64,000 bases of DNA from positions 124,001 through 188,000 of the forward strand of contig NZ_PIGG01000034.1 of NCBI RefSeq assembly GCF_002924445.1, in the 5' to 3' direction. How positions within the stretch are numbered: the first letter of the stretch is position 1; every line of letters begins with the position of its first letter. The stretch is from Minwuia thermotolerans. Lineage in GTDB: Bacteria; Pseudomonadota; Alphaproteobacteria; Minwuiales; Minwuiaceae. Shown in pieces: positions 1-64,000 of this stretch. The notes beneath the pieces are model-generated. The model did not search any database. It was not told where the DNA came from and was given only the letters and a program-made list of their open reading frames with translations. The translations under genes and the position numbers were made by a program.

Positions 1-989
1 CGCCGTCGTTCTTCTTCGTCGACATCCAGCCCGACCAGATCGAGCCGTTTCTGGAGACCGCACGCTCGATTACCGGCGTCTCCGATGTCCGCAGCGTCCC
101 CTCGCTCAGGGGCCGGATCAGCGCCGTCGACGGCGTGGCGTCCGAAGACGTCCAGATGGTCGACCCGGACGAGGCCTGGGTGCTGCGCGGCGACCGGGGC
201 CTGACCTACGCCACGGAGCCGCCCTCCAACAGCCCCGTCGTTGCCGGTGAGTGGTGGCCGGCCGACTATGACGGACCGCCGCTGGTCAGCTTCGAGGACG
301 AGGCGGCGGCCGGACTCGGCCTGGAGGTGGGCGACACGATCACCGTCAACGTGCTGGGCCGCGACATCACCGCGGAGATCGCCAGCCTGCGCCGGATCGA
401 CTGGTCGACCTTCCAGATCAACTACATCATGATTTTCAGCCCCAACACGCTGCGCGCCGCGCCGCACACCCACCTCGCCACAGCCGAGGCGGCCGGCGCG
501 GCGGACAACGAACTGTTCCGCGCCATCACCGACCGCTTCCCCAACATCACCGTGATCCGGGTGAAGGAGGCGATGGAACTGTTCGACAAGCTGCTGGGCC
601 AGGTGGCGACGGCAATCCGCGCCGCTTCCGCCGTGACGCTGCTGGCCGGCCTGATCGTGCTGGCCGGCGCCATCGCCGCGGGCCACCGCAGGCGCGTCCG
701 GGAATCGGTGGTCCTCAAGGTGCTCGGCGCGACGCGCCGCCAGATCCTGAAGATTCACGCCGCCGAGTTTGCGGTGCTCGGACTGGCGACCGGTATCGTC
801 GCCGCCATCGCCGGCAGCGTCGCCGCATGGGGCGTGATCGTCTTCGTCATGCAGGGCGAGTTCGAGCTGATGCCGGCCCGGCTGGCCGTGGTGGTGGTCG
901 GCGCCATCGCCGCGACGACGGCGCTGGGTCTCGTCGGCGCGCACCGCGCGCTTCGCCGCCGGCCTGCGGTGGAACTGCGCGAGGCGTAG
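1..989 (+). CDS. ABC transporter permease, FtsX/YbbP type (5' end outside window)
   Basis: The reading frame is open from the first complete codon at position 3, so the gene begins upstream. The visible 328 residues are the C-terminal part of an FtsX-like permease. A soluble periplasmic-type stretch with the motif PSFFFVDIQPDQI near the start is typical of YbbP proteins. It is followed by three hydrophobic segments (near 612-680, 765-850 and 880-950) with the short basic loop HRRRVRESVVLKVLGAT between the first two. YbbP-type permeases pair with a YbbA ATPase and are thought to export or extract lipid-linked substrates; the partner would lie to the left. The substrate cannot be read from the sequence. 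Confidence 0.85.
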   Translation, partial: PSFFFVDIQPDQIEPFLETARSITGVSDVRSVPSLRGRISAVDGVASEDVQMVDPDEAWVLRGDRGLTYATEPPSNSPVVAGEWWPADYDGPPLVSFEDEAAAGLGLEVGDTITVNVLGRDITAEIASLRRIDWSTFQINYIMIFSPNTLRAAPHTHLATAEAAGAADNELFRAITDRFPNITVIRVKEAMELFDKLLGQVATAIRAASAVTLLAGLIVLAGAIAAGHRRRVRESVVLKVLGATRRQILKIHAAEFAVLGLATGIVAAIAGSVAAWGVIVFVMQGEFELMPARLAVVVVGAIAATTALGLVGAHRALRRRPAVELREA

Positions 990-1047
990 GATCGCTTGGC
1001 TGACCGGCGGGCTTGCTGCTCCCGGAACGCACAGGGAAGGACTGAGC

Positions 1048-2391
1048 CTAAGGCAGTGGCACGCCGGCATTCCCGAAGGCCGATTTCTGCCGCTCGGCCA
1101 AGGCGTCGACGTCGAAGTCCTCGATCAGTTCGTGGAACATCCGGTACCAGTTGATCTCCGACTTCAGGTGCAGGAAGACGCCGCCGAGACCGATCGCCGC
1201 GCGGTCCATGAACACGAACTCCCTGGGCGGGGTGACGCCGCCGCGCTCCTTCAGTTCCCGGTGCACGCGCTCGGCGGTTTCGCGGCCGTACATGCCGTCC
1301 TCGCCGAACTCCTGGATGCGCCGCGGCCGGTCCTCCAGCAGCGGCGCGTAGACGAAGCTGGCCCAGAGATTGAGCGTGTCCACCACTTCGGTGGTCAGAC
1401 CCTCGAACCCCCAGCTTTCATAGGCGTGAACGGCGAGATCCCGGTCGTCGTCGCGGATCGCCCGGTAGAGGTCGATGACGCCCTTCACGAATTTCGGCTG
1501 GAAGGTGCGGATACAGCCATAGTCCAGCAGGTTGATCGCGTGATCGTCGCGGACCGAGTAGTTGCCCAGATGCGGGTCGCCGTGGATCACGCCATAACCA
1601 TAGAAGGGCACGTACCAGGCGCGGAACATGTTGACCGCCAGTTCGTTGCGGACCTCGATCGGCGCCTCGCGGAATTCCAGCAGCCGCCGGCCCTCCAGCC
1701 AGCTCATGGTCAGGAGCCGGCCCGTGGAGAGCGCCGGATAGACTTCCGGCACGTGGACGCGGGGCTCGCCGGCCAGCATCTCCCGGTAGAGCGCGATGTG
1801 CCGCGCCTCGAGTTCGTAGTCGAGTTCCTCGCGCAGGCGCGCGGCGATCTCGTCGTGGATATGGCGGGTGTCGATGGAGCGGTCGTAGCGGCGGTAGATG
1901 GAGAAGATGAGCCTGAGCTGGCGCAGGTCGGCTTCCACCGCCGAGCGCATGTCCGGATACTGCAGCTTGCAGGCCAGTTCGTTGCCTTCGAGGTCGGTCG
2001 CCCGGTGCACCTGACCCAGTGAGGCCGCGGCGGCCGCCTCCCGCTCGAAGGCGCCGAACTTCTTCCGCCAGGCCGGTCCCAGTTCCGACGTCATGCGGCG
2101 CTTGACGAAGGCCGGGCCCATGGACGGCGCGTCGGCCTGGAGCTGCGCCAGTTCCTGCGCGTACTCCTTGGGCAGGGCCTCGGGGATGGTCGACAGGATC
2201 TGCGCGACCTTCATAAGCGGGCCCTTGAGCCCGCCCAGCGCCGCACGCAGTTCGCGGGCGTGGTCGTCGCGGTCGATCTTCACGCCCAGATAGCGCTCGC
2301 CGGCCAGCTTCGCCGCCAGGCCGCTCATCGAGCGGCCGACGCGCGCATAGCGTCTGACCTGAGAGCCGAAACCGTCTTCCCGATTGGCCAT
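1048..2391 (-). CDS. ABC1/UbiB-family atypical kinase (AarF-like)
   Basis: 447 residues. The family signature is clear: the N-terminal KxGQ-type region reads KVAQILSTIPEALP, followed by an alanine-rich nucleotide loop (AAAAASLGQVHRA), the ion-pair lysine in ACKLQYP, and the catalytic and metal loop VIHGDPHLGNY with the later LLDYGC. Such proteins are atypical kinases or ATPases that support ubiquinone biosynthesis or lipid handling. This one has no obvious C-terminal membrane helices, unlike classical UbiB. The start at 2391 is preferred because AGGGG lies four bases upstream; an in-frame ATG 60 bases earlier gives an arginine-rich extension without family likeness. Its exact partner is unknown. 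Confidence 0.85.
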   Translation of the reverse strand: MANREDGFGSQVRRYARVGRSMSGLAAKLAGERYLGVKIDRDDHARELRAALGGLKGPLMKVAQILSTIPEALPKEYAQELAQLQADAPSMGPAFVKRRMTSELGPAWRKKFGAFEREAAAAASLGQVHRATDLEGNELACKLQYPDMRSAVEADLRQLRLIFSIYRRYDRSIDTRHIHDEIAARLREELDYELEARHIALYREMLAGEPRVHVPEVYPALSTGRLLTMSWLEGRRLLEFREAPIEVRNELAVNMFRAWYVPFYGYGVIHGDPHLGNYSVRDDHAINLLDYGCIRTFQPKFVKGVIDLYRAIRDDDRDLAVHAYESWGFEGLTTEVVDTLNLWASFVYAPLLEDRPRRIQEFGEDGMYGRETAERVHRELKERGGVTPPREFVFMDRAAIGLGGVFLHLKSEINWYRMFHELIEDFDVDALAERQKSAFGNAGVPLP

Positions 2392-2482
2392 GGAACCCCT
2401 TCGCCTGTCCGTCTGCCCTTCATATAGGCAGGCGGCGCCGCGATGTCTCATGGGCAGATTACGGCGGCGGGCTCGCGGCGGA

Positions 2483-3520
2483 TCAGCGGCCGCTGTCTTC
2501 CACGCCGTGGACCTTCAGGCCGATGCTCTTCAGCGCGTCGACCGGTTGCTGCTCGGCGGCGAGGCCCGCCTGGCGCATCAGCACGATGGAGATGCGGCGG
2601 TTGGCGTCGGCATAGGGGTCCTCGGCGACCAGTAGCTCCTGCGCCGCCTTGCCCGTCACCTGGTCGATGCGGTTCTGCGGCACGCCCAGTTCCAGCAGCG
2701 CCCGGCGGCTGGCGTTGGCGCGGTCCGCCGACAGCTCCCAGTTGCCGTAGCCATTGCCGGAGCGGTAGGGGGTGGCGTCGGTGTGGCCGGTGATCTTGAT
2801 CTTGTTGGGCAGGCGGGTCATCACGTCGGTGACCAGCATCAGGATCTGCTTGGCGTGGCCTTCCAGGGCGGGACTGCCCTTCGGGAACATGGAGCGGCCG
2901 CCGGAGTCCACCAGCTGGATCCGCAATCCTTCCGGCGTCATGTCGACCATCAGGTTCTGCGCCAGTTCCTGCATTTCCGGCGCGGCCTGCTCGATCGCCT
3001 GCTCGATGGCGTCCATGGCCTCGTTGAAGGCTTCTTCCTCGCGCCGGGCCAGTTCCTCGGCGACGTCGTCCTCGCCGGGTCGGCCCTGCTTGCCGCGCTC
3101 GCTGTCCTCGACCTTCTCGTCGTTGCTGGAGATGCCTTCCTCGTCGATCTCGTCACCGGCGGGGTCGAACTTCTTGCCGTCCTCGTGGTTCTCTTCCTCG
3201 TCCTCGATATCGCCGATCGAGACCACGACCGTCGGCAGCCCGGCGTTGGAGATTCGCGCGCCGTCGCGGACCATCGTCTGACCGCCCATCGCGCCGCCGC
3301 TGCCCGACTGCTGCTGGGAAACGGCGGCCGGCGCGAAATAGTCGGCGATGCCGCGCTGCTGCTCGTCGGTGGTCACGTTGAGCAGCCAGAGCAGCAGGAA
3401 GAAGGCCATCATCGCGGTCACGAAGTCCGCATAGGCGACCTTCCATGCGCCGCCATGGTGGGCGTGACCGCCCTTGACGATCTTCTTGACGATGATTGGC
3501 TGCTGATTGCCGTCGGCCAT
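2483..3520 (-). CDS. motB: Flagellar motor stator protein MotB
   Basis: 345 residues. The N-terminus has a short basic cytoplasmic tail and then one membrane helix starting in AYADFVTAMMAFFLLLWL, whose Asp is the expected proton-carrying residue. A highly acidic linker (about residues 105-150) follows, then an OmpA-like peptidoglycan-binding domain with GHTDATPYR and NWELSADRANASRRAL. MotB anchors the MotA-MotB proton channel to the cell wall. It lies 15 bases after motA, in the same transcript. No other flagellar genes are nearby, so the rest of the motor is encoded elsewhere. The long acidic linker is the only unusual feature. Confidence 0.93.
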   Translation of the reverse strand: MADGNQQPIIVKKIVKGGHAHHGGAWKVAYADFVTAMMAFFLLLWLLNVTTDEQQRGIADYFAPAAVSQQQSGSGGAMGGQTMVRDGARISNAGLPTVVVSIGDIEDEEENHEDGKKFDPAGDEIDEEGISSNDEKVEDSERGKQGRPGEDDVAEELARREEEAFNEAMDAIEQAIEQAAPEMQELAQNLMVDMTPEGLRIQLVDSGGRSMFPKGSPALEGHAKQILMLVTDVMTRLPNKIKITGHTDATPYRSGNGYGNWELSADRANASRRALLELGVPQNRIDQVTGKAAQELLVAEDPYADANRRISIVLMRQAGLAAEQQPVDALKSIGLKVHGVEDSGR

Positions 3521-3535
3521 GGCAGGGTCGCTCCG

Positions 3536-4393
3536 TCAGACCTTGGGCGCGCTCTCGACGGCGTCCTCGACTTCCTTGAAGGACGGGCGTTCGTGGCTGT
3601 AGAGGGTCTTGCGCGCGAACTCCACGGCCACTGCGGGGGCGTAGCCGTTCATGTAGGCCAGCAACCCCGCCTTGATGCACTGGTAGTACTTGGTTTCGGC
3701 TTCGGCATAGGCTTCCAGGCTCTTGCCCATCGGGCCGACGAAACCATAGGCCAGGAAGATGCCGAGGAAGGTGCCGACCAGCGCCGCGGCGATCTTGCCG
3801 CCCAGCACCTCGGGCGGCTCGGAAATGTACTGCATGGTGATGATGACGCCCAGCACCGCCGCCACGATGCCGAAGGCCGGCAGGCCGTCGCCGGCCGTGG
3901 TGACGGCCGCGGAGACCGCGTGCTGTTCGTGGTGATGGGTCTCGATGTCCTCGTCCATCAGCGCTTCCATCTCGTGGCTGTTCTCGGTGCCCATGGTCAT
4001 CAGGCGCAGATAGTCGCAGACGAACTCGACGGCGTGATGGTTCTTCATGAAGCCCGGGAAGGCGGTGAAGATGGAGCTCTTCTCCGGGTCCTCGATGTGC
4101 GCCTCCAGCGCAAGCATGCCCTTGGCCTTGGCCAGCTTGAAGATGGTGTACTGAAGCGTCAGCAGTTCCTCGTAGGTGGCCTTGTTGTAGGGCTGGCCCT
4201 TGAGAATCTTTCCGATCGACTTGAAGACGCCGAAGATCACCGTCTTCGGGTTGGAGATGATGAACGCGCCGAAGGCGGATCCGCAGATGATCACCACCTC
4301 AAGGGGCTGGATCAGCACCGCGAAGGAGCCGTGCGGCAGGTACCCGCCGAGGACGGATCCGATGACGACCACGACGCCAATGATGAAGAACAT
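3536..4393 (-). CDS. motA: Flagellar motor stator protein MotA
   Basis: 285 residues, the usual length for the long MotA type. It starts directly with a membrane helix (MFFIIGVVVVIGSVLGGY), has a second helix near residue 35, a large cytoplasmic loop, and two further helices around GLPAFGIVAAVLGVIITM and AALVGTFLGIFLAYGF. MotA forms the proton channel with MotB and contacts the rotor. The ATG at 4393 is chosen because it gives the canonical hydrophobic N-terminus; a longer in-frame start at 4618 would add 75 residues of non-family sequence overlapping the divergent flavin reductase. First gene of a motA-motB operon. Confidence 0.93.
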   Translation of the reverse strand: MFFIIGVVVVIGSVLGGYLPHGSFAVLIQPLEVVIICGSAFGAFIISNPKTVIFGVFKSIGKILKGQPYNKATYEELLTLQYTIFKLAKAKGMLALEAHIEDPEKSSIFTAFPGFMKNHHAVEFVCDYLRLMTMGTENSHEMEALMDEDIETHHHEQHAVSAAVTTAGDGLPAFGIVAAVLGVIITMQYISEPPEVLGGKIAAALVGTFLGIFLAYGFVGPMGKSLEAYAEAETKYYQCIKAGLLAYMNGYAPAVAVEFARKTLYSHERPSFKEVEDAVESAPKV

Positions 4394-4550
4394 GGAGCTA
4401 TTCCGCTTCGGTTTGATCTCGATCGGCGCCGAGTGTCGCCCGCGCACGGTTAAGATGGCGTTAGCGCTGCGCGTTCCGCGGCCGGGGCTTTCGCCGCGGC
4501 GTTCGGCTGGTAAACTCCGCCCCCGAACCGACTTGTCGATGGGGAGGAAC

Positions 4551-5036
4551 ATGGCGGTCAGCCCGAGGGAACTGCGCGACGTGCTGGGCTCGTTCGCGAC
4601 AGGCGTTACCATCATCACCGGCGTCGACGATCAGGACCGGCCCGTCGGCCTGACGGCGAATTCGTTCAATTCCGTGTCCCTGGACCCGCCGCTGATCCTC
4701 TTCAGCCTGGACCGCAACGCGAACTGCGCCAGCGCCTTCGCGGAGGGACGGCCCTTCGTCGTCAATGTGCTGCGCGACGACCAGCAGCCGCAGTCGAACC
4801 ACTTCGCTTCCAAGACCGACGACAAGTTCGCGGAAATGGATTTCACCTGGACCACCGGGAACAATGGCTGCGCCGTGATCGAGGGCGCTCTGGCGCATCT
4901 GGAGTGCACCTGCGAATCGCTGCATGAAGGCGGCGACCACTGGATCGTCATCGGCCGCGTCAGCCGGATCGAGGCCGATCCGGAAGGCCGGCCGCTGGTC
5001 TTCTTCCGCGGCCGCTACGCCAATCTGAACGACTGA
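4551..5036 (+). CDS. Flavin reductase family protein (FMN-binding split-barrel)
   Basis: 161 residues. The core matches the flavin reductase-like domain: LRDVLGSFATGVTIIT at residues 5-20, GLTANSFNSVSLDPPL, the conserved Asn/Phe of NHFASK, and a C-terminal GRV...LVFFRGRYANL. Members reduce FMN or FAD with NAD(P)H and supply reduced flavin to two-component monooxygenases or nitroaromatic-type enzymes. The start at 4551 has a strong GGGGAGGA site; in-frame starts further upstream run antisense through motA. Its gene ends seven bases before the stop of the convergent heparinase-like gene. A flavin-dependent partner (for example the luciferase-like protein at 41102) is not adjacent. Confidence 0.85.
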   Translation: MAVSPRELRDVLGSFATGVTIITGVDDQDRPVGLTANSFNSVSLDPPLILFSLDRNANCASAFAEGRPFVVNVLRDDQQPQSNHFASKTDDKFAEMDFTWTTGNNGCAVIEGALAHLECTCESLHEGGDHWIVIGRVSRIEADPEGRPLVFFRGRYANLND

Positions 5037-5043
5037 AACGGAC

Positions 5044-7467
5044 CTACCGGTCCGCCGCCGCGCGTCCCTTCGGCGGCACCGCACAGACGGGCGGTTCCGC
5101 GGCGGGGCCGAGGCGGCGCGCCGTGGCGCCACTGGCGCCGATTTCCACGCGATGGTCCCCCAGACGCACGGCGAAACCGCCGTCGGCGTTCGTCTCGGGC
5201 GCGCCGATTTCCGCGCCGGTGCAGTCCAGGTCCACGGCGACCAGGAACCGCGCTTCCGTCGACTTCGCCGTGCTGGCCAGCGTCAGGTGCCACTGGTTCT
5301 TCCAGTCCGGCACGAAGAAGGGATCCGGATCCTCGGGGAACCTGTCCGTCTGGCGGGCGGCGTAGTCCGGCGCCGCGAGCACCCGGAAGCAGACCTTGCC
5401 CTTGCCCATGTCGATGGTGAAGCGCCCGTCGCCTTCCTCGGCGATTTCCGTCCAGGCGTGCAGGTTCCACTCCCATGTCCGCGCCTCGTCGGAGGCCAGA
5501 TCGTCGTGGATCAGGGCGAGGTTCGGCCTGAGATAGGCGATGGTCCGCACCGCCTTCGACAGCGCGCCGCCATAGGCCCGGGTCGCGTCGCCGACGGCCA
5601 TGTCGTAAAGGCCGCAGCGCGCGAAGTCGGCGATCCGGCCCTGGGCGCCGCGGTCCTGTTCCGGCTGGCCCTGCCCGCCGTCGAAGGTGATGGCGTTGTG
5701 CGCTTTCGTCTGCATCGTCCAGGCGAGGTGATGCTTCGACTTCCAGGTGTCGTAATAGCCCGAATCGAGCGCCAGCGACTGCTGCCGGCCGTTGATGATG
5801 AAGCTGTTCTGGTCGGCGTGGCTGTGGCTGAAGCTGCCATAGGGGCTGGACTTGAACAGGATGGAATAGCGGTCGGGGTCGTCCAGCTCGGAATGCATCG
5901 CCACCCAGCCGATGGACGGGAAGACCGCCGTGTCCGGCAGGTCGGGGTGCTTCACCGGGTCGAAGGGACGTTCCGGTTCCTCGTAGAGGGGGCCGTAGAG
6001 ATGCAGGTAGTATTCGGGGCGCTGCGGCTCCCATTGGGCGGCGAAGCGGCGGCTGATCGGCGTGTCGATGCGTTGACGGTACATCATCGCCACCAGCGCC
6101 CAGACGTCGGGGAACCAGTTCTCGCCGCCGTCGCCGAAGCTGCTGTTGGGCGTGCCCGGCGGCACCAGGTACTGGAAGAAGACGCCGGCCTGCATGGGCC
6201 AGCCCATCCGCGTCGGGTTCACGTCGATCGCGTTCTCGATGATGTCCCAGTACTGCATGTTGTTGACGGCGTCCCAGATGCCGTAGTTCACGCCATTGCC
6301 GAAGCCGCCATCGGCCCCGCCCCAGGGATTGTTGACGGCCAGGTAGATCGGATAGGTGCGGAAGAACCAGTTCTGCGCCCGCGGTGTGTCCCTGGCCATC
6401 AGGGCGGCGATGGCGGTGACCGCCCCCGCCTGGCGGAAGCCGTGACTGTTGTACGGCTTGAGCTCCAGCGCCCGGCGCGGGTTGACGACATACTCGTCGA
6501 ACGCCGCCTGGGTGCGGTATTCGGTCATGCGCCGGAGCGTGGTTTCCGTTTCCTCGTCCAGCTCGTTCCTGGTGATGTCGTAGACCAGCGCCAGCGCCAG
6601 GGCGATGCGCAGGTTGGAGAGGTCGCTGGAGCGCACGCCCGTCGAGTGCTCCGGATCCCACGACGCCAGGTCCATCGCGCGCCGCCAGGCTTCTTCCAGC
6701 ATCTTCTCGTCGCGCGTGAGATACCAGGTATAGACCGTGGTGCCGAGCTGTACGGTCGCGCGATTGACCACCTGGGCGATGAAGCGGGCGACGCGGATGC
6801 GCTCGTAGAAATCTTCCACTTCGAAGGTCGCGGTCGGCGGTTCGGGGTCCAGCTCCGCGCCGATCATGTTCTCCTCGACGTTCTGTATCACCTCGCGGAA
6901 GACCAGCCGCCGTTCGCCCTGGTTCAGATCCCGGCGCAGCGTGTTGAAGCCTTCCTTGCCGGGAAAGCTGCGCGGACGCCGTCGCTCCCAGGCCCGGTCC
7001 CAGGCGTTCTGCACCGATGGCGCGACGAACTCGTGAGCCTTTTCGTGAATGCGGAAGGACCGCCACTCGCCCCAGTCGCCGGCGCCCTCGCGGTCGTGCC
7101 AGCGCCGGACCCGCCAGCGCCAGTCGCCGATGGCAAGCGGCGCATTCAGCATCAGGTGGTTGTATTCGGTGATGCGCCGGATCGGCTCCGCCTTGCCGCC
7201 TGCGGGCTCTATCACCACCTCGTAGGACAGATCCTCGCCTTCGTAGCGCCAGTGGAAGACCGGCGGGTTCTGCACCGCCACCGCCGCGTTGAACGGATAG
7301 ACCGGCATTTCCAGTTCGGTCTGCGGCGACAGCCAATCGGTCACCTCCGCATCCTCGGGCAGTGTCTCGATGTAGTACTGCCAGGGGTCGACGCGGTCGG
7401 CCGCCGCGGTGGCCAGGCCGCAGAATGCAATCCCGACCGACGCGAAAAGACACAGGACGCGGTTCAT
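5044..7467 (-). CDS. Secreted heparinase II/III-family polysaccharide lyase-like protein
   Basis: 807 residues with an N-terminal signal peptide (hydrophobic stretch at residues 4-22 ending ATAAAD). The next region (VQNPPVFHWRYEG and the WRWRVRRWHD strand) is a DUF4962-type fibronectin-like domain. An alpha/alpha-toroid follows (residues about 150-480, with NPRRALELKPYNSHGFRQ) and then a beta-sheet heparinase II/III C-terminal domain with FSHSHADQNSF and SGYYDTWKSKHH. These folds cleave uronic-acid polysaccharides by beta-elimination. The start at 7467 has AGGAGG 8 bases before it. It lies at the left end of the exopolysaccharide locus, so it probably trims or degrades that polymer in the periplasm; the substrate is inferred. 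Confidence 0.8.
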   Translation of the reverse strand: MNRVLCLFASVGIAFCGLATAAADRVDPWQYYIETLPEDAEVTDWLSPQTELEMPVYPFNAAVAVQNPPVFHWRYEGEDLSYEVVIEPAGGKAEPIRRITEYNHLMLNAPLAIGDWRWRVRRWHDREGAGDWGEWRSFRIHEKAHEFVAPSVQNAWDRAWERRRPRSFPGKEGFNTLRRDLNQGERRLVFREVIQNVEENMIGAELDPEPPTATFEVEDFYERIRVARFIAQVVNRATVQLGTTVYTWYLTRDEKMLEEAWRRAMDLASWDPEHSTGVRSSDLSNLRIALALALVYDITRNELDEETETTLRRMTEYRTQAAFDEYVVNPRRALELKPYNSHGFRQAGAVTAIAALMARDTPRAQNWFFRTYPIYLAVNNPWGGADGGFGNGVNYGIWDAVNNMQYWDIIENAIDVNPTRMGWPMQAGVFFQYLVPPGTPNSSFGDGGENWFPDVWALVAMMYRQRIDTPISRRFAAQWEPQRPEYYLHLYGPLYEEPERPFDPVKHPDLPDTAVFPSIGWVAMHSELDDPDRYSILFKSSPYGSFSHSHADQNSFIINGRQQSLALDSGYYDTWKSKHHLAWTMQTKAHNAITFDGGQGQPEQDRGAQGRIADFARCGLYDMAVGDATRAYGGALSKAVRTIAYLRPNLALIHDDLASDEARTWEWNLHAWTEIAEEGDGRFTIDMGKGKVCFRVLAAPDYAARQTDRFPEDPDPFFVPDWKNQWHLTLASTAKSTEARFLVAVDLDCTGAEIGAPETNADGGFAVRLGDHRVEIGASGATARRLGPAAEPPVCAVPPKGRAAADR

Positions 7468-7514
7468 GAAGGACCTCCTGAATTGACCTGCCGGCCGGGC
7501 ATGCAAGAAACGGA

Positions 7515-8192
7515 TCAGGCGGGGCGGCGGATGGCGATGATCGACTTGGTGAATCCGGCCACGCGCTCCTCGGCGATCTCGGCGTCGGGGAACAGCCGGC
7601 GCATGGACCGGTGCGTCAGAAGCTGGAAGTCCGGCCGCGTGCCCTTGGGCCAGAAGCGGTTGGTGAAGCGGATCGTCGGCACCATCAGGTTGCGCGGCAG
7701 CATGACGATGAAGACCGGCAGCCAGCTGTGGCTTTCCACCGGAAAATAGCGGTAGGGCGTCTGCACGAAATAGCCCCGCCCGACCCGCCGGATCTCGGCG
7801 GCGAAGGCCGACTGGTGGCGTTCCGCCATCTCCCGGAAGCGCCGGTCGTCGGTCATCCAGCGCATCTCCTCCTTCGGTCCGGTGACGTGCTCGATCACCG
7901 AGGAGCAGAAGACGATGTCGAAGGCCCCGTCCGCAAAGGGCAGGCGTTCGTCGTCGCCGTCGAGCCGGACCGTCGCGAAGCCGCGGCCCGCAGCCTCCGC
8001 CAGGTCGCTTTCGGAGATGTCGGCCACCGTCACCGCCGCCGGTCCGGTCAGGATGGAGGCGATATGGCCGCCGGTGCCGCCGCCCAGGTCCAGGATCCGG
8101 GTATCGGGGCCGATCGCGAAGCTCTCGCGGAACAGCCGTGCCCGCTTCTGCCGGGAATGGCGCGAGAACCGGCGGAACAGTTTCCAGAGCAT
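7515..8192 (-). CDS. Class I SAM-dependent methyltransferase
   Basis: 225 residues. Motif I is ILDLGGGTGGHI at residues about 33-44, the acidic residue after strand 2 is in VTVADIS, and motif IV-V is FDIVFCSSVIEHV; this is a Methyltransf_11-type Rossmann fold. The C-terminal half carries a basic, aromatic region (YFVQTPYRYFPVESHSW) seen in methyltransferases of cell-surface polysaccharide loci. It is upstream of the heparinase-like gene on the same strand (47 bases apart) and divergent from the first glycosyltransferase, so O-methylation of a sugar or lipid carrier is a reasonable inference. No target can be read directly. Confidence 0.8.
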   Translation of the reverse strand: MLWKLFRRFSRHSRQKRARLFRESFAIGPDTRILDLGGGTGGHIASILTGPAAVTVADISESDLAEAAGRGFATVRLDGDDERLPFADGAFDIVFCSSVIEHVTGPKEEMRWMTDDRRFREMAERHQSAFAAEIRRVGRGYFVQTPYRYFPVESHSWLPVFIVMLPRNLMVPTIRFTNRFWPKGTRPDFQLLTHRSMRRLFPDAEIAEERVAGFTKSIIAIRRPA

Positions 8193-8237
8193 GCCATCCC
8201 CTTCGATTGACAGGCGTCGGCCCCGACCCTAGACCGG

Positions 8238-9455
8238 ATGCGAGAGCGACTCGCAACATCTATAGCGGCCGCGCCGCGCCGTGCCTATCCGCCCCGCCGG
8301 GAGCTGACGCCAGTGCCGGACCATGTGACCAAGCCGCGCATTCTCATGGTCGGGCCGTTTCCGCCGACCCGGGGCGGCGTCACCACGTTCATGCTGAACG
8401 TCATGGGCTCGCCGCTGGCGGATCGCTACGACTTCATCGCGCACACGACCTCCCGTCCGGCGAAGAAGAACGTTGTCGACAATTACGGCTACGCGGCCAT
8501 GTTCAGGGGCGGCCCCGGCCGGCTGATCCGCGCCGCCTGGGCGACGTTCTGGCACCTCCTCGCCTTTCCCTTCGTGGTTTTCTTCCGCCGCGTCGACCTG
8601 GTGCAGATCCAGTCCTCGGATTTCCAGACCTTCTGGGAAAGCTGCCTCTACCTGGCGATGGCGAAGGCGCTTCGCCGGCCCACCATGCTTCGGCTCGGCG
8701 GCGTCTTCGACAAGTTCTACGAAGGCTCGTCCCCGCGCGTGCAGGCGTTGATCCGCCGTGGCGTCGCCGCGCCCGACATCCTGATCGTGCAGTCGGAAAG
8801 CTGGCGGCGCTATCTGGCCACGGTCGGTCGGAGCGAGAACGTGATCGTGCTCTACAATTCCGTCCCCGAGGCCTCGATCATGCCCGTCGAAGGCCCGCGT
8901 AACGACCCGCCGCGCGTACTGTTCTTCGCCGGCTCGGAATCGGTGCGCAAGGGCGCGCAGGTGGTGCTGCAGGCGCTGGCCACGCCCGAACTGGCCGATG
9001 TGCGGGCGGCGTTTCGCTTTCTGGCAGTGATCGAGCCCCTGGCGTCGCAGATCGGGAATGCCGGCCTGCCGCAGAGGATCGAGTTGGAAGGCTTCATGGC
9101 GCACGCGCGGTTCATCGAGGAATTGCGGGCCGCCGACATCTTCCTCATGCCTTCCTACGGGGAGGGCTTTCCCAACAGCCTGCTGGAAGCGATGGCGGCG
9201 GGGCTGGCCTGCGTCGTCACGCCCGTCGGCGCGGTGCCGGAGATCGCCGACGACGAGGCCGAGGCCCTGGTGATCGAGCCCGGCAACGCCAGAGCCCTTG
9301 CCGGCGCGATCCGGCGGCTGGCCGAGGACGAGGGGCTGCGCCTGAAACTGGCACGATCCGCGCAAGAGCGGCTCCGGCGGCAGTTCGTCGCCGAGCGGGT
9401 TCTCGATGTGCTGGAGGGGGGCTACCGGAGATTGCTGGCCGGGAACGGAGAATGA
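8238..9455 (+). CDS. Glycosyltransferase family 4
   Basis: 405 residues from the ATG at 8238. A GTG at 8313, preceded by GGGAG at nine bases, would give a 380-residue protein beginning closer to the conserved ILMVGPFPPTRGGV strand and may be the true start. The N-terminal half is the acceptor domain. The C-terminal GT-B donor domain has FFAGSESVRKGAQVV and PSYGEGFPNSLLEAMAAG, which contains the EX7E motif of retaining GT4 enzymes. It transfers a sugar from a nucleotide donor, presumably during polymer assembly at the inner face of the membrane. Its stop overlaps the next start by four bases (ATGA), so translation is coupled. Confidence 0.86.
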   Translation: MRERLATSIAAAPRRAYPPRRELTPVPDHVTKPRILMVGPFPPTRGGVTTFMLNVMGSPLADRYDFIAHTTSRPAKKNVVDNYGYAAMFRGGPGRLIRAAWATFWHLLAFPFVVFFRRVDLVQIQSSDFQTFWESCLYLAMAKALRRPTMLRLGGVFDKFYEGSSPRVQALIRRGVAAPDILIVQSESWRRYLATVGRSENVIVLYNSVPEASIMPVEGPRNDPPRVLFFAGSESVRKGAQVVLQALATPELADVRAAFRFLAVIEPLASQIGNAGLPQRIELEGFMAHARFIEELRAADIFLMPSYGEGFPNSLLEAMAAGLACVVTPVGAVPEIADDEAEALVIEPGNARALAGAIRRLAEDEGLRLKLARSAQERLRRQFVAERVLDVLEGGYRRLLAGNGE

Positions 9456-11467
9456 GCGGGACGCAGGCCGACAGCACCGCCGCGCTGGCGGGGTTCGTGC
9501 GGCGGGTCAGATGGTACCGCAACCGTCTGCGCGCCATGTCGGCGGGAGAGGTCGCTCACCGCGTGCGCGAGATGGCGCGGCGGCAGGTCTCGGCCCGCCG
9601 TCTGCCGTCGTCCGTCACGGCCTTCGATCCGGGCGACATGGCCCTGCCCGAATGGCCGGGCCTGGCCGAGGGCGTCGGCGGCCTTGCTGCCGGCACCAGG
9701 CTGATGACCCAGTGGGCGGCCCATGTCGAGGCTGTCCGCGCCGGGCGGTTCCGTTTTCTCGGTATCGACTGGCCGGAGGCGGCGTCGCCGGGGGAGCCGC
9801 CGGACTGGCATCTGGACCCGGCGACCGGCCGCCGCTGGCCCCCGGACGCCTGGTGCTTCGACATTCCCTATCGTCACGAGACGGACTTCGGCGACGTCAA
9901 GAACGTCTGGGAACTGTCGCGCCTGCAGTACCTGCAGCCGGTGGCCGCCTATGCCGTTGTCGCCGAGGACGACGCCGCGGCCCGGCTCTGCCTGGATCAT
10001 CTTTCCGCCTGGATCGATGCCAATCCGCCCTACAGGGGCGTCAACTGGCCGTCGATGATCGAGCTGGCGTTCAGGGTCGTCAGCATCATCGTCATCGTCA
10101 CCTTGCTGAAGGCGCGGATCGATGCGGCGCTGAGGCGGAAGATCATGCGCGCCCTCTACCAGCACGGCTGGTGGATCGACCGCTTCCCGTCGCGGTTTTC
10201 CTCGGCCAACAACCACCTGGTGGCTGAGGCCGCCGCGCTCTGTCTGCTCGGCTCGCTGGCCCCGGACCTGCCGGGCGCGCGGCGCTGGCGGACCCAGGGG
10301 CGGCGCAGCCTGGAGCGGGAGGTCCTGAACCAGATCGCGCCCGACGGCGTGGGCCGGGAACAGTCGCCGGCCTATGCCGCCCTGACACTGGAATGGCTGC
10401 TGCTTGCCGGCGATCTGGGCCGCCGGACGGGCGAGCCCTTTTCCGGCGACTACTGGCGGCGCATCGCCCGGGCCGGCGAGTTCCTGAAGTGGATTACCGA
10501 CAGCACCGGCGGTCAGCCGCGTATCGGCGATGACGACGACAGCCGCGTCATCGGCAACGGGATGGCGAGCGAAGACACGATCAATTCCGTGCTGGGCTGC
10601 ATCGCCAGCGCCTGCGGCGAGTCCGCCCTGGCGCCTCCGGTTCCGACGGCGCACCTCAGGAACGCGCTGTTCCCCGCGCCGGTCCCGGACCGGCTCTGGC
10701 CCGCCGGCATGCGCCACTTCGCCGAGGGCGGCTATACGGTGGACCGGCGCAACCGGACGGGCGGGGTGCCGGACCATCTGCTGGTCTTCGATCACGGCCC
10801 GGTGGGTTATCTTTCCATCGCAGCCCACGGCCACGCCGACACCCTGGCGCTGTGGCTGCACGTCGACGGGCGGCCGGTGCTGATCGACGCAGGCACCTAC
10901 CTCTATCACGCCGGTCATGCCTGGCGGGACCACTTCCGCGGTACGGTGGCCCACAACACGCTGACCATCGCCGGCGAGAACAGCTCCGAGATCTCCGGTC
11001 CCTTCAACTGGGCGCGCAAGGCCGGGGCGCGCGTCCTCGCGCTGGACGACGATCCCGAGCGCTGGTCGGTGACCGCCGATCATGACGGCTATCTGGAGAC
11101 GCACCGCGTGCGCCATCAACGCCGTGTCGAGCGGACGGGAGCAGGGCGTTTCCGCCTGACCGACAGCCTGACCGGCGCGCCGGGCGACCACCGGGTCGAG
11201 ATCGGCTTCCTGGTCTCGCCGCATTTCCGGGTGGAGGCGTCGGGCACGGGGTTCGTCATCCGCGACGAGAAGGCCACGGCGCTCAGCATCCGCCATGACG
11301 GGCCGCTGTCGGGCTGGGTCGAGACCGGCCGCACCGCGCCCGAGCGTGGCTGGCACTCGCCCGGCTTCGGCGTCCGCGCGCCGGCCCCGCGTATCGTCTT
11401 CGCGGGCGAACTGACGACCGGCACCCCGGTCGTGTTCGGGCTCTCGGTAGGCGAAGGGCAGCCATGA
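9452..11467 (+). CDS. Heparinase II/III family protein (alginate lyase-like)
   Basis: 671 residues, no signal peptide. The N-terminal part is a heparinase-type alpha-helical toroid with NVWELSRLQYLQP and RFSSANNHLVAEAAAL (the Asn-Asn-His is typical). The C-terminal beta domain has AAHGHADTLALWLHVDG near residue 460 and DAGTYLYHAG, the catalytic His/Tyr region of family members. Proteins of this kind sit in many alphaproteobacterial capsule and exopolysaccharide clusters. The absence of an export signal distinguishes it from the secreted paralogue at 5044. It is translationally coupled to the glycosyltransferase before it. Cleavage or epimerase-like processing of a uronate polymer is inferred. 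Confidence 0.82.
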   Translation: MSGTQADSTAALAGFVRRVRWYRNRLRAMSAGEVAHRVREMARRQVSARRLPSSVTAFDPGDMALPEWPGLAEGVGGLAAGTRLMTQWAAHVEAVRAGRFRFLGIDWPEAASPGEPPDWHLDPATGRRWPPDAWCFDIPYRHETDFGDVKNVWELSRLQYLQPVAAYAVVAEDDAAARLCLDHLSAWIDANPPYRGVNWPSMIELAFRVVSIIVIVTLLKARIDAALRRKIMRALYQHGWWIDRFPSRFSSANNHLVAEAAALCLLGSLAPDLPGARRWRTQGRRSLEREVLNQIAPDGVGREQSPAYAALTLEWLLLAGDLGRRTGEPFSGDYWRRIARAGEFLKWITDSTGGQPRIGDDDDSRVIGNGMASEDTINSVLGCIASACGESALAPPVPTAHLRNALFPAPVPDRLWPAGMRHFAEGGYTVDRRNRTGGVPDHLLVFDHGPVGYLSIAAHGHADTLALWLHVDGRPVLIDAGTYLYHAGHAWRDHFRGTVAHNTLTIAGENSSEISGPFNWARKAGARVLALDDDPERWSVTADHDGYLETHRVRHQRRVERTGAGRFRLTDSLTGAPGDHRVEIGFLVSPHFRVEASGTGFVIRDEKATALSIRHDGPLSGWVETGRTAPERGWHSPGFGVRAPAPRIVFAGELTTGTPVVFGLSVGEGQP

Positions 11468-11528
11468 TTGCGATGGACGAAGGGGCCGCTATGCTCGGCG
11501 CCGCGGGATCAGGAGGGAAGGAAAGGCC

Positions 11529-12842
11529 ATGCGCCTGAGCGTCTTCGGCATGGGTTATGTCGGCAATGTGTCGGCGGCGTGCTTCGCCGCGGACGGCCAC
11601 CACGTGATCGGCGTCGATCCCAACGAGACCAAGGTGGGCCTGATCAATGACGCCCGTTCGCCGATCGTCGAACCGGGCCTGGCCGAGCTGATCGAGGAGG
11701 GCGTGAGGGCCGGGCGGCTGCGCGCCGTGACCGATCCGGCCGAGGCCGTGCGGCACACCGAGCTGTCGATGGTCTGCGTCGGCACGCCCAGTCAGGCGAA
11801 CGGCAATCTGGACCTGCAGTATCTGGTTCGCGTCTGCGAGGAGATCGGCGCCTGCCTGAAGGACAAGGACGACTTCCACATCGTTGTCATCCGCTCGACC
11901 ATGCTGCCGGGCACGATCCGGGAAACGGTGCAGCCGGTGCTGGAGCGGGCTTCGGGCAAGAAGGCGGGCCAGGGCTTCGGCCTCTGCAACAACCCCGAAT
12001 TCCTGCGCGAGGGCTCGGCCGTGCGCGACTTCCGCGAGCCGCCCAAGACCGTGATCGGGGAAAGCGACGACCGCGCCGGCGCGGCCCTGGCCGGGCTCTA
12101 CGCCCATCTCGACGCGCCGCTGATCCGCACCGAAATCGAGGTCGCGGAGATGGTGAAGTACGCCGACAACGCCTGGCACGCGGTCAAGGTGACCTTCGGC
12201 AACGAGATCGGCGCGATTTCCAAGCGTCTCGGCATCGACAGCCACAGGGTCATGGACATTTTCTGCCAGGACACCAAGCTCAACATCTCGCCCTATTACC
12301 TGAAGCCCGGCTTCGCCTTCGGCGGCTCCTGCCTGCCGAAGGATCTGCGCGCCATCACCTACAAGGCGCGCGAACTCGACCTGCCGGTGCACATGCTGAA
12401 CGCGGTGCTGCCGTCCAACCGCTGGCAGGTGGAGACCGGCGTCGACATGATCCTGTCGAAGGGCCGGCGGAAGGTCGGCGTGCTCGGCTTCAGCTTCAAG
12501 GCCAATACCGACGACCTGCGCGAAAGCCCGCTGGTGGAGGTGATCGAGCGGCTGCTGGGCAAGGGCATGGACCTCAAGCTCTACGACCGCAACGTCTCGC
12601 TGGCCCGGCTGACCGGCGGCAACCGCGACTACATCATGAAGGCGATCCCGCACATCTCGAACCTGATGGTCGATTCGGTCGAGGAGGTGATCGATCACGC
12701 CGAGGTGCTCGTGATCGGCAATGGCGACCCCGCCTTCCGCCAGGTGCCGGACCGGATGAAGGACGGCCAGGTGCTGGTCGATTTCGTCCGCGTCATGGAC
12801 GCGAAGAGCGAGCCCGGCCGCTATGACGGCGTGGCGTGGTAG
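11529..12842 (+). CDS. algD: GDP-mannose/UDP-glucose 6-dehydrogenase, AlgD-like
   Basis: 437 residues. N-terminal NAD-binding Rossmann motif FGMGYVGNVSAACFAADG, central domain with EVAEMVKYADNAWHAVKVTF, and the catalytic cysteine in AFGGSCLPKD at residue 268, the same number as the catalytic Cys of Pseudomonas AlgD. The C-terminal domain has GVLGFSFKANTDDLRESP. Similarity to AlgD runs end to end (for example SPIVEPGLAEL, NPEFLREG, and the C-terminal VLVIGNGD), which favours GDP-mannose over UDP-glucose. The product would be a hexuronate nucleotide sugar (GDP-mannuronate) for the local exopolysaccharide. No alg44, alg8 or algE genes are seen, so this is not a classic alginate operon. A GGAAGGAAAGG site precedes the start. 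Confidence 0.82.
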   Translation: MRLSVFGMGYVGNVSAACFAADGHHVIGVDPNETKVGLINDARSPIVEPGLAELIEEGVRAGRLRAVTDPAEAVRHTELSMVCVGTPSQANGNLDLQYLVRVCEEIGACLKDKDDFHIVVIRSTMLPGTIRETVQPVLERASGKKAGQGFGLCNNPEFLREGSAVRDFREPPKTVIGESDDRAGAALAGLYAHLDAPLIRTEIEVAEMVKYADNAWHAVKVTFGNEIGAISKRLGIDSHRVMDIFCQDTKLNISPYYLKPGFAFGGSCLPKDLRAITYKARELDLPVHMLNAVLPSNRWQVETGVDMILSKGRRKVGVLGFSFKANTDDLRESPLVEVIERLLGKGMDLKLYDRNVSLARLTGGNRDYIMKAIPHISNLMVDSVEEVIDHAEVLVIGNGDPAFRQVPDRMKDGQVLVDFVRVMDAKSEPGRYDGVAW

Positions 12843-14046
12843 CTCCGTGAGAGGGGACAAGCCGCGACGCGTCCTGTTCATCGTCGAGAACCTGCCCAGC
12901 CCGTTCGACCGGCGCGTCTGGCAGGAGGCGACGACGCTGCACGAACATGGCTACGAGGTCACGATCATCTGCCCCACCGGCAAGGGCTACGAGACCAAGC
13001 GCGAGGTCATCGACGGCATCCACATCCTTCGCCACAGCCTGCCGCTCGACGCCAGGGGCGCGGCGGGCTACGCGCTGGAATACACGGCGGCGCTGTTCTG
13101 GGAGTTCGTGCTGGCCTGGCGGGTGTTCCTGACCCGCGGTTTCGACGCCATCCACGCCTGCAACCCGCCCGACAACATCTTCCTTGTCGGCGGCTTCTTC
13201 AAGCTGCTGTTCCGGAAGAAATTCCTGTTCGACCACCACGATATCAACCCCGAGCTCTACGAGGCGAAGTTCGGACGGCGCGATTTCTTCTACCGCGTCA
13301 TGCTGGCCTGGGAGCGCTGGACCTTCCGCACCGCCGACGTCTCCATCGCCACCAACGAGAGCTACCGGCGGATCGCCATCGAGCGGGGGAAGATGGATCC
13401 GGAGAAGGTCTTCGTCGTCCGCTCCGGCCCCAGCCTGGAGCGGCTGAAGATCATGCCGCCCGTGCCGGAGCTGAAGCAGGGGCGAGACTACCTGGTCGGC
13501 TATGTCGGCGTCATGGGCGCGCAGGAGGGGCTGGACCTGCTGCTGCAGGCGGTCCGTCACATCGTCCACGGGAAAGGCAGGACCGACGTGCATTTCGGCC
13601 TCGTCGGCGGCGGGCCGGAGCTGGATGACCTGAAGCGCATGGCAGCCGAGCTGGAGGTCGCGGACTACGTCACCTTCACCGGGCGCGCGCCGGACCAGAC
13701 GCTGCTGGAGATGCTGAACACGGCGGATGTCTGCGTGAACCCGGACACCTTCAACGAGATGAACGACAAGTCGACCATGAACAAGATCGTGGAATACATG
13801 GCGCTGGGGAAGCCGATCGTGCAGTTCGACCTGACGGAAGGCCGTTTCTCGGCGCAGGAGGCATCGCGCTACGCGAAGCGCAACGACCCGGAAGACATGG
13901 CGGAGAAGATCCTGGAACTGCTCGCCGATCCGGAGAAGCGGGCGCGCATGGGCGCGTTCGGCCGCCGCCGGGTCGAAGAGGAACTGAGCTGGGATCACGA
14001 GGTTCCGCGCCTGCTGGCCGCCTATGACGCCCTCTTCCGGTCCTGA
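12823..14046 (+). CDS. Glycosyltransferase family 4
   Basis: 407 residues from ATG 12823, which overlaps the AlgD-like gene by 20 bases; GTG 12847 is an alternative with 399 residues. The N-terminal acceptor domain begins VLFIVENLPSPFDRRVW and contains DHHDINPELYEAKF. The C-terminal donor domain has GYVGVMGAQEGLDLLL, GGGPELDDLK and the EX7E-like region around FNEMNDKSTMNKIVEYMALG. This subgroup is common in exopolysaccharide loci. It acts in the cytoplasm on a lipid-linked intermediate by inference. The coding overlap on both sides (20 bases with the gene before, 23 with the gene after) supports a single operon from 8238 to 15094. Confidence 0.86.
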   Translation: MTAWRGSSVRGDKPRRVLFIVENLPSPFDRRVWQEATTLHEHGYEVTIICPTGKGYETKREVIDGIHILRHSLPLDARGAAGYALEYTAALFWEFVLAWRVFLTRGFDAIHACNPPDNIFLVGGFFKLLFRKKFLFDHHDINPELYEAKFGRRDFFYRVMLAWERWTFRTADVSIATNESYRRIAIERGKMDPEKVFVVRSGPSLERLKIMPPVPELKQGRDYLVGYVGVMGAQEGLDLLLQAVRHIVHGKGRTDVHFGLVGGGPELDDLKRMAAELEVADYVTFTGRAPDQTLLEMLNTADVCVNPDTFNEMNDKSTMNKIVEYMALGKPIVQFDLTEGRFSAQEASRYAKRNDPEDMAEKILELLADPEKRARMGAFGRRRVEEELSWDHEVPRLLAAYDALFRS

Positions 14047-15094
14047 GTCGGGTCAGGGCTGGGCCGTGCTGCTGGTCGGTGCGGCGCTGCTGCTGACGGC
14101 GCTGACGGGGCTCAACTTCTTCGCCCTCGACCGTTATCAGCCGACGGGGCCGGCGGTCGAGCTGCTGCCGCCGGGCGGCGTCGTGCTCGACAATCCCGAC
14201 CGCGAGGGCATCGAGCGGCTGGACCTCGACGTGCCGCTGGACCCGGCGACGCCCTTCGTCCGCATCCGCGCCGTGGCCGGGGCGGTCGGCATCGTCGCCG
14301 GTCCGCGGCCCTGGCAGCGCGGGCGGGTGGTCTTCGTCAAGCGCGATCGGGAAGGCCGGGGACGCTGGGATCTGCCCCATGTCGTCGCTTTGCTGAAGGG
14401 CGAACGGCCGGGGCGGACCTACGCGGCGGTCTTTGCCGCCAGCCCCGGCACGGCCAGCCTGCAGCTCCGCCTGGAACTGCTGAAGGCGGCGGGGCGGCTC
14501 GAGGTGCATTCGGTCACCGCGACGCCTTTGGCGGAAGCGCCCGGGTTCCGGCCCGCCGCCGCCTTCCTGACCGGCGGCTGGGCGCTGCTGGCGCTGGCGG
14601 TGACGGTATGGGCCGGCATGCGCATTCGCGGGCGGCGCTGGCTGGCCGGATTCTGCTGGCTGGTCGGTGCGACCGCGTTGACTCTGAGCGTGCTGCCGGG
14701 GGAGGCCACGGCGCCGGCCCGCGACGTCACCGCGGGCGCCGTCGACCTGGTCGCCAGCGAAACGGCGACGGCGCGGGAGAGGCAGGCCGCCATCTCGGCC
14801 AACATGTTTTCCATCGCCAAGGCGGGACACGTGCTGATGTTCCTGGGCGTGGGTTTCGCCTTCGGCCTGGCGCGGGGGCGCTCGAGCCCCTTCGCGATCT
14901 GGCTGCTGGCCATCGGATTCGCCGCACTCTGCGAGATGCTGCAGCTCTACAGCCCCAACCGCGCGCCCGCCGGTTTCGACCTGATGCTCAACACCGTCAG
15001 CGCCAGCGTCGGCTTTGTCGCCGGATGTTTTGTGCTCGCCTTCGTCGCGCGGTTCAGGCGTCGGGATATCTGGATCGCTACGCGGCCTTTGTGA
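14024..15094 (+). CDS. VanZ-like membrane protein of the exopolysaccharide locus
   Basis: 356 residues. One helix at residues about 13-33, a periplasmic region of roughly 140 residues, and then about five helices. The VanZ-like part is the C-terminal third: IAKAGHVLMFLGVGFAFGL near residue 264, then CEMLQLYSPNRAPAGFD and LMLNTVSASVGF, with the family's conserved His, Glu and Asp. VanZ-type proteins of this form are frequent last genes of exopolysaccharide operons in alphaproteobacteria, but their biochemical role is unknown. It overlaps the upstream gene by 23 bases, and its 3' end overlaps the convergent MEMO1-AMMECR1 gene by 17 bases. Confidence 0.75.
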   Translation: MTPSSGPESGQGWAVLLVGAALLLTALTGLNFFALDRYQPTGPAVELLPPGGVVLDNPDREGIERLDLDVPLDPATPFVRIRAVAGAVGIVAGPRPWQRGRVVFVKRDREGRGRWDLPHVVALLKGERPGRTYAAVFAASPGTASLQLRLELLKAAGRLEVHSVTATPLAEAPGFRPAAAFLTGGWALLALAVTVWAGMRIRGRRWLAGFCWLVGATALTLSVLPGEATAPARDVTAGAVDLVASETATARERQAAISANMFSIAKAGHVLMFLGVGFAFGLARGRSSPFAIWLLAIGFAALCEMLQLYSPNRAPAGFDLMLNTVSASVGFVAGCFVLAFVARFRRRDIWIATRPL

Positions 15095-16475
15095 ACAGGC
15101 TCCGGGGCACCGGACCGCCGAAGGTCTCGGTGGTGTAGCGCCAGACCTTCACCTCGGCCGACCAGTGATCGCGCGGCAGGCCGGCCTTCACCTTCAGGCC
15201 GGCGAGGAAGTTCTCCGGCGTGTCGAGGCTTTCCCAGACCTTGGGCAGGAAGGTGCCGCGGCGTTCCCCGTCCTGCAGGATCAATCCGTCGACGCCGGGG
15301 CGAAGCTGCGCCAGCAGGCGGGCCTCGTCGCCGAAGGTCAGCGGCGCGGGCGCGGAGAGCACCGAGATCTCGATCTCGCTGTCGCGGAACTCGGCCACCG
15401 TCAGCGGGTCGAAACGGGGATCCTCGAAGCCGGCCGAGACGGCGTTCCAGGCGATGTCCTCGGCCAGCGGTCGGTGCGCCTTGAGCGAGCCGATGCAGCC
15501 GCGCAGCCGCTTCTTCAGGTTCAGCGTCACGAAGCTCGCGCCCATGGTGCGGAGTTCGTGCGGGAAGGTTTCCAGGTTCACCGCGGGCCGCTTGTTGCGC
15601 GCCAGCCGCACGCCCAGCGCCCGCGCCGCCGTGGTGACCATGAGGTCACGATGGCTGTCGGCAAAGCGGGAGCCGTCGGAAGGGGTGAGCGCCCAGGCGC
15701 CGTAGCCCACCACGCGGTCCCTGCTGCCGGCGGTGTCGCCGGAATTGCGCACGTCGAGTTCGGTGATCCGAAGGCCCAGCCGCGCAGCCAGCAGCAGGAG
15801 ACCGTTGACCGGACGGCTGCCGCAGGCCTGCTCCGGTCCGAAGCTGCCAGCCTTCATGAGGCCAATCTTGCGCGCGGTCTCGCCGTCTATCCGCCGGGCC
15901 GTGTCGTAATCGTGGAAATGCGAGAGGTCTGTGGAGATGACGATCAGGGTCTCGTCGCCGCCCCAGACGCTTTCCAGCAGGTCCGCCACCTGCTCGGGCC
16001 GGGCGTCGCCGACCACGACGGGCACCAGCGTGAAATCGCCCAGAACACGCTGCAGGAAGGGCAGGTGGACCTCCAGGCTGTGCTCCTGCGCATGGGCGTC
16101 GTCGCGGGTCTCGGTGTCGGGACGCGCGGCCAGCCGGTCGATGATCTCGCGGTCGAGCTTCACCGGCCCGAGCGGCGTGTCGAAGGCGTCGACCGACGGC
16201 AGGGCAAAGCCGCGGAAGGCCACCCGGTGGGCGGGGCCCAGCAGGATGACGCGGCTGAACCGCTTCGGCTCCTGCGCCACGCGCGCGTAGGCGCTGGCCG
16301 CCACGGCGCCGGAGTAGACGTAGCCGGCGTGCGGGGCGATGATCGCCTTCGGAACCATCACCGGCCCGGCCATGCGGCTCTCCGCCTCTGCCAGCAGGCC
16401 GTCGACGCTCTGCATCAGGGCCTCGCGGCCGCCGGGATAGAAGGCGCCGGCCACCGCGGCAGGTCTCGTATTCAT
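15078..16475 (-). CDS. AmmeMemoRadiSam proteins B and A fused (MEMO1 + AMMECR1)
   Basis: 465 residues with two domains. Residues 1-265 are MEMO1-like: IIAPHAGYVYSG at 45-56, EHSLEVHLPFLQ and STDLSHFHDY supply the His/Cys-rich site related to class III extradiol dioxygenases. Residues about 285-465 are AMMECR1-like with the signature KRLRGCIGSLKAHRPL. In most genomes these are separate AmmeMemoRadiSam proteins B and A. The system's chemistry is not established; a link to radical-based modification is inferred from the partner. The start at 16475 has GGGAGG eight bases upstream; ATG 16481 is too close. It is divergent from the radical SAM gene by 69 bases, completing the three-part system. Confidence 0.88.
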   Translation of the reverse strand: MNTRPAAVAGAFYPGGREALMQSVDGLLAEAESRMAGPVMVPKAIIAPHAGYVYSGAVAASAYARVAQEPKRFSRVILLGPAHRVAFRGFALPSVDAFDTPLGPVKLDREIIDRLAARPDTETRDDAHAQEHSLEVHLPFLQRVLGDFTLVPVVVGDARPEQVADLLESVWGGDETLIVISTDLSHFHDYDTARRIDGETARKIGLMKAGSFGPEQACGSRPVNGLLLLAARLGLRITELDVRNSGDTAGSRDRVVGYGAWALTPSDGSRFADSHRDLMVTTAARALGVRLARNKRPAVNLETFPHELRTMGASFVTLNLKKRLRGCIGSLKAHRPLAEDIAWNAVSAGFEDPRFDPLTVAEFRDSEIEISVLSAPAPLTFGDEARLLAQLRPGVDGLILQDGERRGTFLPKVWESLDTPENFLAGLKVKAGLPRDHWSAEVKVWRYTTETFGGPVPRSLFTKAA

Positions 16476-16544
16476 CGCCATTGCCTCCCGATCACCAGAA
16501 CCCCAAATATGCCATAATTCCCCGAACCACACGACAGGAGCGCC

Positions 16545-17633
16545 ATGCTCGATCATGTAGGCACCGTGCCGGGCCGATACTACTCCATGCAGCCGGACGG
16601 GCGCGTCCGCTGCGAGGTCTGCCCGCGCTATTGCCGGCTCCAGGACGGCCAGCGCGGCCTGTGCTTCATCCGCAAGCGCGAGGGCGAGCAGATGGTGCTC
16701 ACCTCCTATGGCCGCTCGTCGGGGTTCTGCATCGATCCCATCGAGAAGAAGCCGCTCAACCATTTCTTCCCCGGCACCTCGGTGCTGAGTTTCGGCACCG
16801 CCGGCTGCAACCTGACCTGCAAGTTCTGCCAGAACCACGACATGTCGAAGAGCCGGGAGATGGACACGCTGGCCGACGCCGCGCCGCCGCAGATGCTGGC
16901 CGACACGGCGAAGCGGCTGGGCTGCCGCTCCATGGCCTATACCTACAACGACCCGGTGATCTTCCTGGAGTACGCCGTCGACACGGCCATCGCCTGCCGC
17001 GAGGCGGGTGTGAAGAACGTCGCGGTCACCGCGGGCTATATCTGCGCCGAGCCGCGCGAGGAGTTCTACCGCCACATGGACGCGGCGAACGTGGACCTGA
17101 AGGCGTTCACCGAGGACTTCTACCGCAAGGTCACCGGCTCGGAACTGGCGCCGGTCAAGGAGACGCTGGCCTATCTGGTCAACGAGACGGACGTCTGGGT
17201 CGAGATCACCACGCTGCTGATCCCGGACGAGAACGACTCGGAGGCCGAGATCGAGGAGATGACGCAATGGGTCGTGGCGGCCCTCGGCCCCGACGTGCCC
17301 ATGCACTTCACCGCCTTCCACCCGGACTTCCGCATGATGGACAAGGAGCGGACCCCGCCCGGTTCGCTCCACCGCGCCCGGCGCATCGCCCTGAAGAACG
17401 GCGTCCGCCATGTCTATGTCGGCAACATCCATGACGAGGCGGCGCAGTCGACCTGGTGCCACGGCTGCGGGACGAAGGTGATCGGCCGCGACTGGCACCG
17501 GCTCTCGGACTGGCGGCTGGATCACCGCGGCGCCTGCGTGAACTGCGGCACGCAGCTGCCCGGCCGCTTCGACGGCCCGCCTGGCGACTGGGGCCGCCGC
17601 CGCCAGCGCGTGGTGATGCGTCAGGGGGCATAG
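16545..17633 (+). CDS. amrS: AmmeMemoRadiSam system radical SAM enzyme
   Basis: 362 residues. The radical SAM cluster motif CNLTCKFC places the three iron-sulfur ligands at Cys88, Cys92 and Cys95. Four more cysteines occur at 23, 26, 30 and 40 (CEVCPRYC), and two CxxC pairs lie near the C-terminus (CHGCG, CVNCG), consistent with additional metal sites. PflA-like features such as YTYNDP and HFTAFHPD are present. AmrS proteins accompany AMMECR1 and MEMO1 homologues, encoded here divergently. A clear AGGAG lies upstream of the start. Function is known only at the family level: generation of a 5'-deoxyadenosyl radical for an unidentified substrate. Confidence 0.9.
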   Translation: MLDHVGTVPGRYYSMQPDGRVRCEVCPRYCRLQDGQRGLCFIRKREGEQMVLTSYGRSSGFCIDPIEKKPLNHFFPGTSVLSFGTAGCNLTCKFCQNHDMSKSREMDTLADAAPPQMLADTAKRLGCRSMAYTYNDPVIFLEYAVDTAIACREAGVKNVAVTAGYICAEPREEFYRHMDAANVDLKAFTEDFYRKVTGSELAPVKETLAYLVNETDVWVEITTLLIPDENDSEAEIEEMTQWVVAALGPDVPMHFTAFHPDFRMMDKERTPPGSLHRARRIALKNGVRHVYVGNIHDEAAQSTWCHGCGTKVIGRDWHRLSDWRLDHRGACVNCGTQLPGRFDGPPGDWGRRRQRVVMRQGA

Positions 17634-17655
17634 GACGCATTGACGCCCCGGCGAT

Positions 17656-17753
17656 GTCATGCCCGCCTCGTGCGGGCATCCGGGAAGAGTCGATGGCTGC
17701 TCCCGAGCTTGCACCGCTGTCCCGACCGGACCCCCGCACAAGGCGGGGGTGAC
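17656..17753. repeat. Dispersed GTCA...TGAC palindromic repeat, copy 1
   Basis: An intergenic element bounded by GTCA and TGAC. The left hairpin has arms ATGCCCGC (17659-17666) and GCGGGCAT (17672-17679); the right hairpin has arms ACCCCCGC (17730-17737) and GCGGGGGT (17743-17750). The inner edges also mirror each other (TCCGG and CCGGA). It lies downstream of amrS and downstream of the convergent enolase-family gene. Copies at 35328 and 49968 share this layout. It could act as a bidirectional terminator or mRNA stabiliser, or be a REP-like element; the role is inferred. Confidence 0.8.
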
Positions 17754-17777
17754 GCGGGGAAACGGCGATGGCGCGAT

Positions 17778-18854
17778 TCAGATCAGGAAACCCTCGACCG
17801 CGTTTTCGTTCCAGTCGATGCCGAGGCCGGGCGACTCGGGCGGGGTGGCCTTGCCGGCCACGACCCGCAGCGGTTCGGCGAGAAACGGATTGGCCCAGTC
17901 GACATATTCCAGCCAGTGCGCCGCCGGGCTGGCCGCCATCATGTGCACGCTGACTTCCGGGAAGAGGTGGGTGGAAAGGCGGATACCGGCCGCGTGGCAT
18001 TGTTCGGCGGCGTTGAGCCAGTTGGTGATGCCGCCGATCTTGGCGACGTCGGGCATCAGCAGGTCGGCAGCTTCGGCGGCGATCAGCCGCCCGACCTCGG
18101 CGGGGCTGCGGGCGTTCTCGCCCAGCTGGATGGCGGTCTCCGTATAGCCGCAGATCGCGGCGTAGCCCTCCACATCGTCGTGGGCGATGGGCTCCTCGAT
18201 CCAGGCGAGGCCGAGATCGTCGATCGCGGCGATGCGGGCCTTGGCGTCGGCGCGGGTCAGCGACTGGTTATAGTCGCACATCACCGGCATGTCGGCGGGC
18301 ACCGCCTCCATCACTGCTTCGACCACCTCTGCGTCGGTGTCGATGTCGCCATAGCCGAGCCGCACCTTCACCGCGCCATAGCCCTCGGCCAGTTCCGCCG
18401 CCTCGTTGGCCGCCGCGTCCGGCCCGATCAGGCCGAGCCCGTTGGAGTTGTAGGCGTCGATCTGCCGGCGCTCGCCGCCCAGCAGGCGCCAGAGCGGCAG
18501 GCCGGCGTTCTTCGCGAAGGCGTCCCAGACGGCCATGTCGATACCGGCCACGGCCCAGCCGATGAAGCCCTCCATGCCGGCCAGACGCATGGACTTCGAC
18601 ATCCGCTCGTGCAGGGGCCGGGGCGCAACGGCCTCCCCCTGGAGCGTCGCGCCGATGCCCTCGACAAGTTCGGCGAGCGCCTTGGCCAGCACCGGACTGA
18701 CCGCGAAGACATAGGCCCGGCCCGTGATCTCGCTGTCCGTCTCCAGGTCGACCAGCACGAAGGCCGTCTTCTCGACCGAGCCGCCGCCGGTCACCAGCGG
18801 CCGGTTCATGGGCACGAGGACGGCGCGCGCCGTCACGTTCCTGATCTTCATCAC
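17778..18854 (-). CDS. Mandelate racemase/muconate lactonizing enzyme family protein (enolase superfamily)
   Basis: 358 residues. The N-terminal capping domain runs to about residue 120 and the barrel follows. Catalytic and metal residues are visible in order: the basic motif in YGAVKVRLGYGD, Asp in PVMCDYNQS, Glu in LAWIEEPI, Glu in AIQLGENARS, and His in RLSTHLFPEVSVH. This order fits the mandelate racemase subgroup (acid-sugar dehydratases and racemases). In YGAVKVRLG the residue two after the lysine is arginine rather than lysine, which is allowed in several subgroups. Substrate is not predictable. It is divergent from an acyl-CoA synthetase with about 130 bases between the starts. Confidence 0.85.
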   Translation of the reverse strand: MMKIRNVTARAVLVPMNRPLVTGGGSVEKTAFVLVDLETDSEITGRAYVFAVSPVLAKALAELVEGIGATLQGEAVAPRPLHERMSKSMRLAGMEGFIGWAVAGIDMAVWDAFAKNAGLPLWRLLGGERRQIDAYNSNGLGLIGPDAAANEAAELAEGYGAVKVRLGYGDIDTDAEVVEAVMEAVPADMPVMCDYNQSLTRADAKARIAAIDDLGLAWIEEPIAHDDVEGYAAICGYTETAIQLGENARSPAEVGRLIAAEAADLLMPDVAKIGGITNWLNAAEQCHAAGIRLSTHLFPEVSVHMMAASPAAHWLEYVDWANPFLAEPLRVVAGKATPPESPGLGIDWNENAVEGFLI

Positions 18855-18983
18855 TCATCTCCCCCGCTGCGGACGGCCGATTGTAGCGCAGGCCGGTGGT
18901 CTCCGTCGCGTCATCTGCGTCATTGCCGAGCGGCCGTCATCGGAGGAACAATGCGCGAAACGGCACAGGGGAGGATGACGGGC

Positions 18984-20546
18984 ATGAGCGACGGTCTTCA
19001 TACGGGCATGACGTCGTCGGAGATGGTGATGCGCGATTTCCGGCGCTTCGGCGACCGGGTCGCCTTCGACGGTTATGGCGGGCGCTATACCTATGCTCAG
19101 GCGCTCGATCTGGTCGCCCGCTATCAGGCGGTCTTCAAGCGGCACGGCGTGAAGCGGCGCGAGCGCATTTCCCTGCTCAACGCCAACCGCGCCGAGGCCT
19201 ATCTGGCCGGCATCGCCGCGCAGGCGCTGGGCGTCTGCATGACCCCGCTGCACACGCTGGGCTCCTATGAGGACCACCGCTTCACGCTGGAGGACGCGGA
19301 GATCGACTATCTCTTCGTCGACAGCGAAAACTACATGGATCGGGGCCGGGAACTGACCGGTGGCGTCGGCCGGCTGAAACAGACCTTCACGCTTGGGCTG
19401 GCGGACTACGGCGTCGACCTGCGCGCCGCGGCGGAGGCGGCGGGCGCGGTCAATCCGGTGATCGAGGCGCAGACCGACGATCCGGTCTGGATCAGCTATA
19501 CGGGCGGCACCACGGGCAAGCCCAAGGGCGGGCTGCGCACCCATCCCAGCTTCGTCGCCATGGCGACCTCGATTCTCGCCAGCTTCGAGTTCCCCGCCTG
19601 GACCAACTATCTGGCCGTCGCGCCGATCAGCCATGTGGGCGGCACCAAGCTGCCGGCGGTGCTGCACCTGGGCGGCAAGGTCACCTTCATGAAGGGTTTC
19701 GACCCGGAGGAGGTTCTGGCGACCATCGAGCGCGAGCGGATCACCATGAGCCTGCTGGTGCCGACCATGATCTACCTGCTGCTCGACCACCCGAGGCTGG
19801 AGAAGACGGACCTCTCCAGCCTCGAATACCTGCTCTATGGCGCTTCCCCCATGTCGCCGACGCGGCTGATGGAGGGGCTGGAGCGCATCGGTCCGGTCTT
19901 CGGCCAGCTCTACGGCCAGACAGAGGGCTACCCGATCTCGGTACTGCGCAAGGCCGATCACGACAGGAAGCGGCCCGACCTGTTCGCCTCCTGCGGCTTT
20001 CCCTGTCCCAACGTGCAGGTCCGACTGCTGGACGAGGACCTGAACGAGGTGGCCGATGGCGAGCCGGGCGAGATCTGTGTCCGTTCCGGGCAGGTGATGG
20101 ACGAATACTGGAACCGCCCCGAACAGACCGCCGAGACCTTCGCCGGCGGCTGGCTGCACACCGGCGATATCGCCCGGGCCGACGAACAGGGCTACCTCTA
20201 TATCGTCGACCGCAAGAAGGACATGATCGTCTCCGGCGGCTTCAACGTCTTCCCGCGCGAGATCGAGGACGTGCTGACCTCCCACCCGGACGTTGCCATG
20301 GCGGCCGTCATCGGCGTGCCCGACGAGAAATGGGGCGAGGCGGTGAAGGCGCTGATCGTGCCGAAGGCGGGCGTCAGGCCCGATCCGCAGGCGCTGATGC
20401 AACTGGTCAAGGAGCACAAGGGCGCGGTGCAGGCGCCGAAGTCGGTCGATTTCGTCGACGAGATCCCGGTCACGCCCATCGGCAAGCCCGACAAGAAGGC
20501 CATCCGCGCGAAATACTGGCCCGATTCCGGGCGCATGGTGGGGTAG
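18984..20546 (+). CDS. Acyl-CoA synthetase (AMP-binding, ANL superfamily)
   Basis: 520 residues. The P-loop motif is ISYTGGTTGKPKGG (about residues 170-183), followed by LYGQTEGYP (A5), GGWLHTGDIA (A7), DRKKDMIVSGGFNVFPREIE (A8) and the catalytic lysine in TPIGKPDKKAI (A10). It activates a carboxylic acid as acyl-AMP and then acyl-CoA; chain length cannot be read. Two starts have good ribosome sites: ATG 18951 (GGAGG four bases upstream) and ATG 18984 (GGGGAGG nine bases upstream); the second is chosen for spacing. A strong terminator hairpin follows at 20579. Confidence 0.9.
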   Translation: MSDGLHTGMTSSEMVMRDFRRFGDRVAFDGYGGRYTYAQALDLVARYQAVFKRHGVKRRERISLLNANRAEAYLAGIAAQALGVCMTPLHTLGSYEDHRFTLEDAEIDYLFVDSENYMDRGRELTGGVGRLKQTFTLGLADYGVDLRAAAEAAGAVNPVIEAQTDDPVWISYTGGTTGKPKGGLRTHPSFVAMATSILASFEFPAWTNYLAVAPISHVGGTKLPAVLHLGGKVTFMKGFDPEEVLATIERERITMSLLVPTMIYLLLDHPRLEKTDLSSLEYLLYGASPMSPTRLMEGLERIGPVFGQLYGQTEGYPISVLRKADHDRKRPDLFASCGFPCPNVQVRLLDEDLNEVADGEPGEICVRSGQVMDEYWNRPEQTAETFAGGWLHTGDIARADEQGYLYIVDRKKDMIVSGGFNVFPREIEDVLTSHPDVAMAAVIGVPDEKWGEAVKALIVPKAGVRPDPQALMQLVKEHKGAVQAPKSVDFVDEIPVTPIGKPDKKAIRAKYWPDSGRMVG

Positions 20547-20578
20547 GGCGCGGCATCCGATCCTCGGGCCAAACAGAA

Positions 20579-20604
20579 GCGGCGCCGGATCGCTCCGGCG
20601 CCGC
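20579..20604. terminator. Bidirectional terminator hairpin
   Basis: A perfect 11-bp stem (20579-20589 with 20594-20604) and a four-base loop TCGC, followed by TCCCGTTTCC. It sits between the convergent acyl-CoA synthetase and molybdopterin-subunit genes, where a shared terminator is expected. Confidence 0.8.
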
Positions 20605-20631
20605 TCCCGTTTCCGTCACCCTGCCAAAGCG

Positions 20632-22902
20632 TCAGCCGAGTGCGGCCTTCACCTTCTCCGGCGTGATCGGCAGGTCGCGCACCCGCGCCCCGGAGGCCGC
20701 GAAGATCGCGTTGGCGATCGCGGGGGCCGTGACCGTCACGCCCGGCTCGCCCGCACCGACCGGATAGTGGCCGGTGGACAGCACCGTGACGTCCAGTTCC
20801 GGCATGTCCTCCATGCGCAGCGGCGTGTAGGTGTCGAAGTTGTCCTGCTGAATGGCGCCGTTCTCCATGGTGGCCAGTTCCTTGGTGGCCAGCGAGACGC
20901 CCCAGAGAGCGCCGCCTTCCACCTGGGCCCTGACGCCGTCCGGGTTGACGGCGGTGCCGACGTCGATGACCAGGGTGAGTTTCTGGATGTCGAACTCGCC
21001 CGTGGACTTGTCGACAGCCACCTGCGCGGCGCAGGCCGTCCAGGTGGGCGTGGCGCGTTCCTGAGCGGAAACCGCCGCCAGCCCGACGCCGGTGCCTGAC
21101 GGCATGCTGCCGCCATAGCCGGCCTTGTCGGCCGCCATCTGCAGAACGTTCGCCAGCCGCTTCGCGCCGCCCACCGACATGGGCGCCGTGCCGGCGTTCT
21201 TGCCGGTGGCGTCCAGCATGGCGAGCTTGAACTTCAGCGGGTCGATGCCGGCCTTGTGGGCCATCTCGTCCAGGAAGCACTCCACCGCCCAGAACGTCCA
21301 GCCCGGCGCCACCGAACGGAGCTGGCCGGCCGGCGTCGCCGCCTGGGCCAGTTCCGACTTGATGGTCCGCACCGTCTGGTTGGGGATGGTGTACCAGTGG
21401 TCGGAGCCGTTGATGGAGAACGGGTCGACCTTGCCCGATTTGTCGGCGGAATCGGCCAGGAAGGCCGGCGCCTGGCGGGCGGTGGCCCAGGCCGAGACGA
21501 CCTGCTGCTCCATGCCGACCATCTTGCCGTCGCTGGCCCCACCACGCAGCACCTGGTGAGTGATGGTGCGGGTAAAGTCCATCAGGCTGTCGGCCTCGCG
21601 GCTGTAGATCAGCTTGACCGGCTTGCCCGCGGACTTCGCGGTCAGCGCCGCCACCACGATGTAGTCGGATTCCAGCCGGCGTCCGAAGCCGCCGCCCAGA
21701 AGATACTGATGCACGACCACCTGTGTCGGCTCGATCTGCAGCGCCGCCGGCACCAGACCCAGCGCCAGGGTCTGGAACTGGTTGCCGGTGTGGATGTGGT
21801 AGACGCCGTCCTTGACCTCGACCACCGCGTTCAGCGGCTCCAACGGCGCATGGATGTTGAGCTGCGTCGTGTAGGTCGCTTCGTGGGTGGTCTTGGCGCC
21901 CTTGATGGCCGCCACCGAGTCGCCGTCCATGACGAAGAGCTGCGCGCCCTTGCCGGACTTCTGCAGTTCCTCGGCTTCCTTCAGGATGTCCGCGGAGGAA
22001 ACCTTCGCCGTCGGGCCCTCGTCATAGGCGACCTTGAGAGCGTCGCGGGCCTTGACCGCCTGCGGATAGGAATCCGCCAGCGCTACGACCCAGCCGGTGG
22101 TGGTCATGGTGGGATCCTCGATCACCACATGGCCCTGATAGCCGGCGACCTGCTTCGCCGCGCTCTCGTCGACCGAGGTCACCTTGGCGCCGTAGCGCAC
22201 CGGCGGCACCTTCGGCGTGCCGTAGACCATGCCGTCGACGAAGACGTCGAGGCCGAACTGCGCCGAGCCGTTGGTCTTGGCCGGGATATCCAGGGCCGGC
22301 ACCGACTGGTTCACATAGCGCCAGGTGTTGGGATCCTTGAGCTGGATGGCCTTGAGTTCTTCCTCCGAGAACTGCCTGGGCTCGACGCCCTGGCCGACCA
22401 GCGCGCCATAGCTGATCTTCCGGCCCGAGCCCGCGTGCACGACCATGCCGTCCTCTGTGGAAAGCTCCGAGGCCGGGACGCCGAACATCTTCGCCGCCGC
22501 CTCGACCAGGGCGATGCGGCCGGCGGCGCCGGCGCGCGACATCTGGTCGAAGGTCCAGTTGACCGACCACGAACCGCCGGTGACGAACAGGCCGTATTGC
22601 GGCGCGGTCGAGACGTAGCGGATCGAGACGTTCTCCCACGGCACGTCCAGTTCCTCGGCCAGCGCCTGCGCCAGCGGAGTGCCCACATGCTGGCCCATCT
22701 CGGCCTTGGTGATGTTGACGGTGACCTTGCCGTGGCTGTCCATGTCGAACCAGACGTTCGGCGCGAAACTTCCCTGCGCCATGGCCTCGCGGATACCCAG
22801 CGGGCCGCCCATCAGGGCGTAGCCCATGGTCAGCGTGCCGACGGCCATCGAGCCCACGAGAAAGCCGCGGCGCGAAAGGGCGATCTTTTCCTGTTTGGTC
22901 AT
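20632..22902 (-). CDS. Molybdopterin-binding subunit of an IorB-type aldehyde/isoquinoline oxidoreductase
   Basis: 756 residues. The N-terminus has a Tat-like signal (SRRGFLVGSMAVG) followed by a hydrophobic stretch, so export to the periplasm in the folded state is expected. The body is the xanthine-dehydrogenase-family molybdenum subunit of the IorB type: NITKAEMGQHVGTPLAQALA, FVTGGSWSV, HQYLLGGGFGRRLE, and the late GAGEPGVTVTAPAIANAIF containing the conserved active-site Glu region. It forms a two-subunit hydroxylase with the 2Fe-2S protein encoded just upstream (11 bases). GGGAGG lies five bases before the start. The substrate (N-heterocycle, aldehyde or nicotinate-like) is not predictable. 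A c-type cytochrome acceptor is normally needed; a cytochrome is encoded divergently at 23555. Confidence 0.88.
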   Translation of the reverse strand: MTKQEKIALSRRGFLVGSMAVGTLTMGYALMGGPLGIREAMAQGSFAPNVWFDMDSHGKVTVNITKAEMGQHVGTPLAQALAEELDVPWENVSIRYVSTAPQYGLFVTGGSWSVNWTFDQMSRAGAAGRIALVEAAAKMFGVPASELSTEDGMVVHAGSGRKISYGALVGQGVEPRQFSEEELKAIQLKDPNTWRYVNQSVPALDIPAKTNGSAQFGLDVFVDGMVYGTPKVPPVRYGAKVTSVDESAAKQVAGYQGHVVIEDPTMTTTGWVVALADSYPQAVKARDALKVAYDEGPTAKVSSADILKEAEELQKSGKGAQLFVMDGDSVAAIKGAKTTHEATYTTQLNIHAPLEPLNAVVEVKDGVYHIHTGNQFQTLALGLVPAALQIEPTQVVVHQYLLGGGFGRRLESDYIVVAALTAKSAGKPVKLIYSREADSLMDFTRTITHQVLRGGASDGKMVGMEQQVVSAWATARQAPAFLADSADKSGKVDPFSINGSDHWYTIPNQTVRTIKSELAQAATPAGQLRSVAPGWTFWAVECFLDEMAHKAGIDPLKFKLAMLDATGKNAGTAPMSVGGAKRLANVLQMAADKAGYGGSMPSGTGVGLAAVSAQERATPTWTACAAQVAVDKSTGEFDIQKLTLVIDVGTAVNPDGVRAQVEGGALWGVSLATKELATMENGAIQQDNFDTYTPLRMEDMPELDVTVLSTGHYPVGAGEPGVTVTAPAIANAIFAASGARVRDLPITPEKVKAALG

Positions 22903-22913
22903 TTCCGCCTCCC

Positions 22914-23369
22914 TCACGCCATGTCGGCCGCGGCGCGCGCCACGGCCTTCTTGATACGCGTGTAGGCCATGCAGCGGCACAGATTGCCGGTCATGGCGTT
23001 GACGATGTCGTCCTCGCTGGGATTCCTGTTCTCGGCGAGGAAGGCGGCGGCCGTCATGATCTGGCCCGACTGGCAATAGCCGCATTGCGGCGCCTGTTCG
23101 GCGATCCAGGCCTTCTGGACGGGATGCTGGCCGTTCGGGTCCAGGCCCTCGATGGTCGTGATCTCCACCCCCTCCGCAGCTTCGACCGGCGTGACGCAGC
23201 TCCGCGTCGCGACGCCGTCGATATGGACGGTGCAGGCGCCGCAGAGCCCCTTGCCGCAACCGAATTTCGTGCCCGTCATGCGCAGATGTTCCCGGATCAC
23301 CCACAGCAAGGGGGTATCCGCGGGGACGTCGACCGATTTGGTCGCCCCGTTGATCTTGAGCGTGGTCAT
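22914..23369 (-). CDS. 2Fe-2S-binding subunit of an IorA-type oxidoreductase
   Basis: 151 residues. The N-terminal plant-ferredoxin cluster ligands are Cys38, Cys43, Cys46 and Cys58 ([17 protein letters not shown]...SCVT). The C-terminal helical 2Fe-2S domain has [11 protein letters not shown] and [12 protein letters not shown]. This is the standard small subunit of xanthine-dehydrogenase-family hydroxylases with separate subunits. It carries electrons from the molybdenum site to an outside acceptor. It has no signal and is probably co-exported with the Tat-tagged large subunit. Start 23369 has GGGAGGT upstream. First gene of the pair. Confidence 0.92.
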
Positions 23370-23554
23370 GTTACCTCCCGTTGAGCGCCCTTGTTTTTTC
23401 CGGCGCCTGCTTCTCTGTTGTTGGCAGGTGATTGTCGCGGGACTCGCCTTGGCGGCAGCTTGTTTCGACCCGTTAATCAATCTCCAATGGAAGAAATAGT
23501 GGGGGACGCTGCGTCATCCTGTCAAACCTTCATCGTTCCGTTTGCGTCCCGATC

Positions 23555-24019
23555 GTGCTCGCGCCGCTGTTCGTGATCGCCTTCGCGAGTCGGCCCGCCG
23601 CGGCCTGCGGCCATCCCGTCGCGGCCTACGAGGTCAGCGAGGGCGGTGTGATCGAGCGGCCGCTCTGCGGCCTGGCGGGCGACGCGGAGCGGGGCCGGGC
23701 GGTGGTCGCCGGCCGCCGCGGCAACTGCCTGGCCTGTCATGCCGCGCCCATCCCCGAGGAGCCGTTCCACGGCACCATCGGCCCGCCGCTGCATGGCGTC
23801 GGCGCCGTCTTCTCGGCCGGCGAACTGCGTCTCCGGCTGGTGGATTCGACCCGGGTCAACCGGGCGACGGTGATGCCGCCCTTCCATCGGGTCGAGGGGT
23901 TGCGCGGCGTCCGCCGCGACCGGGCCGGTCAACCCATATTGAGCGCGAGGGAGATCGAGGACGTGATAGCCTATCTGCTCACCCTGACGGAGGACGCGCC
24001 CGCCGATGAAACCCGGTGA
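23555..24019 (+). CDS. soxX: Monohaem c-type cytochrome, SoxX-like
   Basis: 154 residues from a GTG start. A short signal peptide is followed by the haem motif CLACH at residues 58-62, GPPLHGVG, and the distal methionine in VMPPF (Met107); HR after this Met is characteristic of SoxX. SoxX normally pairs with SoxA to load thiosulfate onto the SoxY carrier. Here it is followed at once by SoxY and SoxZ (14-base overlap), but no soxA or soxB is present. The 5' end is uncertain: the frame is open upstream to about 23477 without a better start codon, so the signal peptide could be longer than shown. Confidence 0.78.
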   Translation: MLAPLFVIAFASRPAAACGHPVAAYEVSEGGVIERPLCGLAGDAERGRAVVAGRRGNCLACHAAPIPEEPFHGTIGPPLHGVGAVFSAGELRLRLVDSTRVNRATVMPPFHRVEGLRGVRRDRAGQPILSAREIEDVIAYLLTLTEDAPADETR

Positions 24020-24524
24020 GAGCAGAGAAACCGGCACGAGCCGGCGGCGCCTGCTGGGCTGGGCGGCCGGGTTGCTGACGCTCGGGAGCGCCCCGGCGGC
24101 GCTCGCCGAGAGTGTGCGCAACCGGCTGGCCCGCTTTCGCCAGACCTTTCCGACGCCGCCCGATCCCGACTATGCCGAGCGCATGGTCGCCCGCGTGCTG
24201 CGCGGCCGCGAGCCGGCGCCGGACCTGATCGAACTGGACCTGGGCGGCATCGCCGAGAACGGCGAATCGGTGCCGCTCGCCTTCGACGTGAACTGCGCGA
24301 TGGAGGGCTCGGACTACCCGGCGGTGGTCCACATCTTCGTCATCGACAATCCCTTTCCCGAGGTCGCGCGCTACCGCTACGGGCCGTGGAACGGCAGCGC
24401 GCGGACCGAGATGCGCATGCGCATGCGCCAGAGCTCCGAGGTCGTCGTCGTCGCCGAGATGGCCGATGGCCGCGCCGGGCTGGTGCGCAAGCGCGTCGAA
24501 GTGCTGGCGGGGGCCTGCGGCTGA
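24006..24524 (+). CDS. soxY: Sulfur-carrier protein SoxY-like
   Basis: 172 residues. The twin-arginine-like signal SRRRLLGWAAGLLTLG at residues 12-27 indicates Tat export with SoxZ. The body has the SoxY immunoglobulin-like fold signature (VPLAFDVNCAMEGSDYPAVV). The C-terminus ends GACG with Cys171 as the penultimate residue, whereas typical SoxY ends GGCGG. This swinging-arm cysteine carries the sulfur substrate. The shortened arm and one substituted Gly are mild deviations. The gene overlaps soxX by 14 bases and soxZ by one base (TGATG). Confidence 0.82.
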   Translation: MKPGESRETGTSRRRLLGWAAGLLTLGSAPAALAESVRNRLARFRQTFPTPPDPDYAERMVARVLRGREPAPDLIELDLGGIAENGESVPLAFDVNCAMEGSDYPAVVHIFVIDNPFPEVARYRYGPWNGSARTEMRMRMRQSSEVVVVAEMADGRAGLVRKRVEVLAGACG

Positions 24525-24853
24525 TGGCGGGGACGGACCGGCGCATCCACGTGCCCGAGCGCGTCCGCCGCGGCGAGGTGTTCATGGTGCGCACCCTGGC
24601 GCGGCATCCGATGGAGCCGGGCGTGCGTTTCGACGCCGGCAACCTGATCGTGCATCCGCGCCACATCCTCCAGGCGGTCACGGCCTTCTACAACGGCGTC
24701 GAGGTCTTCAGCGCCGACTGGTTCAGCTCGGTCTCGGCCAACCCCTATCTCAGCTTTCACCTGAAGGCGGTGGACTCCGGCCTGATCGAGGTGATCTGGA
24801 TTTCCGACTACAACGCACGCAGCAGCGCCAGCGCCCGGATCGAGGTGGTCTGA
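24524..24853 (+). CDS. soxZ: Sulfur-carrier chaperone SoxZ-like
   Basis: 109 residues. The SoxZ fold is recognisable from RVRRGEVFMVRTLARHPMEPG, followed by FYNGVEVFSADWFSSVSANPYLSF and a basic/polar C-terminal strand. SoxZ forms a heterodimer with SoxY and has no signal of its own, which fits co-export by the Tat signal of SoxY. The start codon shares one base with the soxY stop, indicating translational coupling. Without soxAB and soxCD in the window, the pair could carry sulfur for a partial Sox pathway or another thiol reaction. Confidence 0.85.
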   Translation: MAGTDRRIHVPERVRRGEVFMVRTLARHPMEPGVRFDAGNLIVHPRHILQAVTAFYNGVEVFSADWFSSVSANPYLSFHLKAVDSGLIEVIWISDYNARSSASARIEVV

Positions 24854-24857
24854 AGCC

Positions 24858-25622
24858 TTGGAATGGACCGATCAGGCCATCGTGCTCTCGACCCGCCGGC
24901 ACGGCGAAACGTCGGCCATCGTCTCCCTGCTGACGCGGGAGCGGGGGCGTCATGCGGGGCTGTTGCGCGGCGCCGGCTCCAGGCGCCTTCGCGGCGTCGT
25001 CATGCCGGGCAACGAGGTCCGGGCGAGCTGGCGCGCCCGCATCGCCGATCATCTGGGGACGGTCCATGTGGAGCCCGCGATGTCCCGGGCCGGTTTCATC
25101 ATGGACGACGCGGCGCGCCTGGCGGCGCTCTCCAGCGCCTGCGCCCTGCTCGACCAGGGCCTGATGGAGCGGGAGGCGCATCCGGCGCTCTACAACGCCA
25201 CCGCCGTGCTGTTCGATGCGCTGGCTGCGGCGACCGATGACTGGGCGGAGGCCTATTTCGCCTGGGAACTGGGATTTCTGGCCGAACTCGGTTTCGGACT
25301 GGACCTGGAGAAGTGCGCCGGCGACGGGCGGCGGGAGAACCTTGGCTACGTCTCGCCGAAGTCCGGCCGCGCCGTCTCGCTCGAGGCGGGCGCGCCCTGG
25401 CGGGAGAAGCTGTTGCCCCTGCCGCGCTTTCTGGTGGGCGAAAGAGGCCGCCCGATTGCGAATCATCCCCGGACGGATCTCGCCGACGCCGCACAGCTCA
25501 CCGGCCACTTCCTGGAGCGGCACGTCTTCAGCCATGAAAGCAAGGGGATGCCGGCTGTCAGAGGACGATTTGTGGAGATCCTGTTGCGTGAGATCACAAC
25601 ATCTGGTGATTTGAACCCATGA
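24858..25622 (+). CDS. recO: DNA repair protein RecO
   Basis: 254 residues. The start is TTG at 24858; it gives the canonical RecO N-terminus [17 protein letters not shown] followed by an OB-fold ([13 protein letters not shown]). The C-terminal helical domain has the alphaproteobacterial motif [19 protein letters not shown], but the four-cysteine zinc site of some RecO proteins is absent. RecO loads RecA on SSB-coated single-stranded DNA with RecF/RecR. It follows soxZ by four bases and overlaps parC by four (ATGA). Confidence 0.93.
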
Positions 25623-27862
25623 CTGAACAGACCCCTCCAGAACGCGAGAACATCCAGCCCGTCCCCCTCGGCGAAGCGCTGAGCGAGCGCTATCTGGCCT
25701 ACGCGCTCTCCACGATCGTCTCCCGTTCGCTGCCCGACGTGCGCGACGGGTTGAAACCGGTGCATCGGCGACTGCTCTATGCGATGCGGCTGCTGCGCCT
25801 CGACCCGGACGCCGGGTTCAAGAAGTGCGCGCGCATCGTCGGCGACGTGATGGGCAAGTTCCACCCGCATGGCGATTCGGCGATCTACGATGCGCTGGTC
25901 CGCCTGGCGCAGGACTTCGCGGTGCGCTATCCGCTGGTGGAGGGGCAGGGGAACTTCGGCAATGTCGACGGCGACAATGCCGCGGCCATGCGCTACACCG
26001 AAGCGCGGCTGACGGAGATCGCCGAGCGGCTGCTGGAGGGTATCGATGAGGACGCCGTCGACTTCCAGCCCACCTATGACGGTGAGGAATCCGAGCCGAT
26101 CGTCCTGCCGTCGGCCTTTCCGAACCTGCTGGCCAACGGCGCCTCCGGCATCGCAGTGGGCATGGCCACCAACATCCCGCCCCACAACGCCACCGAGCTC
26201 TGCGAGGCGCTGGAACTGCTGATCCGCAAGCCCTCGGCCAGCGTCGCCGAACTGATGGAGCACGTGCCGGGACCGGACTTTCCCACCGGCGGCATCCTGA
26301 CCGAGGACCGGGCGAGGATCGTCGAGGCCTACGAGACCGGCCGCGGCAGCCTGAGGCTCCGGGCGCGCTGGGAGAAGGAAGAGACCGGCCGCGGCGGCTA
26401 CCAGATCGTGGTCCACGAACTGCCCTACCAGGTCCAGAAGGGCAAGCTGGTCGAGAAGATCGCTGGCCTGATCAACGACCGGAAGCTGCCGGCGCTGGCG
26501 GACGTGCGCGACGAATCGGCCGACGACGTGCGCCTGGTGCTGGAGCCCCGTGCGCGCACCGTCGATGCCGACGCGCTGATGGAGCAGCTGTTCCGTCAGA
26601 CCGATCTGGAGGTCCGCTTCGGCCTCAACATGAACGTCCTCGACGCCACTCGCACGCCCCGGGTGATGTCGCTGAAGGAGGCGCTCGTCGCCTTCCTCGA
26701 CCACCGCCACGTGGTGCTGGAACGCCGCACCCGGCACCGGCTGGCCAAGATCGCCGACCGTCTCGAGGTGCTGGGCGGCTATCTCGTCGCTTTCCTCAAC
26801 CTGGACGAGGTGATCCGCATCATCCGCACCGAGGACCGGCCGAAAGAGGTCCTCATCAGCCGCTTCGAACTGACCGAGCGCCAGGCCCAGGCGATTCTGG
26901 ACATGCGTCTGCGTCAGCTCCGCAAGCTGGAGGAGCTTGAGCTCCGCAAGGAACACGAGGCGCTGACCGCCGAGCAGGCCGATCTGGAGGCGCTGCTGGC
27001 CGACGAGAAGCGGCGCTGGAAGACGATCGCCGGCCAGATCCGCGAACTCCGGAAATGGCTGACGGAGCGCCCGGATCTGGGGCTGCGCCGCACCGGCTTC
27101 GCCGAAGCGCCGTCGGAGGAACTGGCGCAGGCGGCCGAGGAGATCCTGGTCGAGAAGGAGCCGATCACCGTGATCTGCTCCGAAAAGGGCTGGATCCGTG
27201 CGGCGCGCGGCCATATCGATCCCGGCAGCGAGCTCAAGTTCAAGGAAGGCGACCGCAGCCGTTTCGTCATCCAGGCGCAGACCACGGACCGGCTGCTGGT
27301 GGTGGCCACCAACGGCCGCATCTTCACCCTGCCCTGCGACCGGCTGCCCGGCGGGCGCGGCCATGGCGAGCCGATCCGCCTGATGGTCGACATGGACAAC
27401 GAGCATGACATCGTCGACCTGTTCGTCCACAAGCCGGGCCGCAAGCGCCTGATCGCCTCCGACGCCGGCCGCGGTTTCGTCTTCGCCGAGGACGAGGTGC
27501 TGGCCTCGACCCGCAACGGCAAGCAGGTGCTGAACGTCGGTGCCGGCGAGGAGGCGAAATGCGCCGTTCCCGTTCCGGCCGAGAGCGACATGGTCGCGGT
27601 GATCGGCGAGAACCGGAAGCTGCTGGTCTTCCCGCTGGAGGAACTGCCCGAGATGACCCGCGGCAAGGGCGTGATGCTGCAGCGCTACCGCGACGGCGGC
27701 CTGGCCGACATCAAGTGCTTCGCGAAGGCGGACGGGCTGACCTGGACCACGGCCTCGGGCCGGGTGATGCGCGAAGACGACCTGATGGGCTGGCTGGGCA
27801 AGCGCGCCTCCGCCGGCCGTCTGCCGCCGCGCGGGTTCAACAAGTCGGGCAGGTTCGGGTGA
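25619..27862 (+). CDS. parC: DNA topoisomerase IV subunit A
   Basis: 747 residues. The N-terminal breakage-reunion domain contains the quinolone-region motif [16 protein letters not shown] and the catalytic tyrosine in AMRYTEARL at residue 126. A coiled-coil tower follows ([20 protein letters not shown]), and the C-terminal beta-pinwheel has degenerate blades ([18 protein letters not shown]). The C-terminal domain is short compared with GyrA, and the GyrA box is lacking, supporting ParC. It decatenates replicated chromosomes with ParE. Overlap with recO suggests cotranscription. Confidence 0.95.
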
Positions 27863-27876
27863 GACTGGTTGACGGT

Positions 27877-27960
27877 GTCATCCCGACGCTGTCGCCCTTG
27901 GACTCGATCCAAGGGCCCAGCGAGCCGCAGGATCGCGTCCTGGGGGTCAAGCCCCAGGAC
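27877..27960. repeat. Dispersed palindromic repeat, subtype with CTCGA and TCAAG loops (copy A)
   Basis: Between parC and the convergent DksA-like gene. The first hairpin has arms 27895-27902 (CCCTTGGA) and 27908-27915 with loop CTCGA; the second has arms 27937-27945 (GTCCTGGGG) and 27952-27960 with loop sequence containing TCAAG. The copy at 43753 has the same loops with different arm sequences. It starts with GTCAT like the other repeat subtype. Confidence 0.7.
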
Positions 27961-27995
27961 GCCAAAGCGATTCCAATAATTTTTCATGGAATGCT

Positions 27996-28328
27996 CTAGG
28001 CCAGCTCCGCGCAGTCGATGCAGCGGGCGGCGGCGGGGTCGATCATGAGCCGCTTTTCGGCGATCTCCTCGTCGCACTCCGTGCAGTAGCCGTAGTCGCC
28101 GTCGGCGATCCGCCTGAGCGCAGCGTCGATGCGCTGGATCTCGCGGATCCGGGTCTGTTCGGAGGCCTTGGCCATTTCCTGCTGCTGCATCGCGTCCATG
28201 CGGCTGAGGCGTCCGACCTTGCTCTGGTCGAGTTCCACGGCGCGCCGGGACTCGGCCGACATGTCGCGCAGCTCGGTCAGCGCCTGGCGGCGCTCTTCCA
28301 GCAGCTTGCGGAACTTTTCTCTGTCCAT
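27996..28328 (-). CDS. DksA/TraR-family zinc-finger protein
   Basis: 110 residues. An N-terminal coiled coil (residues about 2-75, with many Glu and Arg) precedes a four-cysteine zinc finger CTEC...CIDC and the family motif GDYGYCTECDEEI. DksA proteins reach into the RNA polymerase secondary channel and modulate initiation with ppGpp. At 110 residues it is shorter than E. coli DksA (151) and closer to the DksA-like paralogues. The start is ATG 28328; a TTG two codons earlier is possible. It stands alone, convergent with parC. Confidence 0.85.
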   Translation of the reverse strand: MDREKFRKLLEERRQALTELRDMSAESRRAVELDQSKVGRLSRMDAMQQQEMAKASEQTRIREIQRIDAALRRIADGDYGYCTECDEEIAEKRLMIDPAAARCIDCAELA

Positions 28329-28374
28329 TCGCAAAGCCTAACCGGCCCTGCCCCGGCCCGTCGACAGCGGCGAG

Positions 28375-29511
28375 TCAGGCGATCGCGGCTTCCATCGTGG
28401 TGCAGTAGTGGATCAGGGCCGGCTCGTTCCGGCCATAGGTCACGTGATCCTGCATCGCCGCCATGTGGCCCGCCTGGATACCCTCGCTCAGCGGGAAATC
28501 CTCCTCGTCGACCGTGGCGATCGCCAGGTCGATATTCTTCTCGTAATAGGCCTTCGCCTTCTCGGTTTCGACCTTTTGCGGGGTGTAGACGGAAACCTCG
28601 ACGCGGGCGCGGTCCGGCGCCCCATCCGGGTAGGAACGCCACATCTCCACATGTCCGGCCTGCATGATGAAGGTCACGTTGGGGAAGAAGGTGTAGACGA
28701 TCGCCGTCTCCGGGATCAGCTTCCAGTCGTCCTCCGGCCGGTCCTTCAGTTCCATGATCCGCCGCCGCGGCACCACCAGGCGCGAATTGCGGCCGAATTC
28801 GTCGAACGGCATCAGGTTGGAAAAGAAAATCGGCCCCACGGTGTCCTTGTGCAGGTACTGCAGATGGTAGCCTTCCATGAAGGTCTCGGGGCTGAGCTTC
28901 CAGTTGAACTTCCGCCGGATGGTCAGGTGGCGATAGGGGTGGAAGCTTTCGAAGCCGTAGGACTCCAGATCCCGCTGCATGCCGCCCAGCGCCTCGTCGA
29001 TGTCGACCGGCTCGCCCTCGGGCTGGACGAAGATCAGTCCGTACTTCTCGATGGCGGTCATCTCGAACAGGCCCTGCTCCGCCCTGTCCACCTCGTCGAA
29101 GCTCTTCGCGTCCGGGATGCCTTTCAGCCGTCCGTCCAGCGTGTAGGTCCAGGCGTGATAGGGGCAGGAGAACATCTTCAGTCCGCAGCCCTCGCCCTCG
29201 ACCAGCCGCGCGCCGCGGTGGCGGCAGACGTTCCGGAAGGCGCGGACCTTGCCCTGCCTGTCGCGCACGATGATCGCCGGGATGCCGGCGATGTCCTCGG
29301 TCACGTAGTCGCCGGGCTCCGCCACCAGGTTGCTCATGCCGATCAGCACCGGCCACTTGCGGAATACGGTCTCCTGCTCGCGCCTGAAACGTTCCGGGTC
29401 GGTATAGGCGGAGATCGGGTTGCGGTGGACCCCGGGAGCGTAGGAGGTCGTGCCTTCCTCGACGTGCCGCATGACACGCCGGACCATCTGGATCTGATCT
29501 TCGTGACGCAT
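28375..29511 (-). CDS. Rieske non-haem iron oxygenase alpha subunit (second of tandem pair)
   Basis: 378 residues. Rieske 2Fe-2S ligands are Cys96, His98, Cys116 and His119 (CRHRG...CPYHAW). The catalytic domain carries the mononuclear iron region ETFMEGYHLQYLHKDTVG, with the two His of the facial triad. Aromatic-ring hydroxylating or demethylating activity is expected, using electrons from a reductase not encoded here. The gene is downstream of a close paralogue (nine bases apart); the two share Rieske ligand numbering exactly. No beta subunit is present, so these are alpha-only type enzymes or form a hetero-oligomer with one another. Confidence 0.88.
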   Translation of the reverse strand: MRHEDQIQMVRRVMRHVEEGTTSYAPGVHRNPISAYTDPERFRREQETVFRKWPVLIGMSNLVAEPGDYVTEDIAGIPAIIVRDRQGKVRAFRNVCRHRGARLVEGEGCGLKMFSCPYHAWTYTLDGRLKGIPDAKSFDEVDRAEQGLFEMTAIEKYGLIFVQPEGEPVDIDEALGGMQRDLESYGFESFHPYRHLTIRRKFNWKLSPETFMEGYHLQYLHKDTVGPIFFSNLMPFDEFGRNSRLVVPRRRIMELKDRPEDDWKLIPETAIVYTFFPNVTFIMQAGHVEMWRSYPDGAPDRARVEVSVYTPQKVETEKAKAYYEKNIDLAIATVDEEDFPLSEGIQAGHMAAMQDHVTYGRNEPALIHYCTTMEAAIA

Positions 29512-29519
29512 ACCGCTTT

Positions 29520-30695
29520 TCAGTCCTCCATGCCGGGCAGGCTGTCCAGACCCAGGTGGCGGCGAATGCCGGAGTGGTAGTGGGTCAGCGACGGCTCGTT
29601 CTTGCCGTATATGACTTCCTTCTGAAGGCGCGCGGCGGCATTCTCCTGAATGGTCGCGCCGAGGGTGAAGTCCTCCGCCTCGACCGTCTTGATGGCGAGG
29701 TCGAAGTTCTTGCGCCAGAAATTGTCCGCCTTCTCAGACTTCGGCGCTTCGGGGATGTAGGAGGTCATCTCGATCTGGCACTCGCCCGGGTTGTCGCCCG
29801 TCGGCGAGACCCGCCAGAGTTCCACGTTCGCCGCACCCTGGATGATCAGCATGGCCTGCGGGAACAGGCTGTAGATGAAGCCGGCATAGGGAATCAGATC
29901 GACCTGCTCTTCGGGCCTGCCGCGCAGTTCGTCGAAGGTCTTGCGCGCGATCACCATGCGGTGGTGGTCGTCATAGGCGTCGAAGGTCGACAGGTTGGTA
30001 TGGATGATCGGGTCGATCGTGTTCTTGTGCAGCGCCGAGATGTGATAGCCCTCCATGAAGGTATCCATCACGAACTTCCAGTTCATCGGCCTGACGATCC
30101 GGATGGTGTCATAGAAGACGTAGCTCTCGAAGCCCCATTCCTCGATCTCGCCCTCCAGCGGCCCCAGCGGATCCCTGTCGGAAACCGGCGCGTCGCGGTT
30201 GATCGGCCCGGCCCAGATCAGGCCATGGGATTCGCGGACGGGGATGTCGATCAGACCGTGTTCGGCCTTGTCCACCTCGTCGAAGCTGCGCGCGTCGGGA
30301 ATGCCCTTCAGCCGGCCTTCCAGGGTGTAGCTCCAGGCGTGGTAGGGGCAGGAGAACATCTTCAGCCCGCAGCCCTCGCCCTCGACAAGGCGTGCGCCGC
30401 GGTGGCGGCAGACGTTCACGAAGCAGCGGGCGACGCCCTGCCTGTCGCGCACCAGGATCAGCGGCACGCCGTCGACGGCGTCGGTGACATAGTCGCCGGG
30501 ATTGGGGATGCGGCCGGTGAGGCCCAGCAGCACGGGGCGGTCGCGGAAGAAGACCTGGCGCTCGCGCTTGTGCCGTTCCGGGTCGGCATAGGCCGACATC
30601 GGGTTGCGGAACATCCGCTCCTTCTTCGCCGTCGAGCCCTCGTCAAGGTACTTCATCAGACGGCGCATCAGTTCAAGCTGCCGGTCTCGGCGCAT
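29520..30695 (-). CDS. Rieske non-haem iron oxygenase alpha subunit (first of tandem pair)
   Basis: 391 residues. Rieske ligands are Cys96, His98, Cys116, His119. The iron site motif is DTFMEGYHISALHKNTID. The N-terminal 120 residues are nearly the same in layout as the second copy (NPMSAYADPERHKRE versus NPISAYTDPERFRRE), so the pair arose by duplication. A GGGGAGG site precedes the start. Its promoter (TTGACA with 17-base spacing) and an operator palindrome lie 25-67 bases upstream, showing tight control. The substrate is unknown; related clusters attack aromatic acids or quaternary amines. Confidence 0.88.
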   Translation of the reverse strand: MRRDRQLELMRRLMKYLDEGSTAKKERMFRNPMSAYADPERHKRERQVFFRDRPVLLGLTGRIPNPGDYVTDAVDGVPLILVRDRQGVARCFVNVCRHRGARLVEGEGCGLKMFSCPYHAWSYTLEGRLKGIPDARSFDEVDKAEHGLIDIPVRESHGLIWAGPINRDAPVSDRDPLGPLEGEIEEWGFESYVFYDTIRIVRPMNWKFVMDTFMEGYHISALHKNTIDPIIHTNLSTFDAYDDHHRMVIARKTFDELRGRPEEQVDLIPYAGFIYSLFPQAMLIIQGAANVELWRVSPTGDNPGECQIEMTSYIPEAPKSEKADNFWRKNFDLAIKTVEAEDFTLGATIQENAAARLQKEVIYGKNEPSLTHYHSGIRRHLGLDSLPGMED

Positions 30696-30719
30696 GGCGA
30701 ACCTCCCCAGGTTCCAATT

Positions 30720-30737
30720 TAGTACGTTAGCGTACTA
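30720..30737. promoter_or_regulatory. Operator palindrome of the Rieske operon
   Basis: A perfect inverted repeat with arms TAGTACG and CGTACTA around a TTAG spacer. It begins 25 bases upstream of the first Rieske gene and overlaps its -10 box, so a repressor bound here would block transcription. TetR-family regulators commonly use such short palindromes; no TetR gene is adjacent. Confidence 0.75.
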
Positions 30738-30762
30738 TTTGGCGGGGACGCGCAAATGTCAA
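30734..30762 (-). promoter_or_regulatory. Sigma-70 promoter of the Rieske operon
   Basis: On the minus strand, a consensus -35 box TTGACA (30757-30762), a 17-base spacer and a -10-like AATAGT (30734-30739). The expected start site near 30727 falls inside the operator palindrome. Confidence 0.7.
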
Positions 30763-30779
30763 GATGGCTCGGCACCGCG

Positions 30780-31214
30780 TCACGGGTGTTCGGGCGCCTC
30801 GTGGGCCCTGGGCCAGTAGGTGCCGAAGTTCCACAGCTGGCCCTCCGGATCCCGGCAGCCGAATTCGCGGCTGCCATAGGGGGTGTCGGCGATCTCCCGC
30901 TCGATCGCGGCGCCGGCCGCCTTCGCCCGCTCGTACAGCGCATCCGCGTCGTCGACGGCGATGTAGACGGACTGGCCGCCGGCGTCTCCGCCGGGCGCGC
31001 CCACCTTCTTCGAGAAGTCGTCGTCGCGGTGATCGCCCATCATCATCATGGCGGAGCCGAAGGCGATCTGTGCGTGGGCGACGCCGCCGTCCTCGCCGTC
31101 GACGATGAAGTGACGCTGGAAGCCGAAGGCCTGTTCCAGCCAGTCGATCATGCTGCGCGTGTCGCGGTAGCGGCGGGTGGCGTAGATGCGGGGCGGCTCG
31201 ATATCGGCGCTCAT
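30780..31214 (-). CDS. VOC-superfamily protein (glyoxalase/bleomycin-resistance type)
   Basis: 144 residues. Two beta-alpha-beta-beta-beta modules of the vicinal-oxygen-chelate fold are visible: RYRDTRSMIDWLEQAFGFQ and VYIAVDDADALYERAKAAG followed by REFGCRDPEGQLWNFGTY. The last motif resembles the PhnB/YdeI-type glyoxalase-like proteins that lack a clear catalytic assignment. It overlaps the AraC-type regulator gene by four bases, so the regulator and this protein are coexpressed. Function beyond the fold is unknown. Confidence 0.8.
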   Translation of the reverse strand: MSADIEPPRIYATRRYRDTRSMIDWLEQAFGFQRHFIVDGEDGGVAHAQIAFGSAMMMMGDHRDDDFSKKVGAPGGDAGGQSVYIAVDDADALYERAKAAGAAIEREIADTPYGSREFGCRDPEGQLWNFGTYWPRAHEAPEHP

Positions 31215-32116
31215 GACGGTCCTCCGTTCGATTGCGTTCCGTCGAGCATGCCGACTTCGGGCTGGCGCATATTGAACGAATTTGACCTGACATAGGCCGT
31301 CGGACTCAGGCCGGCGAAGCGGCCGAAGCTGCGCACGAGATGCGCCTGATCGGCATAGCCGGCGTCGTAGGCGGTGGCCGCCCAGTCGAAGCCGTTTCGA
31401 TGCGCCAGACGCAGCGCGTGCTGGAAACGCAGGATGCCGGCGACGGTCTTCGGCCGGTGGCCGACCGCTTCGTGGAAGGTCTGAATCAGGTGGCGTCGGC
31501 TCCAGCCGACCTCGCGGGCAACGTCGCCGATGCGGACACCGCCGGCGCTTTCGCAGATCAGCCGCCAGGCGTGGACGACCTCGCCCCGGGGCGCCTCGGC
31601 GCGGGCCAGCCGGTCGCGGACGAAGCCATCCAGCAGACGGAAGCGCGCGGGCCAGTCGCGCGCCGCGCGCAGGCGGTCTTCCAGCTCCCGCGCCGATGGG
31701 CCGATCACATCCTCCAGCGCCGCGACCTGGCCGGTCAGCTCGTGCAGGGGGCGGCCGAAGAAGGCGCGCGCGCCGAAAGGGGAGAAATCGGCCTGCATGC
31801 AGGCCGCCCGCTCCTGGAAGCGGACAGTCGTGAAGCGGTCGATCAGGCCGGCGGCGAAGCTGTCATGGGCCCGCGCGGCCGCGTCCTCGTCGGCCGGATG
31901 GATGACGAAGCGGGAGCCGAAATTGACGATGACGGGGAAGAACAGCGCCGCCGGCATGCGATCGACGGACAAGCTCGAGACCGTTTCGCTGTAGCCCTGA
32001 TAGCGCAGCGCCAGATGGGTGATGACGGCCCCCGGCCGCATTTCCAGCGCCTCGAAGGCGCCGGGGACGCCGAAGTCCTCGATCGGTCCGATGACGGGAC
32101 CTGCGGCGATCTTCAT
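31211..32116 (-). CDS. AraC-family transcriptional regulator
   Basis: 301 residues. The C-terminal AraC double helix-turn-helix occupies about residues 200-285: RIGDVAREVGWSRRHLIQTFHEAVGHRPK and then YDAGYADQAHLVRSFGRFAGLSPTAY split between its two motifs. The N-terminal 180 residues are a ligand-sensing domain of the DUF6597 type. The start at 32116 has GGGAGAG upstream; the longer in-frame start lacks support. It is coupled to the VOC gene by a four-base overlap and is divergent from the copper-chaperone gene. Confidence 0.83.
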   Translation of the reverse strand: MKIAAGPVIGPIEDFGVPGAFEALEMRPGAVITHLALRYQGYSETVSSLSVDRMPAALFFPVIVNFGSRFVIHPADEDAAARAHDSFAAGLIDRFTTVRFQERAACMQADFSPFGARAFFGRPLHELTGQVAALEDVIGPSARELEDRLRAARDWPARFRLLDGFVRDRLARAEAPRGEVVHAWRLICESAGGVRIGDVAREVGWSRRHLIQTFHEAVGHRPKTVAGILRFQHALRLAHRNGFDWAATAYDAGYADQAHLVRSFGRFAGLSPTAYVRSNSFNMRQPEVGMLDGTQSNGGPS

Positions 32117-32262
32117 GAACGGCTCTCCCTGGCGGCGGCGGAATCCTACCATTACCGCGGCCGAAGCGCATGCGCCGGGGGGAGCGACGCCGCGCCGCCT
32201 TCGCACCGCCCGCCGCCTGGGCTAGTGAAGCAGCGCCTGCAGCCTTCGAGGAGTTCGAGAAC

Positions 32263-32700
32263 ATGCCGCGCCGCTTCCTGCTTGTCATTGTCCTGTTGCT
32301 CTGCGGCCCGGCCCTGGCCCACGACTACGAGAAGGGCGGCATCCATATCGCCGATCCATGGACGCCCGCGCCGATCGGCATGGCGAAGGTCATGGCGGGC
32401 TATTTCGAGATCATTTCGATGAAGGAGACGCCTGACCGGCTGGTCGGCGCACGCTCGGCGCAGGCCGACCGGGTGGAACTGCATGGCCACTCGGAGGTCG
32501 ACGGCGTGATGCGCATGCGGCCCGTGGAGGCGGTCGAGATCAATCCCTTCGGCGGCGCGGAACTCGAACCCGGCGGGCTGCACCTGATGATCATGGGCCT
32601 GACGCAGAAGGTGGAAGCCGGCGACCGCATTCCCGTCACACTCATCTTCGAGCAGGCCGGCGAAATCGAGATCAAGCTGACCGTCAAGCCGCGGGAATAG
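32263..32700 (+). CDS. Copper chaperone PCu(A)C family protein
   Basis: 145 residues with a signal peptide (PRRFLLVIVLLLCGPALA). The mature part begins GIHIADPWTPAPIG, the family hallmark, with the copper ligands in MAGYFEI, ELHGHS, MRMRPV and GGLHLMIMGL. PCu(A)C proteins deliver Cu(I) to the CuA site of cytochrome oxidase in the periplasm. The start at 32263 is preceded by GAGGAG. It is a single gene between a divergent regulator and a convergent GNAT gene, without a DUF461/SenC partner nearby. Confidence 0.85.
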   Translation: MPRRFLLVIVLLLCGPALAHDYEKGGIHIADPWTPAPIGMAKVMAGYFEIISMKETPDRLVGARSAQADRVELHGHSEVDGVMRMRPVEAVEINPFGGAELEPGGLHLMIMGLTQKVEAGDRIPVTLIFEQAGEIEIKLTVKPRE

Positions 32701-32721
32701 GGGCGCGGGAGGCTTCGACCT

Positions 32722-33918
32722 TCAGATCGCGTCTTCGTCCGGCTTGTGGGGGCCATCCTTGCGGAAGGGCGAGAGCTCGCCGAGATAGTCCATCTCCCGC
32801 TCCACCTCGCGGCGTTCGTGCTCCAGATACTCGGCGACCGCGCGGCGGAAGCCGGGATCGGCGATCCAGTGCACCGAGTGCGTCGTCACCGGCAGGTAGC
32901 CGCGGGCCAGCTTGTGCGGCCCCTGCGCGCCCGCCTCGACGCGCTGGAGCCCGTGGCGGATGGCCCAGTCGATGGCGCGGTAGTAGCAGAGCTCGAAGTG
33001 CAGGAAGCGGTGGTCCTCGACGCAGCCCCAGTAGCGGCCGTAGAGCGCCCGGGTCCCGGCGAGATTGAGGGCGCCGGCGATGTAGCGGCCTTCGCGCTTC
33101 GCCAGCATCAGCACGACGCGGTCGCCCAGCCGCTCGCCCAGCAGCGAGAAGAAGCGCCGGTTGAGATAGGGCCGGCCCCACTTGCGGCTGCCGGTGTCCA
33201 TGTAGAACGCGTAGAACGCGTCCCAGTGATCCTCGCTCAGGGCGTCGCCGGTGACTTCCTCGACCTCGATGCCGTTGGCGAGCGCCTCGCGGCGCTCCTT
33301 GCGGATGGCCTTGCGCTTGCGTGACGAAAGCGCGGCGAGGAAGGCGTCGAAATCCGCGTAGCCCTCGTTGAACCAGTGGAACTGCTCGCCGGTGCGGTGG
33401 AGCAGGCCGAACTCGCGGCCGATCTCCGCCTCGGCTTCGGTGGGGTAGGTGACGTGCAGGCTGGAGACGTCGAACTGCTCGGCCACGCGCACCGCCCCCT
33501 GCAGCAGCATGCGCACGACATGGGCGTGATCCTCGCCCGCGCGGACCAGCAGGCGCGGGCCCGTGGCCGGCGTGAAGGGCACGGCGATCTGCAGCTTCGG
33601 GTAATAGCGCCCGCCGGCGCGCTCGAAGGCGTTGGCCCAGCCGTGATCGAAGACGTACTCGCCCTGGCTGTGGGATTTCACGTACATGGGCGCCGCGCCG
33701 ACCAGCCGCCCCGCGGGATCCTCCAGCAGCAGGTGCTGCGGCATCCAGCCCTCCTCGGCGCTGGCGCAGCCGGATTCCTCGAGCGCCAGCAGAAAGGCGT
33801 GGCAGACGAAGGGATTGTCACCGCCCGCACAGGCGTCCCAGTCCCCGGCGGCGACGGTCGAGATGTCGCCTGTCACCTTCAGGGTGAAGGCGTCGGCGCT
33901 CTCCTCGGATTCACCCAT
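32722..33918 (-). CDS. GNAT-like N-acyltransferase, DUF482 (COG3146)
   Basis: 398 residues. The family signature is present: NPFVCHAFLLALEESGCA near the N-terminus, MYVKSHSQGEYVFDHGWANA, YPKLQIAVPFTPATGPRLLV, and ELCYYRAIDWAI with HKLARGYLP near the C-terminus. DUF482 proteins resemble FemAB/GNAT acyltransferases and are often called peptidogalycan biosynthesis proteins, but no reaction is proved. It is cytoplasmic, with no signal or membrane helix. It is convergent with the copper chaperone and has about 100 bases between its start and the CoA-transferase stop. Confidence 0.85.
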   Translation of the reverse strand: MGESEESADAFTLKVTGDISTVAAGDWDACAGGDNPFVCHAFLLALEESGCASAEEGWMPQHLLLEDPAGRLVGAAPMYVKSHSQGEYVFDHGWANAFERAGGRYYPKLQIAVPFTPATGPRLLVRAGEDHAHVVRMLLQGAVRVAEQFDVSSLHVTYPTEAEAEIGREFGLLHRTGEQFHWFNEGYADFDAFLAALSSRKRKAIRKERREALANGIEVEEVTGDALSEDHWDAFYAFYMDTGSRKWGRPYLNRRFFSLLGERLGDRVVLMLAKREGRYIAGALNLAGTRALYGRYWGCVEDHRFLHFELCYYRAIDWAIRHGLQRVEAGAQGPHKLARGYLPVTTHSVHWIADPGFRRAVAEYLEHERREVEREMDYLGELSPFRKDGPHKPDEDAI

Positions 33919-34017
33919 GGCGATGACAGCTACTCCAGATCGCGGCAGGCCGCACTACTGTAGGCGCTGGACGGCCGCGATCCAACCGGGCCCGACCGGA
34001 CGGCGCGGCGGAGGCGG

Positions 34018-35229
34018 TCAGCGCCGCGCTTCCACCAGCACGCCGGCTTCGCGCAGCGCGGCCAGCCGCGCGTCGTCGAGGCCCAGCCGGCTCTGCAGCA
34101 CCTCGGTGTTGTGCTCGCCCAGAAACGGCGCCGTCAGTTCCAGTTCGCCGGGGAAGTCGGAGAAGCGGAGCGGCATGCCGGGAATGCGGAAGGTGCCGAC
34201 GCCGCGGTCGTGGATCGTGCGCACGGTGCCGCGGCCGATCAGGTGCGGGTGGTTGGTCGCCTCCGCGACGCTCAGCACCGGCGCCACCGGCACCCGGGCC
34301 TTCTCCAGCGCGGCGATGGCGGCGGCGTCCGATTCGAAACCGCCCAGCCAGGCCTCGATCAGGTCGGACAGGGTCTCGCGGTTTTCCAGCCGCTTCTCGG
34401 GCGTGGCGAAGCGCGTGTCCTCGCGCAGATCGGGACGCTCCATGGCGCGGCATAGCCGTTCCCACTGCTCGCCGATGGCCACGATGACGATGAAGCCGGT
34501 CTTCGCCTGGTAGATGCCGAGCGGCGCCACCAGCGGATGCAGGCTGCCCGAACGATGGGGCGTGTCGCCCGACATCGAATAGGTCTGCACGTTGATCTCG
34601 TGAGCGTGGAAGTAGAAATCGACCAGCGAGATGTCGAGATACTGCCCGTCCCCGCCGGTGCGCTCGCGGTGGAACAGCGCGCCGTTGATGGCCGCCAGCG
34701 CCGAGATGGCGGTGCCGACGTCGCCGACGGCCAGTCCCGCCAGGGGCGGCTTGCCGTCCGGGTCGCCGATCATGGAGGTCACCCCGGAAAAGGCCTGGGC
34801 GATGTAGTCGAAGCCCGGCAGGTCCTTCAGCGGTCCCGACTGGCCGAAGGCCGAGATCGAGCACATGATCGCCTTCGGATTGACCGCATGGACCACGTCC
34901 CAGCCGAGGCCGAGGCGGCCGATCACGCCGGGCGAGAAGTTCTCGATGACCACGTCCGCCTGGGCGATCAGCCCCTTGAGCAGCTCGATCGCGTCCGGGT
35001 TGCGCAGGTCGACGCAGACCGACTTCTTGCCCTGGTTGTGCTGGACGAAATAGGCCGAGCGTCCCTCCCGCAGCACGGGCAGGACGCGGCAGAGATCGCC
35101 GTTGGGGGCGACCTCGATCTTGATCACCTCCGCACCCATCTCCGCCATCAGGCGGGTACAGGCCGGACCGGCGATGAACTGCGTGAAATCCAGGACGGTG
35201 ACGCCGTCCAGCACGTGACGATGAGCCAA
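34018..35229 (-). CDS. CaiB/BaiF-family (type III) CoA-transferase
   Basis: 403 residues from a TTG start with GGGGAGGGGAG just upstream. The N-terminal domain has [25 protein letters not shown] and EVIKIE, and the catalytic Asp region is [11 protein letters not shown]. The second domain contains [11 protein letters not shown] and the conserved C-terminal PEGTL-like [10 protein letters not shown]. Type III transferases move CoA between carboxylic acids without ping-pong kinetics. Neighbouring acyl-CoA enzymes (18984, 39737) suggest a shared carboxylic-acid catabolism, but no operon connects them. Confidence 0.9.
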
Positions 35230-35327
35230 AGGCTCCCCTCCCCAGGAACAACCAGTCCGATAGCTAGCCGATTGCCGGGCGCAAGGGAATGGGTCGCCGG
35301 CGCGGCTCAGGGCTGCATCGTCCTGAC

Positions 35328-35430
35328 GTCATCCCCGATGGCTTTGGCGCCACTCGGGGATCGGCAGAAACCGGATCCCGGAGCCCCATGGGCCCTCGAT
35401 GCCCGCGCGCCGGATGGCGGCGGGCATGAC
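35328..35430. repeat. Dispersed GTCA...TGAC palindromic repeat, copy 2
   Basis: In the 233-base gap between the CoA-transferase start and the rpoD stop. The left hairpin arms are ATCCCCGA (35331-35338) and TCGGGGAT (35354-35361); the right arms are ATGCCCGC (35399-35406) and GCGGGCAT (35420-35427). Outer GTCA and TGAC match copies 1 and 3. It may also end rpoD transcription. Confidence 0.75.
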
Positions 35431-35462
35431 AAGGAGGGGAGGGACGCCGGTCAGCAGTCGGT

Positions 35463-37475
<2,013 letters not shown>

Positions 37476-37495
37476 GTGTGTCCTGTCGTTTCTGT

Positions 37496-39352
37496 TCACG
37501 CCTCGGCCCGGGCGACGCCGCTTGCGGTCGGCTCGCTGGCCATGAGGCGGTCCAACTCCAACTTGAGCGCGGATACCCGGTCGAACGCCTCGGCGCTCAG
37601 TTCCCGTCGGGCAATGGTAACCGCCTCATTCAACTCCTCCTGCACCGCCTCGATGCGATAGTGGTGCAGCGTTGCGTCGAATTGCTCCCTTATCTCGCTG
37701 TAGGGAGTATCCTTGCGGCTCTTGAAGCTCAGCCTAGCGGCGTTCGGCGCACTCAGGCGCGCGATCAATCGTTCGTAGCCAGCCGCAAGGAGATGGCGTG
37801 ACAACGCGCCGCTGTCAAGCTCCGCCTGCCGCATCGCCGCGTCGCGCATGATGACGAGCGCCCGATCCAGATCATCGTGGCGCAATTGCAACGCATCCAG
37901 TTGCTCGCCGAATTCCTCGAGCAGTTCCGGCCAGGCCAGCAGCGCGGCGACGATGGTTTCCTCGGGCACGCGGCCGGCGTTGGCGGGCAGGGAGGCCCGC
38001 AGCGCCGTCAGGTCTTCCTCCTCGCGGCGAAAGCCGCGCTGGCCCGGTTGCCCGGGACGCCAGGGCCGGTCGTCGCGCCTTGACGGACGCCGGAAGGCGG
38101 CGCGGGCGCGGGCGCGGAAATCGTCCAGGAAGTGACGGCGGATGGTCTCGTCGGCGATCTGGAAGGCCAGGCGTTCGAGATCCTTCTCCAGGGCCGCGCG
38201 CCGTTCGGGCGTCCCCAGTTCGCGGTCCGCTGTCGCCGCGCGCCAGAGCGTCTCGGCGATGCCGGCGGTCCGGCCCAGCAGTTCGCGCATGGCGTCCGGG
38301 CCCTGGCTGCGCACCATGTCGTCGGGATCGAGGCCTTCGGGCAACAGCGCGAAGCGCAGCGACTTGCCCGGTTTCAGGATCGGCAGCGCGCGTTCGGCGG
38401 CCCGTTGCGCCGCGCGCAGGCCGGCCGCGTCGCCGTCCAGGCAGAACACGGGCTCGGCGGTCATCTGCCAGAGCAGGGCGATCTGTTCCTCGGTCACCGC
38501 GGTGCCCAGCGGCGCGACGGCGTGGCGGAAACCGGCTTCGGCCAGCGCGATCACGTCCATGTAGCCCTCGGCCACGATCACGGTGCCGGCGTCGCGCGCC
38601 GCTTCCCGCGCCATGGCCAGGTTGTAGAGCGCGCGGGACTTGTGGAACAGCGGCGTCTCGGGGCTGTTCAGGTACTTCGCCCGCGCCTCGCCCAGCGCCC
38701 GGCCGCCGAAGGCGATGACCCGGCCCCGGCGGTCGGCGATGGGAAACATCAGGCGGTTGCGGAAACGGTCATAGGCCGCCCGGCCATCATCGGGCTTCGC
38801 GATCAGGCCGGCCTCGATCTGCTCCGCCTCGGTGAAGTCGCGGTCAAGCAGCGCCGACTTCAGCCCGTCATTGCGGTCCGGCGCAAAGCCCAGGCGGAAA
38901 TCGCCGACGGCCTTCGCGCCGACGCCCCGGCGCTCCAGATAGGCGCGCGCCTCCGCCCCGGCCGCGCCGTGAAGCTGAGCGGTGAACCATTTCGCCGCCG
39001 CCTCGTTGGCCTCGGCCAGGCGCGACATGCGGTCCGCCTTCTGGCGGTCCTCCGGCTGCATCTTCGGCACTTCCATGCCGGCGGCCTCGGCCAGGCGCTC
39101 CACCGCCTCGGGGAAGGACAGTCCCTCGATCTGCATGACGAAGTCGAAGGCCGAGCCGTGGGCGCCGCAGCCGAAGCAGTGATAGTCGTCGCGGTCCTCG
39201 GAAACCTTGAAGGAGGCGGTCTTCTCGCCGTGGAAGGGGCAGCAGCCCCAGTGGTCGCGGCCCCGCTTCTTCAACTGGACGCGCCGGCCGACCAGCTCCA
39301 CGACGTTCGTGCGGGCGCGCAGTTCATCCAGGAAGTGCTTGGGAAAGGCCAA
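37496..39352 (-). CDS. dnaG: DNA primase
   Basis: 618 residues. The CHC2 zinc-binding domain is at residues 35-65 ([11 protein letters not shown] and YHCFGCG). The catalytic core includes [13 protein letters not shown] and the TOPRIM segment [13 protein letters not shown] with FCLDGDAAG as the metal-binding acidic motif. The C-terminal helicase-binding domain is divergent. DnaG makes RNA primers at the replication fork. It heads the dnaG-rpoD operon. Confidence 0.95.
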
Positions 39353-39468
39353 CGTCGTCCTGTCTTCATCCAGTCTCGGCGGGAGCCATACTCATGCCAG
39401 ATCGTGAGCGATATGGCGAATCGAAAGGCCGTTTTCAGGTCTGCCGATTGCCGGTACTGTCCGGCCCC

Positions 39469-39690
39469 ATGCTGTGGAAGATATTGCTGCTTATCGCGAT
39501 CATCGTCGCCGTGCTCTACGGCTTCAAGATGATCTCCCGGGCCTCCGACGGACGCCAGCCGGCGGCGCGGAAGACGCGGAAGAAGGGGCGTGGAACCGAA
39601 TCGGACGGCCAGGCGGTCGATCTGGTGAAGTGCGGCAACTGCGGCGCCTTCACCGCGCCGGGCACGCCCTGCAGCAATTGCGGCCAGTAG
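39469..39690 (+). CDS. Small membrane-anchored zinc-ribbon protein
   Basis: 73 residues. An N-terminal membrane helix (LLLIAIIVAVLYGFKMI at residues 6-22) is followed by a strongly basic linker and a C-terminal CxxC...CxxC zinc ribbon (CGNCGAF and CSNCGQ). The family is known in alphaproteobacteria as a hypothetical protein; no function is established. It is divergent from dnaG and 46 bases upstream of an acyl-CoA dehydrogenase. The ATG 39469 is chosen because it starts the membrane helix; no strong ribosome site is visible. Confidence 0.7.
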   Translation: MLWKILLLIAIIVAVLYGFKMISRASDGRQPAARKTRKKGRGTESDGQAVDLVKCGNCGAFTAPGTPCSNCGQ

Positions 39691-39736
39691 CGCCGGCCAC
39701 GGCGACATTCAGCCTGATCAGGGGAGGATCCGGGCC

Positions 39737-40894
39737 ATGGAATTCGGTTTTACCGAGGAACAGCGCGCGTTCCGCGACACCGCCCGGCGCTTCGCCGCCG
39801 ACCGGCTCCAGCCGCGCTACCAGGCGCGCGAGGCCGAAGGCGGGTTCGAGGACGGCCTGCTGGAGGAAATGGGCGCGCTCGGCCTGCTCGGCGCCGATCT
39901 GCCGATGGAATATGGCGGCTCCGGCATCGACGGCGTCACGTCGGGCATGCTGATCGAGCAGATCGGCTGGGGCGATCTGTCGGTCTCCTATGCGCCGCTG
40001 CTGACCTCGCTGTTGGGCGACATCGTCGCCAGCCACGGCTCCGAGGCGATGAAGAACGCCTGCGTGCCCCGGCTCACCTCGGGCCAGGACCTGATCGCGC
40101 TCGGCCTGACCGAGCCGCGCGGCGGCTCCGACGCGGCCAATCTGGTCACCAAGGCGGAGCGCACGAATGCGGGCTACGTCCTGAACGGGGAGAAGACCTC
40201 GATATCCTGCGCCGCCCAGGCGAAGTGGATCATCGCCGTCGCCCGGACCGGCACGCCGGAGGACGGGGCGCGCGGCGTCACCGCCTTCCTGGTGCCGATG
40301 GACGCCCCCGGCGTCTCCACTTCCACATTCGAGGACGTGGGTTCGGTGGCGGTGGGCCGCGGCTCGGTCTTCTTCGACGATGTCCGGGTCAGCGACGAGC
40401 ACCGCCTGGGCGCCGAAGGTGCGGGGTTCCGCGAGGTGATGGCCGGCTTCGACTATTCGCGGGCGCTGATCGGCCTGCAGGTCATCGGCTGCGCGAAGGC
40501 CTCCCTGGAGGAGACCTGGGAATGGGTGCAGCAGCGCACCGCCTTCGGCCATCCGATCGCGAAATACCAGGGCGTCACCGAGCCGCTGGCCGTGGCCGAG
40601 ACCAAGCTCCGCGCCGCCGAACTGCTCTGCTACCAGACGCTGTGGCTGCGCGATCAGGGCCTGAAGCACACGGCCGAGGCAGCGATGTGCAAGTGGTTCG
40701 CCCCGCAGACCGCCTTCGAGACTGTGCACCAGTGCATCCTGCTGCACGGCCACATGGGCTACGCGAAGGACACCCCGCACCAGCAGCGCCTGCGCGACAT
40801 CATGGGCCTGCAGATCGGCGACGGCACGGCGCAGATCCAGAAGATGATCATCGCCCGCGAGAAGATCGGCAAGATCGCGGTACCCTACGCCTGA
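39737..40894 (+). CDS. Acyl-CoA dehydrogenase
   Basis: 385 residues. The N-terminal helical domain begins FTEEQRAFRDTARRFAADRL, the middle beta domain has ALGLTEPRGGSDAANL, and the C-terminal domain has the arginine and glutamine contacts RTAFGHPIAKYQGV. The C-terminal segment LQIGDGTAQIQKMIIAREKI is of the ACAD type, without the YEGT sequence of the short-chain enzymes. FAD-dependent alpha,beta-oxidation of an acyl-CoA is expected; chain length and stereochemistry are unknown. A GGGAGG site precedes the start and a terminator follows at 41060. Confidence 0.9.
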   Translation: MEFGFTEEQRAFRDTARRFAADRLQPRYQAREAEGGFEDGLLEEMGALGLLGADLPMEYGGSGIDGVTSGMLIEQIGWGDLSVSYAPLLTSLLGDIVASHGSEAMKNACVPRLTSGQDLIALGLTEPRGGSDAANLVTKAERTNAGYVLNGEKTSISCAAQAKWIIAVARTGTPEDGARGVTAFLVPMDAPGVSTSTFEDVGSVAVGRGSVFFDDVRVSDEHRLGAEGAGFREVMAGFDYSRALIGLQVIGCAKASLEETWEWVQQRTAFGHPIAKYQGVTEPLAVAETKLRAAELLCYQTLWLRDQGLKHTAEAAMCKWFAPQTAFETVHQCILLHGHMGYAKDTPHQQRLRDIMGLQIGDGTAQIQKMIIAREKIGKIAVPYA

Positions 40895-41059
40895 GGCGAT
40901 CCGGCTTCATGCGCCGTCATGGGCTGCCCGAATGAACCGGGCAGCGACGGCAAGCATGGGGGCGGAACCCCGTGGACTGGGTGTCTGTCGCATTCCGGAC
41001 CGGCCGGACGGACTATTCCCCGCGATTCGCCAGATTGGGCAAATGTCGGAAAGTCCGGG

Positions 41060-41101
41060 CCGCCCACCTGGCCGACCCTGCCATCCCCAGGTGGGCGGTT
41101 T
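41060..41101 (+). terminator. Rho-independent terminator after the acyl-CoA dehydrogenase gene
   Basis: A perfect 12-bp stem (41060-41071 with 41087-41098) and 15-base loop, followed by TTT. It stops four bases before the convergent luciferase-like gene's stop codon and may serve both. Confidence 0.8.
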
Positions 41102-41938
41102 CTACTCGATCAGTTTCGCGTACTTGTCCAGCAGTTCCAGCACCGCGTCGCGGCCCTCGTCGGGGACGTCGAACAGCACCCGGTCGATGCCGGCCTCGCG
41201 ACAGGATTCCAGCGCCGCCGCATCGGGCGGGGCGCGGAAGACGCTGACGGTGAAGTCCGAAGGCTTGCGGTCGTGTTCCTCGGCGATGCGCTTCAGTCGC
41301 GCCATGCCCTCGGCGGGCTCGAACTTCGGACCCGCGCGCGGGAACCAGCCGTCGCCCAGCTGCACGACGCGCTTGAGCGTGTGGTCGGTCTCGCCGCCGA
41401 ACAGGACCGGCGGGTGCGGACTCTGCGCCGGCTTCGGGCTGGAGATGACCGGATCGAAGTCCACGAACGGCCCGTGATACTGGGCGTGCTCCTCCGTCCA
41501 GAGCGCCTTGATGGCCTTGATCTTGTCCTCCATCACCTTGAAGCGGGTGTGGTACTCGACGCCGTGGTTCTCCATCTCCTCGGCGTTCCAGCCGGCCCCG
41601 AGAGCGAACTCGAAGCGGCCCCCTGAGAGCAGGTCCAGCGTCGCCGTCGCCTTGGCGGTGACGATCGGGTCGTGCTGGGGCAGCAGACAGATGCCGGTGC
41701 CGAGTCGCAGGGTCTCGGTCGCCGCCGCCGCGAAGCTCAGCCCGACGAAGGGATCGTAGGTGTGGTAATAGCGGTCCGGCAGATCGCCGCCGCCGGGGAA
41801 GGGCGTGCGCCGGCTGACCGGAATGTGCGTGTGCTCGCAGACGAACAGGCTTTCGAAGCCGCGGTCCTCCAGCGCCTTCGCCAGTTCCGCGATGTCGATG
41901 CCGTAGTGGGTCGGAAAGTGGAACGTCCCGAACTTCAT
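41102..41938 (-). CDS. Luciferase-like (LLM class) flavin-dependent oxidoreductase
   Basis: 278 residues. The TIM-barrel signature of the bacterial luciferase-like/F420-dependent family includes FPTHYGIDIAELAKALEDRGFESLFV at the N-terminus, TGICLLPQHDPIVTAKATATLD and the C-terminal SPHPPVLFGGE. It resembles the TIGR03619 subgroup. Such enzymes use FMN or F420 to oxidise a substrate; no F420 gene is seen here. It lies 22 bases downstream of the lysozyme-like gene on the same strand. Confidence 0.85.
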   Translation of the reverse strand: MKFGTFHFPTHYGIDIAELAKALEDRGFESLFVCEHTHIPVSRRTPFPGGGDLPDRYYHTYDPFVGLSFAAAATETLRLGTGICLLPQHDPIVTAKATATLDLLSGGRFEFALGAGWNAEEMENHGVEYHTRFKVMEDKIKAIKALWTEEHAQYHGPFVDFDPVISSPKPAQSPHPPVLFGGETDHTLKRVVQLGDGWFPRAGPKFEPAEGMARLKRIAEEHDRKPSDFTVSVFRAPPDAAALESCREAGIDRVLFDVPDEGRDAVLELLDKYAKLIE

Positions 41939-41960
41939 GACCTCGGTCCTCCCATGGATC

Positions 41961-42794
41961 TCATGCCTCTTGTCGTTGTTGCGCGAGGCCGCGTTCGAAC
42001 AGGTCCGCCTCGTCGTCGCGCCGCCGTCTCAGGCCCGCCAGCCCGGGCCAGAGCCGTTTCATCGATCTAATGCGCCGCGGGACGCGGGAAAGGGCGGCGC
42101 GGCCGCCATCGGACATCAGGTCGCGGATCTCCCGCATCTCCCGGCGGCTGTCGGTATCCTTCATGCTGGCGCCGCGATTGTACACCAGTGAGAACAGCGC
42201 GCCCCGGCAGAGGCCCGGCAACGCGTCGAAATTCGGGAAGGCGGCGCGCGCGCGGGCGACGAATTCCGGCGTGGAGCGCGCGCAGAAGACGCGCCAGGCG
42301 GCCCGCCACGGCACCTCGGCCCCGGCGACCAGGGCGGCCAGCTCCGGGCTGCCGCGGCGGCCTTCGACAGACTTCAGCAGGTCCACATGGTCGTTCCGGA
42401 TCAGCCCCCGGAAGGCCTCGGCCTCGTGGAAGCGCAGATCGTAGCCGACGCCGACGGTGATTCCCGATTCGCCCTCCGGCCAGACCGGACGCCGCAGCCT
42501 GCGTTCATAGTGCTCCCGGCTTGTGACCTCGTGGCGGACGACCAGGGCGAGGCAGGACGCCGGAATCTCGGGGGAGGGCGCCGGCCGGGCCGCCAGCCAG
42601 CGCCGCAGCGCCGCATCGGCGGCGCCGTTCGCCGGCTGGCGGGCGAGGCCCTGGGCGTAGATCACCGCCCGCTCCGTCGCCGGGCCGAAGTCGCCATCCT
42701 CGACGATGGCCGCGCCGACGCGGTTGAGCAAAGCCTGTAGCTCGCGCGCCGCCGCCGGCGTGGCCGCGCCGCGCCGAAGTTCCATGTCCGCCAT
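41961..42794 (-). CDS. Peptidoglycan-binding plus phage-type lysozyme-like protein
   Basis: 277 residues. The N-terminal 80 residues form a peptidoglycan-binding-1-like domain (ELQALLNRVGAAIVEDGDFG then ATERAVIYAQ). The C-terminal part resembles pesticin/T4-lysozyme-like muramidases: LVVRHEVTSREHYERRLR supplies a Glu, GITVGVGYDLRF the beta-hairpin, and FSLVYNRGASM the helical Asn-rich motif. No signal peptide is seen, as in phage endolysins. ATG 42794 is chosen (AAGGGG nine bases upstream). No other phage genes are near. Confidence 0.65.
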   Translation of the reverse strand: MADMELRRGAATPAAARELQALLNRVGAAIVEDGDFGPATERAVIYAQGLARQPANGAADAALRRWLAARPAPSPEIPASCLALVVRHEVTSREHYERRLRRPVWPEGESGITVGVGYDLRFHEAEAFRGLIRNDHVDLLKSVEGRRGSPELAALVAGAEVPWRAAWRVFCARSTPEFVARARAAFPNFDALPGLCRGALFSLVYNRGASMKDTDSRREMREIRDLMSDGGRAALSRVPRRIRSMKRLWPGLAGLRRRRDDEADLFERGLAQQRQEA

Positions 42795-42867
42795 GGTTCC
42801 GTTACCCCTTGCCGCCATCCCCTGATGGTAGCGGCCCGGGGGTTATCCGTTCCGGGGAAGAACCGCT

Positions 42868-43725
<858 letters not shown>

Positions 43726-43752
43726 TCGTTCCTCCCCTTCAGTGTGTCTCGT

Positions 43753-43823
43753 GCCCCGGGACTCGATCCCGGGGCCCGGTTCTGCATCGCATCCCTCTGG
43801 GTCCCGCGATCAAGTCGCGGGAC
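43753..43823. repeat. Dispersed palindromic repeat, subtype with CTCGA and TCAAG loops (copy B)
   Basis: Two perfect 9-bp hairpins: 43753-43761 with 43767-43775 (loop CTCGA), and 43801-43809 with 43815-43823 (loop TCAAG). The loop sequences match copy A at 27877 while the arms differ, so the fold is conserved. It lies between the ketosynthase stop and the SDR start. Confidence 0.75.
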
Positions 43824-43847
43824 GGGTGAGCGATCTGGATCGTTTCC

Positions 43848-45116
43848 TCAACTCCGGCTGATGACCACGGACGCGTTCTGGCCGCCGAAGCCGAAGGAAT
43901 TGATCTGGGCGACGTCGAAGTCGAGCTTCTTCGGCTTCCCAATCACCAGCTCGAACTCGGCCGCCGGGTCCGGCTCGTCCGTGTTCGACGTGTGGACGAA
44001 GACGCCGTCGGCCATGCCGCAGAGCAGCTCGATCAGCGCCATCCCGCCCGAGGACGCCCCGGAATGGCCGAAATGGCCTTTCGGCGCGGTCACGGGCAGC
44101 GGCGCGGATCGCCCCCGGCCGTGGACCCGGTTGATCGCCGCGATCTCGGCGGTGTCGCCTTTCGGCGTCGCCGTGGCGTGGGCGGCCAGGCCGCCGACGT
44201 CCGAAGGGCTCATGCCGGCCGATTGAATGGCCTTCTCCATCGCCTTCGCCTCCCACTGCCCGCTCGGGTCGGGGGAGGAGGGATGGAAGCTGTCCGACAG
44301 CGAGCCGTAGCCTCGGAAATAGCCCAGGATCTTCGCGCCGCGCGCCTTCGCGTGGCTTTCGCGCTCCAGCACGACGATGGACGAGCCCTCGCCGACGACG
44401 ATGCCCTGGCGCTTGACGTCGAAGGGCAGCATGACCCGGCGCGGGTCGTCGGAGGCGCCTTCCATGCCGTAGGCGCCGCCGGCGTAGTACATGGCCGGCA
44501 CGAAGTCCCCGTCGGGCTTGCCGCCGGCCGCGGAGATGCCGCCCTCGGTGCCGCCGGCGATCACGATGTCGGCCTCGCCGGCGCGGATCAGCCGCGCCGC
44601 CGTGCCCATGGCGTCCAGCGAACTGGCGCAGGCGGTGGTCACCGTCAGGTTGGGCCCGTGCAGGCGGTAGCGCAGCGAGATCTGGCCCGCCGCCATGTTG
44701 GCCCAGACCTGCAGCTGGGTCTTGCGCGGCACGGCCTCCGGCCCCTGGGTATCCAGCATGTACTGTGCCTTCTGGAAGGCGCGGACGCCGCCGCCCGACG
44801 TGCCGTGGACCACGCCCAGCCGTTCGGCGTCGTAGCCGCCATCGTGCAGCCCGGCCTGCTGCATGGCCTGCTGCGCGGCGGCCAGCGCGAACTGCGCGAA
44901 GAGGTCGCTGCCGTCGGCGATCTTCGCGTCCATCCAGTCCAGCGGATCGAAGTCCGTGACCGTGCCCCAGAACACCTTGCCGCCATCGCGCTCGGGATCG
45001 CACCAGGGCGCCAGGGCGATGCCGCTGCGGTCGGCGAGCATGCCCTGGTGGAACCTGTCGACCGAACTGCCCAGCGCCGAAACCACGCCCGTTCCGGTAA
45101 TCGCGATTGCGTCCAT
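43848..45116 (-). CDS. Beta-ketoacyl-ACP synthase family protein (FabF/KAS II-like)
   Basis: 422 residues. The thiolase-fold catalytic triad is present: Cys in TTACASSLDAMG, His in AAHATATPKGD and His in GHFGHSGASSGG. N-terminal AIAITGTGVVSALGSS and C-terminal NSFGFGGQNASVVIS are typical of FabF-type condensing enzymes. It elongates acyl-ACP with malonyl-ACP, but the absence of acpP, fabG or fabZ neighbours suggests a secondary or specialised role. Start ATG 45116 has GGAGGACAG upstream. Divergent from the LivK-type gene. Confidence 0.88.
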   Translation of the reverse strand: MDAIAITGTGVVSALGSSVDRFHQGMLADRSGIALAPWCDPERDGGKVFWGTVTDFDPLDWMDAKIADGSDLFAQFALAAAQQAMQQAGLHDGGYDAERLGVVHGTSGGGVRAFQKAQYMLDTQGPEAVPRKTQLQVWANMAAGQISLRYRLHGPNLTVTTACASSLDAMGTAARLIRAGEADIVIAGGTEGGISAAGGKPDGDFVPAMYYAGGAYGMEGASDDPRRVMLPFDVKRQGIVVGEGSSIVVLERESHAKARGAKILGYFRGYGSLSDSFHPSSPDPSGQWEAKAMEKAIQSAGMSPSDVGGLAAHATATPKGDTAEIAAINRVHGRGRSAPLPVTAPKGHFGHSGASSGGMALIELLCGMADGVFVHTSNTDEPDPAAEFELVIGKPKKLDFDVAQINSFGFGGQNASVVISRS

Positions 45117-45395
45117 GCAACTGTCCTCCCCGCGCGCATCATAACGCGAAGCCGGGGCGGCGCGAATGCGCATGTGTCCGGGCGGCGATGCACCGGCCTC
45201 GGGCATGACGAAGCTGCGGCGGTGCTTTCGACCCGGTCAAGTGACTGAACGAACTGGAAAAGCGCGCCGACAGTTTCCTTGCCCGGACGGAACCGTCCAG
45301 CGATCCTGCGGCTTTCCGCGCGCCGGTTCAGCGAATCTTAAAGGTTCCGCCTCCGTAATGTCGGCCACGACAATAAGCTACGGAGGAACCGCCAC
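45117..45395. other. Divergent intergenic region between ketosynthase and LivK genes
   Basis: About 280 bases without a supported gene. It should carry the divergent promoters; CGGAGGAACC at the right end is the ribosome site of the binding-protein gene. I see no clear -35/-10 pair or operator dyad. Confidence 0.5.
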
Positions 45396-46574
45396 ATGAA
45401 TTCGATCCACAAGGTCGTGAGGGGCGGCGCTGTCGCCGGCGCCCTGGCCGTATTCGCGGCCGGCCTGCCCCTTGCCGCCGCCGCGGAAGACGGCGTCGAA
45501 GCCGATCGCGTCGTCTTCGGCCAGTCGGCCGCCTTCGAGGGCCCGGCCCAGGCGCTCGGCCTCGGCATGCGTCTCGGCATCGAGGCCGCCTTTCACGAGG
45601 CGAACGAGGCCGGCGGCGTGCATGGCCGCCGCTTCGACCTGGTCAGCTATGACGACAGCTACGAGCCGGACAAGGCCATCGCCAACACCAACCGCCTGAT
45701 CGGCGAGGACAAGGTCTTCGCCCTGGTCGGCGAGGTGGGCACCCCGACCTCCAAGGCCGCGCAGCCCATCGCCACCGAAAACGCGGTGCCGTTCTTCGGC
45801 CCCTTCACCGGCGCCGGCTTCCTGCGCGCCCCGGAGAACCGCAACGTCATCAACGTCCGCGGCACCTACGACGCCGAGGCGGAGAAGTGGATCGCCTTCC
45901 TGACCGCCGAGAAGAAGGCCAGCCGCATCGCCATCCTCTATCAGGACGACAGCTTCGGCCGTGTCGGCCTGGCCGGTGTGACCAAGGCGCTGGAGCAGCG
46001 CGGCATGAAGCTGGTCGCCGAGGGCACCTACAAGCGCAACACCACGGCGGTGAAGTCGGCGCTGCTGCAGATCCGCAAGGGCGAGCCCGACGCCATCGTC
46101 ATGGTCGGCGCCTACAAGCCGATCGCCGAATTCGTCAAGCTGGCGAAGAAGACCCGCATGGACGTCCCGTTCGTGACCATCTCCTTCGTCGGTTCCAGCG
46201 CGCTGGCCAAGGAACTCGGCGATGACGGCCGCGGCGTCTATATCACCCAGGTGGTTCCCTTCCCCTGGAACACCGACATGCCGCTGGTCGCGCGCTATCA
46301 CCAGGCGCTCAAGGCCCGGGATCCCGGGGCCGAACCGGGCTTCGTCTCCTTCGAGGGCTACATCGTCGGCCGGCTGCTGGTCGCGGCGATGGAGAAGGCC
46401 GGTCCCGAACCGACCCGCGCGGGCCTGCTCGACGCCGTCTACGCCACCGGAAGCTTCGACCTGGACGGCGTCGCGCTGACCTTCGGCGAAGGCGACAACC
46501 AGGGCATGGACGAAATCTTCATGACCGTGATCGAGAGCGCCTCGAGTTTCACGGCCATCCACACCGGCTCCTGA
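45396..46574 (+). CDS. Periplasmic amino-acid/amide-type substrate-binding protein (LivK-like)
   Basis: 392 residues with a signal peptide (AGALAVFAAGLPLAAAAE). The LivK type I periplasmic fold is shown by VFGQSAAFEGPAQALGLGMRLG, FHEANEAGGVHGRRF, LVSYDDSYEPDKAI and the hinge region FFGPFTGAGFLRAPE. It binds a small ligand in the periplasm, often amino acids, amides or aromatic acids. No permease or ATPase genes (livHMGF) are close; instead a chemoreceptor gene starts 70 bases downstream. Confidence 0.9.
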   Translation: MNSIHKVVRGGAVAGALAVFAAGLPLAAAAEDGVEADRVVFGQSAAFEGPAQALGLGMRLGIEAAFHEANEAGGVHGRRFDLVSYDDSYEPDKAIANTNRLIGEDKVFALVGEVGTPTSKAAQPIATENAVPFFGPFTGAGFLRAPENRNVINVRGTYDAEAEKWIAFLTAEKKASRIAILYQDDSFGRVGLAGVTKALEQRGMKLVAEGTYKRNTTAVKSALLQIRKGEPDAIVMVGAYKPIAEFVKLAKKTRMDVPFVTISFVGSSALAKELGDDGRGVYITQVVPFPWNTDMPLVARYHQALKARDPGAEPGFVSFEGYIVGRLLVAAMEKAGPEPTRAGLLDAVYATGSFDLDGVALTFGEGDNQGMDEIFMTVIESASSFTAIHTGS

Positions 46575-46589
46575 CCGTGTCCCGCCGCC

Positions 46590-46612
46590 GGTCCCGCCCG
46601 CCGGGCGGGGCC
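46590..46612. terminator. GC-rich hairpin between the binding protein and chemoreceptor genes
   Basis: A 10-bp stem with one G-T pair (46590-46599 with 46603-46612) and a three-base loop, without a T tract. It may attenuate rather than end transcription. Confidence 0.45.
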
Positions 46613-46644
46613 GGCCCCGGGCCCCAGTACGAGGGGATTGAGCG

Positions 46645-49320
46645 ATGAACGCACCCGTTGATCATTCCAGCCTGAGCGAGGCGATGCTGCCCGGCGTCGG
46701 CAAGGCCGCCGGCGACGATGCGCGCCGCGGCTGGAAACGCATTCTCGGCATCCGGCACATGGGCGTCGGCGGCAAGCTTTACCTCGCCTTCGGCGCCATT
46801 GCGCTGATGACCGTGGCCGCCGGCACGCTGGCGGTGCTCTCCTTCCGGGAGGCCGACGACGCGCTGCAGCGTCTGACCCGCGTGTCCGTGCCGACCATCG
46901 TCGAGTCACAGCAACTCGCCCTGACCGGCGAGCGGATCTCCGCCGCCGCGCCGCGGCTCGCCGGTGTGGCGACGCCCGAAGCGCGCATGGAGGCGCGGGC
47001 GTTGCTGGACAGCGAGATGCAACGCCTCAACGACGGTATCGCCAGCATCGAAGGCATGCGGATCGAGGGCGTGGACCAGGTCCGCACCCTGGCGCAGGAT
47101 TTCTCCAGTCATCTGCAGACACTGGACGACGCGGTCGCCCGCCGCCTGGAACTTGGCGCGCAGAAGCAGGCCGGCGTCTCCCGCGCCGCGGCCATGCACG
47201 AAACACTGCTGGGGATTCTCGAACCGAAGGTGGAGGAAGCGCGCGCGCAACTCGACGTCGCCATCGGCGCGGCGACCGGGCGCAACCGCGAGGGCGTCGC
47301 CCATCTGATGGACACCGAGGTCGCCGCGCTTCACGCCGGCCTGCAGGTCAGCGTCTACGGCAAGGAGATCACCCTGATCTTCGCCGAGGCCGAACTGGTG
47401 GTGAAGCCGGAGGAGCTGCAGCCGCTGCGCGAACGCTACACTGCGGCCGCCCAATCGATGGCCCGCGCCCTGGAGCCCCTGCCCGCCAATGAGGAGAGCG
47501 AGGAACTGCGACGGCTTGCCGGCCTGATCGTCGGCCTGGGTTCCGAAGGCGGCTTCTTCGAGATCCGCAACGACGAACTGAACGCCTGGCGCATGAGCTC
47601 CGAGCAGATGGATCAGATCCGGGCGCGGCGCGAAGCCTTCGATGCCGAACTGGACAGCCTGCTCAAGGAGTTCGGCGCAGCCACGGCCGTCGTGGTCGAC
47701 AACGCCACCTTCAACCTGCTGATCGGCGGCGAGAACGTCGCCGACGAGACCGCGGCGACGATTTCGGACCTGGTCGACAATGATGTCGCGCGCATCCGCG
47801 GCCTGCTGAACGTGCAGAGCCACGCCAACCTGATCGGCGGCCTGCTGGCCGCAGCGGCGAACCAGCCGAACGCCGAAGCACTGGCGCCGATCGTCGAGCG
47901 CCTGGCCCGGGGCGAGGAAGACCTGGAAAGCGCCCTGTGGGACGTCTCCATCGACGACACCACGGCGATCGCGCCAGCGATCGAGGACATGCTGTCCATT
48001 CTCAAGGGCGCGACCGGCGTGCCGAAGCTGCGCATCGCGGAACTGGAAGCGGAGGCCGAAGTGGCCCAGGCGCTGGCCGACACCCGCGAATCCTCGGTGC
48101 GCATGGCGTCGTCTGTGGCGGCGATCGTCGATCAGGCGATCCGCTCCGGAGACGGCACCGCCCGCGCCGTCGAGCAGCAGATCGAACGCAACACCCTGGT
48201 GCTGGCCATCGTCTCCGCCATTGCCGTCGCCGCGGCGGTGCTGATCGGCTGGCTGTTCGTCGGCCGGATCATCGTCCGTAGCCTGAAGGCCCTGGCTGGC
48301 GCCATGGGCCGGCTTACGGAGGGCGAGCTGGAGACGGATATTCCGGCGACGAAGCAGCATGACGAGATCGGCCGCATGGCCCGCGCCGTCGAGGTGTTCA
48401 AGCTGAACGCCCGGGAGATGCGGCGACTCGAGGCCGAGAAGGTAGAGAATGAACGCCGCGCCACCGAGGAGAAGCGAAAGGCCATGCACGACCTGGCCGA
48501 CGGCTTCGAATCGGGCGTCATCGGTGTGGTCGACAGCGTCGCCGGCGCCGCCGGGGACATGCGTTCGACGGCGCAGGAAATGTCGGGCATGGCGGAATCC
48601 GCCAGCGGCCAGGCGCAGGAAGTGGCCGATGCGGCCCGGGCGACGACCGAGCACGTGCAGTCGGTCTCGGCGGCGGCCGAGCAGCTTGCGGCGGCGGTCA
48701 ACGAGGTGGGCGAGAAGGTCAGCCAGGCGGCGAGCGCGGCCGAGCAGGCCGCGGCGCAGACCGAGCGCACCGACGAGACCATGTCGTCGCTGTCGCTGAC
48801 GGCGGCCGAGATCGGCTCGATCGTGGAGCTGATCAGCGACATCGCCGAACAGACCAACCTGCTGGCGCTGAACGCGACCATCGAGGCCAGCCGGGCGGGC
48901 GACGCCGGGCGGGGCTTCGCGGTGGTGGCCACCGAGGTGAAGAACCTGGCCGACCAGACGGCGGAGGCGACGATCGACATCCGCCGCAAGGTCGACAACA
49001 TCCGCGACGCCTCGAACAACTCGGTCGACGCGATCAAGGAGATCAAGACCCGGATCCAGGAGCTGCACACGACCAACACGGTGGTGGCGTCGGCTGTGGA
49101 GGAGCAGATCGCCTCGATCAACGAGATCTCGCGCAGCACCCGCCAGGCGGCGGAGAGCACGCGCTCGGTCTCGGAAGCGATCGAGCAGCTCTCCCAGGCC
49201 TCCAGCCAGACCGGCAGCGCAGCGACGCTGGTGCTGGACCGCTCCGGTTCGCTCAACGCCTCCTCGGGCGAGCTCAAACAGGTGGTCTCGCGTTTTCTGG
49301 AGGGCGTCCGCGCCGCCTGA
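46645..49320 (+). CDS. Methyl-accepting chemotaxis protein with large periplasmic domain
   Basis: 891 residues. Membrane helix 1 is at about residues 46-68 and helix 2 at about 518-540, leaving a periplasmic domain of roughly 450 residues, much larger than usual four-helix sensors and probably containing repeated helical bundles. HAMP follows ([16 protein letters not shown]). The signalling hairpin tip is [24 protein letters not shown] near residue 735, split by the domain's conserved Glu. No C-terminal CheR-binding pentapeptide is visible. The upstream LivK-like protein may be its ligand-bound partner. Confidence 0.92.
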
Positions 49321-49389
49321 GCCGCCACTGGCCTTCGCGGGCCGCACCTGTCACCATCGGGGCTTCCTTCAGCCAGAGGGAGGCCCCGA

Positions 49390-49956
49390 ATGGCCTTGAC
49401 CGAAACCCCTGCAGGTGAACTCGGCTGGACGGCAGCGGACTTCAGCCTGCCCGAACCCGGCGGCGAGACCCGCTCGCTCGCCGATCTGAAAGGCGAGAAC
49501 GGCACCGTCATCGCCTTCATCTGCAATCACTGCCCCTATGTGAAGGCGGTGGCCGAGGATCTGGCGGCGGACGCGCGCGAACTGGAACGCGCAGGCGTCG
49601 CCACGGTCGGCATCATGCCCAACGACTACCGCGCCTATCCCGACGACGCGCCGGAGAAGATGGCCGCCTTCGCCGCGCAGCACGGCTTCGACTTCCCCTA
49701 TCTGATCGACGAGAGCCAGGAAGTCGCTAAGGCCTATCGCGCCGTCTGCACGCCCGACCTGTTCGGCTTCGACCGCGACCTGAAGCTGGTCTACCGCGGC
49801 CGGCTGGCCGAAGGGGGGATCACGCCGAAGCCGGGTGCGGTGCGCGATCTGGTCGAGGCCATGAAGGCCGTCGCTGCGGGCGGCGAGGCGCCGGCGGACC
49901 AGGTCCCCTCCATGGGCTGCTCCATCAAGTGGAAACCCGGCAACGCACCGGACTGA
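49390..49956 (+). CDS. Thioredoxin-like/peroxiredoxin-family redoxin
   Basis: 188 residues. The active-site motif is ICNHCPYVKAV, with further conserved RAVCTPDLFGFD and the C-terminal MGCSIKWKPGN, a hallmark of this AhpC/TSA-type redoxin family. It acts as a cytoplasmic thiol oxidoreductase; the partner is unknown. A good ribosome site is not obvious (GGGAGGCCCCGA upstream). It stands alone before a dispersed repeat. Confidence 0.85.
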   Translation: MALTETPAGELGWTAADFSLPEPGGETRSLADLKGENGTVIAFICNHCPYVKAVAEDLAADARELERAGVATVGIMPNDYRAYPDDAPEKMAAFAAQHGFDFPYLIDESQEVAKAYRAVCTPDLFGFDRDLKLVYRGRLAEGGITPKPGAVRDLVEAMKAVAAGGEAPADQVPSMGCSIKWKPGNAPD

Positions 49957-49967
49957 CGCGTCGTACG

Positions 49968-50053
49968 GTCACCCCCGCCCCCGTGCGGGGGTCCGGAGCG
50001 GCTTCGCCGCAGGTCCGTTGCATTGCCGGATGCCCGCACAGGGCGGGCATGAC
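49968..50053. repeat. Dispersed GTCA...TGAC palindromic repeat, copy 3
   Basis: Left hairpin arms ACCCCCGC (49971-49978) and GCGGGGGT (49985-49992); right arms ATGCCCGC (50030-50037) and GCGGGCAT (50043-50050). Compared with copy 1 the left and right arm sequences are exchanged but the pairing is preserved. A small GCGGC-TTC-GCCGC hairpin lies in the centre. It sits between the redoxin and arsR genes. Confidence 0.8.
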
Positions 50054-50106
50054 GCGGTCGAGAGCGACACCCGCCGCCCCCGCCCGGTACAGGGGTTCGG
50101 AGGGCA

Positions 50107-50134
50107 TTGACGCGCGCCGAATTATCTATATATC
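50107..50134 (+). promoter_or_regulatory. Putative arsR promoter
   Basis: -35 TTGACG (50107-50112), 16-base spacer and -10-like TATATC (50129-50134). The predicted start point falls at or next to the ATG at 50142, so the arsR message may be leaderless. Confidence 0.5.
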
Positions 50135-50150
50135 TAGTGATATGGATAAT
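50121..50150. promoter_or_regulatory. ArsR operator dyad overlapping the arsR start codon
   Basis: An AT-rich dyad in a GC-rich context: ATTATCTATATATC, TAGT, GATATGGATAAT. The outer six bases pair perfectly and the arms match apart from a two-base bulge and one mismatch. It covers the -10 region and the start codon, as expected for autorepression by ArsR. Confidence 0.7.
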
Positions 50151-50492
50151 TTGACCGCAGCCGAAGCCTTCGCCGCCCTGGGCCATGAGAGCCGCCTCGC
50201 CATCCTGCAGTTCCTGGTGGAATGCGGGCCGGAGGGGGCCGACGCCTCGACCATGTCGGCGGAGCTCTCCATCCCCTGGACGACGCTGTCGCACCACCTG
50301 GACCACCTGAAGCGGACAGGCCTGGTGCGGGCGGCGCGCGAGGGCCGGCGGCTGGTCCATACCGCGGAGTTCGCCGCCGTCCAGCGGCTTTCGACCTTCC
50401 TGCTGCGCAATTGCTGCAGCCGGCAGACACAGACACCCAGCCAGAGGAGCGAAGACCATGGCCCGACGCCTGCACGTGCACATCGCCGTTGA
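50142..50492 (+). CDS. arsR: ArsR-family metalloregulator
   Basis: 116 residues. A winged helix-turn-helix spans about residues 8-75 (ALGHESRLAILQFLVECG and SIPWTTLSHHLDHLKRTGLV). The classical ELCVCDL arsenic-binding motif in the recognition helix is absent. Instead Cys28 and a C-terminal vicinal pair Cys91-Cys92 (RNCCSRQ) could bind As(III) or organoarsenicals, as in non-canonical ArsR proteins. Its last 35 bases overlap arsI. The ATG lies inside the operator dyad. Confidence 0.82.
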   Translation: MDNLTAAEAFAALGHESRLAILQFLVECGPEGADASTMSAELSIPWTTLSHHLDHLKRTGLVRAAREGRRLVHTAEFAAVQRLSTFLLRNCCSRQTQTPSQRSEDHGPTPARAHRR

Positions 50493-50892
50493 CGACCTGG
50501 AGAAGTCCACGGCGTTCTATTCCACCCTGTTCGCCGCCGAACCGACCGTCCTGAAGGGCGATTACGCCAAGTGGATGCTGGAGGATCCGGCGGTGAACTT
50601 CGCGATTTCGAACCGCGGCGCCCGCGCCGGGGTCGACCATCTGGGCTTCCAGGTGGACAGCGACGCGGAGGTCGAGACGATCGAGGGCCGCCTGGCGGCC
50701 GCCGAGCAGGCCGTCGCGCCGCAGCGCAATGCCGCATGCTGCTACGCCTATGGCAACAAGTCCTGGTCGACCGACCCGGCCGGCGTCGCCTGGGAGATCT
50801 TTCACACGATGAACGAGATACCCGTCTACGGGGCCGACAGCGCCCCCACCGGGGAGATCGCGCCGCAGTCGTCCGGCGCCTGTTGCGGCTGA
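50458..50892 (+). CDS. arsI: ArsI/CadI-type C-As lyase (VOC-fold dioxygenase)
   Basis: 144 residues. The ArsI signature is present: N-terminal LHVHIAVDDLEKSTAFY, His61 in VDHLGFQV, the vicinal Cys94-Cys95 with CCYAYGNKSWSTDP, Lys101, and Glu113 in WEIFHT. In characterised ArsI, these vicinal cysteines bind trivalent organoarsenicals and the iron site cleaves the carbon-arsenic bond. The C-terminal ACCG adds a further Cys pair. AGAGGAG precedes the start and the gene overlaps arsR by 35 bases. CadI-type cadmium response is the alternative. Confidence 0.82.
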   Translation: MARRLHVHIAVDDLEKSTAFYSTLFAAEPTVLKGDYAKWMLEDPAVNFAISNRGARAGVDHLGFQVDSDAEVETIEGRLAAAEQAVAPQRNAACCYAYGNKSWSTDPAGVAWEIFHTMNEIPVYGADSAPTGEIAPQSSGACCG

Positions 50893-50917
50893 CGCGGGAC
50901 CGCGCCAATAATATGGC

Positions 50918-51595
50918 GTGGAAACGTTTGCCAGAATCCGGGCCCGCGCCGCCGAACGCAAGGGCGGCGCGGCAGCCCTCGAAGCGCTGATGCCGACGAT
51001 CCGGCCGCCCGAGGAGGTGGCCGCGATCGCCGACGACCGCTGGCTCGCCGGCATGACGCGGGCGGTGTTCCAGTCGGGCTTTTCCTGGAAGGTCATCGAT
51101 GCCAAGTGGCCGGGCTTCGAGGCCTCATTTCACGGCTTCGACCCGGGCCGCGTGGCGATGATGGACGACGACGCCCTCGACGCCCTGACCCGCAACCCGG
51201 CGATTGTGCGCAATGCGGCCAAGATCCAGGCGACGCGGGAGAACGCGGTCTTCGTCATCGGCCTGATCCGGGAGCACGGCTCTGCCGGCGCCTTCTTCGC
51301 CGGTCATCCGGCGACCGACCAGATTGGCCTGATGGAGGTCCTGAAGAAGCGGGCGAAGCGCCTGTCGGGCAATTCCGGCATGTACTTCCTGCGCCAGATG
51401 GGCCGCGACGGCTACGTCCTCGGCGGCGACGTGGTGAAGGCCCTGATCAGGTGGGGCGCGGTGGAGAAGAACCCGACCTCGAAACGCGACCTCGCCACCA
51501 CGCAGGCCGCCTTCAATGCCTGGGCCGACGAATCCGGCCTGCCCATGGCCCATATCAGCCGCACGCTGGCCCTCTCGGTCGGCGAGGAGGACTGA
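50918..51595 (+). CDS. tag: DNA-3-methyladenine glycosylase I family protein
   Basis: 225 residues from a GTG start. The Tag-like helix-hairpin-helix fold is indicated by WLAGMTRAVFQSGFSWKVIDAKW, TRNPAIVRNAAKIQATREN and the C-terminal region around VLGGDVVKALIRWGAV. It resembles the Tag family of alkylation repair, although the classical zinc-binding Cys/His snap of E. coli Tag is not seen, so the substrate range could differ. No strong ribosome site. It precedes the VWA gene by four bases. Confidence 0.75.
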   Translation: METFARIRARAAERKGGAAALEALMPTIRPPEEVAAIADDRWLAGMTRAVFQSGFSWKVIDAKWPGFEASFHGFDPGRVAMMDDDALDALTRNPAIVRNAAKIQATRENAVFVIGLIREHGSAGAFFAGHPATDQIGLMEVLKKRAKRLSGNSGMYFLRQMGRDGYVLGGDVVKALIRWGAVEKNPTSKRDLATTQAAFNAWADESGLPMAHISRTLALSVGEED

Positions 51596-51599
51596 GGCG

Positions 51600-52292
51600 A
51601 TGGCGCGGGATCTGGACAGGCCTTCCGGCCGGGGCGACATCGACGCCTTCCTGGACAAGGTGAAGTCCACCCCGGCGAAATCGACCGGCCGGCGCGGGCG
51701 GCTGATCTTCGCCATGGACGCCACCGCCAGCCGCCAGCACCAGTGGGACCGGGCGCTGCACATCCAGGCGGAGATGTTCCAGGCGGCCGAGGAACTGGGC
51801 GGCCTCGACATCCAGCTCATCTTCTACCGCGGCTTCGGCGAGTGCCGGGCCAGCAAGTGGTACTCGGAGCCGGCGGAACTGCGCCGCGCCATGCTGACCG
51901 TGCGCTGCCTGGGCGGGCGCACCCAGATCGGCAAGGTGCTGAGCCGGGCGATGAAGGAAACCAAGGACAAGCCCGTGCAGGCCGTCGTCTTCGTCGGCGA
52001 TTGCATGGAGGAGGACGCGGACCACCTCTGCGACCAGGCTGGGCATCTCGGCCTCGTGAACACGCCGCTGTTCATGTTCCACGAGGGCGGCGAGCCGCTG
52101 GCGGCGGGGACCTTCCGCCAGATGGCGAAGCTGTCCGGCGGGGCCTATTGCCGCTTCGACGCCAACAGCGCCGAGGCGCTGAAGGAACTGCTGCGCGCCG
52201 TCGCGGTCTACGCCGCCGGCGGCCGCCGGGCGCTGGCCGACCGTTCCTCGGGCAGCCGCCAGGTCGCGGGCCTGCTGGAACAGCTCAAATAG
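51600..52292 (+). CDS. VWA-domain protein
   Basis: 230 residues, no signal peptide. The von Willebrand A fold is supported by the MIDAS-type motif IFAMDATASRQHQW near residues 38-51, RTQIGKVLSRAMKE, and QAVVFVGDCMEED with the later Thr/Asp region. Cytoplasmic VWA proteins of this kind are frequent in alphaproteobacteria without a defined role. It may interact with a metal ion or partner protein. Directly downstream of the glycosylase gene; cotranscription is likely. Confidence 0.75.
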   Translation: MARDLDRPSGRGDIDAFLDKVKSTPAKSTGRRGRLIFAMDATASRQHQWDRALHIQAEMFQAAEELGGLDIQLIFYRGFGECRASKWYSEPAELRRAMLTVRCLGGRTQIGKVLSRAMKETKDKPVQAVVFVGDCMEEDADHLCDQAGHLGLVNTPLFMFHEGGEPLAAGTFRQMAKLSGGAYCRFDANSAEALKELLRAVAVYAAGGRRALADRSSGSRQVAGLLEQLK

Positions 52293-52497
52293 TACTGGCC
52301 GGTTTCGCCGCGACACGGTCGCCGCGGACCCCTTGCGCGAACGGTGCGTCGTACCATGTGGGCGGGTGACGCCGTCGCCGACGACGGGTCCAACAAGACC
52401 AACAATCACCGGGCCGGCGCCGCATGGCGCGGCCCGCCCGGGGCCAAGGCGTCGGCGCACAGGCGACCCAACAAAGACGATAACCAGGAGGAGCGTA

Positions 52498-53229
52498 ATG
52501 TTTAGGAACCCTGGACGGATTACCGCAGCCATGCTCGCCGGCGCCGTGTCGCTCGGCGCGATGAGTGTCGCGCAGGCGCAGGACGCCCAGAACGACGATT
52601 GGGTGGATCTCGAAAGCTGGGACGAGGAATCGGTCTACAAGGGCTGGAGCGCCGACGAGATGCTGGATGAGGACGTCTATGGCGCCAATGGCGACGAGAT
52701 CGGCGAGGTCGAGGACTTCATGATCGGATCCGACGGCAAGATCGCCAGGGTCGTCGTCGAAGGAGGCGGCTTCCTGGATATCGGCGACAGCCACGTGGCC
52801 ATTCCCTATGACCGGATGAAACGGAACCGTTCGGATTCCTTCACCGCGCCGCTCACCGAGGAAGAGCTCGAGGACGGCCGTGTGGGCATGTTCGAAACCG
52901 TCGATGACATGCCGGCGAAGCCGCAGAACTGGCGCGTCAGCAACCTGATCGGCGATTCCATGCTGCTGGAGAACCGCGTCGGCTATGGCCTGGTCGACGA
53001 TGTGATCTTCGGCAATGATGGCGCCATAAAGAGCGTGATCGTCCGTCCGAGCTACGGCTACGGCTATGGCCTCGGCCCGCGGGCGGTTCCCTACGCCAAC
53101 ACCTTCGACCCGTACCAGCCGTACTACAGCACGCCCTACACCCTGGCGGAGCTGGAGGAGACCGAGCGCTTCAACTACGGCCGTCTCGACGAGGACAACT
53201 GGGAAGGCGAGGCCTTCGGCGAGGAGTAA
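52498..53229 (+). CDS. Secreted PRC-barrel domain protein
   Basis: 243 residues with a signal peptide (ITAAMLAGAVSLGAMSVAQA). PRC-barrel strands follow: EDVYGANGDEIGEVEDFMIG with DGKIARVVVEGGGFLDIG, and a second repeat (NRVGYGLVDDVIFGNDGAIKSVIV split over two strands). The C-terminus has a tyrosine- and glycine-rich stretch (YGYGYGLGPRAVPYAN). PRC barrels of this sort are often stress-induced periplasmic or surface proteins. AGGAGGAGCGTA precedes the start. Upstream 205 bases are non-coding. Confidence 0.83.
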   Translation: MFRNPGRITAAMLAGAVSLGAMSVAQAQDAQNDDWVDLESWDEESVYKGWSADEMLDEDVYGANGDEIGEVEDFMIGSDGKIARVVVEGGGFLDIGDSHVAIPYDRMKRNRSDSFTAPLTEEELEDGRVGMFETVDDMPAKPQNWRVSNLIGDSMLLENRVGYGLVDDVIFGNDGAIKSVIVRPSYGYGYGLGPRAVPYANTFDPYQPYYSTPYTLAELEETERFNYGRLDEDNWEGEAFGEE

Positions 53230-53252
53230 TCTCCCCGCGGCAGGCAACGGCC

Positions 53253-53275
53253 CCGGACGGCGCGACGCCGTCCGG
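53253..53275 (+). terminator. Hairpin after the PRC-barrel gene
   Basis: A perfect 10-bp stem (53253-53262 with 53266-53275) and CGA loop, 24 bases after the stop. No clear T tract, so a weak or Rho-assisted terminator. Confidence 0.5.
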
Positions 53276-53435
53276 CGGCTCCCTGAATGAACCGGCGTAT
53301 GCCATCGGGTTGAATGATCCGGGCGCGCCGGTTCTTTCGTGCGCCGCCGCGCCACTTGCCGCCTTCCGAGCGCCTTGGTAGGAAACGCGCCTTGGCGGTT
53401 GCCGCCTTGTGTCTTCAGACAATGGACGGAGCCCG

Positions 53436-53723
53436 ATGTCGCTGGACAGGGAAACGGTGCGCCGCGTGGCGAAGCTCGCGCGGATCAGGGTCGACGAGGA
53501 CCGGCTGGACGATCTCGGCCGGGAGCTGAACCAGATCATCGACTGGGTGGAGCAGCTGGGTGAGGTCGACACCACCGACGTGCCGCCAATGACCTCGGTG
53601 GAGAAGCACAAGCTGCGCTGGCGCGCCGACGAGGTCACCGACGGCGGCTATCCGGAAAAGGTCACCGGCAATGCGCCGGCGTCCGACATGAACTTCTTCG
53701 CCGTGCCCAAGGTGGTCGAGTAG
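53436..53723 (+). CDS. gatC: Glutamyl/aspartyl-tRNA amidotransferase subunit C
   Basis: 95 residues. The small scaffold subunit is recognised by VRRVAKLARIRVDEDRLDDL, LNQIIDWVEQLGEVDTTDV and the C-terminal FFAVPKVVE. GatC holds GatA and GatB together in the enzyme that converts Glu-tRNA(Gln) and Asp-tRNA(Asn). The start codon has GGAG five bases upstream; a longer start at 53409 is not supported. It is directly followed by gatA with no gap. Confidence 0.92.
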   Translation: MSLDRETVRRVAKLARIRVDEDRLDDLGRELNQIIDWVEQLGEVDTTDVPPMTSVEKHKLRWRADEVTDGGYPEKVTGNAPASDMNFFAVPKVVE

Positions 53724-55202
53724 ATGACGGACCTGACCGACCTGACCCTCGCCGAGGCCCGGGACGGGCTGACGAAGGGCGATTTCACCTCCCTTGAGAT
53801 CACCGAGGCCTACATCAAGGCCATCGGTACGGCCCGGCCGCTGAACGCCTTCATCTCCGAGACGCCGGAGAAGGCGGTGGAGATGGCGAAGGCTTCCGAC
53901 GCCCGCCGCCGGAAGGGCGAGACCGGCGCCCTGGAGGGCGTGCCGCTCGGCATCAAGGATCTGTTCTGCACCGAGGGCGTGCTGACCACCGCGGCCAGCC
54001 ACATCCTGGACGGCTTTCATCCGCCCTATGAATCGACCGTGACCCGGAACCTCTGGGACGCCGGCGCGGTGATGCTGGGCAAGCTCAACCTGGACGAGTT
54101 CGCCATGGGCTCGTCCAACGAGAACTCCTACTACGGCCCGGCAGTGAACCCCTGGGCGCCCGAGGGCGACAACCGCAGATACGTCCCCGGCGGTTCGTCG
54201 GGCGGCTCGGCGGCGGCCGTGTCCTCCCACATCGTCGTGGCGGCGACGGGCACCGACACCGGCGGCTCGATCCGCCAGCCTGCGGCCTTCACCGGCATTG
54301 TCGGCGTGAAGCCGACCTATGGGCGCTGCTCCCGCTTCGGCATCGTCGCCTTCGCCTCCTCGCTGGACCAGGCGGGGCCGATGGCGCGCACGGTGCGCGA
54401 CGCGGCGATCATGCTGAAATCCATGGCCGGCTTCGATCCGAAGGATTCGACCTCGGTCGACGCTGCGGTGCCGGACTTCGAGGCCGCGCTGGATCAGGAC
54501 GTCCGCGGGCTGAAGATCGGCATTCCCGCCGAATACCGCGTCGACGGCATGCCCGAGGAGATCGGGCAGCTCTGGGCCCGCGGCGAGGAGATGCTGCGCG
54601 ACGCGGGCGCGGAGATCGTCCCCATCAGCCTGCCGCACACGAAATACGCCCTGCCGACCTACTACATCGTCGCGCCGGCGGAAGCGTCGTCGAACCTGGC
54701 CCGCTATGACGGCATGCGCTACGGCCTGCGCGTGCCCGGCGAGGACCTGCTGGACACCTATGAGCGCACCCGCGCCGAAGGCTTCGGCAACGAGGTGCAG
54801 CGGCGCGTGATGATCGGCACCTATGTGCTCTCCGCCGGCTATTACGACGCCTATTACCGCAAGGCCCAGCAGGTCCGCACCCTGATCCTGCGCGACTTCG
54901 AACAGGCCTTCGGGAAGGTCGACGCGATCCTGACGCCGACCACGCCGACGCCTTCCTTCGCCGAAGGAGAGAAGACGGGCGACCCGATCTCGATGTATCT
55001 CAACGACGTCTTCACGGTGCCGGCCTCCATGGCCGGACTGCCGGGCGCGTCGGTGCCGGTGGGTCTGTCGAAGGACGGCATGCCGCTGGGGCTGCAGATC
55101 CTCAGTCCCGCCTTCGACGAGATGACGCTGTTCCGCGTCGCGGGCGCACTGGAGCAGCGCGCGGGCTACGACGCCCGGCCTTCGAAATGGTGGGTGAAAT
55201 GA
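53724..55202 (+). CDS. gatA: Glutamyl/aspartyl-tRNA amidotransferase subunit A
   Basis: 492 residues. The amidase signature is intact: the catalytic Lys in [14 protein letters not shown], the Gly/Ser-rich segment [13 protein letters not shown] and the nucleophile region [14 protein letters not shown]. GatA hydrolyses glutamine and passes ammonia to GatB. The stop overlaps gatB by four bases. This subunit is the glutaminase half of the indirect tRNA-charging pathway, which the organism probably needs because it lacks GlnRS and/or AsnRS. Confidence 0.96.
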
Positions 55203-56650
55203 GCACGATCCAGGGCGCCACGGGCGAGTGGGAAATCGTCATCGGGCTTGAGATCCACGCCCAGGTGACCTCGAACGCCAAGCTGTTCTCCGGCGCCTCG
55301 ACCGCCTTCGGCGCCGAACCCAACAGCCAGGTAAGCTTCGTCGATGCCGGCCTGCCGGGCATGCTGCCGGTGATCAACGCACACTGCGTCGAGCAGGCGG
55401 TCAGGACCGGCATGGGCCTGAACGCGGAGATCAACAACTACTCGGTCTTCGACCGCAAGAACTACTTCTATCCAGACCTGCCTCAGGGCTACCAGATCAG
55501 CCAGTACAAGCAGCCCGTGGTCGGCCGCGGCATGATCACCATCGAGCTCGCCGACGGCGAGACCAAGGACATCGGCATCGAGCGCCTGCACCTGGAGCAG
55601 GACGCCGGCAAGTCCGTGCACGACCAGCACCCGTCCATGTCCTATGTGGACCTCAACCGCTCGGGCGTGGCGCTGATGGAGATCGTCTCCGACCCGGACA
55701 TGCGTTCAGCCGAGGAAGCCTCGGCCTATGTCGAGAAGGTCCGCCAGATCGTGCAGTATCTCGGCACCTGCAACGGCATCATGGCGGAAGGCTCGCTGCG
55801 CGCCGACGTGAATGTCTCCGTGCGCCGCCCCGGCGAGGGCTATGGCACGCGCTGCGAGATCAAGAACGTCAACTCCATGCGCTTCATCCGCCAGGCCATC
55901 GAACACGAGGCGCGCCGCCAGGTCGACATCCTGGAAGACGGCGGCTCGATCGACCAGGAAACCCGGCTGTTCGACCCCAACAAGGGCGAGACGCGGTCCA
56001 TGCGTTCCAAGGAGGAGGCGCACGACTACCGCTACTTCCCCGATCCGGACCTGCTCCCGCTGGAACTGGAGCCGGAATGGGTGGAGAAGGTCCGCGCCGG
56101 CCTGCCGGAACTGCCGGACGCCAAGAAGGCGCGCTTCAAGGAGCAGTACGGCCTGTCGGAGTACGACGCCCGGACGCTGACGTCGAACCGCACCCGCGCC
56201 GACTATTTCGAAACGGTGGCCAGCGGACGCGATGCCAAGATGGCCTCCAACTGGGTGACCACGGACCTGTTCGGCTTTCTGAACAGGACCGGTCAGGACA
56301 TCGACGAGAGCCCGGTGAAGGCCGAACAGCTCGGCCAGCTGATCGACCGCATCGCCGACGAGACCATTTCGGGCCGCATCGCCAAGGAGGTCTTCGAGGC
56401 CATGTGCGAGACCGGCCGGGACCCGGATGCGATCATCGAGGAGAAGGGCTTGAAGCAGGTCACAGACACCGGCGCCATCGAGGGGCTGGTCGACCAGGTG
56501 ATCGCCGAGAACCCGGACAAGGTGGCCGAAGTGAAGGATGGCAAGGAGAAGCTGCTCGGCTGGTTCACCGGTCAGGTCATGAAGGCCAGCCAGGGCAAGG
56601 CCAACCCGCAGGCGGTCAACGAGATCCTGCGCCAGAAGATCCTCGGCTGA
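55199..56650 (+). CDS. gatB: Glutamyl/aspartyl-tRNA amidotransferase subunit B
   Basis: 483 residues. N-terminal cradle domain with [41 protein letters not shown] and [10 protein letters not shown]; the C-terminal YqeY-like helical domain binds the tRNA elbow. The ATGA overlap with gatA favours the start at 55199, although ATG 55187 gives a four-residue extension. The stop shares a base with the following tetR start (TGATG). Confidence 0.96.
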
Positions 56651-57255
56651 TGGCCCGCGCGGCGGCGGAGGGCGAGGGCCGGGACGGCGCCGCCATGATT
56701 CTGAACGCCGCGCTGGAGGTCTTCGTCCGCGACGGCTTCCACGGCACCTCGATCCGCACCATTGCGAAGGAGGCCGGGGTCTCCATCGCGCTGATCTACT
56801 ATCACTTCCCGTCCAAGGAAGAGATCCTGCGCACGCTGATGCTGAAGGTCACCAACGACCTGCGTGACGAGCTCGTGGCGGCGCGGGCGGCAGCCGGGCC
56901 GAACCCCGTCGACCAGATGGCGGCGCTGGTCCGCGCCCATGTCCGCCTGCACACGGCCCGCCAGGCGGAAAGCTTCGTGGGCAATACCGAGCTGCGCAGC
57001 CTCGGCCCCGACGCCCTGGCCGAGGCCATGGCCGCGCGCGACGCGGTCTCGGCGCTCTACAAGGAGGTGATCGCCGCCGGACTCGCCGACGGCAGCTTCC
57101 GCTGCGAGGCGCCGGCCGAGGCGAATCTGGCGATCCTGACCATGTGCACCTCGGTGGCCGGCTGGTACAGGCAGGGCGGTCCGCGCAGCCCCGACGATCT
57201 GGCCGGAATCTATGTCGGTTTCGCGCTGGCGATCCTGGGGGCCGGCGAAGGCTGA
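56650..57255 (+). CDS. TetR-family transcriptional regulator
   Basis: 201 residues. The N-terminal helix-turn-helix is ILNAALEVFVRDGFHGTSIR followed by TIAKEAGVSIALIYYHFPSK at about residues 18-56. The C-terminal ligand domain (residues 60-200) belongs to the TetR_C type seen in fatty-acid and aromatic catabolism regulators. Translation is coupled to gatB by one shared base, an unusual partner for a regulator. A perfect 14-bp palindrome between this gene and the downstream amidohydrolase is its likely operator. Confidence 0.85.
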   Translation: MARAAAEGEGRDGAAMILNAALEVFVRDGFHGTSIRTIAKEAGVSIALIYYHFPSKEEILRTLMLKVTNDLRDELVAARAAAGPNPVDQMAALVRAHVRLHTARQAESFVGNTELRSLGPDALAEAMAARDAVSALYKEVIAAGLADGSFRCEAPAEANLAILTMCTSVAGWYRQGGPRSPDDLAGIYVGFALAILGAGEG

Positions 57256-57298
57256 GCCCTTGCCTCCCTGTCGGTTGACTCCCGGTCCGCTCTTGCCC

Positions 57299-57312
57299 TG
57301 AACGATCGTTCA
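57299..57312. promoter_or_regulatory. Palindromic operator upstream of the amidohydrolase gene
   Basis: A perfect 14-bp palindrome, TGAACGATCGTTCA, located 44 bases upstream of the amidohydrolase start and 43 bases after the tetR stop. A TTGACT hexamer at 57275-57280 lies 18 bases before it and could be a -35 box, which would put the palindrome over the -10 region. Confidence 0.7.
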
Positions 57313-57356
57313 TGCGAGAGTCCGTTCACGTATCAGGACGCCATGGGGAGGATCGA

Positions 57357-59084
57357 ATGGCCCGCTTTGAACGCGTAATCAAGAACGGGATGGTCGTGGA
57401 CGGCACGCGCGCGCCGCGCTACCGCGCCGACATCGGCATCAACAACGGCGTCATCGCCGAGATCGGCCATATTGACGCGAAGGACGCGGCGGAAGTCATC
57501 GACGCGACCGGCCTGATCGTCGCGCCGGGCTTCGTCGATCTGCACACCCATTACGACGCCCAGGTCTTCTGGGATCCGTACTGCACGCTGTCGGGCTGGC
57601 ACGGCATCACCTCGGCGGTGATCGGCAATTGCGGCTTCGGCTTCGCGCCGGTGAAGCCGGAGATGCGCGAGCGCGCCATGATGTCCATGACTCGCGTCGA
57701 GGCCATTCCGATGGAATCGATGAAGGAAGGCATGCCCTGGGACTGGGTGACCTTCCCCGAGTTTCTCGATTCCGTCGAGCGCACGCCCAAGGCGATGAAC
57801 CTGCTGCCCTATGTGCCGATCGGCCCGCTGCTGATCTGGGTGATGGGTTTCGAGCGCGCCAAGGCCGGCGAGATGCCGACCGACGAGGAGCATGCCGAGA
57901 TCGTGCGCCTGTTCAACGAGAGCCTGGACGCCGGCGGCTGCGGCTGGTCGGCCCAGCGCATGATCCCCGATGGCCCGGCCTCGGTGCAGCGCGACTTCGA
58001 CGGCACGCCGATGCCGACCGACGTCATGCATGACGAGACCTGCCGTGTGCTGGCGCGCGTGCTGCGCGACCGCAACGAGGGCTTCATGCAGATGCTGCTG
58101 GTTTCCGGCGACAACAAGCGCGACCACGCGTTCTACGAGGAGATGGCCGAGATTTCCGGCCGGCCGATGATCATGAACGTGGTCCAGGCCTTCGACCATC
58201 GCCCCGAAATCCATCGCCGCGTCCTCGAATGGCTGAAGTCCTGCCGGGAGCGGGGCATCCGCGTCGTCGGCCAGGGCCTGACCACCGATGCCGGCTTCAC
58301 TTTCACCTTCGAGAACTGGAACCTGTTCGACGATTCGGAAGCCTGGCGCGAGGCGACCACCGGCACGCTGGAGGAACGCAAGCAGAAGCTCGCCGATCCG
58401 GCCCGCCGCCAGGCGATGAAGGACCAGATGCCGCAGACAGCGACCGGCCCGCTGGTCGACATCGTCATCGTCGGCCCGCAGCTGGAGAAGAACAAGCAGT
58501 GGGAGGACCATACCCTGGCGCTCGCCGGCGAGAAGATGGGCAAGCACCCGGTCGACGTCATGCTCGACATGGCCGTGGAGGAGGACCTGGAGACCGAATT
58601 CTTCGCCGCCCCGCCGAATGGCAAGCTGGAGTACCTCAAGGAGATCGTGGACGACCCCTATGTCCTGTTCGGCGTCTCCGACGGCGGTGCGCATACCAAG
58701 TTCCTGACCGCCGGCCGTTATCCGACCGAGACCATCTGCAAGATCGTGCGCGACAACGGCATGATCACCCTGGAGGAGGCGCACTGGCGGCTCGCGGCCC
58801 TGCCGGCACAGCTTGCCGGATTCACCGGGCGCGGCACGCTGACCCTCGGCGCGCCGGCCGACATCATTGCCTACGACTACGAGAACCTGAAGGTGCTGCC
58901 CGACGAGATCGTCCACGACCTGCCGGGCGGGGAGTGGCGCCGTATCCAGCGGGCCAGCGGCTACCGCTACGTCCTCGTCAACGGCGAGGTCACCATCAAG
59001 GACGACCAGCAGACCGAGACCTATTCGGGCCGGCTGCTCCGTCATGGCGGCGGCGAACAGCAGATGGCGGTGGCTGCCGAGTAA
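57357..59084 (+). CDS. Amidohydrolase, N-acyl-D-amino-acid deacylase type
   Basis: 575 residues. The metal-binding HxH motif is in VAPGFVDLHTHYDAQVFWD at about residues 54-72, and GVSDGGAHTKFL provides the late Asp. ITSAVIGNCGFGFAPV and LRDRNEGFMQ are family-typical. D-aminoacylase-family members remove acyl groups or open cyclic amides; the substrate is not predictable. GGGGAGG precedes the start. It is probably repressed by the TetR protein upstream via the palindrome at 57299. Confidence 0.88.
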   Translation: MARFERVIKNGMVVDGTRAPRYRADIGINNGVIAEIGHIDAKDAAEVIDATGLIVAPGFVDLHTHYDAQVFWDPYCTLSGWHGITSAVIGNCGFGFAPVKPEMRERAMMSMTRVEAIPMESMKEGMPWDWVTFPEFLDSVERTPKAMNLLPYVPIGPLLIWVMGFERAKAGEMPTDEEHAEIVRLFNESLDAGGCGWSAQRMIPDGPASVQRDFDGTPMPTDVMHDETCRVLARVLRDRNEGFMQMLLVSGDNKRDHAFYEEMAEISGRPMIMNVVQAFDHRPEIHRRVLEWLKSCRERGIRVVGQGLTTDAGFTFTFENWNLFDDSEAWREATTGTLEERKQKLADPARRQAMKDQMPQTATGPLVDIVIVGPQLEKNKQWEDHTLALAGEKMGKHPVDVMLDMAVEEDLETEFFAAPPNGKLEYLKEIVDDPYVLFGVSDGGAHTKFLTAGRYPTETICKIVRDNGMITLEEAHWRLAALPAQLAGFTGRGTLTLGAPADIIAYDYENLKVLPDEIVHDLPGGEWRRIQRASGYRYVLVNGEVTIKDDQQTETYSGRLLRHGGGEQQMAVAAE

Positions 59085-59107
59085 CATCGGACAGCGACCG
59101 AGCGTTC

Positions 59108-59136
59108 GAGCCCCGGGTCACCGCCCGGGGCTCTTT
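59108..59136 (+). terminator. Rho-independent terminator after the amidohydrolase gene
   Basis: A perfect 10-bp stem (59108-59117 with 59124-59133) with loop TCACCG, followed by TTTCGTT. Confidence 0.85.
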
Positions 59137-59222
59137 CGTTCCGGCGCGCCGTGCTTGCCTGCCGACACAAGGCCGCCCTAAAACAGTCGTCTGACAGGGG
59201 CGGGTGATCGGGGAGGTTCGCC

Positions 59223-60851
<1,629 letters not shown>

Positions 60852-61098
60852 TGCGGCCCAAACCGCGCGAACACCGGGTTTTCAAGACAATTTGAAGCTG
60901 CGGGATCGGTGCGTTTTCGCGCCTGGGCCGGCCCGGCCCGGAACGCGGCGCCGGCTGCTGACGCGCGTTCACGCCGGCTTCACGCTGCACTCCGAAACCC
61001 CCGGATACCGCGGCTCCCGGCGCGGACGGCCCCTGTTGCACCCAGGTTCGCTTCGTCATCATCCCGCTGCCTTCACTGGACAGCAAGGAGAACCAGCC

Positions 61099-61401
61099 AT
61101 GAAGACCACCCTGAAATCCCTCACCGTCGCCACCGCTCTCGCCGGCGCTGTCGGCATGGCCGCCGCGTTGACGGCCGCCCCGGCCCTGGCCGCCGACGGC
61201 GTCAAGTGCTTCGGCGTCGCCAAGGCCGGCGAGAACGACTGCGCAGCCGGCAATCACAGCTGCAAGGGTCACTCCACGGCCGATTACAGCGGCCAGGACT
61301 GGAAGATGGTCGAAGACGCCGGGAAGTGCATGGAGATGGGCGGCAAGCAGGCCGCCTTCGAGGGCATGAACGAGAAGGCGAAGATGATGAAGGACGGCTG
61401 A
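61099..61401 (+). CDS. DUF2282-type four-cysteine secreted protein (bufferin-like precursor 1)
   Basis: 100 residues. A signal peptide at residues 1-32 ([20 protein letters not shown], with ALAA before the mature start) is followed by [20 protein letters not shown], with cysteines at 37, 48, 55 and 77. The KCxGxAKAGxNDC and DYSGxxWK motifs define DUF2282. In related loci (bufferin and Gig) an MNIO enzyme modifies these cysteines. AAGGAG precedes the start. Compared with the second precursor at 62272 it has a two-residue shorter loop between Cys48 and Cys55. A hairpin terminator follows at 61412. Confidence 0.88.
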
Positions 61402-61411
61402 CCCGTCCTCG

Positions 61412-61447
61412 GGGCGCGGCGGCGGTTCGTCCTTCGCCGCGCCCTTT
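61412..61447 (+). terminator. Terminator/attenuator after precursor 1
   Basis: A perfect 10-bp GC stem (61412-61421 with 61435-61444) with a 13-base loop and a short T run (TTTCG), 11 bases after the stop. It could end the first precursor's message or reduce readthrough to the YHS gene. Confidence 0.7.
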
Positions 61448-61583
61448 CGCTTCCGGCTCCCGATCACGCGATCTCTCAACAACTCGTGTAGGGCGCGTGG
61501 GCGGGTTGCGGTCTTATCTTCCATCTCAGCGGGCCGCCGGACAGCGGCCTGAAAGAAGTCAACCAGACAGGGAGGCCGACCGG

Positions 61584-62111
61584 ATGATGCGAGGCGCTGC
61601 GATGCTTGCGGCTGCGGTCATCCTGACCCTTTCGGGCGGCGTCCAGGCGGGCGAGCAGTACGTCGACGGCAGCGGCTTCGCGCTCAGCGGCTACGATCCC
61701 GTCGCCTATCGCGGTCTGGCGCAGGCGCCTTTCGGCGAACATCAACCGCCGGCCGTGCCCGGACGGGCCGGCTTCACCGCCGAGTACAACGGCGCCAGCT
61801 GGGCCTTCTCGACCGCCGCGAACCGGGACGCCTTCCTGGCGGATCCGGCAAAATACGCGCCCGCCTATGACGGCCACTGCGCCTTCGGCGTGGCCAAGGG
61901 CGGCAAGGCCCCGGGAAACCCGCATCTGTGGCGCATCCTCGACGGCAAGCTCTATCTCAACGTCACCCGCGCGGTGGTCGGCTTCTGGGAAGCCGACATC
62001 GGTGGCAACCTGACCGCCGCCGAACGCAACTGGTCCGGTATCGAGGGTCTTCCGGCCAATGACGGCGCGGTGCCGGAACTGGACGGCGCACAGGCGCCCG
62101 TCACCGAGTGA
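61584..62111 (+). CDS. Secreted YHS-domain protein
   Basis: 175 residues. A signal peptide ([19 protein letters not shown]) is followed by the secreted YHS family core: [14 protein letters not shown] at about residues 33-46, [36 protein letters not shown] (in two pieces) and [15 protein letters not shown] domains can bind metals, and members are often found beside copper- or mercury-handling genes. AGGGAGG precedes the start. It lies between the two DUF2282 precursor genes on the same strand, which suggests a role in the same periplasmic metal response. Confidence 0.83.
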
Positions 62112-62271
62112 TCACGCCATGCACGGCTTCTGCAATGTTGTGATGGCATCCTATCGAACACGGTCGTTCCGGCTGTTGCCGGGGCGGCCTTGGCGGACGG
62201 GGTTGCGGGGAACCCGGCCGCTGGCAACACTGACCGCCCCGCGGGTCAATGAAACACAGAGGAGAATCCTG

Positions 62272-62565
62272 ATGAACGCCACCTTCAAGTCCCTTTCCGT
62301 CGTCGCCGCCCTCGCCGGTGCGGTCGGCATGGCCGCCACCCTCGGCCCGGTCGAGGCGGTCGCTGCCGACAAGGTCAAGTGCTACGGCATCGCCAAGGCC
62401 GGGCAGAACGACTGCGCCAACAAGGCCGGCACCCATTCCTGCGCCGGTCAGTCCACCGTCGATTACTCCGGCGGCGAGTGGAAGCTGGCCACCAAGGCCG
62501 AGTGCGAGGAGAAGGGCGGCCAGGAGCAGGCCTTCGACGGCGTCAACGAGAAGATGAAGGGCTGA
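62272..62565 (+). CDS. DUF2282-type four-cysteine secreted protein (bufferin-like precursor 2)
   Basis: 97 residues. The signal peptide (residues 1-32) repeats the [11 protein letters not shown] pattern of precursor 1. Mature cysteines are 37, 48, 57 and 78 ([30 protein letters not shown]). The loop before the third Cys is two residues longer than in precursor 1. It is the closest precursor to the MNIO gene and so the likelier main substrate. GAGGAGAATCCTG precedes the start. A perfect hairpin follows at 62582. Confidence 0.88.
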
Positions 62566-62581
62566 TTTCCAGCCGGGACAG

Positions 62582-62606
62582 GGGACGCCGGATGATCCGG
62601 CGTCCC
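62582..62606 (+). terminator. Hairpin between precursor 2 and the modifying enzymes
   Basis: A perfect 11-bp stem (62582-62592 with 62596-62606) and TGA loop, 17 bases after the precursor stop and 33 bases before bufB. There is no T tract, so partial attenuation or mRNA protection is more likely than full termination. Confidence 0.75.
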
Positions 62607-62638
62607 TCTGCGCCTTGCCGGAACGGTCATTGGCCGCC

Positions 62639-63514
62639 ATGAACCCGCCTGCCTCCAGCCTGCCGCCGACCGCCGGGTTCGGCCTGCGCCATCCCCATGT
62701 GCTGCAGGTCATCGACCGGCCGCCCGCCGTCGACTGGGTCGAGGTTCACACCGAAAACTACATGTATCCGGGCGGCCCGCGCCTGCGCCAGCTCGAGGCC
62801 GTGCGCGAACGCTTCGACCTCAGCCTGCACGGGGTCGGCCTTTCGCTTGGTTCGGTCGACGAGCCGGACCGGGATCATCTGAAACGCATCCGCGCGCTGG
62901 CCGACCGGTTCCGTCCCGCCGCCATCTCCGATCATATTGCCTGGGTGCGGGCGCCGAAGGCCGCGGGCGGGGCCAGCCTGAACGATCTGCTGCCGCTGCC
63001 CTGCACCGAGGAGGCGCTGGAGACCCTGGCGCGCAATATCGCCATCTTCCAGGACGCGCTTGGCCGCCGGGTGATGGTGGAGAATCCGTCCATGTATCTG
63101 GAGTTCGCCGGCGCCGAGATGGACCATGCCGAATTCGTGGCCGAGACCGTGCGCCGCGCCGGCTGCGGCCTGCTGCTCGACGTCAACAACATCCATGTCA
63201 GCGCGCGGAACCTGGGCTTCGACGCCAGTGACTACCTCGACCGCATGCCGTTCGAGGCGGTGGGCGAGATCCACCTTGCCGGCCATGCCGAGCGCGAAAC
63301 GCCGGGCGGCACGCTGCTGATCGACGATCACGGCAGCCGCGTCCGCGACGAGGTGTGGGCGCTCTACGAGCGGGCCCTGGACCGGCTCGGAGCGGTGCCG
63401 ACACTGATCGAATGGGACACCTGCATTCCCGATCTCCGGGTCATCCTGGCGGAGACGGCGAAAGCCCAGCGGCGCATGGACGCGCTGGCGGGTCCGCGCC
63501 GGGCGACGGCGTGA
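62639..63514 (+). CDS. bufB: DUF692 multinuclear non-haem iron oxidase (MNIO), BufB-like
   Basis: 291 residues. The TIM-barrel MNIO motifs occur in order: VEVHTENYM, LHGVGLSLGS (His64), ISDHIAW (Asp98-His99), MVENPSMYLEF (Glu148), LLLDVNNIHV (Asp181, Asn184), EIHLAGHAE (His212, His216), IDDHGS (Asp230-His231) and LIEWDTCIPD (Glu258). These are the usual iron ligands of MbnB- and BufB-type enzymes that turn peptide cysteines into heterocycles or thioamides. ATG 62639 is chosen; no strong ribosome site is visible. The stop overlaps the bufC GTG by four bases. Confidence 0.9.
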   Translation: MNPPASSLPPTAGFGLRHPHVLQVIDRPPAVDWVEVHTENYMYPGGPRLRQLEAVRERFDLSLHGVGLSLGSVDEPDRDHLKRIRALADRFRPAAISDHIAWVRAPKAAGGASLNDLLPLPCTEEALETLARNIAIFQDALGRRVMVENPSMYLEFAGAEMDHAEFVAETVRRAGCGLLLDVNNIHVSARNLGFDASDYLDRMPFEAVGEIHLAGHAERETPGGTLLIDDHGSRVRDEVWALYERALDRLGAVPTLIEWDTCIPDLRVILAETAKAQRRMDALAGPRRATA

Positions 63515-64000
63515 GCGGCCTCGCCGAGCTGCAGCGGCGTTTCGCCGAAAGCGTCGCCGGCAAGCCGGATCCGATACTGGACGCGCTCGTTGATGACGGC
63601 CGGCAGGCTGACCGCTTCGACGTCTACCGCAACAACACCTTCGCCTCGCTCCGCGAGGTTCTGGCCAATACCTTCCCCGCCATTGTGGCCATCATTGGCG
63701 AGGACCTGTTCGGCCGGCTGTCGGCCGCGTTCGTGCGGCACGCGCCGCCCCGGGCGAACCATCTGCTGGACTACGGCGCGGAGTTGCCGGGGTTCATCGC
63801 CCTATCGGAGCCCTTGCAGCGATGGCCGTTCCTCGCTGATGTGGCCCGCCTCGAATGGGCGGTGAATGCGGCCTATGGCGCGCCCGAGGCGACGCCGGTC
63901 GACCCTTCCGGGCTTTCCGGGCTCGCGCCGGTAGATCTGATGGCGCTGTGTCTTGCGCTGCATCCCTCGGCGGCGCTGATCGCCTCGGACTGGCCGGTGC
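63511..64000 (+). CDS. bufC: DUF2063 MNIO partner protein, BufC-like (3' end outside window)
   Basis: Only the first 163 residues are visible, from a GTG that overlaps the bufB stop (GTGA). The DUF2063 N-terminal signature RFDVYRNNTFASLREVLANTF (in two parts) and GEDLFGRLSAAFVR followed by LLDYGAELPGFIA and LADVARLEW are clear. DUF2063 proteins deliver the leader or substrate to the MNIO enzyme. Its place after bufB is the same as in bufferin and Gig operons. Confidence 0.88.
   Translation, partial: MSGLAELQRRFAESVAGKPDPILDALVDDGRQADRFDVYRNNTFASLREVLANTFPAIVAIIGEDLFGRLSAAFVRHAPPRANHLLDYGAELPGFIALSEPLQRWPFLADVARLEWAVNAAYGAPEATPVDPSGLSGLAPVDLMALCLALHPSAALIASDWPV

Follow-up and report, generated by a model that had tools for sequence, protein, structure and literature searches.

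The closest described systems to the locus studied here are the Buf1 bufferin clusters, which have four core kinds of gene in the order bufABC-doxX and encode exported precursors with four cysteines. Tandem bufferin precursors are already known, and additional conserved genes occur in bufferin clusters in extremely low proportions (both PMC12452194, section 14). The Gig operons of Cupriavidus metallidurans and Legionella pneumophila share their four gene kinds with the present locus, and passages of PMC5413113 report their response to gold and copper. No YHS protein appears in the passages on the Gig operons drawn from that paper, the main text of PMC12452194 contains no occurrence of YHS, and a search of a library of PMC texts returned no text that pairs YHS with the bufferin families.

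We analyzed a 64,000-nucleotide stretch of DNA from Minwuia thermotolerans, called the window below, which ends within a cluster of this kind (Table 1). The locus is probably a Buf1-type bufferin cluster with the core unit YHS-bufA-bufB-bufC-doxX, in which the YHS protein would serve as a periplasmic thiol or metal partner. It has the four Buf1 core genes in the Buf1 order. Unlike Buf1 clusters, it carries a YHS gene ahead of bufA and a second precursor gene ahead of YHS. The original prediction had called the cluster bufferin/Gig-type, had read two secreted four-cysteine DUF2282 precursors flanking a secreted YHS protein, followed by MNIO and DUF2063 genes sharing a GTGA overlap, and had expected a DoxX gene past position 64000. 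All of this was borne out. The MNIO protein matches PF05114 with 331 bits and the NCBIfam model MNIO_BufB (NF050167) with 360.8 bits, above the curated cut-off of 310; its longest open reading frame begins at a TTG at 62615. The GTG start codon of bufC overlaps the MNIO stop codon in the GTGA, and the DoxX gene is joined to the DUF2063 gene by an ATGA overlap. BufC matches PF09836 with 73.7–74.1 bits (cut-off 27.2) and HvfC of NCBIfam with 58.8 bits, below that model's own cut-off of 142. DoxX likewise scores 55 bits with NCBIfam HvfX, below the cut-off of 80.

Table 1 Features of the YHS-bufferin locus; positions are those of the window
Feature	Position	Strand	Details
Direct repeat TCACG-N6-TCACGC, possible operator (lead only)	60969..60985	+	Upstream of precursor 1
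BufA-type precursor 1	61099..61401	+	DUF2282, signal sequence, four Cys, 100 aa, ATG start
Hairpin after precursor 1	61412..61444	+	11 nt past stop codon; stem of 10 bp without a clear U tract
Place of sister-species ECF-type promoter, degenerate here (TGTAGGG-N16-GGTC)	61487..61513	+	Upstream of YHS
Secreted YHS-domain (seleno)protein family member	61584..62111	+	175 aa; Pfam and NCBIfam scores
BufA-type precursor 2	62272..62565	+	DUF2282, 97 aa, four Cys; genus-conserved copy
Hairpin between bufA and bufB	62582..62606	+	Same place in sister species, compensatory changes
MNIO-family bufferin maturase BufB (DUF692, PF05114)	62639..63514	+	ATG start; Pfam and NCBIfam scores
DUF2063 partner BufC	63511..64000 in window, ends at window-equivalent 64287	+	GTG start
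DoxX	Window-equivalent 64284-64760, just past window end (L002:4284-4760)		PF07681 67.1 bits

Both precursors match Pfam DUF2282 (64.4 bits for precursor 1 and 69.7 bits for precursor 2, cut-off 22.4) and have signal sequences that are Sec-like, as judged by eye. All four cysteines fall within 19 residues in precursor 1 and within 18 residues in precursor 2, and their positions are conserved. With the NCBIfam model BufA2 (NF050166) they score 34.1 and 32.1 bits, both below the curated cut-off of 60, as expected if they are Buf1 (DUF2282) precursors and not of the BufA2 type. A third DUF2282 match in the genome (G000:C61, 24.1 bits, barely above the cut-off) was treated as spurious because it sits in a long frame that overlaps an open reading frame on the opposite strand. 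As the genome contains a single MNIO match, one enzyme would need to serve both precursors.

Doubling of the precursor is a peculiarity local to two related species: precursor 1 is found in 2 of 7 Minwuia genomes, that of the window (G000) and its close relative G003. Among the 16 loci with YHS upstream, a DUF2282 gene ahead of YHS occurs in these two genomes and in none of the other 14 within the fetched stretches; it is likewise missing, within the flanks, from all 18 same-strand loci found among the best 80 YHS relatives. We therefore rejected DUF2282-YHS-DUF2282 as a system of its own and read it as the YHS-bufABC-doxX unit, preceded in two of seven genomes by an additional precursor gene. 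The two precursors might still form a functional pair, for instance with different metal affinities, instead of simply adding dosage. Precursor 1 keeps its four cysteines in both genomes that have it, and its long branch (0.86) indicates that it has diverged, but the pair is confined to two closely related genomes and the grouping of precursor 1 beside the genus precursors is weak (support 80/63), so that we regard a functional pair as improbable. Two precursors plus YHS had been put forward as an undescribed arrangement. That held for the YHS part and failed for the doubled precursor, since tandem precursors are published and the doubling is restricted within the genus. The part for which the PMC texts searched gave no description is the membership of YHS in bufferin operons; the cluster type was already known.

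The five-gene unit is intact in six of the seven Minwuia genomes, in line with the earlier placement of YHS in the same unit as the bufferin genes. Random co-occurrence had been named as the outcome that would speak against this placement, and the counts did not show it. Leaving Minwuia aside, 6 of 115 places in the class sample have a YHS gene immediately preceding DUF2282 in the same orientation, against 0.06 pairs within 1 kb expected. The class sample contains 43 genomes with both families, and the two are adjacent in nine of them, three being Minwuia. Outside the class, the phylum sample shows the pairing in 3 of 42 DUF2282-bearing genomes (four loci, from one family of a second class); among its genomes with both families, adjacency was seen in 0/36 further class genomes and 3/15 outside the class. 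When the best 80 YHS relatives in named genomes were inspected, 18 had DUF2282 immediately downstream in the same orientation, 14 of these outside the genus. Culturable carriers of the five-gene unit include Oceanibacterium hippocampi and Pelagibius marinus (loci L108 and L111). The linked YHS proteins do not form one clade (AU p 1.6e-6; six changes on the tree, at least three of them forced), so it is likely that YHS and the bufferin genes came together, or were rejoined, on more than one occasion. Of a larger YHS tree only the drawing was used, as unlinked rows belonged to no group in its count table. These comparisons make it well supported that a secreted YHS protein is a recurrent extra member of bufferin operons.

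Most YHS and most DUF2282 genes are unlinked, and YHS is therefore not required for bufferin function in general. Unlinked relatives of the window type adjoin other genes, for example a rhodanese. The unlinked genes would also suit a general periplasmic stress protein, promoted together with bufferins under the same stress and making no contact with them. AraC-type regulators are neighbors of three linked loci and, in genomes outside the class, of two YHS genes that are unlinked. Co-stress alone, however, needs no constant position, and YHS stands upstream of bufA on the same strand across distinct lineages; we consider a mere stress protein somewhat unlikely.

Members of the YHS family are metal-related. 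The window protein scores 31.3 bits with Pfam YHS (cut-off 30.3) and 118 bits with the curated NCBIfam model YHS_seleno_dom (NF041384, cut-off 70). It differs from the common NF041384 type by a short insert and an extended C terminus. Its mature part contains one cysteine, C99, in a conserved GHC site. According to passages of PMC13188914, this site carries selenocysteine in some members of the NF041384-type family (GxU), and the window protein thus has cysteine at the family's selenocysteine position. Exactly one core cysteine is present in 16/16 linked YHS proteins and a single one also in 34/37 unlinked proteins, so this feature is not specific to the bufferin pairing. In the literature passages on the family, no role assignment was found. 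The AlphaFold model is poor (mean pLDDT 66.8). The best VIA-align rows for this low-confidence model were a cilia protein (Z 4.7) and, at Z 2.2–2.4, C-terminal portions of toluene monooxygenase hydroxylases, and no functional reading was based on them. A sequence search of the PDB gave one row with E 0.17.

Since the protein is exported, has one cysteine and has relatives with selenocysteine at that site, it most likely partners the bufferin in thiol redox chemistry or metal handling, where the association rests on comparative data. A narrower form of this reading gives YHS no redox role and makes it a copper-binding chaperone or store that delivers metal to the bufferin or receives it from there. 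Export, the GHC site and the metal-related family would suit such a protein, as would one genome (G102) in which the YHS gene adjoins a CusB-type efflux adaptor and lies about 4 kb from a bufferin cluster. A single cysteine with no evident second ligand set is less suited to copper storage, and selenocysteine at the same site in relatives, in the part of the literature cited above, together with the two loci where a thioredoxin gene separates YHS from bufA, is more like thiol chemistry. A pure chaperone is for these reasons on the unlikely side.

YHS could also be taken for a third substrate of BufBC, being exported, cysteine-containing and encoded ahead of the MNIO gene, with a CAFGVAKGG that resembles CFGVAKAG of the precursors. 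The motif is, however, general to YHS proteins, including those outside bufferin clusters, and drifts in some linked ones (CAFATAQGRK in G130). An MNIO substrate site was accordingly rejected and seems very improbable.

A hairpin follows each precursor gene. That between bufA and bufB has 12 core pairs that hold in 5/5 sequences, five of the pairs having changes on both sides, and is likely an mRNA-stability or attenuation element that favors the precursor. We call these stems hairpins because a terminator scan of the coding strand called none behind either precursor gene. A scan for sigma-70 promoters found none.

Passages of PMC3511200 describe sigma-F sites of the form GTAACC-N16-CGAA at DUF2282 operons in Caulobacter. 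In four sister genomes TGTAACC-N16-CGTC (CATC in one) lies upstream of YHS; it resembles those described sites ahead of N16 and differs in the -10 element. The degenerate site before YHS in the window is at chance level (421/500 shuffles), and the best ECF-type match for precursor 1 was dismissed at the same level (163/500). As the pattern was taken from the sister-species YHS promoters, it matches there by construction, and its totals of 0, 0, 4, 1 and 3 in G000, G003, G004, G005 and G008 are hardly above those of the reversed-pattern control (1, 2, 1, 4 and 1). In G004 and G008 two divergent sites separate an ECF sigma/zf-HC2 gene pair from a DoxX-DoxX-oxidoreductase gene; unlike the totals, this location is independent of the motif definition. 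Two observations speak against a simple scheme. The same three genes are present in G005, where no instance of the pattern was found next to them. G006 retains the YHS promoter, and a close relative of that ECF factor was not found in it. Such a relative is also absent from the window genome. Whereas Caulobacter uses NrsF, the ECF factor of three sister genomes pairs with a zf-HC2 anti-sigma factor; NrsF-type regulation was set aside for the window genome, which gave no NrsF match with a positive Caulobacter control.

The TCACG repeat is a lead to a possible operator. Four other Minwuia genomes carry a related TCACG-N5-TCACGC ahead of YHS, with an exact match in three and a single mismatch in the remaining one. 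These upstream regions had been inspected before the motif was defined, and the exact match before precursor 1 recurred in 0/200 shuffles of that region. With at most one mismatch allowed, the window contains five matches where 2.8 would be expected. The repeat is missing from most of the other linked loci that were scanned.

By family, and as reported for bufferins, BufB with BufC would oxidize the two central cysteines of each DUF2282 precursor, giving thiooxazoles, while the outer cysteine pair would form a disulphide. Sec would export the modified precursors, which would bind excess periplasmic copper, and DoxX would be the membrane partner; a Buf1 cluster would also be expected to respond to metal. 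The hairpins would probably raise precursor relative to enzyme, and in the window species and one relative the second precursor stands ahead of the five-gene unit. The exported single-cysteine YHS protein would probably act on periplasmic thiols or metal beside the bufferin. We suggest, tentatively, that it is a dedicated fifth component of a bufferin sub-type, a periplasmic Cys/Sec-type oxidoreductase that sets the thiol or copper redox state of the mature bufferin and was recruited repeatedly in separate lineages. Thioredoxin is encoded beside YHS in some species.

The literature passages searched hold no answer to how bufferins are loaded, unloaded or maintained in their periplasmic thiol state; one section (PMC13097082, section 11) names DoxX among factors possibly involved in bufferin handling. 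A small soluble periplasmic YHS protein whose gene recurs immediately ahead of that of the precursor is a concrete candidate for a missing bufferin partner, and the association in turn offers a starting point for the function of the YHS (seleno)protein family.

The locus is a Buf1-type bufferin cluster in which a YHS gene lies between two DUF2282 precursor genes. Two precursors, a YHS protein, an MNIO and a DUF2063 protein had been predicted at 61099-64000, and their coordinates were correct on reading the sequence. The window edge falls inside the DUF2063 gene, and the contig continues past it (stretch L002). There the DoxX gene forecast beyond position 64000 is indeed present. The window genome has one MNIO match, and the nearest solved structures to the window MNIO are 3bww, 8hci and the MbnB structures.

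Features of the bufferin locus, in window positions or their equivalents on the continuing contig
Feature	Position	Strand	Assignment
Precursor 1 (DUF2282)	61099-61401	+	DUF2282 curated cut-off passed
YHS-domain protein	61584-62111	+	YHS and YHS_seleno_dom curated cut-offs passed
Precursor 2 (DUF2282)	62272-62565	+	DUF2282 curated cut-off passed
MNIO/DUF692 gene	62639-63514	+	MbnB_TglH_ChrH and MNIO_BufB curated cut-offs passed
DUF2063 gene	GTG start 63511, within MNIO stop; end at window-equivalent 64287	+	curated cut-off passed
DoxX gene	window-equivalent 64284-64760, beyond window on same contig		curated cut-off passed

Among seven genomes of the genus, the window genome included, six have YHS immediately ahead of a DUF2282 gene, and the order YHS-bufA-bufB-bufC-doxX is unbroken in all six. 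Neither DUF2282 nor YHS was found in the seventh, an assembly that is 89% complete and in about 660 contigs. The extra precursor ahead of YHS occurs within the genus only in the window genome and G003, whose bufferin-locus proteins are 89-99% identical. Precursor 1 clusters weakly with the genus precursors (support 80/63, branch length 0.86) and is probably a divergent duplicate. Because all four cysteines and the KCxGxAKAGxNDC motif are retained in both genomes, its sequence suggests that it is in use.

The class sample of 289 genomes contains DUF2282 at 120 places in 100 genomes and YHS above cut-off at 138 places in 87 genomes, with both families in 43. Outside the genus, YHS lies within 1 kb at 6/115 DUF2282 places, each time upstream, with both genes on one strand and a near-constant 209-235 bases separating the profile ends, and these pairs span three family labels (f42, f52 and f123). 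Gene numbers, with genome size taken as 4.2 Mb, predict about 0.06 such pairs, and the adjacency is thus far from the random co-occurrence that the original prediction had set against its own reading. The phylum sample (398 genomes, overlapping the class sample in part) is less generous to the link. Of its 51 genomes with both families, own genome aside, adjacency was found in 0/36 belonging to the class and in 3/15 outside it; the three are all of family f178, with 4 loci in total. DUF2282 occurs in 42 genomes outside the class in this sample.

A scan with an alignment of window-type YHS gave 519 relatives, and the best 80 were analysed, a sample that favours resemblance to the window protein. 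DUF2282 or MNIO lies in the flank of 20 of these best 80 of 519, and 18 have YHS-bufA-bufB-bufC-doxX on one strand. Four of the 18 are genus genomes, three titled Minwuia and one Kordiimonadales bacterium IMCC3096 (Minwuiales); titles among the 14 others are Oceanibacterium, Pelagibius, Denitrobaculum, Kiloniellaceae, Rhodovibrionaceae and Geminicoccaceae. YHS and bufferin genes stand head to head in a Roseovarius locus (L175) and converge in L180, where the MNIO is in pieces, split over several frames (L180:6708-7730) by gene decay or assembly error. For the other 60 of the best 80, largely Thalassospira and roseobacters by title, no bufferin match was found in the flank. A window-type YHS without bufferin genes has a gene for a small, exported, rhodanese-like protein immediately after it at L095:2762-3780 (G161) and L099:2581-3549 (G499), an assignment made by Pfam for L095 only; a rhodanese-type motif occurs somewhere in 13 of the best 80 of 519 loci. 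One YHS-bufferin locus (L112) is in a record titled Mesoflavibacter (Bacteroidota), groups with alphaproteobacteria in a large YHS tree and is probably from a mislabelled MAG.

Within the fetched stretches, the order YHS-bufA-bufB-bufC-DoxX was read in G049, G175, G271, G130, G233, G613 and G300, in the last of which a thioredoxin gene (L037:5302-5619) separates YHS from bufA. One G586 locus (G586b) has YHS-bufA-bufB-bufC with no DoxX match in its stretch, and MNIO is absent from the stretches of G059 (YHS-bufA-DoxX) and the other G586 locus (G586a), which reads YHS-thioredoxin-bufA-DoxX (thioredoxin at L035:2549-2863). Both thioredoxins were confirmed. At both thioredoxin loci an AraC-type regulator is divergent from YHS, and at the G586a locus a nearby ORF was judged glutaredoxin-like by eye. 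In G102, a CusB-type efflux adaptor lies near a YHS gene (L030:3-1433, 2094-2648), the pair being about 4 kb from a bufferin cluster on the opposite strand.

In a tree of 53 YHS proteins, 16 linked to bufferin genes and the unlinked ones selected by us, the linked label changes 6 times, at least 3 of them forced by well-supported branches. A single clade of linked YHS is rejected (AU p 1.57e-6, with the usual long-branch caution). Window-type YHS, marked by a short insertion and an added C-terminal tail, forms one branch with unlinked relatives within; the remaining linked YHS lie in a different branch, as they do in the drawing of a larger YHS tree. In the precursor tree, too, the copies linked to YHS are spread over distinct branches (6 changes, at least 4 forced), and window-type YHS accompanies each of the two precursor sub-types, HSCAGQ in Minwuia and TTCAGT or TTCAGS elsewhere. 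Because linked copies are scattered on both trees and both sub-types are paired, YHS and bufferin genes probably came together, or were brought together anew when one partner was replaced, on more than one occasion. Both trees are also compatible with an alternative in which an old pairing was lost repeatedly.

Hairpins start 11 nt past the precursor 1 stop and 17 nt past the precursor 2 stop. The latter keeps its position across the genus and varies in sequence: in the 5 sequences compared, which include two near-alike pairs, 8 of 22 predicted base pairs changed on both sides. Its 12 core pairs are kept in 5/5, 5 of them changed on both sides, and outer pairs break in some. Strong stems follow bufA at several other loci, not at every one. 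The hairpins likely favour precursor over enzyme. Four other genus genomes have TGTAACC-N16-CGTC upstream of YHS (CATC instead in G005), resembling the Caulobacter sigma-F site GTAACC-N16-CGAA (PMC3511200). The site found upstream of YHS recurs in G004 and G008 as a divergent pair between ECF sigma/zf-HC2 anti-sigma genes and a DoxX-domain/pyridine-nucleotide oxidoreductase gene, and these genes adjoin at L188:1-2663 (G008), L201 (G004) and L200 (G005). An ECF regulon is probable at those loci. No close relative of that ECF factor was found in the window genome or G003, and the window counterpart of the site is altered (TGTAGGG-N16-GGTC, 61487-61513); the lineage bearing the extra precursor therefore appears rewired in regulation. 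These regulatory observations are a lead with exceptions.

Bufferin clusters and tandem precursors (section 14) are already published in PMC12452194, where further conserved genes were seen at extremely low proportions, and Gig operons and sigma control of bufferins are known as well. The arrangement of two precursors plus YHS, noted beforehand as undescribed, therefore appears new in its YHS part and not in the doubled precursor. Our search of a library of PMC articles found no papers joining 'YHS domain' with DUF2282, YHS with DoxX, or DUF692 with YHS, and YHS does not occur in the main texts of two MNIO surveys (PMC12452194, PMC13097082).

Bufferins are reported to carry Cys-derived thiooxazoles, to be exported by Sec and to sequester periplasmic copper (PMC12452194 introduction). 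From family membership, a single BufBC pair would handle both precursors. Anatomy and comparison indicate that YHS is exported and has one core cysteine, and most likely acts as a partner in thiol redox or metal handling. YHS relatives have selenocysteine at the corresponding position (GxU in a table of PMC13188914). The partner role is favoured because YHS is constantly ahead of bufA and a thioredoxin gene is present in two loci. The Campylobacter fet iron cluster (PMC10783030) is a loose parallel: a periplasmic YHS domain is predicted for FetA, and genes for two putative thioredoxins are its neighbours. AraC-type regulators lie upstream of YHS at G300 and both G586 loci and also adjoin unlinked YHS in G604 and G300, which leaves room for a weaker reading, that YHS and bufferin are linked merely through a shared stress response. 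As for a redox or metal-handling role, the single cysteine is retained in 34/37 unlinked YHS, and the chemistry would thus belong to YHS proteins in general, with bufferin loci making use of it.
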